Shown: one piece after another, positions 1 to 64,000 of the stretch
Numbering within the stretch: position 1 is the first letter of the stretch
Layout: every line of letters begins with the position of its first letter
Origin: Tubulanus polymorphus
Lineage: Eukaryota; Nemertea; Palaeonemertea; Tubulaniformes; Tubulanidae
Reading direction: 5' to 3'
Assembly: GCF_964204645.1 (NCBI RefSeq)
Contig: NC_134031.1
Location: forward strand, 7,354,501 to 7,418,500
DNA length: 64,000 bases
The notes under the pieces: generated by a model
The model's database searches: none
Seen by the model: only the letters and a program-made list of their open reading frames with translations
Told to the model about the DNA's origin: nothing
Made by a program: the position numbers and the translations under genes

Positions 1-1072
1 CGTTACCAATTTAATATGGAAATACTAAGTTATTCTACTATTCAACACCCCTGGTGACCATATTCAAAACACAATAACCTTGTAACTCACCATAATCATA
101 GAACATGTCATGAACTACAACTTTGCAATCGGTCATGGTAACAAAATATGCCTAGGTACCAATATAATAAGGAAATACTTAGTTATTCAACGCCCCCTGG
201 TGACCATATAGAATAAATAATTTCCTTAAAACTCACCACAATCATAGACGATGTCATGAGCTACAACTATGCAATTGATTGTGGTGACAAAATATGTATT
301 GGTACAAAATATAATATAGAAATACTAAGATATTGTATTATTCAACGCCCCCTGGTGGCCATATACAAAAACCAATGAACTTGAAACTCACCACAATCAT
401 AGAACACGTTATACGCTACAACTGTCTAATTCATTGTTGTAACAAAATAATAATATGCTTAGGTATCAATATAATGTCGAAAAACTTTTTCCCACCTACG
501 AATGAGTACTAATGACACCAAGATGGCCGCCAATTGTGTCATAATTGGCTGATCAAAAATACCTGTCTTAGGTATAAAACATCCCTTTCCAAAGAATACC
601 CATCAGCAATTGCAATGAGAAATGGCAAACCAGTAGGAAGCTACAGGACTCAGAATTCGGGCCAAAATTAAAATTTTTGGGCACTTAAAAGGTCCTAGGA
701 CGACCATCTTGAGTCTGATCGACCCATTGTTTGTTATGCTGATGGGCCCTGGCCCTGTTCAATTATATACAAAAGATCAAGGTAATTGATCAAGGCGTCT
801 TCAAAATTTCCCTCAAAAAGTTCAAAAACGTGTAAAAAGTGCTGATTTTGGCTGCCAGTCGGCCATCTTGATTCTGACAGGGCCAGTTTTTGGACTGAAG
901 ATGTGTCTAGGGTAGATACATGTATAAACCAAATATCAAGACATCACCTTGAAGCGTCTTCAAAACTTCCCAAAATAACTGGATTCTGTCTACGAATGGA
1001 CGGACGGACGTACGGTCGATGGACGAAAAGTGAACGCAATAGCCAGCTGGGACTTAAGTCCCAAGTGGGCTA
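1..1072. repeat. R1 repeat copy, cut by the window edge
   Basis: This is one of four well-preserved copies of a ~1.1-1.25 kb repeat in the window (others at 17536, 32689 and 34617). The left part contains tandem units of about 155 bp, each marked by CGCCCCCTGGTGACCATATA-like words near 42, 188 and 343. The right part is unique sequence with several AAGATGG words and a run of short CGGACGG-like words. It ends in GGGACTTAAGTCCCAAGTGGGC near 1050-1072. No coding potential is visible. It is best explained as a non-autonomous transposable element; its class is unknown. Confidence 0.75.
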
Positions 1073-1095
1073 AAAACATACCTCGAGAAACGCTA

Positions 1096-1470
1096 ACTTC
1101 ATTTTCCAATGCGACCCCTGGTGACAACAAATCTAACATCAGTTTAATTTGATTCCATGTTCAACAAAATATGCCAGCCCTACTCAACGTCTGCTTAAAA
1201 TTCATGATCCTAGTTGAAATTCTTCAGTAGTTATAGATGTTTATAATTATGCAGCAGTAGCGCCAGATAGACACATCAAAATCTTTACGCCGCCCCTACT
1301 AACGTTGAGCAGGAGCATAAAAATGGCAAATTATGAGGTAACTACAGGCTTCGAAATTCAGGCAAAAATTACCTTTTTAGACACAAAAAAACATTACACG
1401 ATGGCTATTTTGCATCCGATCAAGCCAATCTATCTCATGCTGATGGGTGAGTAGGTACATGCAATTAGTA
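1096..1470. repeat. Old R1-related fragment
   Basis: Diverged matches to R1 are visible: CGACCCCTGGTGACAAC at the left, and near 1390-1450 the words for 'cgatggctattttgcatccgatcaa' and 'catgctgatggg' in the same order as in the intact copies. It is too decayed to set ends. Confidence 0.4.
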
Positions 1471-3016
1471 CCAAACACATTTTGTCAACACGGAAATATT
1501 ATATATTTTCAATACTCAACATTCCTGCTGAACAAATACAGAACGCTTCAATACATATATGGATCATTTATGTTAAAATAGAACATTCATGTTAAACTAA
1601 TGGTTTTCAATTCCACTCATTCTTTTCATTGGCAAAGCTGAGCGAACAGAGGATTTACAAAATAATATCTTGTTACCCATTTGTTTAAAAACCACGTAGG
1701 CAATTGAGAGTTTGACATCATAAAAGGCACCAGCAGCAAAAGGGGAATAGGGAAACACTCTCTGGTTCAATTCCAAATACCGGTAAGTACGTAATAGACT
1801 AGAATACTCATAACTCATCCATAGTTCGACAAAACTGTCCGTATATAGCAATCTATCTTAACTAGCGTATATGTGTTGTCTTTTGGACCGGGCTTAAGCA
1901 TCTTCAAAATGTTATAAAAAAATTGGGATCTAGTACCCAAAGCAAAAATGCTTAGGCACAATTTGTCTTTTTCTAGGTTTTTGATCCCAACAAGTAGTTA
2001 TCTGCAATGATAAGTAAGCAGTGCTTTTCATACGTAATTCTTCTAAAATATACCTGTGGCATTTTTTGTTAATTCAATCGGAAATCTATTCGTTGGCGAT
2101 ATTGAATGCATTAACGCCAAATAATTGAATCAGGTTTGCAACTTATTGAAAATGAATAAAATGTTGTGAATGATTAATAAATAATCTTTGTTGATTTCAG
2201 GTGACATTTTTAAATGCATCATTCCACTTTGTGGAATATTTGCATCGGTCTGGCTGATGGCTGTAGCTGACGAAGGAAATGAAGAAGAACTGTTGTTGAA
2301 GGAGAGGTTTCGACGAGGATGTAACGCCCGTGGAAAGGATTGTAGTGGCTAAAAATATTCGTTTTGACTTTCCACGTCATTGCTTGGCACGGTATCCAAT
2401 TATTCTTACCCAAATTTCTCAAATCTCATATTTAACATCTAACAGTCTTCATACTTTCTTGTCTTTATTATGTAAATTTTGAGGAATCCAATCTCAACTT
2501 CATGTACGGTAATATGATTAAAAATCCAAAATAAATTTTGCGTTTATCTTCTCAGAAATGTCACGAAATGACTTGACATTCCACCAACAGACAGGGGATG
2601 GATAGTTAGAACGACAGCTCCAGCTGTTTGTGATTCATTTTCATTATGATGGTATCCGTAAGTGTTTCTAATATTATTCCTATACAGCAAGGATTGATTT
2701 GGGGGAAAAACCTACGTCATGGTTGTTTGGCATTTTCGAGGAAAAATAATTTCGGTTTTATTGAAGTTAGTCAAAAGTCGAAGTTGGCCATGTCTGAGTT
2801 AGGCAAGATTTACTGCAGCTAGCAATTTCCAGTGTATGATGTTTATCGTATTATAACTACCATAACTACCCTACCCATAGCATGCACATATACTTGCCGG
2901 CAAAATTTGATAACTCTGATATTTTTGTTACGTATACACATGGTTGGCAGCTAATAACACATTATTATTATCATGAAATTGTCTGGATAACCATCGACCT
3001 AGTTGTGTACACTCAC
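1471..3016. other. Gene-less stretch, probable EARS2 intron
   Basis: I find no recognisable coding exon, RNA or repeat here. Minus-strand open frames at 1597-1851 and 2219-2422 match no family I know. The remaining C-terminal exons of EARS2 were looked for on the minus strand and not found, so this is probably intron. Confidence 0.4.
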
Positions 3017-16149
<13,133 letters not shown>

Positions 16150-16760
16150 TATTTGTGAGATCGAAAGTTTAGTTTGAATCGATCACACTTCCTTAGGTAG
16201 GCTTGCGTCATTTAAGGAACCCGAGAGACAAGTTGCGAGATGGATGTCGGTCATTGACAGTTACGATTATGAAATTGAGCACCGACCAGGCACAGTCACA
16301 TGAAAGCTGAGGGTCTGTATCGCAGGGAAGGTTCCCAATGTGTCAGTATTAGCTAACGCAACAGCAGTGGTGATGAAAGTGATGAATTTCCACAGTCTGT
16401 CTTATGTACTTTATCTCATTGGTCAACAGCCCGCATGAGAACTGCTCAGGGTGACCCCGAGTTCAAATGGTTGATTACTGAATTTAAGTCAGGTTCTTCA
16501 GATGCAAGATTCAGGTTCTTCCGATTTTCTATAACAGATGTCAGGTCAACAAGTTCTATTGTGCCAGGTGGAAGTCTCTTTTCATGGTGGATGCGTTACT
16601 CCATATAGTCAACAAGTGGGAAGGTCTTCCCAGTTCTGTATTGCTGTTACTGCCTAAAGTGTACAGAGTTGAGTTCTTGCAGTTCTTTTCATGGCTCTTC
16701 AACTTCTGGTCATAACGGGGTAAAACGTACTTTGACTAGTGATCACGCACAATACTTATG
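16150..16760 (+). pseudogene. Ty3/gypsy-type retrotransposon fragment
   Basis: The plus frame near 16195-16310 reads EPERQVARWMSVIDSYDYEI followed by EHRPG, the C-terminal end of a Ty3-like RNase H. The next segment (about 16410-16530) resembles the linker before the integrase zinc finger (MRTAQGDPEFKWL). Several stops and frameshifts follow. No LTRs are found, so this is a decayed internal piece. Confidence 0.7.
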
Positions 16761-17535
16761 GCATGAAATTGAATCAGGTTATGGTGCCAGTTCCAATTGC
16801 AATATGAAAAACGTGTAAGCCACACGTTCCAATGTTGAGTAGAGGATTTGAATTTTCATGTTTTAGTTATTTCACGATATCCCTTTCAAATTTCAAGTTT
16901 ACGTTTGGTACATCCATCGAGAGTGGTATCAGGTTCTTTAAATCTAATTTGGTTACATAGGATTTGAACTCATGTAATTAGATTCTAACGTCACAGTGTC
17001 CAATGAATTGAGATCCATAAAAGCGAGTATCAACATGACCATTTTTCCAGTATCTGACCCATACATCCATGCTTCATTTGAGTATATGTTTATGTATTTA
17101 GTGATTTGTCAAATAGTAGGACATACTCATCTGCCGTCAAGCAGACCACTGAAGCAGATAAATATAGTCCAATACCAACGTTGACTGTATACAGACACTT
17201 ATCTTTACCAAGACTATACTTGGCACAATCTTTAAACATGCTGATAGTTTGCTTTTATTTTCCAATGATTTTTATGGATAATGACACTCTACAGCATCAA
17301 TCAATATTTCAACTACTTTACTGCTTGGTTATGGACAGATGCCCAGAGGACACATATACACGGATACTACAAAGTTCAGCATCGCACAGCTTTGAATCCC
17401 TTAGAATAACACACACGCATGTGCGGCAGTCAATTCCTAACGAAAGCATTGAAATACATCTATAATGAATGTATTTCAACTGATTCAATTTTTCTTTATC
17501 GTCTGTCAATCACTCTCTTGCAAAGCATGCTGGTT
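16761..17535. other. Gene-less stretch
   Basis: AT-rich DNA with no recognised gene, RNA or repeat. The short open frames at 16996-17465 show no family features. Confidence 0.5.
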
Positions 17536-18572
17536 AAACTAGGGGTCCAGGGACACCATGCCCACTTGGGAAGTCGTTTCAAATGCTCAACAATCTAACA
17601 ATTTCTAGATTCAACGCCCCCTGGTGACCATATACAAAAACCAATGACCTTGAAACTCACCACAATCATAAAACATGTCAGCAGCTACGATTTTGTAATT
17701 GATTGTGATAACAAAATATGCTTCGTTACCAATTTAATATGTAAATACTAAGTTATTCTACTATTCAACGCCCCCTGGTGACCATATTCAAAACCCAATA
17801 ACCTTGTAACTCACCACATACTCATACAACATGTCATGAACTACAACTTTGCAATTGATCATGGTAACAAAATATGCCTAGGTACCAATCTAATAAGGAA
17901 ATACTAGGTTATTCTACTATTCAACGCCCCCTGGTGACCATATAAAATAGCTAATTTCCTTAAAACTCACCACAATCATAGACGATGTCATAAGCTACAA
18001 CTTTGCAATCGATTGTGGGAACAAAATATGTGTTGGTACAAATATAATATAGAAATACTAAGATATTGTATTATTCAACGCCCCCTGGTGGCCATATACA
18101 AAAACCAATGCACTTGAAACTCACCACAATCATAGAACACATTAAAAGCTACAACTTTCTAATTCATTGTTGTAACAAAATATGCTTAGGTATCAATATA
18201 ATGTCGAGAAACTTTTTCCCACCTACAAATGAGTACTGATGACACCAAGATGGCCACCAATTGCGCCATAATTGGCTGATCAAAAATACCTGTCTCAGGT
18301 ATAAAACATCCATTTCCAAAGAATACCCATCAGCAATTGCAATGAGAAATAGCAAACCAGTAGGAAGCTACAGGACTCAGAATTTGCGACAAAATTGACA
18401 TTTTTGGGCACTTACAAGGTTATAGGACGACCATCTTGAGTCCGATCGACCCAATTTTTGTTATGCTGATGGGCCCTGGGAGGGTTCAAATATATACAAA
18501 AGATCAAGGTAATTGAATAAGGCGTCTTCAAAATTTCCCTCAAAAACGTGTAAAAAGTGCTGATTTTGGCGA
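17536..18572. repeat. R1 repeat copy, truncated
   Basis: It begins with the R1 outer end (AACTAGGGGTCCAGGGACAC) and has four tandem units of 154-156 bp marked by CAACGCCCCCTGGTGACCAT at 17612, 17766, 17922 and 18076. It runs into the unique R1 half and stops abruptly at AAAAGTGCTGATTTTGGC. The orientation is the same as the copy at 1 and opposite to those at 32.7 and 34.6 kb. Confidence 0.8.
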
Positions 18573-19079
18573 ACAACAGCACTAGGATAGCTTTATAATG
18601 CAACGTGTGAGCCGCTGTTATTGACACTAAAGCAGCTGACCTAATTATGAAATATACATAGCCGCAGGTATAAATTAAACCTAACGCAAATATATTTTCC
18701 GATTAACTAACTAGAGCTGCATCAACATCCCATTCAGAAAAAACATTAGTTGTTGCCCCTTCTTCACCAAATAAGGAGTTTGGTACCACTGGCCACATCT
18801 ACCGCTTATTTTGAACCGACAATTCCGACTCAATCAGCCCTGTATTTAGGTGTAGGGGGGGGTGGGTTCCTGCCTTTCTGTTATTGTAAGGTCCCAAGAC
18901 AAGTAGCCTAGTGTGTAGGCTACACATAGTCTGGTACATAATTAGCCGTTGTTCTACAAATCCTATGTAATACCAGTCGTTGTAGGGAACCGGGAACAAC
19001 GACTGGTATTCAGCTGTTCAGACCCTGCTACACAGGGTCAGACTGGAAGGCAGGAAATGATCTTTTCAGTTTCGAACGC
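18573..19079. other. Gene-less stretch with one perfect hairpin
   Basis: No coding signal. It contains the inverted repeat listed at 18969 and a G8-type tract near 18856. Confidence 0.5.
18969..19010. repeat. Perfect 15-bp inverted repeat (hairpin)
   Basis: AATACCAGTCGTTGT and its exact reverse complement are separated by a 12-nt loop. It is not followed by a T-run and belongs to no feature I recognise. Confidence 0.8.
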
Positions 19080-19563
19080 GCAACATAATGGAAGCCCTGA
19101 AACGACATTACGAATTACGTTTTACGAATTATGTTTTACGACTTACATTTTGGGCAATGATTTACCACTACATTTCAGTTCAATTTATCACAAGAGGTCA
19201 AGGTTGTGGTGCACTCTCCGTGTCGTGAATATTTAACTTTGGGTAGCAGGCAGAAGGCAGCACTGTATTGTGATCGGTTGTAATTTTTTGCCGAATGCTT
19301 CAACTAATAACGATGATAGATGACATTGCAGCCCAAACGCTTTGCTTTCAAATACAAATATATATTTTCATTATTAAAAGCTAAGACTTGTTCTGATCAT
19401 TACAATTGAACAATTGTATCCGCACTGATATGGAGTCCGATTCCTTTTTGTCTCCATGAACCCGAATAATTTCCAGTTTTATATCGTCTTAATCATCGTG
19501 CCCTTGCCAAACAGGACAGTGTCAGTGTTTGTAATTTATCAATTAATGAATCCGGGCGTATGC

Positions 19564-19640
19564 CACCTGAGGCTCAATATAGGGGGAAAAAAAGCTTAGC
19601 ACTTTTGTCATATTACTGTAATATAAGTAAGTAGTATAAA
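19564..19640. repeat. Left terminal inverted repeat of the 9-kb element
   Basis: It has the words AGGCTCAATATAGGGGG, AAAAAGCTTAGC, then CATATTACTGTAATATAAGT. The partner is 28480-28556. Confidence 0.8.
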
Positions 19641-20040
19641 TAATAACATTTATCTGCAATATCAAATTCTCCTTCATAATATTTCACTTCAATTTTCTTT
19701 TTTACTCCAATATAACATTTATTTAATTTACCATATATATGCTGTTTAGGTTTGCCTATGCAAACGTTCTGATGGGTATAATACCTCCATAATAATTAGT
19801 TATGGCTGGGAAATCGACCCAATTTGAACAAACAACAAGATAGGGATTGTAGAATATGAATTAGTTTATCTCATGTTTTTTTTCTAATACTAGATTTCTC
19901 TGGAAACAATTCAATATTTAGATTTTATTTGGATCACACTTGTACTTTCTCTCAAATCGCTTGCTAAAATGTTATCCCCTGTATAAAGTCGTTTTTCTAA
20001 TTCATCTCATTTGACGTTGTTTCATTGTTTACTAATATCC

Positions 20041-20260
20041 CTTTAGAGGCTACTCATTCGACGCAAACTTCTGGGCCTCCACCTTGATTTTCCCATTTCC
20101 GTTGAATGTCTCATTGATTTACTTGAACTGTGTTCCAAAAATGTGTATTTTCATTTTAAAGGGAATTTCTTTCAACAGATTTTTGGATTTGCCATGGGGA
20201 ATCCCCTCTCTCCTATTTTAGTCAATTTTTCAGACTTCACACAATTTTGATTTTGCTAAT
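20041..20260 (+). pseudogene. Penelope-like reverse transcriptase fragment
   Basis: One frame reads CLIDLLELCSKNVYFHFKGN followed by FGFAMGNPLSPILVNF, the Penelope RT core motif, then stops. The fragment lacks both ends. It probably entered the 9-kb element later and may have destroyed its 5' exons. Confidence 0.75.
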
Positions 20261-20740
20261 GCTGAATTAGTTTACCCTTGCAGCGATAAAACTAGAAGAC
20301 TTATTTTGGAATCTGCATTAATTATTGAAAATTCGAACAACGTTGTAAACCTTAACAATGGTTTTTCACCCCATAATAAACTTATATCAAAATTCCTCTG
20401 TAAACTGGTTAAACTCAACACTTGATTTCCCCTTTGATTATTTGTTATTTGTTCTCTCATCAATTTCGTCTCTGACTTAACTTGTATTCACCTTTGTTTT
20501 AATTTAAGTGCCCCTTAGTTTGTCTTTCTTTTTACTACTGACTTTAAGTTTCATTTATATTTATACTCACTATTGTTGTTTATAATCACCCCTTAGTTTG
20601 CTTCCCTTTAATCTATTTTAGCGTGTAACTGTTTCTACGTTAATTTTCCTTTAGTTTGTATCATCTCTGATTACTTGAATTAGTCTCTTTGTCTCTGGAT
20701 TGTATATATATCTCATAATTTCTGTAGTATCTCATTATTC

Positions 20741-20790
20741 CTGAAGATGACTATTAGGATATAGTCGAAACGTTGAAATAAACTACTATC
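20741..20790 (+). ncRNA. Hammerhead-ribozyme-like motif of a Penelope element
   Basis: CTGAAGA (fits the core CUGANGA), the stem GACTAT/ATAGTC and then GAAAC follow in order, as in the self-cleaving hammerheads of Penelope pseudo-LTRs. The flanking stems I and III are short or unclear, so activity is uncertain. Confidence 0.4.
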
Positions 20791-20919
20791 TCGAAGTTTC
20801 ATTTTCGGACTTTTTATTATCATTGTGGGATTCTCTCCTCATCGCGTCAACACGGATATTGTGTTCTACCTATCGTGATCAATTAAACCTAATTTTATAT
20901 GTGTTGACTCTAACTCTAT

Positions 20920-21220
20920 TCAACGTAAGTCTCGCATTGTTGTCCCTTTTTTAGACAAATTGAAACCCACTCTCAATGCGCTTAACACTGATATCATATT
21001 CAAGTATAATAACAAAATCTCTAGTCATTTATCCAAAAATAATACTCTGCCCAATACTCATGCCGGTGATTATAAAATCCCTTGCTCAGATTGTGATAAA
21101 TTTTATACAGGTGAAACTGGTCGCTCCCTCAGCATTCGTATTAAAGAGCAGAAGAAAGATATTATTAATCAAAAACCCCAAAGTGCTGTGGCTCATATTT
21201 CAATATTTAGATTATAGAAT
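20920..21220 (+). pseudogene. Penelope-like GIY-YIG endonuclease fragment
   Basis: The plus frame encodes VVPFLDKLKPTLNALNTDI and then AGDYKIPCSDCDKFYTGETG, RSLSIRIKEQK, matching the GIY-YIG endonuclease with its CxxC insert. In Penelope elements this follows the RT and nicks target DNA. It stops at 21217. Confidence 0.82.
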
Positions 21221-22019
21221 ATTAATTAGTCCTATAATCTAAGAAAACAATGAACTACATTTCGGTATACACGCTGAATTCAGTTCATGCCCATTTAATT
21301 GCAACAATGGCCTTCGAACAATACACTAAAATTAACATTATATTTTGTTTTGCTCAATCAACTACTTTTAAACGATAGAACTTTGGTTTATTTGAGTATA
21401 GCCTGTAAATTCAAACTGGGGGGGAGGACAAATTCTAAAAATTTATATTACTTATAAGTTCCTAATTGTTGTCTCTCAGGCATAAACCCATTAGATCTAG
21501 GGTCTGGAGGTATTTTGGAAACATATGAGGGTATTCCGGGTGGAGGGATTCTGGGTGTGAGATATTTGGGTGGAGGTATTTTGGGCGGAGGTATTATGAC
21601 CCGGATTCGGTGCAAGCAGTTTTCATTTTAGTTATTTTTGACAATATGCACTCAATGATTTGATGGTGAACCACAGGGCCATTGGACCTTTATTTATAAT
21701 CATCATTATCAAAATAATCTTCACCTAAAATATCATGATTTATATTTCTAATATGATTTTATATTCTAAATGTTGTTTATGATATCTTTTGTTACATGAC
21801 ATCCTTTTTCATTCTTACCTTTATATATGATTAGATATGAAATCACCATGAGTGGCTTAGAATGGGACCACAAAATGCTTAGCTTTTAGTCGAGTTACAT
21901 GTAACTTGTAACATTATATATGATGGGCAGTCAGCCCCTGATATTACATATAACCTTTTATCTCAATCTGGAAAAAGTGAAATATGAGTGAAATCCCTGT
22001 TCTTCATAGTGAAACGTAA

Positions 22020-22615
22020 GTGAATAATTGTAACACCCTGTAACATCTGTAACGCTATATGAAACAGTAGTAACTAAAAGTGAAAAATCTGTAACGCTAT
22101 ATAACACACTGTAACAAGGGTGTAACAGGCTGTAACGCCCTGTAACAAGATGTGAAACCCCTGTAACTCAAAGTGTAACGCCCTGTAACACCATGTGAAA
22201 CCCCTGTAACTCGAAGTGAAATATGTGTAACGCTATGTAACACCCTGTAACAAGGGTGTAACAGGCTGAAAGGTTGAGTGAAACAGGCTGTGACACTCTG
22301 TAACACCATGTGAAATCCTTGTAAATGAAATATGTGTAACGCTATGTAACACCCTGTAACAAGGGTGTAACAGGCTGTAACGCCCTGTAAAACCATGTGA
22401 AACCCCTGTAACTCAAAGTGAAATATGTGTAACGCTATGTAACACCCTGTAACAAGGGTGTAACAGGCTGAAAGGTTGAGTGAAACAGGCTGTAACACTC
22501 TGTAACACCATGTGAAATCCTTGTAAATGAAATATGTGTAACGCTATGTAACACCCTGTAACAAGGGTGTAACAGGCTGTAACGCCCCATAACGCTATAT
22601 GAAACCCCTGCAACT
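22020..22615 (-). repeat. 93-bp tandem repeats, left array
   Basis: About six units rich in GTAACA/GTGAAA words, read here as AACACCCTGTAACAAGGG and AAACCCCTGTAACTC. They are inverted relative to the right array. Long open frames across them are an artefact of the regular period (93 = 31 codons). Confidence 0.9.
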
Positions 22616-23850
22616 CAAAGCACATATTTCACTTTTAGTTACTAGGGTTTCACATGGTGTTACAGGGCGTTACAGCCTTGTTACAGGGTGTTACATAGCG
22701 TTACACATATTTCACTTTGAGTTACAGGGGTTTCACATGGTGTTACGGGGCGTTACAGCCTGTTACACCATTGTTACAGGGTGTTATATAGCGTTACACA
22801 TATTTCACTTTGAGTTACAGGGGTTTCACATGGTGTTACAGGGTGTTACAGCCTGTTACACCATTATTACAGGGTGTTACATAGCGTTACACATATTTCA
22901 CTTTGAGTTACAGAGGTTTCACATGGTGTTACAGGGCGTTACAGCCTGTTACACCCTTGTTACGGGGTGTAACATAGCGTTACACATATTTCACTTTGAG
23001 TTACAGGGGTTTCACATGGTGTTACAGGGCGTTACAGCCCGTTACACCATTGTTACAGTGTGTTACATAGTGTAACACATATTTCACTTTGAGTTACAGG
23101 GGTTTCACATGGTGTTACAGGGCGTTACAGCCTGTTACACCCTTGTTACAGGGTGTTACATAGCGTTACACACATTTCACTTTTAGTTACTAGGGTTTCA
23201 CATAGAGTTACAGGGCGTTACAGCCTGTTACACCCTTGTTACAGGGTGTTACATAGCGTTACACATATTTCACTTTTAGTTACTAGGGTTTCACATAGTG
23301 TTACAGGGCGTTACAGCCTGTTACACCCTTGTTACAGGGTGTTACATAGCGTTACACATATTTCACTTTTAGTTACTAGGGTTTCACATGGTGTTACAGG
23401 GCGTTTCAGCCTGTTACACCCTTGTTACAGGGTGTTACATAGTGTTACACATATTTCACTTTTAGTTACTAGGGTTTCACATGGTGTTACGGGGCGTTAC
23501 AGCCTGTTACACCCTTGTTACAGGGTGTTACATAGCGTTACACATATTTCACTTTTAGTTACAGGGGTTTCACATGGTGTTACGGGGCGTTACAGCCTGT
23601 TACACCATTGTTACAGGGTGTTACATAGCGTTACACATATTTCACTTTGAGTTACAGGGGTTTCACATGGTGTTACAGGGCGTTACAGCCTGTTACACCA
23701 TTATTACAGGGTGTTACATAGCGTTACACATATTTCACTTTGAGTTACAGGGGTTTCACATGGTGTTACAGGGCGTTACAGCCTGTTACACCATTGTTAC
23801 AGTGTGTTACATAGCGTTACACATATTTCACTTTGAGTTACAGGGGTTTC
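22616..23850 (+). repeat. 93-bp tandem repeats, right array
   Basis: About thirteen units with starts 92-94 bp apart, marked by GGTTTCACATGGTGTTACA at 22648, 22731, 22823, 22917, 23010, 23103 and on. The unit is a string of GTTACA words with different spacers. The array is in inverted orientation to the left one, pointing to the opposite end of the element. Confidence 0.92.
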
Positions 23851-24358
23851 AGACTTTTATTGCATTAGGATATTTGCATTCTTTGACAGTTTCGCAAAGT
23901 AGATTATATGAGGTTACAACGCGAAAATATCCTTTTGGCTTTCCAAAAATGAAGTACGACCTAATGTTACATGTTACTTGTAACTTGATGGGAAGTTAAG
24001 CATTTCTCTGTCCCATTTTAAGCCTTATATAGAAATCACCAGAACATAATTCTTCAGTATCTTCACTAGATAATCTATCTTCACCGATAATCATACATAT
24101 ATATGAAATTATTAGAGAAATAGGGAATATATGTTTTCATATCAGAGGTTGAAGAGGAGAATTAGAAAATATGAAAATATTTAATGAAACTATCATATAC
24201 CAACGTATTTACTAGACAGATTTCATAGATTACGAACCATGATTTTTGATTATATATATTTTCATATATCACTTTTATGCTTATATTCTATCCCTTTTTT
24301 TCTGTACCGTATATATGCTGTGTGATATTACTCACTAGATCATTCTTTTTATTTACAG

Positions 24359-26195
24359 AAAATGTTATGTACCTGCAGAGCAGAATACTGGTCTGGCATG
24401 GTTTTCAGAAGTTGTGCCGCAATTTTCCGGGCTTGTTTTTAATGACAAAGCCAGTGGATTATTTAGGGATCATCTGTTCACCAAGTGTGAGGTAACTATT
24501 TTCATCATAATATGACTTGGTTCACCAACAATGTACAAATAGGTGTATGAATTAGTCCTATTCTAGCTAATCTATTTCTAGAACATGAGTCTGAAATATT
24601 GCCATTTTTCACTGATATTCTCTTTAACTTTTGTCATTTAACTTATATTCAATGTTATTTCGATTGTAGTGCCAGATTGCAGTTAGTCTTTTTTTATATC
24701 TTATTGGTTTGTTGCATGGTCTTTCCTTACAGGCATTTCAGTCAATGCAACATAAAAAACTTCAGCTTTCTCACATTGTTGGGCAGCAAAACAAGCCAGT
24801 GTGGGTTTTAGGCCCTGATCTACAAGTGGACTCTAGTGGTGATAGGATAGCCATCGAAGACCAAGAGTACTTCTGGTTGGGGTGTGTATGCATTTTGTTT
24901 TCTGTCTGTTGAGTCATAGTGTAATGTACTGACTTGCAGATTGATGTTTTGATGTTTTTCTTCCAGTTATAATAAGAATGTCTTGTTAAACCCGTGCCCG
25001 GTAACACTTGGTGGCCAGGAGGCTCTTGAACGCGTGTGGGGGTTGGCCCCCGATGGAAAAAACAGAGTGCCGTACCTCTTAACTATGGCTGCAGCAGCTA
25101 CAGCTCTTCATTCAAGGACACTGCGTTCGAAATATGGTGTTCAACCAACATTCATCCTATTTTCAAAAGAAACAGGGACTGGTGAGTACTGCATGAAATA
25201 TGTTTTCAAAATTGAATAGGTGATTATGATTGTGTTCAATGATTCTACATTCTTTATAGGGAAAACAACAGCTATGACAGCGGCACTGTCAATGTGTGGC
25301 GCAATGCATAACATTTTTTCGAATGCCACCTCCACCGCCTACATTTTGCAAAAGGCAGCTAATACCACATTGCCGATTGGATATGATGACTGCTCGTCAG
25401 CTAAAATACAAGAAAATGTATCGGTGGCATTTTTTGATGGAAAGAACGCGGGGACGAAATCATCTGGAGAACTATCTGTACAGGCAGGCGTCCTCATTAC
25501 CACAAATCTCGAGACAGCGCCTAGTGCCAGGTATGAATTTTGTTGTACATACATGTACTAATGTCTGTGATATGTTTATTGACTTTACATGTATAGCTTA
25601 AGTCATTCCCTTTTTTTATTGCAGACTATCAGATAGAACCATTTTCATCCCATTTTTTCGATGTGAGAAAATGATGTCAGACCCAATTGCCGTCCAGGCC
25701 GTCATCAGGAGATCAGACCAGGCAATTGATCTGATGATTGCCCTATACGACGTAGTAATTAGTGATCGGGCAGAAAATGTCATACAAAAGTTAACCAAAC
25801 TAACACGTGAAGTACTAGGATTACGAACAAGAGTTTGTTATAATTACGCAATCTTGTTATTCATAACAAAAATGGTAAGATTTTCTTCGTTAACGCCAGC
25901 ATAATATTATTGGTTGGAATTTCTACCATTATAATTTCTTATTTTAGCTATGTAAACGTCTACCGATCGAATTTGAAGATGTGAAAACTTTCCTTAAAGA
26001 TTCCTGGAAGGAAAAACTTGCACATGTGTATGCCGGTAATGAATCAACAATTCAACTGTTTGCGCATAGGCTAATCAAAGAAAAAGAAAAGGTAAATTAA
26101 TATACCGTATATGCTATTGATTTTATCGAGTTGATTGATAAGTAAGTTGAATTCGAACGTTGTTTTTGTTTTCACAGATACGCAGATACACATGA
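24359..26195 (+). CDS. P-loop ATPase, DUF927/D5-helicase-like (5' end missing)
   Basis: Exons 24359-24491, 24733-24881, 24967-25181, 25260-25530, 25625-25874, 25948-26091 and 26178-26195 join in phase with GT-AG introns of 74-241 bp. The joined frame has about 392 codons and no internal stop. The product shows a Walker A (KETGTGKTTA) split by intron 3, a Walker B-like LPIGYDD and a possible sensor (VLITTNLE). This order resembles the DUF927 / D5-like helicase ATPases; the exact family is my inference. It ends IRRYT-stop. The first exon seen begins in mid-codon, so at least one upstream exon is missing, perhaps destroyed by the 2.2-kb insertion that ends 330 bp upstream. The intact frame suggests recent activity or selection. 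Confidence 0.72.
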
Positions 26196-26218
26196 TTTGT
26201 GAAATCTAGAGGCCAAGA

Positions 26219-27079
26219 ATGCCTTGCGGTCAATTTGACAGAAATGCCTCCCATGAGGGCGTAGATATAGCCCGTTTGAGGAGGATGACAGAAGAATGTG
26301 GTGGCAGGAATAATGCTGTTGTTCAAATGCCAAGTAAGTATGAATAAACTATATATCAAGTATAATGAATGCTATTATGTATGACTGTCTATCATTTCAT
26401 TTTTACTTTTTAGCGGGATATAACGGTGATACAAGGGCGAAAAGATGCTCACTTATACCTTGTTCATCATTTGCAGAGAGCATTTTGATAAAAATTAATA
26501 AAGGTAAGATAAAGAATTCACAGGCATACTTATCGATATCTAAATTAGTATTTTTTCTATTCTTTTACTTGTATATTTTCAGTGCATGAAAGTGAATATG
26601 CTTCGTCTGAAAATGACTCAAACGATGAAAATGAGATAATGAATTCTGAGAACGAGAATGTAAGGCATGGAGACGATGAAGATTTGCAAAATAGCGTTGG
26701 CGAGAATGAACCGCAGGATGACGAGAATGAACCGCAGGATGACAAGAATGAACCACAGGAGGACGAGAATGAACCGCAGGAGGACGAGAATGAACGACAT
26801 GGGGACGATGAATTGCAAAATAGCGTTGGCGAGAATGAACTGCAGGAGGACAATGATGATCAATCACAAAGCATTGTGGACGAGCTAGAAAGACTGAATG
26901 TTGTTGAGGTAGCAACTACTGATATCTGTCCACCGGACCTTTGAACAACTATGACAGGACAGATGATACAATGCGATAGATGTAATCAATGGAACCATTG
27001 GAAATGTATTAAAATGACCCGTACAGATTACAAGGCTGCTTGCGTACCGGGACACTGTTTCGTATGTGTGAGATGCTAG
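26219..27079 (+). CDS. Acidic repeat protein with PHD-like zinc-finger tail after an in-frame TGA
   Basis: Exons 26219-26333, 26414-26503 and 26583-26944 join in phase. The first shares an exon with the end of the ATPase gene. The product starts MPCGQFDRNASHEGVD. It has an N-terminal part with several cysteines and then a strongly acidic stretch with six NE(P/R/L)Q-type repeats (such as ENEPQDDENEPQ), and ends ATTDICPPDL at TGA 26942-26944. In the same frame the next 44 codons read TTMTGQMIQCDRCNQWNHWK and on to CFVCVRC-TAG: a PHD-type treble-clef finger (CxxC, HxxC, CxxC) lacking a complete first cysteine pair. The TGA may be a mutation, a readthrough site or a splice difference. Its role next to the ATPase is unknown. 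Confidence 0.62.
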
Positions 27080-27080
27080 A

Positions 27081-27680
27081 TGTCAAATGCATTACAATCA
27101 TTCACAGGTGTAAATTATATTACTATGCGACATTATATTACATTTTTTTACATGTTTTTTTGTGAATTTGTATTAATTTTAAAATACTCAGAAATCATTG
27201 TTTTTTATCAGGGTTTTGTACCCTATACTACTTCTAATACCCTTCTGTTATTTATCATTTACACATTCCTACAATCACCATATAACTGTGCATAATTTAC
27301 TGTCCTAGATTTTAATTACTAAACATATCTGTGCATTACCTGTACATATTCCTTCATTTGTTAGTATTTGAATTTTCACTGTTATAATTAAATTGTCAAA
27401 TGCACTACAATCATTCAGAGGTGTAAATTGCATTACATTATACTACTATGCGACATGTTTTTTTGTGAATTTGTTTTAATTTTAGTTTGCTCAGAAATCA
27501 TGTTTTTATCAGGGTTTTGTACCATATGCTACTTCTAATATTTATCATTTAGACATACATTCTTACAATTACCTTATATACTGCATAATTTACTGTCCTA
27601 GATTTAAATTACTAAACATTTCATTTGTGCATTACTTGTACATATTCCTTCATTCTTTGAATTTTCATTTTATCACGTGT
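27081..27680. repeat. Tandem duplication (~312 bp) downstream of the acidic-protein gene
   Basis: TGTCAAATGCATTACAATCA at 27081 recurs at 27393. The following ~290 bp match in order (GTGTAAATT, TTTTTTTGTGAATTTG, ATCAGGGTTTTGTACC, CATTTGTGCATTAC) with small deletions. Confidence 0.85.
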
Positions 27681-27867
27681 CATTTCTAATAATCATAATT
27701 ATCATCAATTACTGTGCAAATTTTACTGTCCTACATGTATAATCATATTACTCACTAATTAAATACACATTGCATACCTACCTACGTACTTCAATCTTCA
27801 TTTATTTTTCAAAAGTTGCGTTCTTTTTTGGTAAATTCATACGGATTGCTTCATACAGTGGAACCCC

Positions 27868-28395
27868 ATTACTATAGATTACTATGCGTTATGTCTCATT
27901 ACTTCATATTACTATAGATTACTATGCGTTACGTCTTATTACTTCATATTACTATAGATTACTATCCATTACATGTTATTACTTCATATTACTATAGATT
28001 ACTATCCATTACATGTTATTACTTCATATTACTATAGATTACTATCCATTACGTCTTATTACTTCATATTACTTTAGATTACTATCCATTACGTCTTATT
28101 ACTTCATATTACTATAGATTACTATCTATTACATGTTATTACTTCATATTACTATAGATTACTATCCATTACATGTTATTACTTCATATTACTATAGATT
28201 ACTATGCATTACATGTTATCACTTTATATTACTATAGATTACTATCCATTACATGTTATTACTTCATATTACTATAGATTACTATCCATTACGTCTTATT
28301 ACTTCATATTACTATAGATTACTATGCGTTACGTCTTATTACTTCATATTACTATAGATTACTATGCATTACATGTTATTACTTCATATTGCTGG
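27868..28395. repeat. 40-bp tandem array in the right subterminal region
   Basis: About thirteen units of 40 bp, each ATTACTATAGATTACTATNC then ATTACATGTTATTACTTCAT or a close variant. ATTAC recurs four times per unit. Placement next to the terminal repeat suggests binding sites for the mobilising protein. Confidence 0.92.
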
Positions 28396-28479
28396 ACAAT
28401 ACTACGTTACTGTCACACCACACTATATCAGATTAAAATACAATACTTTTCTACTGAAAAAATTTCATTCGCATTCAAT

Positions 28480-28556
28480 ATCACTTGAATTACTTATATT
28501 ACAGTAATATGAAAAAAGTTTTAAGCTTTTTCCCCCCTATAATGAGCCTTATATAG
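28480..28556. repeat. Right terminal inverted repeat of the 9-kb element
   Basis: ACTTATATTACAGTAATATG, then AAGCTTTTTCCCCCCTATAATGAGCCT; this is the complement of 19564-19640. Confidence 0.8.
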
Positions 28557-29007
28557 CGTATGCAGGCTGAATCTCTATACTTTTAATCATTTGAAATTAT
28601 CATAAGTCACTTTTTGCCTTCCTTGGTCTATTACTTGTAATAAAAAATGCATACGAAACTCCCTTAATTTCACGGATATAACGTGTATATATTTCGAAAT
28701 GCAAAATAAATTCAGTCAGATTCATTCTTCGCCATGATTCGACCTCATTGCAAAGCCCGTGTTTTTCCGAAAAACTTTTGAAGCAATAGCCAATAAGTCA
28801 ATGGAAAACGTTCGTAAAACGTAAGTCGTAATTCGTAAAACGTAATTGTGTAAGACCTTAACCTCGCGCGACATACGAAATGCAGGAGGCACATATGGTA
28901 ATTAGTTAACCTAACTCGTAATTAATTTGCAAAAAACGTAACTCGTAATTCGTAAAACAACGTAATTCGTAAAACGTAATGTCGTTTCAGGGCTTCCATG
29001 CAACATA

Positions 29008-29806
29008 GTGAACATACCGGTACAGAAAATGCAGTAAGCAAAATGTAAAGCAAGCAAAATCAGACGGAAAAATATATCGGTGCTTGCGAAATTAATGAAA
29101 TAATCGACCTGAAATTGAAAATCTCACCGAAAATGTTGGTCCGCTCAACGACCTTGAAAATGTTGGTCCGCTCAACAACCTTGAAATATTCAATTTTCGG
29201 TGATGACGACACCGCGAAACGTCGAAACGAAAATTACCAAGAAATGGAGTAATTTCGGGTATACACGACATAACAACTCATACCAATGAGCTTTTCATAT
29301 ATTTTATTCACTTATTTACCAAGAAATGGTACGTAATTTTGTTAGAAAGTATGAGAAAAGTTTAAAATCTGGAGATAAATAAACTGCTTATCATAATTGT
29401 TGGAATAACTACCGAAAGAAACCTTCCCAAAATTTGGATTGCCAGCACATTCACTCTAAACCGTTCTAGGCCAATATATAAAACGTACCGGTATTGAATT
29501 AGTCATGGCCCTAAGTAAATATTTCTTGGGTGAATCTAGTTGCCTAAATCTGACTAATATTAGTATATTAGTAATTATTAGTAATATTAATAATATTAGT
29601 CTGTAGTGAGAGCCCCATCCGTAAACAGTTTCAAATCTAGCTAGGCTAGGCCTACACATTATTTAAGGGAGGGATCTGGAGTGTCTATGTCAGTCCTAAA
29701 GTAAACTTATCTTAAACTTATGGCCATAAGTTTTTTACCACAAACATTTAGAGCCACGCACGCCGCATAAAATTAACGAAACTACAAATTCTGAATGGTG
29801 AACAGA
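29008..29806. other. Gene-less stretch with a short duplication
   Basis: A 27-bp word ending in ATGTTGGTCCGCTCAAC(G/A)A is present twice near 29125-29185. It is followed by GGTGATGACGACACCGCGAAACG, which resembles the end of a Penelope or other retroelement but is not assignable. A run of TAATATTAG repeats lies near 29555-29600. Confidence 0.45.
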
Positions 29807-29815
29807 CCCATCCAG

Positions 29816-30247
29816 CGGTCATCCTTATTACCGAGATGACGTATTTTACCGAGATGAACCGAGATCAACCGAGATGAAATAAAATATAACATATTTATTT
29901 ATTCCTTATCGATTTTAACACTTGAAATCATATTAGATCAGTAATAAATGCCTGCTGGAGTCATATTTTACATATTTTGTCGGATATTTTTGTAGAAAAA
30001 TAACTTAACTTTACCGAGATGAGATCGTCGATCAATCAAATTCAATGAAATTTTATTGCTAACCGAGTTTACGTATTTGAAGTCAAAATTTTTTTTTAGA
30101 AAAAAAATATGTAAAATATGATTCTAGAAGGTATTTATTACTGATATAACATGATTTCAAGTGTTAAAATCGATAAGGAATATATAAATATGCTACATTT
30201 TATTTCATCTCGGTTCGTCTCGGTTCATCTCGGTAATAAGGATGACC
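29816..30247. mobile_element. 432-bp palindromic MITE
   Basis: The two halves are inverted copies of each other over about 190 bp, starting GGTCATCCTTATTACCGAGA. An exact 9-bp duplication CCCATCCAG flanks it (29807-29815 and 30248-30256). ACCGAGATGA words are repeated at each end. The 9-bp duplication and long inverted repeats fit a Mutator-like foldback element. Confidence 0.85.
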
Positions 30248-30256
30248 CCCATCCAG

Positions 30257-30882
30257 GGCCTCAAACATCTAATCTTCAAGTTCAAGTTCAAGTTACCTAA
30301 TTATTGGTGGGAAGCTTGTATAGGCTAAATTGGATTAGTGGGTTTCAACGTGGTGTGAAAATATCCGATCGTGAAACTAGGCCTAAACCACAAAGAAGCC
30401 TAGGAAACTTATACACTCATTTATTCATTCATCATTCATTCATAAAGATGCTTTTTGACTACTAAGTGACCACTTTTTGGAGCGTGCAGGAGTAAATGGA
30501 TCATAGGCCAATGGGCTTGGGATACAGATCCTGGGGTTATAAAAACAAAGTTTGTTAGGTTTTTATGATGTTGCCTTTTGTGGAGCCAGCGGCCATTATC
30601 TTTTTAAACGTATCAGTAGCGAAACAATTTTTCTCTGATTTACTGCAGAATGATAAGGCGTGATGCTGTTGGATCCACTTTCAGTACTGAGTGACAAGTG
30701 AGTTCGATACCTGCTGGCTGCAAACAGTGTACGGGCAACACTTCAAAGGCCGTACCGTCGTGAGGTTAAATGAATAATCCAATAGGCCCTAGAGGATAGT
30801 CTTGGGAAACCAAGATCCAAGCGACATAAAGCCAAAAACAAACAAACAACTCGAAACACCTATTATCAATAACCCCAGGAAC
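30257..30882. other. Gene-less stretch
   Basis: No gene recognised. 30655-30720 has a weak tRNA-SINE-like B box (GAGTTCGATACCTG) without a convincing A box. Confidence 0.4.
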
Positions 30883-30987
30883 TGTGGGATTTTACGGTCC
30901 CAAACCCGGAGCTGTAATAGATTGCTTGACGAATACAGAACCGAACGCTGTGAATTCTATACTACAACTGACTCTTTATTGTTCTCA
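30883..30987 (-). repeat. BEL/Pao 3' LTR
   Basis: 105-bp terminal repeat, TG...CA on the minus strand; the partner is 34056-34160. Confidence 0.88.
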
Positions 30988-30989
30988 GC

Positions 30990-31440
30990 CATCGATTTTA
31001 TCTGCATAATCTTTGAGAAAAATTTCATTGTACTCACGTTCCTCTTGATCGTTTCCGCACGGTATAGTAAAGACATTTTTCCTGACAAACTCTGTTCCTG
31101 TTGAATACTATCCGTTTCACGCATATTAGATGACTCGATAAGATCCGACTTGACCGTTACTGAGTTGAGAACATTTCTGACCTTCAGTTCAAGAGGTCCT
31201 GAGATAACGCATCCCAATACTGTGCTGAACAATCGGTGTTGTATCACAAGTAAGTTCTCCCTCTTAGAACAAATAAGCAAATTCCTGACCTAGCAGGTGG
31301 ACGACTGATAATCCCTCTCCACTGAAATTGTCTGCCAATTCCAGATTCGCGATATGTGGTAGCTTCGTAGCTTCGATCCATCCGCTTTGATTGATATCGG
31401 TAACAATCCGATCTTTGACTAAAACGTCCACGACAATCCA
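30990..31440 (-). pseudogene. BEL/Pao protease region, frameshifted
   Basis: Several minus frames give the conserved BEL pieces: HIANLELADNFSGEGLSVVHL, LGQEFAYLF, and then TVLGCVISGPLELKVRN (the 'GWVLSGP' block that precedes the RT). The frames change at least twice, and the sequence passes straight into the LTR, so the rest of pol has been deleted. Confidence 0.75.
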
Positions 31441-31459
31441 ACCTATTTTGGTTCTGACT

Positions 31460-32281
31460 TTAAGGTTCTACTACGTCGTACCATTGAGCTTGTGTCAAAT
31501 GAACTCCGAATCCATGTACTTCTCTCGACTTTTTGCCGATGATCAACAATCCCAAACTGTCGACTACTTTAAGGGTCACGTACGTATCATGACTACCTCG
31601 ATCCAGCAACAGTCCCTGATTATGTAACTGTTTACTGTTGTCGATATTACCCAAAGTAACATCCGTGCCTGTCGAAACTGTGCTGGTCATTTCCGGTGTG
31701 ACGGACGACACTTCAGACTGTCCCCTGTTGCCTAATAGCACAACTGGCACGTTCCTTTCAGATATGGTTAACATTTGCTGTTTTGTTTGATAGCGATTCT
31801 GATTATGATTTTCTCCTCTGTTATTGTCCAATGAACGAAAGTATTCGTGCAGACTGGTATAATGCCTTCGTTTGCATTCTCGACATTCTGTTTTACGTTG
31901 GTTAGTTCCTAAGCAATTGAAGCATTTTTGTTCTTCACTAACCCTCATACCTCTTTCCGCTGGGGATAGAGGACATTCCCATGTCTTGTGGTTCCCTGAA
32001 CAGATTCTACAACTGGTATCCTGTGTGTAGGCTACCAGCCCCTCCACAGTCCCGGTTCTCGGTCTGATATTTGATTGTTGATGTATTCTGTGATTATGGT
32101 TCTGTTCCTGATTGCCTCTCTCACCAATATTATCTAGTTCCTCCGTGAACGCATTCATGAATTTTTCGATGTTAAATTTTGTCGTTTGGTCACAGGTCCC
32201 CATACGATCTAGGATTGGCTTAGGAATTTTCCATTCCAAAATTGGTACAAGTAACGCCGAGCACTCTGTACTATCTTCCAA
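31460..32281 (-). pseudogene. BEL/Pao gag C-terminus and start of protease
   Basis: This is a 273-codon open frame. It has the DUF1759-like gag end, a zinc knuckle CRICSGNHKTWEC, a second Cys-rich block (CFNCLGTNQRKTECRECKRRH) and, near the end, the aspartic-protease start LLLDRGSHDTYVTLKVVDSL, where LDSGS is expected (Arg in place of Ser). It is broken from the upstream gag by a frameshift. Confidence 0.82.
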
Positions 32282-32328
32282 ATTCTCAAGAGATCAAACG
32301 TATCCGTTCACGGTGAATAGAAATTGGT

Positions 32329-32688
32329 TCAAGGCTGTATAATTGTTAGCTGGTGGGGTGAGGTCCAAAATTTCGTTGACGTGGCGCGAATTACTTTTCT
32401 CAGTTGTCTAAATTTGTCCTTTAAAATTGATACGATTGTTGGTCTACTATCCTCATTGTTTGATTCGGTTTTTGTTGTGTTCGAATCTAGGAATGCTTTT
32501 ATTCGCATCAGCGTCACCCTCTGTTCGGTCCGCAATTTTTTAGATGTTGATATTTCGTTAGCATATTTCGTTCCTTTATAGATAGAGCTTCGATTTTGTC
32601 ACTTAAATCAAGACATGTCTCGTATGTATCTCTCATTTCCTCCATTCTCGCCTCGAGCTCGGAGAAATCTTCCGTTGAATGCGTTTTT
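32329..32688 (-). pseudogene. BEL/Pao gag middle part
   Basis: Minus frames read STEDFSELEARMEEMRDTYE and KIEALSIKERNMLTKYQHL, an acidic coiled-coil-like start, then KAFLDSNTTKTESNNEDSRP. It is cut at its upstream side by the R1 insertion. Confidence 0.65.
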
Positions 32689-33934
32689 AGCCTACTTGGG
32701 ACTTTAGTCCCAGCGGGCTATTGCGTTCACTTTTCGTCCGTCGTCCGTCCGTTCGTCTGTCCGTAGACGGAATCCAGTTATTTTGGGAAGTTTTGAAGAC
32801 GCTTCAAGGTAATGTCTTGATATTTGGTTTATGCATGTATCTACTTTTTCACACACATTTCAGCCCAAAAACTGGCCCTGTCAGAATCAAGATGGCCAAC
32901 TGGCAGCCATTGTTGTTAGCCAAAATCAGCACTTTTTACACGTTTTTGAACTTTTTGAGGGAAATTTTGAAGACGCCTTGATCAATTACCTTGATCTTTT
33001 GTAAATATTTGAATCCCCCAGGGGCCCATCACCATAAGAAAAATTGGGTCGATCGGACTCAAGATGGCCGTCCTATGACCTTTTTAGTGCCCAAAAATGT
33101 AAATTTTGGCCCGAATTCTGAGTCCTGTAGCTTCCTACTGGTTTGCCATTTCTCATTGCAATTAGTGATGGGTATTCTTTGGAAACGAAAGTTTTATACC
33201 TGAGACAGGTATTTTTTATCAGCCAATTATGGCACAATTGGCGGCCATCTTGGTGTCATCAGTACTCATTTGTAGGTGGGAAAAAGTTTTTCCACATTGT
33301 GTTGATAACTAATTTGTTACCACAATTAATTAGAAAGTTGTAGCCTATAACGTGTTCTATGATTTTGGTTTTTGTATATGGCCACCAGGGGGTGATGAAT
33401 AATACAATAACTTAGTATTTCTATATTATGTTCCTTCCTATGCATATTTTGTTACCACAATCAATTGCAAAGTTGTAGCTCATGACATCGTCTATGATTG
33501 TGGTGAGTTTTAAGGACATTAGTTATTCTATGTCATCACAAGGGGGCGTTGAATCGTACAATAACTTAGTATTTCCTTATTAGATTGGTACCTAGGCATA
33601 TTTTTGTTACCATGATCAATTGCAAAGTCGTAGTTCATGACATGGTCTATGATTGTGATGAGTTTCAAGGTCATTGGGTTTCGCATATGGTCACTGGGGT
33701 GCGTTGAATAGTAGAATAAGTTAGTATTTCCATATTAAATTCGTAACAAGGCATATTTTTTATCACAATCAATTACAAAATCATAGCTGCTGACATGTTC
33801 TATGATTGTGGTGAGTTTCAAGGTCATTGGTTTTTGTATATGGTCACCAGGGGGCGTTCAATATTGAAATTGGTAGATTGTTGAGCATTTGAAACGACTT
33901 CCCAAGTGGGCATGGTGTCCCTGAACCCCTAGTT
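32689..33934. repeat. R1 repeat copy inside the BEL/Pao gag
   Basis: Starts AGCCTACTTGGGACTTTAGT and ends GTCCCTGAACCCCTAGTTT. It has four 155-bp units with CACCAGGGGGCG-type words at 33386, 33541, 33691 and 33845. Orientation is opposite to the copies at 1 and 17536. It must be younger than the retrotransposon. Confidence 0.88.
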
Positions 33935-34055
33935 TTCTTCGTAATCTTGTCGATTGCCGAATACTCCTCATCGAATAACCCTTGAAGGGTTGTCCGTTTT
34001 GTTTTGAGTGAAACTAAGTCTTCCATCGCCTTGTGTTATCCTGGTCATGGCACCA
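33935..34055 (-). pseudogene. BEL/Pao gag N-terminus and primer binding site
   Basis: An ATG at 34026 starts MEDLVSLKTKRTTLQGLFDE followed by EYSAIDKITK, where the R1 insertion interrupts it. The primer binding site is at 34037-34055. Confidence 0.75.
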
Positions 34056-34160
34056 TGTGGGATTTTACGGGCCCAAACCCGGAGCTGTAATAGACTGCTT
34101 GACGAATACAGAACTGAAAGCTGTGAATTCTATACTACAACTGACTCTTAATTGTTCTCA
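34056..34160 (-). repeat. BEL/Pao 5' LTR
   Basis: 105-bp terminal repeat adjoining the primer binding site; five differences from 30883-30987. Confidence 0.88.
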
Positions 34161-34616
34161 TGAAATGTTACAGTGCTAAAGGTCGACTTGGGTCGCTTCA
34201 ATGGGGTCGACTTAAGGTCGTCTGTCTCTGACAGGAACTGTATCCCATGCCCATCAGCGAGTGCCTGCGAATCGATGTACATAGAAATTAGTTAACCTTG
34301 TCCCTAATATTAAATCGGCAATAGGTCTTGCCTAAACGTGATGAACCATCAAAAGATAATTTGTCTTTTGGTGGTTCATCACATTTAGGATTTGGTTAAT
34401 TATTAAAATAAAATGTGGATACCATTTAATGAATCAATTTGATAGAAATGAGTGGATTGTCCACATTAGTTATCTTAAGTGACCTGATTGAGGCCTACCA
34501 CAATAGGAATTCCATAATTTTTGTTGAAATATTTAATTAAGGATCATTCATTTATTACGTACGCATCAAATTTGAATTTTTCAATCTTTTCCCCGTAGGC
34601 AAAATCAGTCATTTTT
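34161..34616. other. Gene-less stretch
   Basis: No coding signal. A hairpin around 34345-34385 (CGTGATGAACCATCAAAAGA with its near-complement) is the only structure noticed. Confidence 0.45.
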
Positions 34617-35718
34617 AGCCCACTTGGGATTTTAGTCCCAGCGGGCTTTTGCGTTCATCTGTCATCCGTCCATTCGTACGTTCGTCCGTAGACGGAATCC
34701 AGTTATTTTGGGAAGTTTTAAGACACTTCAATGTAATGTCTTGATATTTGGGTTACACATGTATCTACCCTAGATACATCTTCAGCCCAAAAACTGGCCT
34801 TGTCAGAATCAAGATGGCCGACTGGCAGCCATTGTTGTTTGCCAAAATCAGCACTTCTTACACGTTTTTGAACTTTTTGAGGGAAATTTTGAAGACGCTT
34901 TGATCAATTACCTTCATCTTTCGTATATATTTGAATCCCCCCAGGGCCCATCAGCGTAACAAAAATTTGGTCGATAGGACTCAGGATGGCCAGCCTATCA
35001 CCTTTTAAGTGCCCAAAAATGTAAATTTTGGCCCGAAGTCCTGTAACTTCCTACTGGTTTGCCATTTCTCATTGCAATTGCTGATGGGTATTCTTTGGAA
35101 AAGGTTGTTTTATACCCAAGACAGGTATTTTTGATCAGCCAATTATGACGCAATTGGCAGCCATCTTGGTGTCATCAGTACACATTCGTAGGTGGGAAAA
35201 AGTTTTTCGACATTATATTGATACCTAAGCATATTTTGTTAAATGAATTAGAAAGATGTAGCTTATAACTTGTTCTATGAGTGTGGTCAGTTTCAAGGTC
35301 ATTGGTTTTTGTATATGGCCACCAGGGGGCGTTGAATAATACAATATCTTAGTATCTCTAAATTATATTTGTACCAATGCATATTTTATTACCACAATCG
35401 ATTGCAAAGTTGTAGCTCATGACATCGTCTATGATTGTGGTGAGTTTTGAGGACATTAGTTATTCTATATGGTCACCAGGGGGCGTTGAATAGTAGAATA
35501 ACTTAGTATTTCCATATTAAATTTGTAACAAGGCATATTTTGTTATCACAATTAATTACAAAATTGTAGCTGCTGACATTTTCTATGATAGTGGTGAATT
35601 TGAAGGTCATTAGTTTTTGTATATGGTTACCAGAGGGCATTGAATATTGAAATTGTTAGATTGTTGAGCATTTGAAACCACTTCCCAAGTGGGCATGGTG
35701 TCCCTGGACCCCTAGTTT
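34617..35718. repeat. R1 repeat copy, full length
   Basis: Starts AGCCCACTTGGGATTTTAGT and ends GTCCCTGGACCCCTAGTTT. It has three 155-bp units (35322, 35476, 35625). Same orientation as the copy at 32689, from which it is separated by 683 bp. Confidence 0.88.
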
Positions 35719-36470
35719 CAATACATTAAGCATTACAGTACGCAATTGCACTGACCCCTCCCCCCTACCCTAATGCGTACGTAATAGATGAATGACCCCT
35801 TATGCTGTTTTTGCATGGGCTAAATCCATTGATTCAATAGCCCCTATAATGCAATCTTCTGGAGTTAGTAGGCCTAACCAAACAGAACGAGGGTTCAGAC
35901 ACCTGAAAAAAAAACATTTCAAGCTTTAAATCTTAAATTTAACCTTGGTACCCAAGAGGCTGAATAATTTCAGCTGTTGAAATATGTTCATCTATGTACA
36001 AGTATGTAGGCCCCTTATCCAAATAAAGTTAGAATTTTAACGTTTAGTACAGTAAATGGAAAAAATTGATTTTTTGAGAAATCTTTCAACCCTAATCTAT
36101 GGATCTTCATCAATAGGCCTATAGGCCCTACTATTGATGCATGCCCGTACGAAGCAAATTTTGGACTTATGTTGTGAACGCTCGCATGTGTAGTATGGCC
36201 TACATTGATTGAGATCCATTGATTTTGGATCAAGAACCATAGTGATTTTCTCGAAAACTGTGTACGGTAAACCTCACCTTACTCAGACATAGCCAACTCG
36301 AACTTCCTAACGTATTTTCCTATCCTTAACTCGTACTTCACTGGCCTCGAACCAATTTTGCCACACCTGACCCAGTTTGTCTGAGTAGTTAGGCAATTTT
36401 CAACGTTCAACATCTAAGCTTAATTTCAGTTTTAGAACTTAAAAAAAAATTCACTCCTATAGTATTTTAG
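35719..36470. promoter_or_regulatory. Upstream region of the ASB-like gene
   Basis: No gene is seen. Just before the start codon the sequence TCCTATAGTATTTTAG could be a splice acceptor (pyrimidine-rich, ending in AG directly before ATG), which would put the promoter and a 5' UTR exon further up. Confidence 0.35.
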
Positions 36471-37226
36471 ATGGACGAACTGATCGCCTGCTTGATGAAT
36501 GCCTTACTCATCGAAGAAGCTGTGTACAATTACATATTAACAAATTCGCCGGATAAGCTGCGAATAGTTCTCGAAAACAAGTATCTTAGCGTGAACCAGC
36601 CGCTAAATAAATACGGCGGCCATACCGCTTTGCACATCGCGATCATAAAGGGCCGCACGAAATGTGTTAAAACGCTGCTTGATTTCAACAGCGATCCGGT
36701 TGCCGAGGACGACTGCGGAAAAACGCCGTTGGAGCTGGCGTTCACGTATTGTCGCGCGGAATGCCTAGAATTGTTGCTCGGACAACATCACATGCGACCG
36801 GACAGTCTCTGGGAGATGGCTGATCTGATTCAGAATCGTCGATCGCCACCGTGTGTGAAGACGTCGTTACCGATTCTGGGCTGTATCATCAAAGGCACGC
36901 CGGTGATGTCGCGTAGTCAGTGGCAAGACCTAAAAAATCATTTATTACTTTTCGACAACGCAGACGCGATGGACATTTTAAAACTGGCGATAGTCTGCGG
37001 ACATCGAAGTCGCGATTTTTTCAAAACGCACATTTCTGATCTTCCGGCCGAGTTTCAGGCGTGGTTTGCGAAGTTTCGTAGTACGCCTCAGTTGTTAATG
37101 CAGTTATGTAATTCGGCGATACGGCGCAGTTTGACGGGTACAACTGTGTACCGCGCTACAGCATTTCTTCCGATACCAGACCGCATGAAAAGTTACTTAA
37201 TAAGACCTGAAATATTTTTGGAATGA
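36471..37226 (+). CDS. Ankyrin repeat and SOCS-box protein (ASB-like)
   Basis: A 251-residue single-exon frame starting MDELIACLMNALLIEEAVYN. Two ankyrin repeats are clear: GGHTALHIAIIKGRTKCVKT (about 49-81) and CGKTPLELAFTYCRAECLEL (about 82-112). The C-terminus is a SOCS box: PQLLMQLCNSAIRRSL, then FLPIPDRMKSYLIRPE (about 209-248). Proteins of this type are substrate adaptors that bind Elongin B/C and Cullin 5 in ubiquitin ligases, choosing targets through their ankyrin repeats. It is shorter than most ASB proteins. Codon use is more GC-rich than its surroundings, as in a selected gene. The substrate is unknown. Confidence 0.85.
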   Translation: MDELIACLMNALLIEEAVYNYILTNSPDKLRIVLENKYLSVNQPLNKYGGHTALHIAIIKGRTKCVKTLLDFNSDPVAEDDCGKTPLELAFTYCRAECLELLLGQHHMRPDSLWEMADLIQNRRSPPCVKTSLPILGCIIKGTPVMSRSQWQDLKNHLLLFDNADAMDILKLAIVCGHRSRDFFKTHISDLPAEFQAWFAKFRSTPQLLMQLCNSAIRRSLTGTTVYRATAFLPIPDRMKSYLIRPEIFLE

Positions 37227-37254
37227 CGGTTTCACTAAATATCGGTAATGGCCT

Positions 37255-37500
37255 GAAATGTACAATTTCCGTGTCGCAAGTAAGTATCCACCAGGTTCAC
37301 TAGTAAGCAGTAGGACATGAAGTGCTGTTGTAACCGATGACTCCACTTGTGACTTGGAAGTGGGCATCCACCAGGTGCACTAGTGTGCAGTAGGACATGA
37401 ACTGATGTCATAATCAAGGATTCCACTTGTTGCAAGTGAGTTTCCACTGATGCCCTAGGCATGGCATAGGACATTGAACTGCTGATATAATCAAGGATTC
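37255..37500. repeat. Three ~85-bp tandem repeats in the 3' region of the ASB-like gene
   Basis: TCCACCAGGTTCACTAGT...AGTAGGACATGAA is repeated at about 37285, 37368 and 37444, with each unit ending in GATNACTCCACTTGT or AAGGATTCC. The third unit is more diverged. Confidence 0.75.
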
Positions 37501-38869
37501 CCTTTTGAGTTGATGATGCTTTATTTTATTGAAAATTTGTGCATGACATTGGAGGACTGGGATCTGAGTTAAAACTGATTTTAACTCGAGAACTAACTCA
37601 AACTAACTGCTGTGGAAGTGGTTCCTGATATTTTAAGATATTATGAATATTCTGTTAAACTGATGATCTATGGGACTTCCATGAAGATTTTCCGCCGCAA
37701 AACTATGGTCACACTCTTCAAAGAAAAATCTGCCATAGAGTATTAAACATTGTTAAAAAGATGAAGCCTTAAAATTTAGACTTAAAGGCATCACAGTAAG
37801 GCAAGGTTTCTAGGGAGATAACATCAATTAAAGTGATAAAATATCAATGTAATTAAGTGGCATTTTCAACTCTAGTCAGTGGTTCAGTGTAGCTCATAGT
37901 CATAGATTTATTCAGATTTACATCTGTAGACACCTTTTATGTCTCAAGGGGGTTAGGGATGGGGTTTTTGGTAGATTCCTCCCAACTTAAATCTGCTCAA
38001 AGCTCAATTATTTCTCAAGAGTTGTCACATACTCTTATGATATGATATCAATTAGATATTCATATTGTCTAATTTGAATTATTGCCTAAAATAAATCTCT
38101 TTTCCCGACTGATTTGAGTTAGGAGGAGTCTACTGTAGGTATTGGTGTAATATACTGTAATATTGGTGGAAAATTATCTATACGTTTCTTTACAAGGTAT
38201 TATCTCCATCTTTTAACTCAATGATACATTGGCTAATCTTATCTAAGTACTCCGATTCATCAGGATACAAAAGTCCATACGAGTCATCAGCTGGGTATCT
38301 GGTGGCATCACTAGCCCTCTAAAAGCTTGAACATAATGAAAAGTCTTTAAAAATGTTTCAGCAGTACCTATTAAATATCGTATCATGGTGCCCCAATAAC
38401 AAAAAAGTACGCTGACCTGCAAATTAGGCTGCGTATCAAATATGATACATTAGGGCATTAATTGAAAAAACTTGACCAAAAGAAAATTTATCTAAGCATC
38501 AAAAATCATCTTTATTTCACTTACATGTTTTTGCAAGAGTCTTTGGCTTAGAAAAATTGCATTGAATTGGTTGTAGGTGGCAGTGTTAGATTTGATTATA
38601 TCTATGAAATGACCATTGCACAATTTCATGGAGGCAGTCATCTTTTTTTCATGGTACTAAGTTCTAACACTTCCTAGGTATCATAATAAATCATACATCC
38701 ATTGAAGTTGGAAAATGTCACGTCATTTCAGCGGTGAGCTCCAATGCTCAATATATTTTTGATAATACGGGCAGCTTTAGAGGGCTAGCATTAAAACTTA
38801 AGAATATTTGCATGTGCAAATTATGCAGTACCACTATTTGCCCAGTGCTCATAACTTTAGGCATTCGGT
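37501..38869. other. Gene-less stretch, probable 3' UTR and intergenic
   Basis: No second gene recognised. AATAAA at 38090-38095 is a possible polyadenylation signal, without further support. Confidence 0.4.
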
Positions 38870-38945
38870 GGTCTAGTGGTATTATGCTGCGCTAGTAATT
38901 AACTGGCCCGGGTTTGAGTCTCGCTCTATCCGCTCTATTTTCTCT
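38870..38945 (+). repeat. tRNA-derived SINE head
   Basis: A box TGGTCTAGTGGTAT and a B-box-like CGGGTTTGAGTCTCG are spaced as in a tRNA gene, but the cloverleaf arms do not pair well and a T-rich tail follows. It is therefore a SINE or tRNA pseudogene rather than a working tRNA. Confidence 0.6.
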
Positions 38946-39229
38946 AACTCTGTTCTCCACACTTGCCTTGAATTTTCTAAGTCGCACACCCTACTGCGCA
39001 TGCACCACGTGAATTAGCCAATCAGAATGAAACGTCGTAAATATAGCTAGTGTCGTCCGTTTACGGCATCGTAAAAATAGCCTGAGCGTTCATTATAGAC
39101 ATTCATTTCAATCAATGCACAAGCTCTTAATTGTCTGAATTGAAATGAGTTGTGCTCAACTTCTGTAAAACGATATAAGACTTACTTATAAAAATCTGTT
39201 GTAGACCATCAAATCTGTATTCTGTTGCC

Positions 39230-39737
39230 TGTCGTCTGTCGTTCAATCGAGCATGTCGATAAGATTTTCAAATCCAATAATCGGGAACAAAGTTGCGATA
39301 ACAACAAAACCCATCATTTATTTCATCCAGCATTTGAAGATGAGTCTTAGTGTAGACTTGAAACTCGATCCTGATCCTGATCAAGTGAGTTTGATTGTAC
39401 ATGTATTTGATACCTTGCCGATATTGGTGAGGCATATAATTGGGTTCATAAAATGTTCATAAACAACAAAATAGTTTTATTTTTTGTCTAACTAATGAAC
39501 GAGCCTTTTTCAACTTCCTGGCAATGGGCTTGATGTAGTCTGTGTATCGGTTTATTGGCCTCAACAGACTAACTGTGGTTTCTTTCTGCTGATAGTTTTA
39601 TCTTCAACGCTTTCTATTTTCATTGTTAATTTGTAATGTATTTTTGAACTAATGTTAGTGCCAAAGTTTTTTTTTTCTTTTGAATTTTAAGGTTGGCATA
39701 TTTTTATGAATATTTTAATCTGAAATGGCAGTATTTT
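39230..39737. repeat. Segmental duplication, left copy
   Basis: From CGTTCAATCGAGCATGTCGA to AATCTGAAATGGCAGTATT; the same blocks recur in order at 39738-40615. This copy keeps CCTCAACAGACTAACTG, the uninterrupted form of the site where the right copy carries a MITE. Confidence 0.85.
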
Positions 39738-40615
39738 CGTTCAATCAAGTATGTCGATAGATTTTCAAATCCAATTATCGGGAACGCAGTTGTGATATGA
39801 ACAAGACCCATCATTTATTAGATCCAGCATTTGAAGATGACTTGATGTAGACTCGAAGAAACTCATTGGATCGTATTGATATTTACAGTAGACCTCACAT
39901 AGTTTGGATCAGTTATGGGGACTTACGATATCGATCACGTTTATCAGAAATCTGAATTAAACGTATTTTGCATACAATAGCAAAATCTGGATGAAACTGA
40001 TCCTGATCACGCGAGTTTTGATTGTATTTGATTGTGGGTTTTTTTTCTATTAAGCTTGTCGATATTGGTGATGCTTATGATTGGGTTCATAAACAACAAA
40101 AATTCCTGGCAATGGTATATTGTCCTCAACCAGTGGCGGACTTACCCTACCGCACTTGCCGCTAATGCGGTAGTCAACATTTATCCTCTAACAACATTTT
40201 ATTTATTTCATGGATGGATTTGACTTAGCTGATTCCTTGGAAAAAAGTACCCATATTAAAATAGGATTTTTCTCTTCCAAAACCCAGGAAATGTCATCTC
40301 AGCCCTTTAAATTTTTCAAAATTTTCTGGGGGAGGACCCCCCCATAGTGCCTTCTGCACTCGGGTGCCGAAATGCGGTAGTCATATTATGCCTCTGGATC
40401 CGCCACTGTCAACAGACTTACTGCGGTTCCTTTCTGCTAACAGTTTTATCTTCAACGCTTTCTATTTTCAATTTTACTTTCTATTTTGTAAATTTGTAAT
40501 GTATTTTTGAACTACCGTTAGTGCCAAAGTTGTTTTTTTTTTCTTTTGAATTTTTATGTAGGCATATTTTTATGAATATTTTAATCTGAAATGGCAGTAT
40601 TATGTAATATATTTA
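39738..40615. repeat. Segmental duplication, right copy
   Basis: Starts CGTTCAATCAAGTATGTCGA directly after the left copy ends. Besides the MITE at 40131 it has extra sequence around 39850-40010 with CAGTAGACCTCACATAGTTT, which looks like the end of a pogo/Tigger-like insertion. Confidence 0.8.
40131..40408. mobile_element. hAT-like MITE (CAGTGGCGGA ends)
   Basis: 278 bp bounded by CAGTGGCGGA and its complement TCCGCCACTG, flanked by TCAAC on both sides. The GCGGTAGTCA(A/T) words inside recur in both orientations (ACCGCA/TGCGGT). The sister copy at 39561 shows the empty site. The CAGTGGCGGA terminus is typical of hAT-type MITEs, although a 5-bp match is shorter than the usual 8. Confidence 0.8.
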
Positions 40616-41934
40616 TGGTAATTAACTGTATTCTTTTACGTATATGTGCATGAGGGGATGGGGTATTAAATAGAATAGTGGAAAAAAGCACAAACTAACT
40701 ATATTATACAGACTAATTAACCATTAACTTCAAGTCTGTATATTTTATGACAGTCTTTTTGTAGTGACTTACATTTTCCATGACCTTCATAACTTGTTGA
40801 CATGTACTCCAGACCTACCCAAGTCAATATTTGAACCATGAAAATCTGTCCAGGTTGTTTGATCCAACTATAGAGCTGAACCTACTGTAATAGCTGTAAT
40901 GGATGATGACCATGTTCACTTTTTACAAAATGGAAGTAATTGATAAGATGATTTGAACAACCTACAGTATAACTCTTTTTAATTCAGATTTGCACTTTTT
41001 TCAAACTTGAATTCCAGTTGCCTCTAGGTTAATTTTATTCAAATGAGAGCAGATAATTCAGATATCGTTTAATTAGTCCCAGGTGATCTGAATTAAGCGA
41101 GTTCTGCTATATCTTAATTTTCCCTGGTGATTGCGACAATTCAGTGTTGTGATACTGATGATTATTTTATACTTTTTGATGCATTTCTTATGTTATGCCT
41201 ATCTAAGAAATCAATTCAATACAGTAGACTCGGCATGGATCTAACTGGATTAGTAGATTTTCTCCGAGGCAAGCGTATTCTTGGGTTTAGTCATGGGTTG
41301 CCATGAAATGAATTAGAGTAGGAAATTGACCACGATCCACGATTTGTTTTCTATTCTGGTTGTTGAAACTTCACATCTGAAGATTGTTTTACTCAGGGGC
41401 GAAACCAGCCTGCCTTGCTGAGTATGACTTTTGTAATTGAGTATGAGTTTTAAATTTTGATCATAATCCTCGAAACTCACTGACTGTTACAGCAGCTGTG
41501 GCACTGGGAAGAAAATTAAGTAAATATTAATAAGGACATGGGGAGAAGCATTCTCTCACTTAGTGACATTTATTTTGTAATTGAAAAAACAATGCGTTAA
41601 AGCAAGGCATCCAACATGTAAAACGAAAAATATTGGATATTACATGGATGAAATGGAGTGCTGCTCAAGCGTCATCAGCGGTAGACTACTACTGCCCACT
41701 AGAAGTGGATCATGTATTACTTTCACTTGAGTTCCAATCAGTGATATACATTATATGTGTACAAAGATTTGTAAAACTACAGGGAAAATATTATTTTATC
41801 TTTTATCGTCATTTGTTTTGCGGAATGTGATTTTGTTCTGTTGAGTTGTTTCTAGTTGTTGGTTGAATTTTGCAAAGGGTATTCGTCAGATTTGGGCATT
41901 AGATTTTCATTGGATTTTTAAATCATTTTTAACG
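40616..41934. other. Gene-less stretch
   Basis: No gene. Words such as CAGTAGACTCGGCATGGATC (41223) and TTCAGATATCGTTTAATTAG (41058) resemble the ends of pogo/Tigger-type MITEs, but no complete pair could be set. Confidence 0.4.
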
Positions 41935-42378
41935 CACTAAGGGCGTAGGTTCAGTGGATATTGCTTTCACTTTTCATCCGTCCATTTGTTGTTCTGTAGA
42001 CGGAATCAAGTTATTTTGGGCTGTTTTCAACACACTTTGTTGTATTGTCTTTCTGGATTGAGACACATATGCAGCACAAAATTTGGCCCAGTCAAAATCA
42101 TGGTGACTGAAATAATTTTTTTTGGGTATAATTTTACCAGGGGTCATTGGATAGTGAAATCATAGTGAACGTTATTGACATTTACGTTTATTGGCACCTG
42201 GTATCCATATTTTGTAACCAAAATGAATTTCAAAGTTTTAGCATAGGATATGTAGTTACTGTACATCGTAGTAATGTCATTGGTTTCGTACAAACGAGAA
42301 AAGGCTTTGAATACTGAAATTATCAGATCGTCGAGCATTTCAGACCACTTGCCAAGTGGGGATGACTAGGCCCCTAGT
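41935..42378. repeat. Old R1 copy with internal deletion
   Basis: CTTTCACTTTTCATCCGTCC and GACGGAATCAAGTTATTTTGGG match the R1 left end. CATTTCAGACCACTTGCCAA and TAGGCCCCTAGTTT match the right end. The middle is mostly lost. Confidence 0.65.
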
Positions 42379-42814
42379 TTATTCCTATTCATTTAAGATG
42401 GTCCATCATGGGTTCCAGTAGTCATTTAAGTTGCATTGATGCATTTATATATCTAGCTTCTACGCTTTCACATTTCACTTCCTTTTTAGTTGTGGCATAG
42501 AAATTGCTAATGATCGCTTTAACATGATCGCTTTGGACTTAAGATGTAAAATCTGCTGGTATATTTTGATTTATTGTGTTATGTGTCCATATACATGTAT
42601 ACAGTTTTAAGAACTGAAATATTGCCTCGATATTTTGTTTTGTTTGAAATATTGTGTACAAAAGGGGGAGAGGTCATTTCCCATACAAACATAACATTTA
42701 AAATGCTTTTTGCATACCCAGCGAACTTTTCACATGATATTTTCTATATTAGACAAACTAGGCTCATATAGAACGGGGTTTATGTTTGGTGTATAAAATT
42801 CTATAGATAATCCG
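42379..42814. other. Gene-less stretch
   Basis: AT-rich, no recognised feature. Confidence 0.4.
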
Positions 42815-43175
42815 GGATGGGCCATCCTCCCTCGGCAGGGATTCGAACACGATGGCATCGAGATTGCCGCGGTACGAAGCCTTGCCACACTAGACCGAGT
42901 GCGCAGCTGCACGCGCAGATTAGGTGATGTCATTATCAGCCAATCAGATATCCTGTTTTATTTTAGCCTCGGTTTTCCCGTTTATAGTTCTTCCGTGAAA
43001 TTTACCTCAGCGATTATACGAGCAATCTGATTGGTGCCACAAGATTTCGTGCGGCAAAGCTGCACATGTACCTGCGCACCCGGTCTATTGTGGCAGGGGT
43101 TCGTGCCGAAGCTGAGTGTAGCCATGCCATCGGGTTCGAATCCCTGCTGAGGGAGGATGGGGATGGGCAGGCAGC
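42815..43175. repeat. Inverted pair of tRNA-related SINE sequences
   Basis: The right half has a good B box (GGGTTCGAATCCCTGC, about 43132) followed by GAGGGAGGATGGGG. The left half has the complement (CATCCTCCCTCGGCAGGGAT, then TCGAACACGATGGCAT). The inner parts (GCGCAGCTGCACGCGCAG / GCTGCACATGTACCTGCGCA) also match in inverted order, giving a ~360-bp foldback with a spacer around 42940-43030. Confidence 0.7.
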
Positions 43176-43820
43176 TAAGCGCTTTCATGACATTGATGAA
43201 AAGTTTTTGGTGATATTCTTGAATGCGTCGATATTATTTTCTTTTCCCTGTTCTAGATAATGTAGATTTTATTGATTTAAAAGTACATTTTGTAGGGAGG
43301 TGGTTGTAAAAATGCAACTTAATTAATTACAATAGAACCTTGTAATAATGACCTCAGATATAACGATAATCGGTTATTACAAACGTAGAATTTCATCCGA
43401 ATTTCCACAATCTTATAATAGATATAGCAAACTATCGGTTATAATGAAGATCTGGTCCGGCAGTTCAATCGTTGTATTACCAGGTTCCACCGTATATTTT
43501 CTTTTATTTGATTTTAATACACGTAATGTTTTAAAACAGAACTAGATTTTTATTTGTCTTGATGGCAAAACCGCCACTTCATCCTTAATTTCTAATTACG
43601 TTTATGTTTTCGTCCTATGCAAAACGTGGCATATTTGAATTTATTGTCAATAGATAATTATAATTACGAAAGCTTATATTTATATATCAGTGCTGATGCT
43701 TCATATTCCGGAAAATAAAGCTATCAGGGTTTTCTGACCTTTGATAGAAAACCCTATTGTAATTCCTTCTTCGTGTACAAATGTTTTTTTTTTTCAATTC
43801 CACGTTCTGTACTGAAATGT
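43176..43820. other. Gene-less stretch
   Basis: No gene. Around 43335-43460 TATAACGATAATCGGTTATTA-like words occur in both orientations, hinting at a decayed Tc1/mariner-type MITE. Confidence 0.4.
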
Positions 43821-43829
43821 GTATATCGC

Positions 43830-45345
43830 TGTAGGGTCTGAAACATGGCCCCGGCCCCGGCCGCGGCCGCGGCCACACGTCTGAAACACGGTCCCGGCCC
43901 CAGTCCCGGCCGCGGCCGCACACGTCTTAAACACGGCCGCGGCCGCTCTTTTTTTTCGTTTAAATGGTCAAATTAAAGAAAAAAGAGATTTTCTACTATC
44001 TATCTATCTCTCTCTATATAGACTATTTTACTTTTGAACGGTTAAGCTTCAATCGACTCTGTCATTTTGGCCCAAACCAGATGCCTATCTATCTACCCTT
44101 TTGCTTTGCGAGGAGCTATAATCAAATTTTGATAAAATAATACATTTAGTTAGTACGAATTTTTTTATGTAGTGGCTATAATATCAGTGGGAAGGCAGGA
44201 ATCTGGGCCCCAAGACCACCCCCTAAATCTGCCACTGGAAAAAAGGTTTCATGGAGAATCAGAGGACACTATAGACAAGAGGCTATATATTGACATAACA
44301 TGCTAAACCTAAGATCCATAAACTTAAGATCCCCAAGGGCCTATAGTTATTTTATCATACTTGAATGAATCCTTAATATTACGTTTGCCAGACTGGCGGA
44401 GATGTTTTGCAGTCTTTTGGGTTTGTTTGCGTGAAAGTAAGATTTTAGCAAAATCACCCTAAAAGGTTTGAATGCATTTCTCTGAAATGTTTTCATAGTT
44501 TACAAATTAGCAAGTCGCCTTAAAATCAAGATTGTTGATTTTCTCTAAAGTTAGTTTTATCTATTTCCAGGTGACCACTCTTGATTCGCCAAGACAACAG
44601 TCTCTTTTAATCGATTTTATTCAACTAAGAAACCCCTGAGATAACGCTCCGCGTTATAGCATTACAAGTTCCACACGTAATTTACAGGCTCCTTTCATTA
44701 ATTTTTCAAATTTTGTATGCATACATGCAGTATTTATGTTAATCTGACCATGGTAGTTGACAGACCGCACGAAGAAGCGACTCAATATTTCAGGGGCCTT
44801 AGGCTTTTTTTTTGGTTCTTAGGTTAAGTAAAGACCTGCATTGAGAGTGCATTACTTTGTGCCAACAAATCAACTTTTCTACCTTAAATGTATCACCCAC
44901 ACAATACCCGAAAAGCTCGTATGGATAATTTACTTTGGGGAAACTGAGTTATTTACCTCCTTCGACTGGTGATTCTATTATTTGGGTGAGAGTATGTTTT
45001 GTTGCCTGTTTTTTGTTGTTGTTCAATATTATGTATTGATCACTAGTTGATCATTGTGGGATAAAATGCACACTATTGTTTGTTTGTCCATTTTCTGAAA
45101 ATCATAGCAGATAGGCATCTGGTTTGGGGCAAAATGACAGAGTCGATTGAAGCTTAAACCGTTCAAAGTTGAAAAAGTCTATATTTGGACTTTTGATAGA
45201 TAGTAGAAAATCTCTTTTTTCTTTCATTTGACCATTTAAATGAAAACAAAGAGCGGCCGCGGCCGTGTTTAAGACGTGTGCGGCCGAGACCGTGTTTAAG
45301 ACGTGTGGCCGCGGCCGGGGCCGGGGCCGTGTTTCAGACCCTACC
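43830..45345. mobile_element. Mutator-like non-autonomous element with GC-rich ends
   Basis: Inverted terminal repeats of about 250-290 bp begin GTAGGGTCTGAAACATGGCC and contain blocks of CGGCCGCGGCCGC between ACACGTCTTAAACACG words. They then carry AATCTCTTTTTTC / ATAGATAGTAGAAAA and CATTTTG(C/G)CCCAAACCAGA. An exact 9-bp direct repeat GTATATCGC flanks it (43821-43829 and 45346-45354). Long inverted repeats with a 9-bp duplication are typical of Mutator-like elements. No ORF inside is convincing. Confidence 0.88.
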
Positions 45346-45354
45346 GTATATCGC

Positions 45355-46107
45355 GAGGTAATTTCTACGAATCATCGCCATAGAATCGCTCTGTGTGTTG
45401 TTACATCGTGTGAAAAAATGTTTTTTCCGTGCCGTGTGCGTTGGAGGCAAATCACAATTAAAACACCGAACTGGAAAACGTTTTTCACGAGCAAAAAACG
45501 TTTTTCGCGAAACAAGCACTGCTTGATTTGCGAAAAACTTTTTTGTAGTTGAATTGCCTTATGCCCCTTCCAATCCAGGAACGCTGCCACACACGTCGAT
45601 TGATACTTCTACGCCGTCGATTTCGCAAAATTAACAATATTGCTAATAAAATCTTTCGCTGTCGCGTGGACGCCTTGTGGAAAACCAGGCTCAATCGGAA
45701 AATATCTAATCCGCAAAATGATGAAATAAAGGGAATCATCGAGTCCAACGTTTGTCATTTTGTGTTTTATTGCACCACCATCCCTCGTATAAATAAGACT
45801 CAATTTAATATGAAAGCTATTTTGGGCGGGCATAGATGTTTCTTAACAATCCTGTGCCATTTCGGATTTTCTAACTTTTTCTTAACTGGATTTTTGTCCA
45901 GAATGGTCCCTTAATCCGACGTATGAGACTTCAGTTTGCGTTCTTATACAAAATGAATAAATAACATTCAAAAAATTAGATTTTACTATCATTGTTTCAT
46001 TTATTGCTCGAAATACATCTGCACAGATCAGAGACTTTATATAATTAGTTTTCATTTATTTGTTTATTTTCATTATTTCAGTATATGGTTCGGTTGTTTC
46101 AATTCAG
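45355..46107. other. Stretch with unassigned open frames
   Basis: Plus-strand open frames at 45265-45552 and 45549-45914 exist but match nothing I recognise and have no splice context. An inverted ACGTTTTTC(A/G)CGA word lies near 45478-45505. Confidence 0.4.
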
Positions 46108-47405
46108 CTATTTTTTCGGCTGGAAACGACTGTTGTTTGGGTTCAACTGTTGACCGTGATTGTCAAGATCTGTCTTTGTCCCGGTTCCTGGGTATCCTTT
46201 CTCATGGCCGCCATAGACTGAACTATTCGGATTCATCACGTTGGACCTGTTATCGGCGTTTGACTTTTCCTGATCACTTGACAACGATCCTGAAGGGTAA
46301 TATATGATAGCGTGGAATTACAATTTATATACATTATGAAGACTCGCCACACATTCACATTACACAGGATTGACCAGTTTTATTTGACTTGCTTTTTCCC
46401 CTGCCTATTCCCTGACGCGTGTTGTTTTTCCCTGACTTGATCCGTGAAGAATCCAATCAATTCACACGGTCATCAAATTCGTACAACATCGACAAAAAAC
46501 ATTTAGTTTTACGCGCAATCTAGCAATCTCAACAAATTTCCCAAATCTCAACAATTTTTAGGATTTTTACAAAATTCCTTGACTTTTTTAAAAGAAAAAA
46601 TCCCTGACTTTTACCTACTCTCCATTGAGTTGAGATAATAATACCACGTAATGGGGATTCCCAATTTTGCGTATAACAAACGCCACGTATCGGGGATTCC
46701 CAATTTCGCGTATATCAAATGCCACGTATTGGGGATTCCAAATTTCACGTATAACAAACACCACGTATTGGGGATTCCCAATTTCGCGTATATCAAATAC
46801 CATGTATTGGGGATTCCCAATTTCGCGTACAACAAATACTAGATCAGTTAGAAAGATACCATTTCAAAATTCACTTAAATAATACCGAATTTATAAAACG
46901 TTGAGACAGATAGTTCTAGATTAATTAGTTCATTTATGATATGAATGAGGTTTCGCTAAGTAGGCCTAGCTAAATGAGTGATTCAGAAGCGACTATACAT
47001 CTTAAACTAATTATCCTATAAAAGTACCCTCCCTCACTCCAGGAATTCCGTAAAAATATATTATGGGCCTATTCAAGATTTTACGGAAGCCCCTAGGTGA
47101 CATACAAGATGATCTTTTCACAATTTCGGGCTTCCGTAGAGTGGAGAGAAACGAAAGTAGATATAAAAACGATTTTAAACACTTAAATTATGCCACCCAC
47201 AAGAAAAAATTAATCATCGTTTTGAGTTTAGTTACGTTTTTTTAATAATAGGTGTTCTCTAGATTTTGTTTTGGTATCATAATCAAATTCCGACTAGGCC
47301 CCGATCCGTTCATACATTATTTATAGATGAATTGACTAGAAATTCAATTGCGTGTAGGCCTACTCCTATAGTCGACTAACCTTGTTTTCCTCCTTGTTCC
47401 GACAT
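46108..47405 (-). CDS. Small hydrophilic protein (68 residues, two exons)
   Basis: Exon 1 (47381-47405) starts at ATG 47405, encodes MSEQGGKQ plus one base, and is followed by GTTAGT. Exon 2 (46108-46289) follows ACCCTTCAG, completes the glycine codon in phase and ends at TAG. The protein is strongly hydrophilic with no signal peptide or membrane segment. It holds an internal repeat: DNRSNVMNPNSSVYGG (about 31-46) and DNHGQQLNPNNSRFQP (about 51-66), sharing DN-x4-(M/L)NPN. I do not recognise a named family with certainty. The precise phase match, good splice sites and clean repeat argue that it is real. It is probably a disordered cytosolic protein. Confidence 0.68.
46653..46847. repeat. 39-bp tandem repeat (five units) in the small-gene intron
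   Basis: GGGGATTCCCAATTTCGCGT followed by ATA(A/T)CAAA-CACGTATT recurs at 46653, 46692, 46731, 46770 and 46809 with an exact 39-bp period. The overlapping open frames here arise only from the period being 13 codons. Confidence 0.93.
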
Positions 47406-49424
47406 TTTTGTACCCAACTGTAGGATGTCAATTGACGTATTATTCACGTAGACGTATTATTTTCGATCCTGAAACGACCAATTTGATATATATACATATA
47501 CGTATACGTATGAACGTTTCCAAGCCCTTTTATAGGCATCGATGATTTTACTCAAAGATGATTGGATGTAACTGTTATGACGTTTAGTCTTTACGGCGAA
47601 TTCGGAAAAACATTTATGATAATGAGGGGGTCGTCTTATAACGACAGTTTTTTCTACCCAGTTGCACCAAATGCCAAATTGATTCTGACAATTACGGCAG
47701 CATCCTGACGACAATTTCACTTATCTACGTACCCCAAGAAACGTAATCATTTTAACAGAAATTCATTTCATGCGTTAAAAAATCATGTAGAAAAATGATT
47801 AATCTTCATGTTTATCAAAGACAGCCAGTGGGCCTTTCTGGCCATTTCTCCAATGTGAAAGAAATGACTCGTTCTTAATAAGATTGCAGTTCTTCTGGTT
47901 CTGAAAATTATTTTGCGACGGCCCCCTTCACAGCATATTCGCTGTAAGTTGGAATTCCCATTCGCATGGAAAAAGGAAAACCAGTCTTTACGAAGCAACT
48001 GGGAATGCTTCTACTACGAATGTGGAAAAACTCCCGTATTACAAGAATTGTAAACCTTTCCGCGTAACGGGGAAACTCGCATCTCCGTAAAGGGGACATA
48101 ATTGTAAAACATATGGACTCTAAAACGAAACTAATTTTTTTTACTGAGTCCACGCTGTAACGAAGTCATATCTCAGTAAAAATCCAGTTTAAGATTATTT
48201 TTCCATTGTTCCAGAGTCCATTGTTTAAATGACATTTGCTTGAAAAATGGTTTCAACAGTGAAGTGGTGAGATGACAACTCAAGTTAATGAGATCGGTAT
48301 TTCTGCGTATCAACTTTTTCTATTGAAAACAACAAGAAATTTGAAGATCAAAACATTTCAAGTCATTTCAATAATATTGAGAGTAGACAATTTATATATT
48401 TAGGACTTAGACACCGTCATCTAATAAATGAAGAATAAAAATATCTAAAGGGAGCTTACTGTTCGGCGCCACCTATTGAATCATGGAGTAATCATAACGT
48501 CACTATAACTACGATACGGATGGTTCGAGTTCCACTCGTACTCATTAACATCATTTTGGATATAGGCGGGCACATATATTGATATTTTTAGGTTTCGTTT
48601 AACCCGAATACCTTATGGATAAATTTGGTATGTTTCGATAGCTTAGTTACTCCTCTATAGGTTATAGGGTGTTGTCACCTTGACAACTGGTGCAGTTTTC
48701 AGTAAAACCGTCTCCAAGGCAACAACGTCATTCATTTCAAACATCAACATTGTCCTCGTTATATCCAGTTTTCTCGAAAAATGCCTACCCCCATATTTCT
48801 GGGCTTGGGCTTTCTGATGGTATATGAATTATAATGCCACAATAATCAGCGACTGAGATTTTGCTGTGATAATCTCGAAATTGACTCAAAATCTGCTATT
48901 CCCAAGATAGAAATTATTTCATATATCGCTTGCGTGGAATCTTCAGACGGACTCAGATATCAGATGAAAGGGTATCATCTACTCTTTTCATTGCTGGGAA
49001 AGATATTCAAAAAAATTCAACGCAGGCTTAAACTGCAAATAACCCTCTTTAACCTCTGTGAAAATTGGAAATACCGTATAGCTTTAAGAGATACTTAGAT
49101 ATTTTGAAATTAATCAATATTGCGATTTATTTTACTCGCGGTTAAGATATGCGCTCCTTGGTTTCACATCGTCACTGTTCTCAATTGTTGCGTTCAAAAA
49201 TTCCAAGAATTGCCAGCAAATATCTGCATTTCATTTCCTTTAAAATGGTGTATAGATTAATCTCGTCGAGCAAGGGACTGCAGAACTATATGATATTCAA
49301 TCTAAACTTATGTTTTAAAAATGAGCACAAATTATCGCAACAATGGGGACCTCGAGGGACCGCCACAAAATGGTGCCTATAAACTGGAAACTTCTTTATT
49401 GGTGATAACCTTCGAAACAACAAA
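47406..49424. other. Gene-less stretch upstream of the small gene
   Basis: I see no family-level coding signal. The minus-strand open frames at 47457-47720 and 47783-48153 and the plus one at 49149-49382 are unrecognised. The promoter of the small gene should be near its 47405 end. Confidence 0.35.
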
Positions 49425-50461
49425 ATGATTTTTGATATGGGTCATTTATGTGAAAAATTCAGGGAGTTCATGTGTGAATCTGGAAGTCCAGTTGAAGTGG
49501 CATCTAGATATGTGGTTCAGAAACTTAAGAACAGACTGATCAGTCACTATGGTTCTCAAATTGTATTCTATGACCAATACGATAATACAAAATCACAATT
49601 AGTGGCAAGTTCTAGTTTGATTGAAGTCGACTTTGTTAAATTCCTTACAAAGCCAGGTTGACGAAGAGAATTCATACGAGTATGTCATTACTGAACCGAT
49701 GGAAACAGATGAACAAATTTTGATGAAAGCGGCAACAATCTTACGCAAATCTGTTAAGAACATGGACCTATACACGAGTTATAATGATAATCATAAACCA
49801 GACGATTTAGTTCCTGAAAAAATTGAACATTTGTAAATCAACTCGTGTGTCAGGAAAGAAAGAAAATTGTTGCACTTTCAATTGGACAGGATATCATATA
49901 CGCATGTAGTTCTAAAGAACTCATAACGCAATTGCAAAATATGGACTCAGAAATCATGAAGGTACAAAACAGTCATAATTTTGTTCCTCCTACAATCAAA
50001 GCTAATGGTCCGCTCATCCAAATATCTGCCGATAATTTGGACTTTGGTGAAGAAACTCTTAGGGGTAATACGACCCATGTGACTTCTCTAGTTGCATTTC
50101 AACCGTCCAGTGAATCTGAAATACCAGTTACCTCACGTGAACCAAGCCACGCTCTGTCAACCTGCAGGACAGTAAGATTAGACTGGCTTTTAGTTCAACA
50201 TGGTACGGACAGAATAGTCGATTACGCATGCATGTTCTCGAGGTTGTGCCCATCACGTACGTTGGAATAAATGTCAACGGAATTTCTTAAGTTCCGGGAT
50301 GGAGCGGGTTTCATAGCCTCATTTCCCCAAAACCAACGACGTGCCACCTTGATTACTGTCCCATTATTCCAGCTGTTGCATCAGAAATAAACACCATCAA
50401 AACCGTTCTTGAAACCATTGAAAAAATGATGAGTGGTTTGGGGCAGAAGCAGAAGTGGTTT
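49425..50461 (+). pseudogene. Decayed multicopy gene of unknown function, 5' part
   Basis: Plus frames shift several times but give a continuous similarity pattern to a large multicopy protein type I know from invertebrate genomes, usually annotated 'uncharacterized'. The pieces are GSPVEVASRYVVQKLKNRLI, ILMKAATILRKSVKNMDLYT, DDLVPEKIEHL, RKKIVALSIGQDIIYACSSK and ISADNLDFGEETLRGNTTHV. The last contains the block 'aDN.D..EeTl.G..TTH'. Stops and frameshifts lie at 49659, 49834 and 50269. It is cut at about 50461 by an inverted-repeat element. The function of the family is unknown; multicopy behaviour suggests a mobile origin. Confidence 0.6.
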
Positions 50462-52770
50462 CGTCCTCCACGAAAACGCACAAAAACAAATCCGACCGCG
50501 CAAAAACAAATATCACCGCGCAAAAACAAGCTTTTAACGCGCAAAAACAAAATAATCCGTTTTTGCGCGCTAAAAGTTCGCGAATATTTGTTTTTGCGCG
50601 CGCGCAAAAACGAAAGTTTGTTCTTGCGTGGTCGTGAAATTAAAAAATATTACGCCTGCTGCTATGATGATACGCTGTCGCCATCTATTAGATCACACAG
50701 TAACTATGTGATAACTTGATAGATCTGCCTAGTCCCAGCCCCCATTAACATAAGATTTGAATATAAAATGGAACTGGTAGAGCATACTGAAAATTATGGT
50801 GGCTGATTAGTATGGTGGCTGATTAGGGCCAAGTTAAAAAAAAAAAATTCCGTGCAATATACCATGCAAAAAATATATTGCTTCGTTTCTGCGTCCGTTT
50901 CTGCGTTGCGCAAAAACGAAATTTACCGCGCAGAAACGCGCTAAAACGAGCGCAGAAACGAACTTCGTTTCTGCGCCCGTTTTGGCGCGTTTTAGCGCGG
51001 TGATTTCACGTTTTTGCGCCACGCAAAAACGAACTTCGTTTCTGCGTCCGTTTTTGCGCGGCGCAAAAACGAAATTTACCGCGCAGAAACGAACTTCGTT
51101 TCTGCGCTCGTTTTGGCGCGTTTTAGCGCGGTGATTTCTCGTTTTTGCGTGGCGCAAAATTTCGTTTCAAAACTTCGTTTCTGCGTCCGTTTTTGCGCGG
51201 CGCAAAAACGAACTTCGTTTCTTCGTTCATGCGCGGTAATTTTGGTCGGATGGTGGCGCCAGGGTTCATCTCGTGATACTAATTTCGGCCTTAAAACGTT
51301 GTATTATTATACCAAATATTTTCTAAATAATTTAATTTTCAGAGTTACGTTTATTCGCAATAAAACTTCCTTTATCGGTGATTTTCTGATTTTTTACGAA
51401 AGCCAGTAGCACTGCCTTCACTTAAGTAAACAAATTCAAATGAAATATTTGTAATAAATTGACGTTTTGATGGGCTCTAAAATAGGCTACGTTTTAGGAC
51501 GAAACGGACGAAGAAACGAAGTTCGTTTTTGCGTGGCGCAAAAACGAGAAATCGCCGCGCAGAAACGCGACAAAACGGGGGCTAAAACGAAGTTCGTTTC
51601 TGCACTCGTTTTAGCGCGTTTCTGCGCGGTAAATTTCGTTTTTGCGCCACGCAGAAACGGACGCAGAAACGAAGCAATATATTTTTTGCATGGTATATTG
51701 CACGGATTTTTTTTTTTAACTTGGCCCTAATCAGCCACCATAGAAAATAGCTTGTTCAATCTAACCCGACTATTATACCCAACTGCTGAAACATTACAAA
51801 ATATTCAATACGGTTAGTCATGGGACAAATAGAGATCTGAGCGACGTAAAGCAAACAAACAAACAAAATATGTAATTTATGTGATTGATTGAAACAACAT
51901 CAAATTTCATTTATTTTTAATAAATCTGTATCTACAAATCTGGATGCATGGTCTTATATGGGAATTGTTTTTTTTTTAATGTGAAAATATAACATGCACG
52001 GTATTTCTATCTAACACGTTCGTACCAAGTGCTCCAGATTCAAATTCAATTTTCTGCTAGATGTCTCTCAGGAAATGAATCTCTCAGAAATGAAGATAAA
52101 TCTCTATATGTAAGGTAGAAAACTAGCAGAAAATTACGCCGATATTTTTCTTCATATTTTAAAAGGTTGTGACATCGTAAAAACCGTTATGATATGTTAA
52201 TATACATTAATAACTACCACGCGTCATTAATATGGTTGTGTGTGGGCTGATGTGCCTACGTCATCAGTATATAATGGGGCTAAACTGGTTGCCGGTCAAT
52301 CAAATTCAACTATCGGTATTTCCAAGCTCAATGTAACTTCATTGTATTGTGAACAATCGAAGACAATAACAAGCGATATATGCATATTTGTATTCATCAA
52401 GGGGTCGTAAATTTAAGTAAAGTTAGTTTTACTTTTAAATCAATCAATACAACTGCATACGTAGATTAATTATTTCTTTAGTTACTGTTTAATCTAATAG
52501 ATGGCGACAGCGTGACATCATAGAAGTAGCGCGCGTAAATTATTTGAATATATGTTTTTTGCGCTACTTGACGACCGCGCAAAAAAAAATCTTTTGCGCG
52601 CAAGAACAAATATTACCGCGCAAAAACAAACTTTAAGCGTTAAAAGTTTGTTTCTGGCCAGTAATATTTGTAATAATTATACCGCCTAAAAACGGATTAT
52701 TTTGTTTTTGCGCGTTAAAAGTTTGTTTTTGCGCGGTCAGATTTGTTTTTGCGCGTTTTCGTGGAGGACG
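50462..52770. mobile_element. Inverted-repeat element with GCGCAAAAACAAA boxes (outer)
   Basis: The left end CGTCCTCCACGAAAACGC is matched by the complement at 52753-52770. Inside each end, boxes of GCGCAAAAACAAA recur in both orientations over about 180-270 bp, then GATGGCGACAGCGT / ACGCTGTCGCCATCTATTAG close the inverted repeats. It lies within the multicopy pseudogene and itself contains the element at 50795. No clear target duplication. Confidence 0.75.
50795..51742. mobile_element. Inverted-repeat element with GCGCAAAAACGAA boxes (inner)
   Basis: The ends TATGGTGGCTGATTAGGGCC and complement are flanked by GAAAAT on both sides (50789-50794, 51743-51748). At the left the first 16 bp are doubled. 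The arms share CCGTGCAATATACCATGCAA, then many CGTTTCTGCG / CGCAGAAACG boxes. The box design is like that of the surrounding element, so the two may be related families. Confidence 0.75.
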
Positions 52771-52995
52771 AAAAAAAAAACTTTTCATTTCCTATTTCCC
52801 TATTTCTTTGTAACCAACGGGCACAATTTCTCAAGTAAGTTTTTGTATTCATATAAACGTAAGAGATGCATTCTATCGTTTGACGAAGGAGGGTAATATT
52901 TCATAAGTTGAGTTACTTCACGTATAGCATAAGATGGATCTCATAGTTCCCAATTATCACGTGGTCATCATAACGATTTAGTGATTTTCTTTCAG

Positions 52996-54026
52996 ATGGA
53001 TACCAGTGTATCTTTGTGATATGAACAATCTTCCAACACAGGCTCCAGAAGTGCACCAATCTTTCCTGAATGGGTATCATACGGCCAGCCGATCTGGGCA
53101 ACCCTTTAGTGCCATTTCTAGTGACTTGTTATTGGAGCAAACAATTAACAGGGATGCGAAAACAAAAGGAGGAATCGTCGGTATATCCACAAATACAGTT
53201 TCATCTGAAAGGTTAGTGGCTAGCTAAGAGCACATCGGCAAAACTGAATTGAAGCTTTACACTTAGTTTCATTTGATGCAAACCCACCGACGACGTTTTA
53301 TCAAAGATTTTGTTAGATTACATGGAGTTGGGCTTTATTTATTGCACATACATTTATATGAATTAATTTTAGGTGGATAAGGACAGCCCATCTGAGAGCT
53401 ACTCAGGTCAGAAGTTTAAGAGAAATGTGTTGCATCGTGGCAACGAAGAAGTCACACAAAGATAACAAACCAACTCGTCTGAAGCGAGAATGTGAAGATG
53501 TGGAGAAATGACTTGCAGTATTCGCAGAGAATACTGTAAAACTGAAAGAGCCAGTTAAGAGATCAGGATTACCCAAAACAGACAAGGGGAACAAGGTGAT
53601 CGATATTTATGGTTGCTCGTTATAGCACAACAACGACAGGTAATAACATTAACAGCTACTGAAATCCACAAAAAAGATAATTCCATTGAATTGATAAAAG
53701 CATTTTTGACAGCATTTTTTCAGTTAAAGATTTGAAATTGAAACTATTCTCATAATGATGTTTTTCAACTTAAGCAACATTGCTTTTTTGAAAGTCAAGC
53801 CAGCAAATAAAATTTTGCATGTTAAATTTATATTGTAGGTGGACTTGGGTACCATTTTAAGTTATGAGCTGTCACCAGTACCGCTTTCGATTGCTTATCC
53901 GGATGGAATGCTATATAAAACACCCAGGAGTAGATTCAGACAAGCATTAACTGAAGACTGTCAAGACGATCGATAAAGCGAAGAGCCTTCCGTAATCATT
54001 GTCGATGGTATGGCGTTGCTCCATGC
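52996..54026 (+). pseudogene. Decayed multicopy gene, middle part
   Basis: Exon-like piece 52996-53212 follows TTTCTTTCAG and encodes YHTASRSGQPFSAISSDLLL, EQTINRDAKTKGGIVGIS, ending at GTTAGTG. Piece 53374-53640 follows TTTTAG and encodes WIRTAHLRATQVRSLREMCC with an internal TGA. Piece 53839-54026 follows TTGTAG and encodes VDLGTILSYELSPVPLSIAY, TEDCQDD-stop and VDGMALLHA. The retained splice signals show it was an intron-containing gene, not a processed copy. Confidence 0.62.
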
Positions 54027-54955
54027 AATATTATTTGGCAACCAAGAATTGGAACTAGTTGAAGATTATTTGTACCTCGGAGTTAAATTTAACTGGAACG
54101 GTAGTTTTGTTAAGGCAAGAAAATATCTTTACGATAAAGCTATGAGATCTATGTTTTCGATTATTCAAAAGGGTAGGCGCCTGAAACTTCCAATCGACGT
54201 AATGTTTAAATTATTCGATATGTGCGTTGCCCCTGTTGCCTTGTATGGTTGCGAGGTATGGGGATACGAAAATTTGGACTTATTAGAAAATATTCATTGT
54301 CTTTTTTGCAAGATTTTAATGAAGGTAACAAAGTATTCTCATAATTTACCGGTGTTAGCAGAGTTAGGGCGTTATCCTTTGTTCATTGAAGTAAAGCGTA
54401 GAATGATTAATTTTTGGTTTAAAACCGTATCTGGCAAACAATCTAAGCTTAATGCAATACTCTATCGAATTTCCTGTAATCTGTAAATGACAAATATACT
54501 AGTCCTTGGCTTTTCAGTATTAAACAAACTTTTGGTGACTGCGGCCTGTCCTATGTATGGATGCAACAATATATGCAAAGTTCTAGGACGTTCTCAAAAT
54601 ATGTAAGACAAATACTACGTGACCTGTATACACAAGAGACCATTTTCAAAATCAATAATAATCCGTTATATATTAATTTCAGGGAATACAAAAACGATAT
54701 TAAATTTGAGAATTATATTAACCAACTGGATGATAATTTTGTGTTTAGTTTTTTTCAGTTTAGAATAGGATCCCACCTATTACCTGTACATAGATTTTCA
54801 AATCTCCATCTACCTAGAAACGAAAGAATGTGCCCAATCTGCAATGTTTTTGGGGATGAATTACATTTTCTCTATGATTGTAAGATTCTTACCGAACTTC
54901 GCAATACCATTCCGAATTTAGAAACATTTAGAAACTTTGATGCAAGTCACTTGCT
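54027..54955 (+). pseudogene. LINE A, C-terminal RT part, first half
   Basis: It encodes VEDYLYLGVKFNWNGSF, ALYGCEVWGYENLDLLENIH, then after a stop at 54484 the LPVHRFSNLHLPRNERMCPI block with the zinc motif CPICNVFGDELHFLYDC. This is the C-terminal region of a Jockey/CR1-group RT protein. It is 5'-truncated and inserted into the multicopy gene exactly after DGMALLHA. The same family is seen at 61817-62400. Confidence 0.8.
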
Positions 54956-56840
54956 CAAGACACACCACCCTTCCAACATGATCCCAGCTTCATCTTGGAC
55001 ATCCTCTTGCCGAAAATTTATTCTTTTACCGACTAACAGTCTCGAAATACAAAATATTGCCAAAGCTTTCAAACTCAAATATAGTTGTGGTCATGATGAC
55101 ATAAGCCAACGTGCCATCAAACAAGTCATTGATCTGATTTCTGTTCCGTTAGCTCATGTATCTAATCGCAGTATGGTTACGGGTGTTGTTCCTAATGCTT
55201 TAAAAATTGCCAGGGTAAAACCTTTGTACAAATCGGGAGAAGACGATATTTTCAGTAATTATAGGCCTATTTCACTACTCACGTGCTTTAGCAAAATTCT
55301 AGAAAAAATAATATTTACTCGTTTATCTAGTTTTCTAGACAAATATGGAATTCTCAGTGAGTATCAGTTTGGTTTCAGAAAACACTATTCTACGTCCCTA
55401 GCAGTTGCAACTATTTCTGATAAAATTACTGAAAGTATGGATAAAGGTGAGACTACAGTTGGAATATTTCTAGACTTGTCAAAAGCCTTTGATACTATAG
55501 ATCACAAAATATTATTTAACAAATTGGATCACTATGGTATCAGAGGCTTACCTCTTTTGTGGTTACTTGTCGGACAGAAAACAGGCAGTTGTTATTGATA
55601 AACATACTTCTTCTCTTAGTCCAATTAGTCTTGGAGTGCCACAAGGTTCTGTCTTAGGCCCAATTCTATTTCTACCATACATAAATGATTGCGCTAATGC
55701 TTCTCCAATTTTCCAGTATGTGTTGTTTGCTGATGATTCCAATATTTTCAAAAGCCACTCAAATCCGAGCCATCTTGAACTCATTATAAACACAGAATTA
55801 GCTAAACTTGTAGATTGGTTTAAAGCAAACAAATTATCGTTAAATTTTAAAAAAGCGTATTACATTGTTTTTAATAGAAGGCCTTGTAATATTCAAATGA
55901 ACTTGTCTATAGATGGTAAACCCCTATCCAGGGTTCAAGACACAAAATTCTTAGGCGTTCAAATTGATGAAAAACTAAACTGGAAAAAACACATAAGTAT
56001 TATCTCAACGACGGTAGCCAAATATATTGGTATCATCTACAAATTATCAAAACTTTTACCATGTAATGTACTAAGACAACTGTATTACAGCCTTATCTAC
56101 CCTCACCTATTTTGTTGCAATATTGTTTGGGGCAACAACTCCGATTCTGCTCTAGGTAAGTTATTCAAACTAAAAAAAAAGTCATAAGAATCATTACCAA
56201 AAGTTACTACCTAGAACATACAGGCCCGTTATTTAAAGCCACTCAGATCTTAAAACTCCATAATATAAACAATCTTCTTGTTGGGCAGTTTGTGTATTGT
56301 CATTCCCACAACCTTCTACCTCGCACGTTCGCTGATGTTTTTGAGTTAAATGCATCAATTCATAATCATCATACCAGATCGAGGACTAACCTTCGTTTGC
56401 GTCATTACCATACTAATGTTAAAAAGTTTGCGTTGAGAGTAAAGGGTCCAAAACTTTGGAATCAAATTAGTCAGTCAATAAAAACCAGTAAAAGTTTGAA
56501 TATTTTCAAATCAAATATGAAACGCCATTATATATCCACTTATTCATTGATTGCCCCTTTTTGCTGATCCTTCTTAAGCTGCTTTATATTTATTTAGCAT
56601 ACTAGTGTATTTTCTCGTAAATCTCTGTATTTATCGCAGTTAATTTAAAACAGCAGTTTATTAGCCAACTACTACATTTTATATATTTAACATTCCTTTT
56701 CAGGGTTTCAGTTTATACAAGCCTTGCTTTTTCTGAAACCCCAGTTTTATATTACAACATTATGTATTAACAATAACATTGTACACATTGTTGCAATTTA
56801 TTTCTGAAATGAATAAATAAATAAATGAATAAAAATATAT
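54956..56840 (+). pseudogene. LINE B (CR1-like) inserted into LINE A
   Basis: RT frame from about 55060: IARVKPLYKSGEDDIFSNYR, QFGFRKHYSTSLA, FLDLSKAFDTIDHK, then a frameshift near 55560 and GVPQGSVLGPILFLPYINDC, the catalytic VLFADDSNIF and LGVQIDEKLNWKKHI (55534-56187). Another frame break follows, then NIFKSNMKRHYISTYS and a stop at 56567. The 3' UTR ends in an AATAAATAAATAAAT tail near 56810-56840. The 5' end is truncated. The copy is young enough to keep all RT motifs. Confidence 0.88.
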
Positions 56841-57060
56841 TAAAAACTCCCAATTTTCAATTAGCACAATTTATAAAAGATGGTTTAGATGTATATAGAT
56901 CCCTCCTGTAGTCTGTCAATTGTAAATAGTACACTGTATTTGTAAATTTTGTAAATACCCTTGTTATGTTTTAAAAATGTTTTTTCTCTCGATATGATCT
57001 CTTTTTTTCCTCCACGTACCATGGAAATGGTTGGAGAGTAATAAAATTATCTTATCTTAT
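56841..57060 (+). pseudogene. LINE A, 3' end, second half
   Basis: The frame resumes NILKTPNFQLAQFIKDGLDV-YRSLL-stop, the expected C-terminus after the zinc motif. A 3' UTR ending in ATTATCTTATCTTATC follows. Confidence 0.75.
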
Positions 57061-57410
57061 CGGTGAAAGGTATAGATACCTTTGATGATCTCACCTCCAA
57101 GCTTTCCAGAGTGACCATTGAAAAACTGAAAATCGCCGAGTGCATTGACATCGTGATGGACAGCTATAATAGCAATAGCATAAAATCCTATGAGAGATTA
57201 CGTAGATGTACAGCCTCACTTAGTTTGAGTATAGTGACAAATCGAATACGTATTCCAAAACGTTGGGAAGATTTCTTAAGCAATGCCGAAAATAAAACGC
57301 GTTTACTTGAATACCTACACAGAAAATTGTCATCTTTGTTTTCGCGAAACCTACCTGATGGAAAGAAAGTAGTACTTGCGGGTTTCGGTAGTACGCCACC
57401 ATTACGGTAG
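57061..57410 (+). pseudogene. Decayed multicopy gene, 3' part
   Basis: It resumes directly after the LINE with VKGIDTFDDLTSKLSRVTIE, IDIVMDSYNSNSIKSYERLR and PKRWEDFLSNAENKTRLLEY and reads to PDGKKVVLAGFGSTPPLR-stop. Together with 54026 it re-forms the sequence around the insertion with no lost codon, so the LINE entered a single site. Confidence 0.65.
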
Positions 57411-57585
57411 AAACAGTTGATACTGGCGTTTTTGTTTTATTGGTGCATTTCTATAATAGCCTGCATATAAAGCATCTATATTTCCGTGATCGCAACACAG
57501 TCTTCCCGATACATCCATTATATTATATTCATGTTTGTCGTTTTTCTGGCACAACCTTTAGAATGTTTATGGCTTGTGTTTTCCA

Positions 57586-57936
57586 GAAACCGTCTTAGTG
57601 GTTCGTCGTCGTCGTCGTATTGAATATTATCGAGAAAATAAACATTACGTCATTATACTACAAGACGCGTTAACTTATGTTCGTGGATTGCCATCGCCCC
57701 CCCCCCCCCACACCCAATTCGAATCCGAGGATCCAACATTGATCATCCAGTGCTATGACAAATCAGCCAATGAAAATATTAAATCAGCTTCGATACAAAT
57801 TATTTTGCCGCAAGGGAAAAACTTTCATCACTGGTCTCGGTGTTCCCTTTTCGTTCACGAGACAGGCCTGTTAATAGATATGACCATGAATTGCATTGAT
57901 TCATCTCTTCAAAAAATCAAAGACAGCATAAACTAG
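57586..57936 (+). CDS. Unrecognised terminal exon
   Basis: After a good acceptor (TTGTGTTTTCCAG) an open frame of about 116 codons runs to TAG. It starts with a run of arginines (VVRRRRRIEYYRENKHYVII) and contains PTLIIQCYDKSANENIK, PQGKNFHHWSRCSLFVHETG and LLIDMTMNCIDSSLQ. A C10 tract lies at about 57700. It looks like the last exon of a real host gene, because its codons are intact and its neighbours are decayed, but I cannot name it or find its other exons. Confidence 0.45.
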   Translation, partial: ETVLVVRRRRRIEYYRENKHYVIILQDALTYVRGLPSPPPPHTQFESEDPTLIIQCYDKSANENIKSASIQIILPQGKNFHHWSRCSLFVHETGLLIDMTMNCIDSSLQKIKDSIN

Positions 57937-58530
57937 AAGGTGGACTAATCAGTTGTTGATTCAGTTTAAGTAATCCCGAAAATGCCAAATGCTGAAATAC
58001 CTAAATTAAAAAACATGTATTATGTTAGATTTACTTGATTAGGTCGTATTGTTAATCCATTGCGAATCCATCAAACGATTCCATTTTGTCACTGAACTTT
58101 AATATACAGTCTACGTATGTTTGGAGATTTCTTCTTAGAATAAATATTTTCGGAGAGCCAAATCCAACACCAAGTTTCATTCAAGATCTGTCGTTGCTTT
58201 CGTCTGATTTCAGCATGTTTTATCGATAATCGAAGAAAATACATTTAAATAAAACTTGCAAACGTTGCAAGATTTCTCGGCTTTTTCGATAGACTAAACA
58301 TGACGACGGGGTAATTTTCAAAAGTTTCTTGAGTACAGTATTTTAGGTAAATAAATCAAGTGATGAAAATGTACATTAACATTTCCACCTAAAATGCATT
58401 AGGTCTTACAGAAATGATTTCCTAAAAGCTTATTGATTGCTTGTTTGTATACGTAAGTATATATACATCTATTCTGATTTCTTTAGATTTTTAAGGCAAG
58501 TGTCTAGACAGAGTTTGTCATCTAATTGAG
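57937..58530. promoter_or_regulatory. Upstream region of the GPCR gene
   Basis: AT-rich, no coding signal. TATATACATC near 58460 is a possible TATA-like word about 70 bp before the start codon. TTTCTTTAGATTTTTAAG at 58478 could be a splice acceptor for a 5' UTR exon. Confidence 0.3.
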
Positions 58531-59541
58531 ATGATTTTATCTAACGTCAGCACATCACAGCAGTTGCGGTATTTGTACTGGGCAGCCGTAATCGAGAATC
58601 GCTACATCGACGTGGCCGAGATGAGATTGTCACAGTACTGGTTGCAGTTAGTTGTTTTACCGGTTCTAGTTATCGGTGGATTCGTGTTAAATTCATTCAC
58701 AATAATTCTCATGCAGTCGAAAAACCTTCAACGAAATACGTTCTCTGTTTATCTGACTGCGATAGCTGTTAGTGACTCGGTAGTGCTGTTACCGTATTTT
58801 CTGTTTTGGATAAATTTCGTTTCCCTAAAAACTGGTGGTTTTCTCATAGTGAAAATAGAATCAACATCCCCCTGTTTGATAGTGACTATTTTACCAACAA
58901 CCGGTCAGACTTTATCTGCTTGGTTTATGACAGTTATAGCGACAGAACGATTCATTTGTGTCTATTTTCCTTTCATGGTTCGACGTGTTTGTACCGTTAA
59001 ATATGCTCGTATTTTCGTAACAGGGATATCCATATTCATGGTGGTTTTGATAACTCTATTGGAGTCATTCGCACCAGTTTTCTACCTGCAAGCGAAGGGT
59101 TGTTCAATTTCAGCGACCAATACCAATGTTCTAAGACTACTTTACAGTTGCATTTCTGTGTGCGTTCCTTTTATGGCAATCGTCGTTTGCAACAGCGCTA
59201 TATGGGTTAAGATTTTCCGACTCCTTGAATTTGACAAGACATCCGCCGAGAAAAGGCGGTTGCACCGTAACAGAGTTACTGTAATGATGTTTATTTTGAC
59301 CACATCTTTCCTAGCACTTTTGTTCCCGCATTGGTTAGTACAGAATCTAGGAGTCAGTTCAGAAAACCACACCTTGATGATTTTGGATGATATTTTCACT
59401 GCTATGTTTATCAGTAATTATTCGATCAATTTCTTCCTGTATATTGCTTCAGGCACTGGGATCCGTAAAGAAATTCCAACACTGTTTCGTTGTAAGAAAC
59501 AGACATTTGTTAATCTGGTAAATCAAATCTTTAAACAATGA
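58531..59541 (+). CDS. Class A (rhodopsin-like) G-protein-coupled receptor, intronless
   Basis: 336 residues with seven hydrophobic segments at about 36-60, 72-93, 112-135, 158-179, 200-225, 248-271 and 285-306. Class A marks: Asn54 in TM1, Asp82 in TM2, Cys115 and Cys191 for the extracellular disulfide, ERF (139-141) in place of DRY, a basic third loop (KTSAEKRRLHRNR) and a C-terminal KKQ tail. TM7 reads NYSINFFLY (296-304), so the proline of NPxxY is replaced by Phe. The NSxINFxLY form is common in invertebrate peptide receptors, so a peptide ligand is my inference. N-glycosylation site NVS lies at the N-terminus. Met31 is an alternative start. Confidence 0.9.
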   Translation: MILSNVSTSQQLRYLYWAAVIENRYIDVAEMRLSQYWLQLVVLPVLVIGGFVLNSFTIILMQSKNLQRNTFSVYLTAIAVSDSVVLLPYFLFWINFVSLKTGGFLIVKIESTSPCLIVTILPTTGQTLSAWFMTVIATERFICVYFPFMVRRVCTVKYARIFVTGISIFMVVLITLLESFAPVFYLQAKGCSISATNTNVLRLLYSCISVCVPFMAIVVCNSAIWVKIFRLLEFDKTSAEKRRLHRNRVTVMMFILTTSFLALLFPHWLVQNLGVSSENHTLMILDDIFTAMFISNYSINFFLYIASGTGIRKEIPTLFRCKKQTFVNLVNQIFKQ

Positions 59542-60635
59542 TTGAAATCTCAAATGATTATTGAAATATCAAAGCGAATGAATATCTGTCGTGATATATG
59601 ATAACTAAGATGATATTTTGTGTGCGTTGTATAAACTCTTCTTGTCATTGCTCTTTGCAAAGTTGGTCATCTCGATCTCACCGGTTATAAACCAGATTCC
59701 AGGCGTAGTTTTTCTCATACATGCATAAGAATTGATGGATGGTAATACATGTAGGTATTCGTATCTGAGCTGTAAATCTCTTCCATACGAAGTAAGACGG
59801 TAGTAATTTAACGTTAAACAAATGTCATAAATACAGCGATTACAAAGTTGATAAACGATCAGAATGTCATGAAACAAATAAGATCAAATTTAGCTTAGCA
59901 AAACTTAGCAAAGCTTGGTGTTCATTTGAAAGCTTCACCATCGCAGATTTTATAGTTTAAACCTCATTCTTTCTTTTCTATTTTTGCTTCTATTTTACAA
60001 AAATTAACTTCATTACAATTTAAGAATGAAGAATAACGGGTAGGCCTAGAGCTCTCACTGATCCTCGGTAAATGGTGAGTTCTGTTGCTTCTCACCTTCC
60101 AAGTGGAAGGTTTCGTCGATCATTTTTATTATTTCCTCACCACCCAAAGTCGCTTGCAGGAAAGTAAATAATAGGCCTATATCCCATCACGTAACTGAAA
60201 CACTCGGATTTCGCGGATATGGTCACTTAATAGATGGTTGACATTTGCCATGGGTCACAGCGCTTAATCGGTTTAGATAGTTAGACCTTATACCACCGCC
60301 TGTAGAAATTCTATGATATCATCGAGATAAAACTGAATGCAATTTATTTTCTCTAACGACTTTTACGACTTATTCTCTTTGTTGATACTGATACAGTTGA
60401 ATCCAGATCCTTTTGCAGGCGCCTGATGCGGGAGTCTACCGAAGTTCTCTTCTTGGAACTCTTTTTAGTGCTTTAAATGTGGGCTATATAAGGACAATAT
60501 CTACATAATATCTATAATTTATTCATCATTTTGTGTATGAAATAAAGACATTCATCCGTTATCTATCCTTAAGGCTGGTTTCCACGAGCGGTTTTCAGCT
60601 AGCTTTTTCCTGCGGCTTTTTCCAGCTGGGTAATC
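59542..60635. other. Gene-less stretch downstream of the GPCR
   Basis: No gene recognised. AAATAAAG near 60540 is a possible polyadenylation signal. CTTAGCAAAACTTAGCAAAGCTTGG near 59893 is a short direct repeat. Confidence 0.4.
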
Positions 60636-60639
60636 CACG

Positions 60640-61308
60640 CACCACCCAGCCCCCCGATCCTAGCCACATTATATAAGGGTAATCCACGCACCACCCAGCC
60701 CCTCGATCCTAGCCACATTATATAAGGGTAATCCACGCAACCACACAGCCCCTCGATCCCAGCCACTTTATATAAGGGTAATCCACGCACCACCCAGCCC
60801 CTCGATCCCAGCCACATTATATAAGGGTAATCCACGCGACACACAGCCCCTCGATCCCAGCCACATTATATAAGGGTAATCCACGCAACCACGCAGCCCC
60901 TCGATCCTAGCCACTTTATATGAGGGAAATTGGCGGGTAATCCACGCATATACCCAGCCCCTCGATCCTAGCCACTTTATATAAGGGTAATCGGCGGGTA
61001 ATCCACGCATATACCCAGCCCCTCGATCCCAGCCACTTTATATAAGGGTAATTCATGCACCACACAGCCCCTCGATCCCAGCCAATTTATACAAGGGTAA
61101 TCCAGGTACATACCCAGCCCCTCGATCCTAGCCACTTTATATAAGAGTAATCCACGCACCACACAGCCCCTCGATCCCAGCCACTTTATATAAGGGTAAT
61201 CACGGACACACACAGCCCCTCGATCCCAGCCACTTTATATAAGGGTAATCCACACATACACGCAGCCCCTCGATCCTAGCCACTTTATATAAGGGTAATC
61301 CACGCACG
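60640..61308. repeat. Minisatellite (about 49-66-bp units)
   Basis: About twelve units of GGGTAATCCACGCACCAC then CCAGCCCCTCGATCCTAGCC and ACTTTATATAA. Some units have an inserted TCGGCGGGTAA. Because many units lack stops on the minus strand, open frames appear, but they only mirror the repeat. Confidence 0.93.
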
Positions 61309-61311
61309 GAT

Positions 61312-61500
61312 TTGTCGGTTTGTCGTTATGTCGGTTTGTCGGTTCGTCGGTATGTCGGTTTGTCGGTTCGTCGGTTCGTCGGTTTGTCGGTTCGTCGGTT
61401 CGTCGGTTTGTCGGTTCGTCGGTTTGTCGGTTTGTCGATTTGTCGGTTTGTTTGTTTGTCGGTTCGTCGGTTTGTCGGGTATGTCGGTATGTTTGCACGT
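61312..61500. repeat. TCGGTTTG / TCGGTTCG microsatellite (8-bp period)
   Basis: About 20 copies of GTCGGTTC or GTCGGTTT directly abut the minisatellite. All six frames are open over much of it. Confidence 0.93.
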
Positions 61501-61816
61501 CCCTATGGCGTAATGTCGTAAGATTCAATCAGTCCAATATTGGCGGATTAATTCCAAATACCAGTCCAATGTGATAAGTCTCTGCTGGAACTATTTAATG
61601 CTATAATGGATTTGAGCCGCTTTTTCTAGCTTTTTTATAGTGCTCTGAGCAACATTGCGGGCGGTTTCATAGACATGGAATAAGGTTATTCCCTGGTATC
61701 AAATCACTTATCCCAGGGATCAAATTTATTCGTAGGGAAATTTCTCTTTCATAGACGTGGATGTTTCACTTCCCGAGCAATAAGTTATGGCTTATTCCTG
61801 GCGGTAAATTTGATAC
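61501..61816. other. Gene-less stretch
   Basis: TTCATAGACATGGAATAAGG (61668) and TTCATAGACGTGGATGTTTC (61750), with TTATTCCNGG words, form a short diverged repeat. No gene. Confidence 0.4.
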
Positions 61817-62400
61817 CTAGCTACAGCTATTTTTAACATTAGCAATCCAAGCGTTACTCCGACCACCGTGGTGCGTTTGATGGATATATTTGTACATAAA
61901 AGAAGAAAAATGTTCAGTCTGTGAAATCAATTTTGTCCAAAATTTAACGATTCTCAGTTTAACATAAATCTCTAAAGGATAGCGCCCAAGCTCACCGTAA
62001 ATAAACTCACTAGACGTAGACCTTTTCAATCTGAGTAGATATTTTAAAAATTGTAGCTGAACACGCTCGAGGACCAGTGTGTTCTCATATCCCCAAATTT
62101 CACAGCCAAACAGCAATATTGGTAATACCATACTAACATAAAGTTTCAAGGTCAGATCTAGGTCTAATGAATGTTCACTTACTTTTTTGATACAAAAAAT
62201 ACCGCATTCATAGCTTGTTCCGAAAGATTTTTACGACATTGTGTGAACGATCCAGTGTATGAAAAGAGAACACCCAGGTACTTGAACTTATCAACTATTT
62301 CTAATTTGTGACCATTAATGTAAAATTCTAGTAGGATTCTTAATCTTTTTTTCGAGAAGATAATGACCTTTCTCTTACGTATTATGAAGCGAGACCTCAC
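61817..62400 (-). pseudogene. LINE fragment, same family as LINE A
   Basis: Two minus frames, 62179-62400 and 61817-62149, encode INGHKLEIVDKFKYLGVLFS and then VSMVLPILLFGCEIWGYENT, ELGRYPLEIYVKLRIVKFW, with one frameshift near 62165. This is the RT thumb/C-terminal part seen at 54027 (YLYLGVKFNWNGSF, YGCEVWGYENL). Both ends are truncated. Confidence 0.8.
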
Positions 62401-62845
62401 ACGGCAGCTCGCGCCATTTTGCAGAGCTTCTCGAGACGTGGACCTGCATTAAAGTGATGAAATGGAAAAAAAACTTTTCATGACCTATATTTTGTAATGA
62501 ATATAATATCAATTGCTAACCATAGATATAGTTAATCTTAAGTTACTATAAAACAATAATTATGAAGCGAGACCTCACACGGCAGCGCCACGCGTGCTAT
62601 TCTGCAGAGCCCTCGGGACTTGTGGTGACAGGTCTGCATTAAAACTGATGAAAAAAAACTTTACTTTTTAAGACCTCTATATATAGCAATGAATACAATA
62701 TCAATTGCTAACCATAAATAGAGTTATTGTTAAGTTACTATAAAACAATGATTATGCAGTGAGACCTCACACGGCAGCTCGCGCAATTTTGCAGAGCTTG
62801 GCGGGACCTGTGGTGACAAAGTCTGCATTAAAACTGATATAAATG
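62382..62845. repeat. Three ~180-190-bp tandem repeats
   Basis: TATGAAGCGAGACCTCACAC at 62382 and 62561 and TATGCAGTGAGACCTCACAC at 62752 each start a unit with GGCAGCTCGCGC, TTTTGCAGAGC, CTGCATTAAA and then AATATCAATTGCTAACCATA. The first unit overlaps the 5' edge of the LINE fragment. Confidence 0.85.
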
Positions 62846-63697
62846 GAAAAAAAAACTTCATGCTTTAAATTGATGAATTGATTTAGAGTCAGTCTCAATT
62901 AAATCAGTTTCTTTATTGCATTCGGCTCTTTTACTTGTACATCATAAAAACAATGAATATAATTAGTGAGACTTCAGGACAGTGAGGAGCGATGCCGAAC
63001 TGTGATAGTGAGCTTCAGTGTCCGGAAACGAAATATCAAGACCTCGATTCATCTATCGAAAATATTCTCTTATAATGTTCTCTTACTTCTACATAAATTA
63101 ATTCATCTATGCCTGAAACTTATTTTTTCCCTTTAATAAAGAAATACAGAATAATGAATATTTTCTTCTTATAAATCAACCTTTCAAATGGATTATTAGT
63201 GCAGAAACGTTTCCTTATCGTCATTGTTGAATCATTTTGCGATATTTACGACGGGTCGGAATATTCATTCAACTCAAAACGTTCTTATCTTCCAGGTCTA
63301 GCACATGCCTAGATATTTCGCCGTTTCGTCAAATATTGTCGTGAGTTTGGGTTTTCGGGACCTGACATGACAGGTCAGACCTACAGATCTGGAAACTCTG
63401 CAGACGTAGACAGACATCGCCAACACAGATAATTTAGTCTTAGAGGAGAACAGGTTAATTGTTAATTGAGTTAATTGGCGAGTGAGTAAATAATTAGTGT
63501 TTGGCAAGGCATGAAGTACTTAGAAAGAAGGGAATTGTGCGGAGAAAAGCCCTTATTTAAATGGGGGGCGAGATCGAAACGTCGTGTATTCTTTATATTT
63601 TTTAGATTGAATAAATAAATTCTTGTTTTTAAATTCTTTTATAATCTGTAGATACTCGATAGTGGGTTTTTATCTTAGTACAGATAATTTAACCGAA
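62846..63697. promoter_or_regulatory. Upstream region of the SCFD2-like gene
   Basis: No gene seen. GAGATCGAAACGTCGTGTATTC near 63570 followed by AATAAATAAATTC resembles the end of an old retroelement. The promoter and any 5' UTR exon of the next gene should be here. The ATG lies just after a possible acceptor (ATTTTTTAG at 63604). Confidence 0.35.
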
Positions 63698-63880
63698 ATG
63701 TCATCTCATGCATCCTTGCTATCGCTCCAAAAAAGTGTTTTGGATGATGTGTACCGAAAAGTCAACAGAGCCATTGTGTTCATGGATAACACGGCTGCAG
63801 AATGCTTTCACTGGAGTGACCATGTCCTGAGATTCTTGGAAGCTGGTGCTGTTAATGTGAAAGAATTGTCATCATTCGAG
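63698..63880 (+). CDS. SCFD2: Sec1 family domain-containing protein 2-like, first coding exon
   Basis: 61 codons from ATG to the donor GAG|GTAGGC. The product starts MSSHASLLSLQKSVLDDVYR and continues KVNRAIVFMDNTAAECFHWS and FLEAGAVNVKELSSFE. The pattern W/L-x-x-V-x-x-KV-RA-V-x-x-D-AE-x-HW is that of the SCFD2 N-terminus, a Sec1/Munc18-like protein thought to act in vesicle trafficking. Only the first tenth of the protein is in the window, so the name rests on a short match. Confidence 0.68.
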
Positions 63881-64000
63881 GTAGGCCTTAGATAGTCAGT
63901 AACCTGGTCTGTGGTTTAGTTTCACGATCGGATATTTTCACTAACTACAAACCCATCCGATTATGAAAAGCTTACCACCAACGATTAGGTAACTAACTAG

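Follow-up and report, generated by a model that had tools for sequence, protein, structure and literature searches.

Transposons of the Zisupton/KDZ (Kyakuja-Dileera-Zisupton) group and the RAG1-RAG2/TransibVDJ system are among the closest described counterparts of the element analyzed here. According to the available portions of the published accounts, KDZ elements can generate 8-bp target-site duplications (PMC12730594; KDZ1 in PMC12810828), with duplications of 7 bp for Kyakuja (PMC12730594), 4–8 bp for KDZ2 and KDZ3 (PMC12810828), and none detected for Pristionchus Zisupton (PMC9297572). RAG1-RAG2/TransibVDJ is described in PMC4411706 as a transposon that encodes, besides its transposase, another protein ending in a PHD finger. 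The literature searched, which included partial texts of PMC12730594, PMC9297572, PMC7641404 and PMC12810828, yielded no ATPase-PHD accessory gene for KDZ elements. Here we analyze a 9-kb transposon of the nemertean Tubulanus polymorphus that contains such a gene. We consider it moderately probable that its lineage is a divergent cut-and-paste transposon of the KDZ type that encodes an ATPase-PHD accessory protein, rather than a superfamily that dispenses with a DDE transposase, and, as part of the same reading, that the copy studied is a decayed, non-autonomous and transposase-less member of this lineage with 8-bp duplications.

The window element and its gene

The window, the whole 64,000-nucleotide stretch of DNA that was analyzed, contains a genuine transposon with paired inverted ends and a flanking exact duplication. 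A sequence-only reading had proposed matching inverted ends and a 7-bp duplication; the ends were confirmed by a local alignment score of 49 against a maximum of 17 for 1000 random window pairs, and the duplication is present but measures exactly 8 bp (GCGTATGC), the right end stopping at 28555. The features of the element are as follows.

19556..19563, no strand: left copy of the 8-bp target-site duplication GCGTATGC
19564..19630, plus strand: left terminal inverted repeat (CACCTGAGGCTCAATATAGGGGG...); ends of roughly 66 bp
20879..21217, plus strand: putative retroelement fragment with a 112-aa ORF; an insertion, outside the element's own gene set
21847..24031, plus strand: nested non-autonomous relative (family 2) with a 93-bp minisatellite in inverted arrays
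24359..26091 overall, plus strand: ATPase exons, DUF927 match
24359-24491, 24733-24881, 24967-25180, plus strand: ATPase exons 1-3, approximate
25260-25530, 25625-25878, 25948-26091, plus strand: ATPase exons 4-6, approximate
26178..26333, plus strand: linker exon from ATPase to acidic part, with an in-frame stop and a frameshift in the window
26414..26505, plus strand: second linker exon
26583..26944, plus strand: acidic repeat region, 45 D/E and 4 K/R among 120 residues, terminating at an in-frame TGA
26945..27079, plus strand: PHD-finger region, frame unchanged past the stop
27868..28390, plus strand: subterminal 40-bp minisatellite, common to other family-1 copies
28490..28555, minus strand: right terminal inverted repeat (TATATAAGGCTCATTATAGGGGGG... 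read on the minus strand)
28556..28563, no strand: right copy of the 8-bp target-site duplication GCGTATGC

A large share of the 9 kb does not belong to the original element and consists of the nested transposon, which has its own 8-bp duplication (GAAATCAC) at 21839-21846 and 24032-24039, and an apparent retroelement fragment, which we place at about 20.2-21.2 kb in the window and whose 112-aa ORF is presumably GIY-YIG/Penelope-like.

The ATPase and PHD parts form a single multi-exon gene in the order ATPase, acidic repeat, PHD. AG acceptors are present at all nine exons, and GT donors lie no more than 3 bp from the ends set for the eight internal exons. At locus C5 the exon that follows the ATPase has an open frame across the linker, and homologous linker exons are present at C4, C8 and C10, which argues for one gene and not two. 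The window gene is broken three times, by the stop and the frameshift in the first linker exon and by a further in-frame stop before the PHD. The sequence-only reading of two intact multi-exon genes between the ends is thus retained for their position but not for their number or their frames, and its assignment of a DUF927-like ATPase is borne out by P-loop motifs and a match to PF06048 of 27.4 bits (cut-off 22.6; profile positions 173-256 of 284). The C4 homologue of this ATPase scored 14.4 bits against the same cut-off of 22.6. The ATPase also matched PHROG 8841 (primase/helicase; E 5.3e-7), and the PHD profile matched the C4 homologue of the window PHD with 35 bits (cut-off 24). We rejected a viral origin of the ATPase, as none of 457 pattern matches in viral contigs was confirmed.

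Recurrence of the ends and the gene across the genome

The end motif has 33 genome matches with at most one mismatch, 14 of them exact, compared with 1 for a reversed control, and six of the 33 form a single tandem array on C8, which probably has no relation to the element; the 71-bp left end has 29 matches. Eight genome loci matched the ATPase, five of which also matched the PHD. A DUF927 profile search of the genome was insensitive to spliced copies, giving no match even for the window's own ATPase. At C4, a 51.8-kb copy (16953898-17005679) with family-2 ends and an exact 8-bp duplication (CCTCCTGA) has both ATPase and PHD inside, and at C8 a 40.8-kb copy (about 6798656-6839464) has both between family-2 ends; the ends of both copies are related to those of the window. 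Three clear opposed end pairs, those of the window, C4 and C8, span more than 3 kb, and each contains the ATPase/PHD gene. A possible fourth long pair, C7:6175724-6185648, shows partial end matches and no ATPase match, and is more likely two separate small copies. Recurrence within further copies bearing related ends, a check suggested by the sequence-only reading, was found at C4 and C8, and none of the loci examined carried an ordinary transposase in place of the ATPase/PHD gene between the same ends.

The position of the gene within related ends at C4 and C8 indicates that it is part of the transposon lineage rather than a one-off capture. Capture of a host ATPase-PHD gene by a transposon would fit the gene's introns and host-like splice sites and the five of eight ATPase loci that lack intact ends in the stretches examined. 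We nevertheless regard such capture as very improbable: the gene sits between related ends of two families and encodes proteins that share about 45-53% identity, no conserved host locus for it was recognised among the eight loci, and multi-exonic genes are also described for KDZ-type elements in the available part of PMC9297572.

A comparison of the flanks of 16 end pairs showed an exact 8-bp duplication immediately outside both ends in seven (the window, the nested element, L017, C4 and three of seven short family-2 pairs) and none of this kind in the other nine. No duplication adjoins the C8 copy on both sides, its TAACGAGA being shifted 8 bp at the right. In the window the 3′ end of the gene points toward the TATATA end; in C4 and C8 it points toward the CATGAG end, and an inversion therefore has to be assumed. 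At C8 and C2b the ATPase match starts part-way into the gene and adjoins satellite, which makes loss of 5′ sequence plausible; a deletion junction shared by these two loci was rejected, as the junctions differ.

Two neighboring candidates were set aside. At C2b, the DUF7869 ORF that follows the ATPase has four near-identical copies, and the other three lack a listed ATPase match. At C6, the SWIM-like exon that precedes the ATPase has relatives that include a separate 5.55-kb element, with 13 equal-scoring copies of the exon, and we regard it as lying outside this transposon; two aligned copies of the 5.55-kb element are 99.9% identical, and we take its ORFs to be SWIM, YqaJ-like and DDE-like and the element itself to be ISL2EU-like.

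A candidate KDZ-type transposase in the C4 copy

In the C4 copy the ATPase is preceded, on its own strand, by CxC5 and KDZ-like exons. Joined by hand, the C4 exons matched CxC5 (PF18718) with 28.3 bits (cut-off 26.9; E 2.2e-6) and KDZ (PF18758) with 22.4 bits, below the cut-off of 26.6 (E 1.1e-4); an earlier, cruder join gave 20.8 bits for CxC5 and 23.8 bits for KDZ (E 4.3e-5), and the upstream exons tested one by one matched no family. Judged by eye, the C4-type protein offers candidate D (FDGLWKL), D (YDNMC) and E (EQTFVW) positions for an RNase-H core. The KDZ assignment is moderately likely, judged on the sequence of one insertion-rich copy, and CxC5 serves as a loose marker of KDZ: intact KDZ elements of Pleurotus carried CxC2, and CxC5/CxC6 ORFs never lay beside them (PMC7641404). 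Co-occurrence of the KDZ-like gene with the ATPase is confined to C4: the two other KDZ-like relatives, C10:13513688 and C12:8937152, have no ATPase in roughly 3.7 kb downstream, C8 and the window have no C4-type CxC5/KDZ-like exons, and the window copy gave no match to the C4-type transposase at E values up to 0.5. Lacking a transposase, and with its accessory gene reduced to a pseudogene, the window copy could have moved after this loss only through a transposase supplied from another source. The C4 copy is crowded with insertions, and its KDZ-like gene could itself be nested.

These exons fit an alternative raised in the sequence-only reading, namely the loss of a transposase together with 5′ exons, tempered by the single copy and the KDZ score below Pfam's cut-off; from the same one copy, they leave unsupported the undescribed superfamily without a DDE transposase that the reading had put forward. 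In such a superfamily mobilisation would be carried out by the ATPase-PHD protein itself or by machinery to which it is essential, and the KDZ-like gene of C4 would be an unrelated nested insertion. Consistent with this, the ATPase/PHD gene is the sole gene common to the three clear long paired copies, and the KDZ-like gene is found in one of the three, itself full of insertions. We consider it unlikely, given the same-strand position of the CxC5/KDZ-like exons upstream of the C4 ATPase and the plausible 5′ losses at C8 and C2b. DUF927-type ATPases are not known to have strand-transfer activity, and a duplication of fixed length together with inverted ends is the usual pattern for DDE-type transposases.

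Another superfamily with 8-bp duplications, for example a hAT- or P-like one, might instead mobilise the element, with the KDZ-like and ATPase-PHD genes as cargo or neighbors. P-like transposons make 8-bp duplications, and the C8 copy holds further transposase ORFs, among them two Mutator-like PF20700 ORFs. Such duplications are not KDZ-specific, being usually 8 bp in hAT elements according to the part of PMC12730594 available. We judge this explanation quite unlikely. The 668-aa PF20700 ORF lies within a 28.8-kb stretch missing from C4 and the 624-aa ORF close to the left end, in sequence restricted to C8, and we rejected both as the transposase on the ground that they are confined to C8-only stretches. 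Neither the window nor, by DNA comparison only, the 1.5 kb inside other family-1 ends showed a known transposase. The canonical KDZ family of the T. polymorphus genome, with five near-identical copies among the matches listed, was rejected as a direct source, as neither of the two copies examined had an ATPase, PHD or C4-transposase match.

Proposed organization and comparison with known systems

Under the KDZ-type explanation, fuller copies would carry a transposase gene and, downstream of it on the same strand, the gene of the accessory protein. The transposase would combine a CxC5 cysteine cluster with a KDZ-type core, and the accessory protein would run from a DUF927-like P-loop ATPase through a linker and an acidic repeat to a PHD finger at its C terminus. 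We infer that the KDZ-like gene mobilises the family, its product binding and cutting the roughly 66-bp ends, and that the ATPase-PHD protein would act as a helper, most likely with an ATP-dependent role in complex assembly or target choice, while its PHD finger may read chromatin. A two-part machinery of this kind, in which a separate P-loop ATPase/acidic hinge/PHD protein serves a KDZ-type transposase as a chromatin-reading, ATP-driven helper, is a tentative and rather doubtful proposal drawn by analogy; analogues for the helper logic, with no homology claimed, are bacterial TnsC/MuB-type target-choice ATPases and the acidic hinge and PHD of RAG2. We know of few eukaryotic cut-and-paste transposons with a dedicated ATPase helper. 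If the ATPase-PHD protein steers insertion via histone marks, it would parallel RAG2 independently and allow chromatin-guided integration to be tested; at minimum, the lineage documents an accessory gene and offers a possible explanation for orphan ATPase/PHD genes within repeats.

As far as the accessible accounts extend, the lineage resembles Zisupton/KDZ elements in its 8-bp duplications, inverted ends and long multi-exon elements and, in the C4 copy, in the CxC5 match and sub-threshold KDZ match, and differs from them in its DUF927-like ATPase-acidic-PHD gene and a divergent transposase core that scores below Pfam's cut-off. The ATPase-PHD gene likewise separates it from the canonical T. 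polymorphus KDZ family, in which neither of the two copies examined has such a gene. The P-loop ATPase module resembles DUF927-type primase-helicase ATPases of bacterial mobile elements and phages, with a weak match to structure 8tch (staphylococcal 'Pathogenicity island protein'; E 0.016), yet it is eukaryotic and spliced, has an acidic repeat and PHD fused on, and shows no primase part. With RAG1-RAG2/TransibVDJ the lineage shares a transposase plus a second protein with a terminal PHD preceded by an acidic region, as RAG2 has an acidic region before its PHD; it differs in having an ATPase where that system has a kelch propeller, a KDZ-like in place of a Transib transposase, and 8-bp duplications where TransibVDJ/RAG duplications are 5 bp.

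Ends and coding content of the window element

The window element (19564-28555) is bounded by inverted ends, as the sequence-only reading had claimed: when 19564-19644 is locally aligned with the reverse complement of 28476-28555 the score is 49, whereas 1000 random pairs from the window reach 17 at most. The flanking duplication is likewise present and is 8 bp long, one base more than first read.

19556-19563 and 28556-28563: 8-bp target-site duplication GCGTATGC flanking the window element
24359-27079, plus strand: coding exons; AG acceptors and GT donors coincide with the exon ends as set or fall no more than 3 bp from them
21847-24031: nested family-2 element with ends CATGAG.../TATATA..., duplication GAAATCAC and a 93-bp minisatellite in inverted arrays

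The outermost bases of the window element differ between its two ends (CACCTG versus TATATA), and either kind is found again elsewhere. The end motif has 33 matches in the genome at up to one mismatch (14 exact), compared with one for the reversed control; six of the 33 form one tandem array on C8 and are probably unrelated. For the 71-bp left end there are 29 matches, and several of these family-1 ends pair up as short elements, for example a 658-bp copy (L017; L-numbers denote individual stretches of the genome) with an exact duplication, GGTTTCTC.

The window ATPase exceeds the DUF927 profile cut-off (27.4 bits; cut-off 22.6) and the PHD match falls under its own (21.8 bits; cut-off 24). 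The exon that follows the ATPase is open through a linker in the C5 copy (L005), and homologous linker exons are present in C4, C8 and C10, so that what had been described as two separate genes is a single ATPase-PHD gene. Nor are its frames intact, as had been thought: the window linker exon contains one in-frame stop and one frameshift, a second in-frame stop lies between the acidic region and the PHD, and the window gene is therefore a pseudogene. The original observation of a transposon with ATPase and PHD genes is thus partly confirmed. At about 20.2-21.2 kb, the window holds what we take to be a retroelement fragment.

A GTGKT motif, a DD pair, a TN pair and one arginine are kept in all four aligned ATPases (the C10 row was assembled by hand). 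Weak matches to PHROG 8841 (E 5.3e-7) and to the structures 5dgk 'Active helicase' (E 0.066) and 8tch 'Pathogenicity island protein' (E 0.016) point to primase-helicase-type ATPases. The acidic stretch has 45 D/E versus 4 K/R in 120 residues and is followed by the PHD.

Recurrence of the ATPase-PHD gene

Two exon-wise protein searches of the genome, whose counts are lower bounds, gave ATPase matches at eight loci: the window, C5:9973k, C6:16807k, C4:17000k, C10:8639k, C2:17548k (distant), C2:10161k and C8:6835k. A DUF927 family search overlooked even the window's own ATPase. PHD matches occur at five of the eight (window, C4, C10, C8 at 30 kb distance, and C2:10167537). With 23 matches to the left and 17 to the right end, family 2 forms ten opposed pairs by our reading of the match tables, eight of them short (0.46-2.2 kb, including the nested window element) and two long.

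C4:16953898-17005679: encloses ATPase and PHD; flanked by an exact 8-bp duplication, CCTCCTGA
C8:about 6798656-6839464: encloses ATPase and PHD; small internal deletion in the left end

The ATPase and PHD thus do recur inside other copies with ends, as the sequence-only reading had asked. Since the gene is present in each of the three clear opposed pairs of more than 3 kb, namely the window, C4 and C8, and its proteins are about 45-53% identical between the two end families, we regard it as a gene of the element and not a single capture. A doubtful fourth long pair with partial end matches, C7:6175724-6185648, is without an ATPase match (1.7 kb fetched per side; L030, L036) and looks like two separate small copies. 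At the remaining five ATPase loci, intact ends were not found in the stretches fetched; C2:10161k adjoins family-2 satellite.

DNA comparison of C4 and C8 reveals a common backbone of right end with satellite, ATPase 3' part, linker, acidic/PHD region and left end. The linker exon directly adjoins the ATPase in C4 and is separated from it by about 29 kb in C8, which therefore gained a later insertion.

C8:6806495-6835338 (L049-L052, L012): 28.8-kb insertion within the ATPase-PHD gene, with short inverted ends, CCCAGCTA-like

This insertion, which may be a single large element or a nest of several, contains a 668-aa Mutator-like (PF20700) ORF and a 597-aa transposase-looking ORF. The 41- and 52-kb lengths count in such later insertions and therefore do not give the size of the element itself. 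A tandem unit of about 3.56 kb in at least three copies also lies inside the C4 element (L046, L047; C4:16968000-16975900).

Of the 16 pairs compared, 7 are flanked by exact abutting 8-bp duplications; the 16 are the window element, the nested one, C4, C8, seven short family-2 and five short family-1 pairs, with L020, L027 and L032 left out. The short family-2 pairs comprise three with exact duplications at both ends, one with 6/8, two displaced or partial and one with none; for the short family-1 pairs, the duplication is exact in L017, about 7 bp long in L021 and absent from L018, L019 and L028. In C8 no duplication abuts both ends, and TAACGAGA abuts the left end and sits 8 bp past the right. 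Duplicated 8-mers lie about 6-8 bp off the right end both here and in the family-2 copy at C1:14993972-14994728 (L065/L066), as though these copies had taken along a few additional bases on one side.

A KDZ-like transposase candidate and other mobile elements

About L048:9722 to L003:2277, same strand as the ATPase and upstream of it: transposase-like exons of C4

Those exons tested one by one matched no Pfam family. Joined by hand at plausible splice sites, with X for one stop and for an unread 203 bp, they exceed the cut-off for CxC5 (PF18718, 'associated with KDZ transposases'; 28.3 bits, cut-off 26.9) and fall under that for KDZ (PF18758; 22.4 bits, cut-off 26.6, E 1.1e-4); a cruder first join gave 20.8 and 23.8 bits, respectively. 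Candidate catalytic positions, picked by eye, are FDGLWKL, YDNMC and EQTFVW. Beyond C4, a two-exon query matched only fragments at C10:13513688 and C12:8937152. About 3.7 kb downstream of each was fetched and showed no ATPase; at C12 the opposite strand gave a weak PHD-like match (E 2.6e-4). The window itself gave no match to the C4 transposase-like sequence up to an E-value of 0.5. Canonical KDZ copies exceeding the Pfam cut-off exist in the same genome.

C2:16360582, C8:2544095, C6:11058925, C12:8555215 and C4:6656898: canonical KDZ family, five copies with equal or near-equal scores

Neither of the two copies fetched shows an ATPase, and an alignment of two copies gives 99.6% identity over 5.2 kb, indicating recent KDZ activity in this genome.

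Other families were also met. A 5.55-kb element at C1:15907308-15912863 (L013/L014) and C1:23315189-23320741 (L015/L016), presumably ISL2EU-like, is recently active: its two aligned copies are 99.9% identical, and one exon has 13 equal-scoring copies in the genome. It carries SWIM-like and YqaJ-like ORFs, with a DDE-like ORF on the other strand. A retroelement at L053:1-5589, which we take to be Penelope-like, lies in two inverted copies, one with an open 833-aa ORF. A further ORF belongs to a recently active, poorly named family of DDE-like transposons with many diverged relatives.

L011:7449-9608, C4:16759925, C8:6131304 and C10:8800460-8802618: four near-identical copies of a 720-aa ORF with a sub-threshold DUF7869 match

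Proposed mechanism and comparison with known systems

From these sequence comparisons we lean towards a KDZ-type cut-and-paste transposon that would carry the ATPase-PHD gene as a second, helper gene. KDZ ownership of the family depends on one insertion-rich copy, C4, and CxC5 is a weaker marker because intact Pleurotus KDZ elements are described without adjoining CxC5/CxC6 ORFs (PMC7641404). Were the C4 KDZ-like gene an unrelated nested insertion, the ATPase-PHD protein could itself be the mobilising machinery of an undescribed superfamily; we consider this unlikely. The earlier interpretation is supported in part: the element-borne gene stands, given its recurrence in C4 and C8, and the undescribed superfamily gives way, on the CxC5 match and the sub-threshold KDZ match in C4, to a probable new KDZ-like variant with an unusual accessory gene. 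No description of an ATPase-PHD-like accessory gene turned up in the KDZ literature searched. The ATPase-PHD gene is oriented differently in the two families: its 3' end points towards one kind of end in family 1 (window) and towards the other in family 2 (C4, C8). To account for this we assume an inversion between repeats close to the ends.

Published accounts of KDZ-type elements report target duplications of 8 bp in Zisupton and 7 bp in Kyakuja (PMC12730594). In PMC12810828 they measure 8 bp for KDZ1 and 4-8 bp for KDZ2/KDZ3, and none was detected for a Pristionchus KDZ-type element (PMC9297572).

Given its layout, and by analogy with RAG2, the ATPase-PHD protein may act in complex assembly or in a choice of targets guided by chromatin, which we find likelier than a part in replication. 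RAG2 has an acidic hinge, and the element's acidic stretch followed by a PHD resembles the RAG2 hinge and PHD. The PHD finger of RAG2 is described in PMC4411706.
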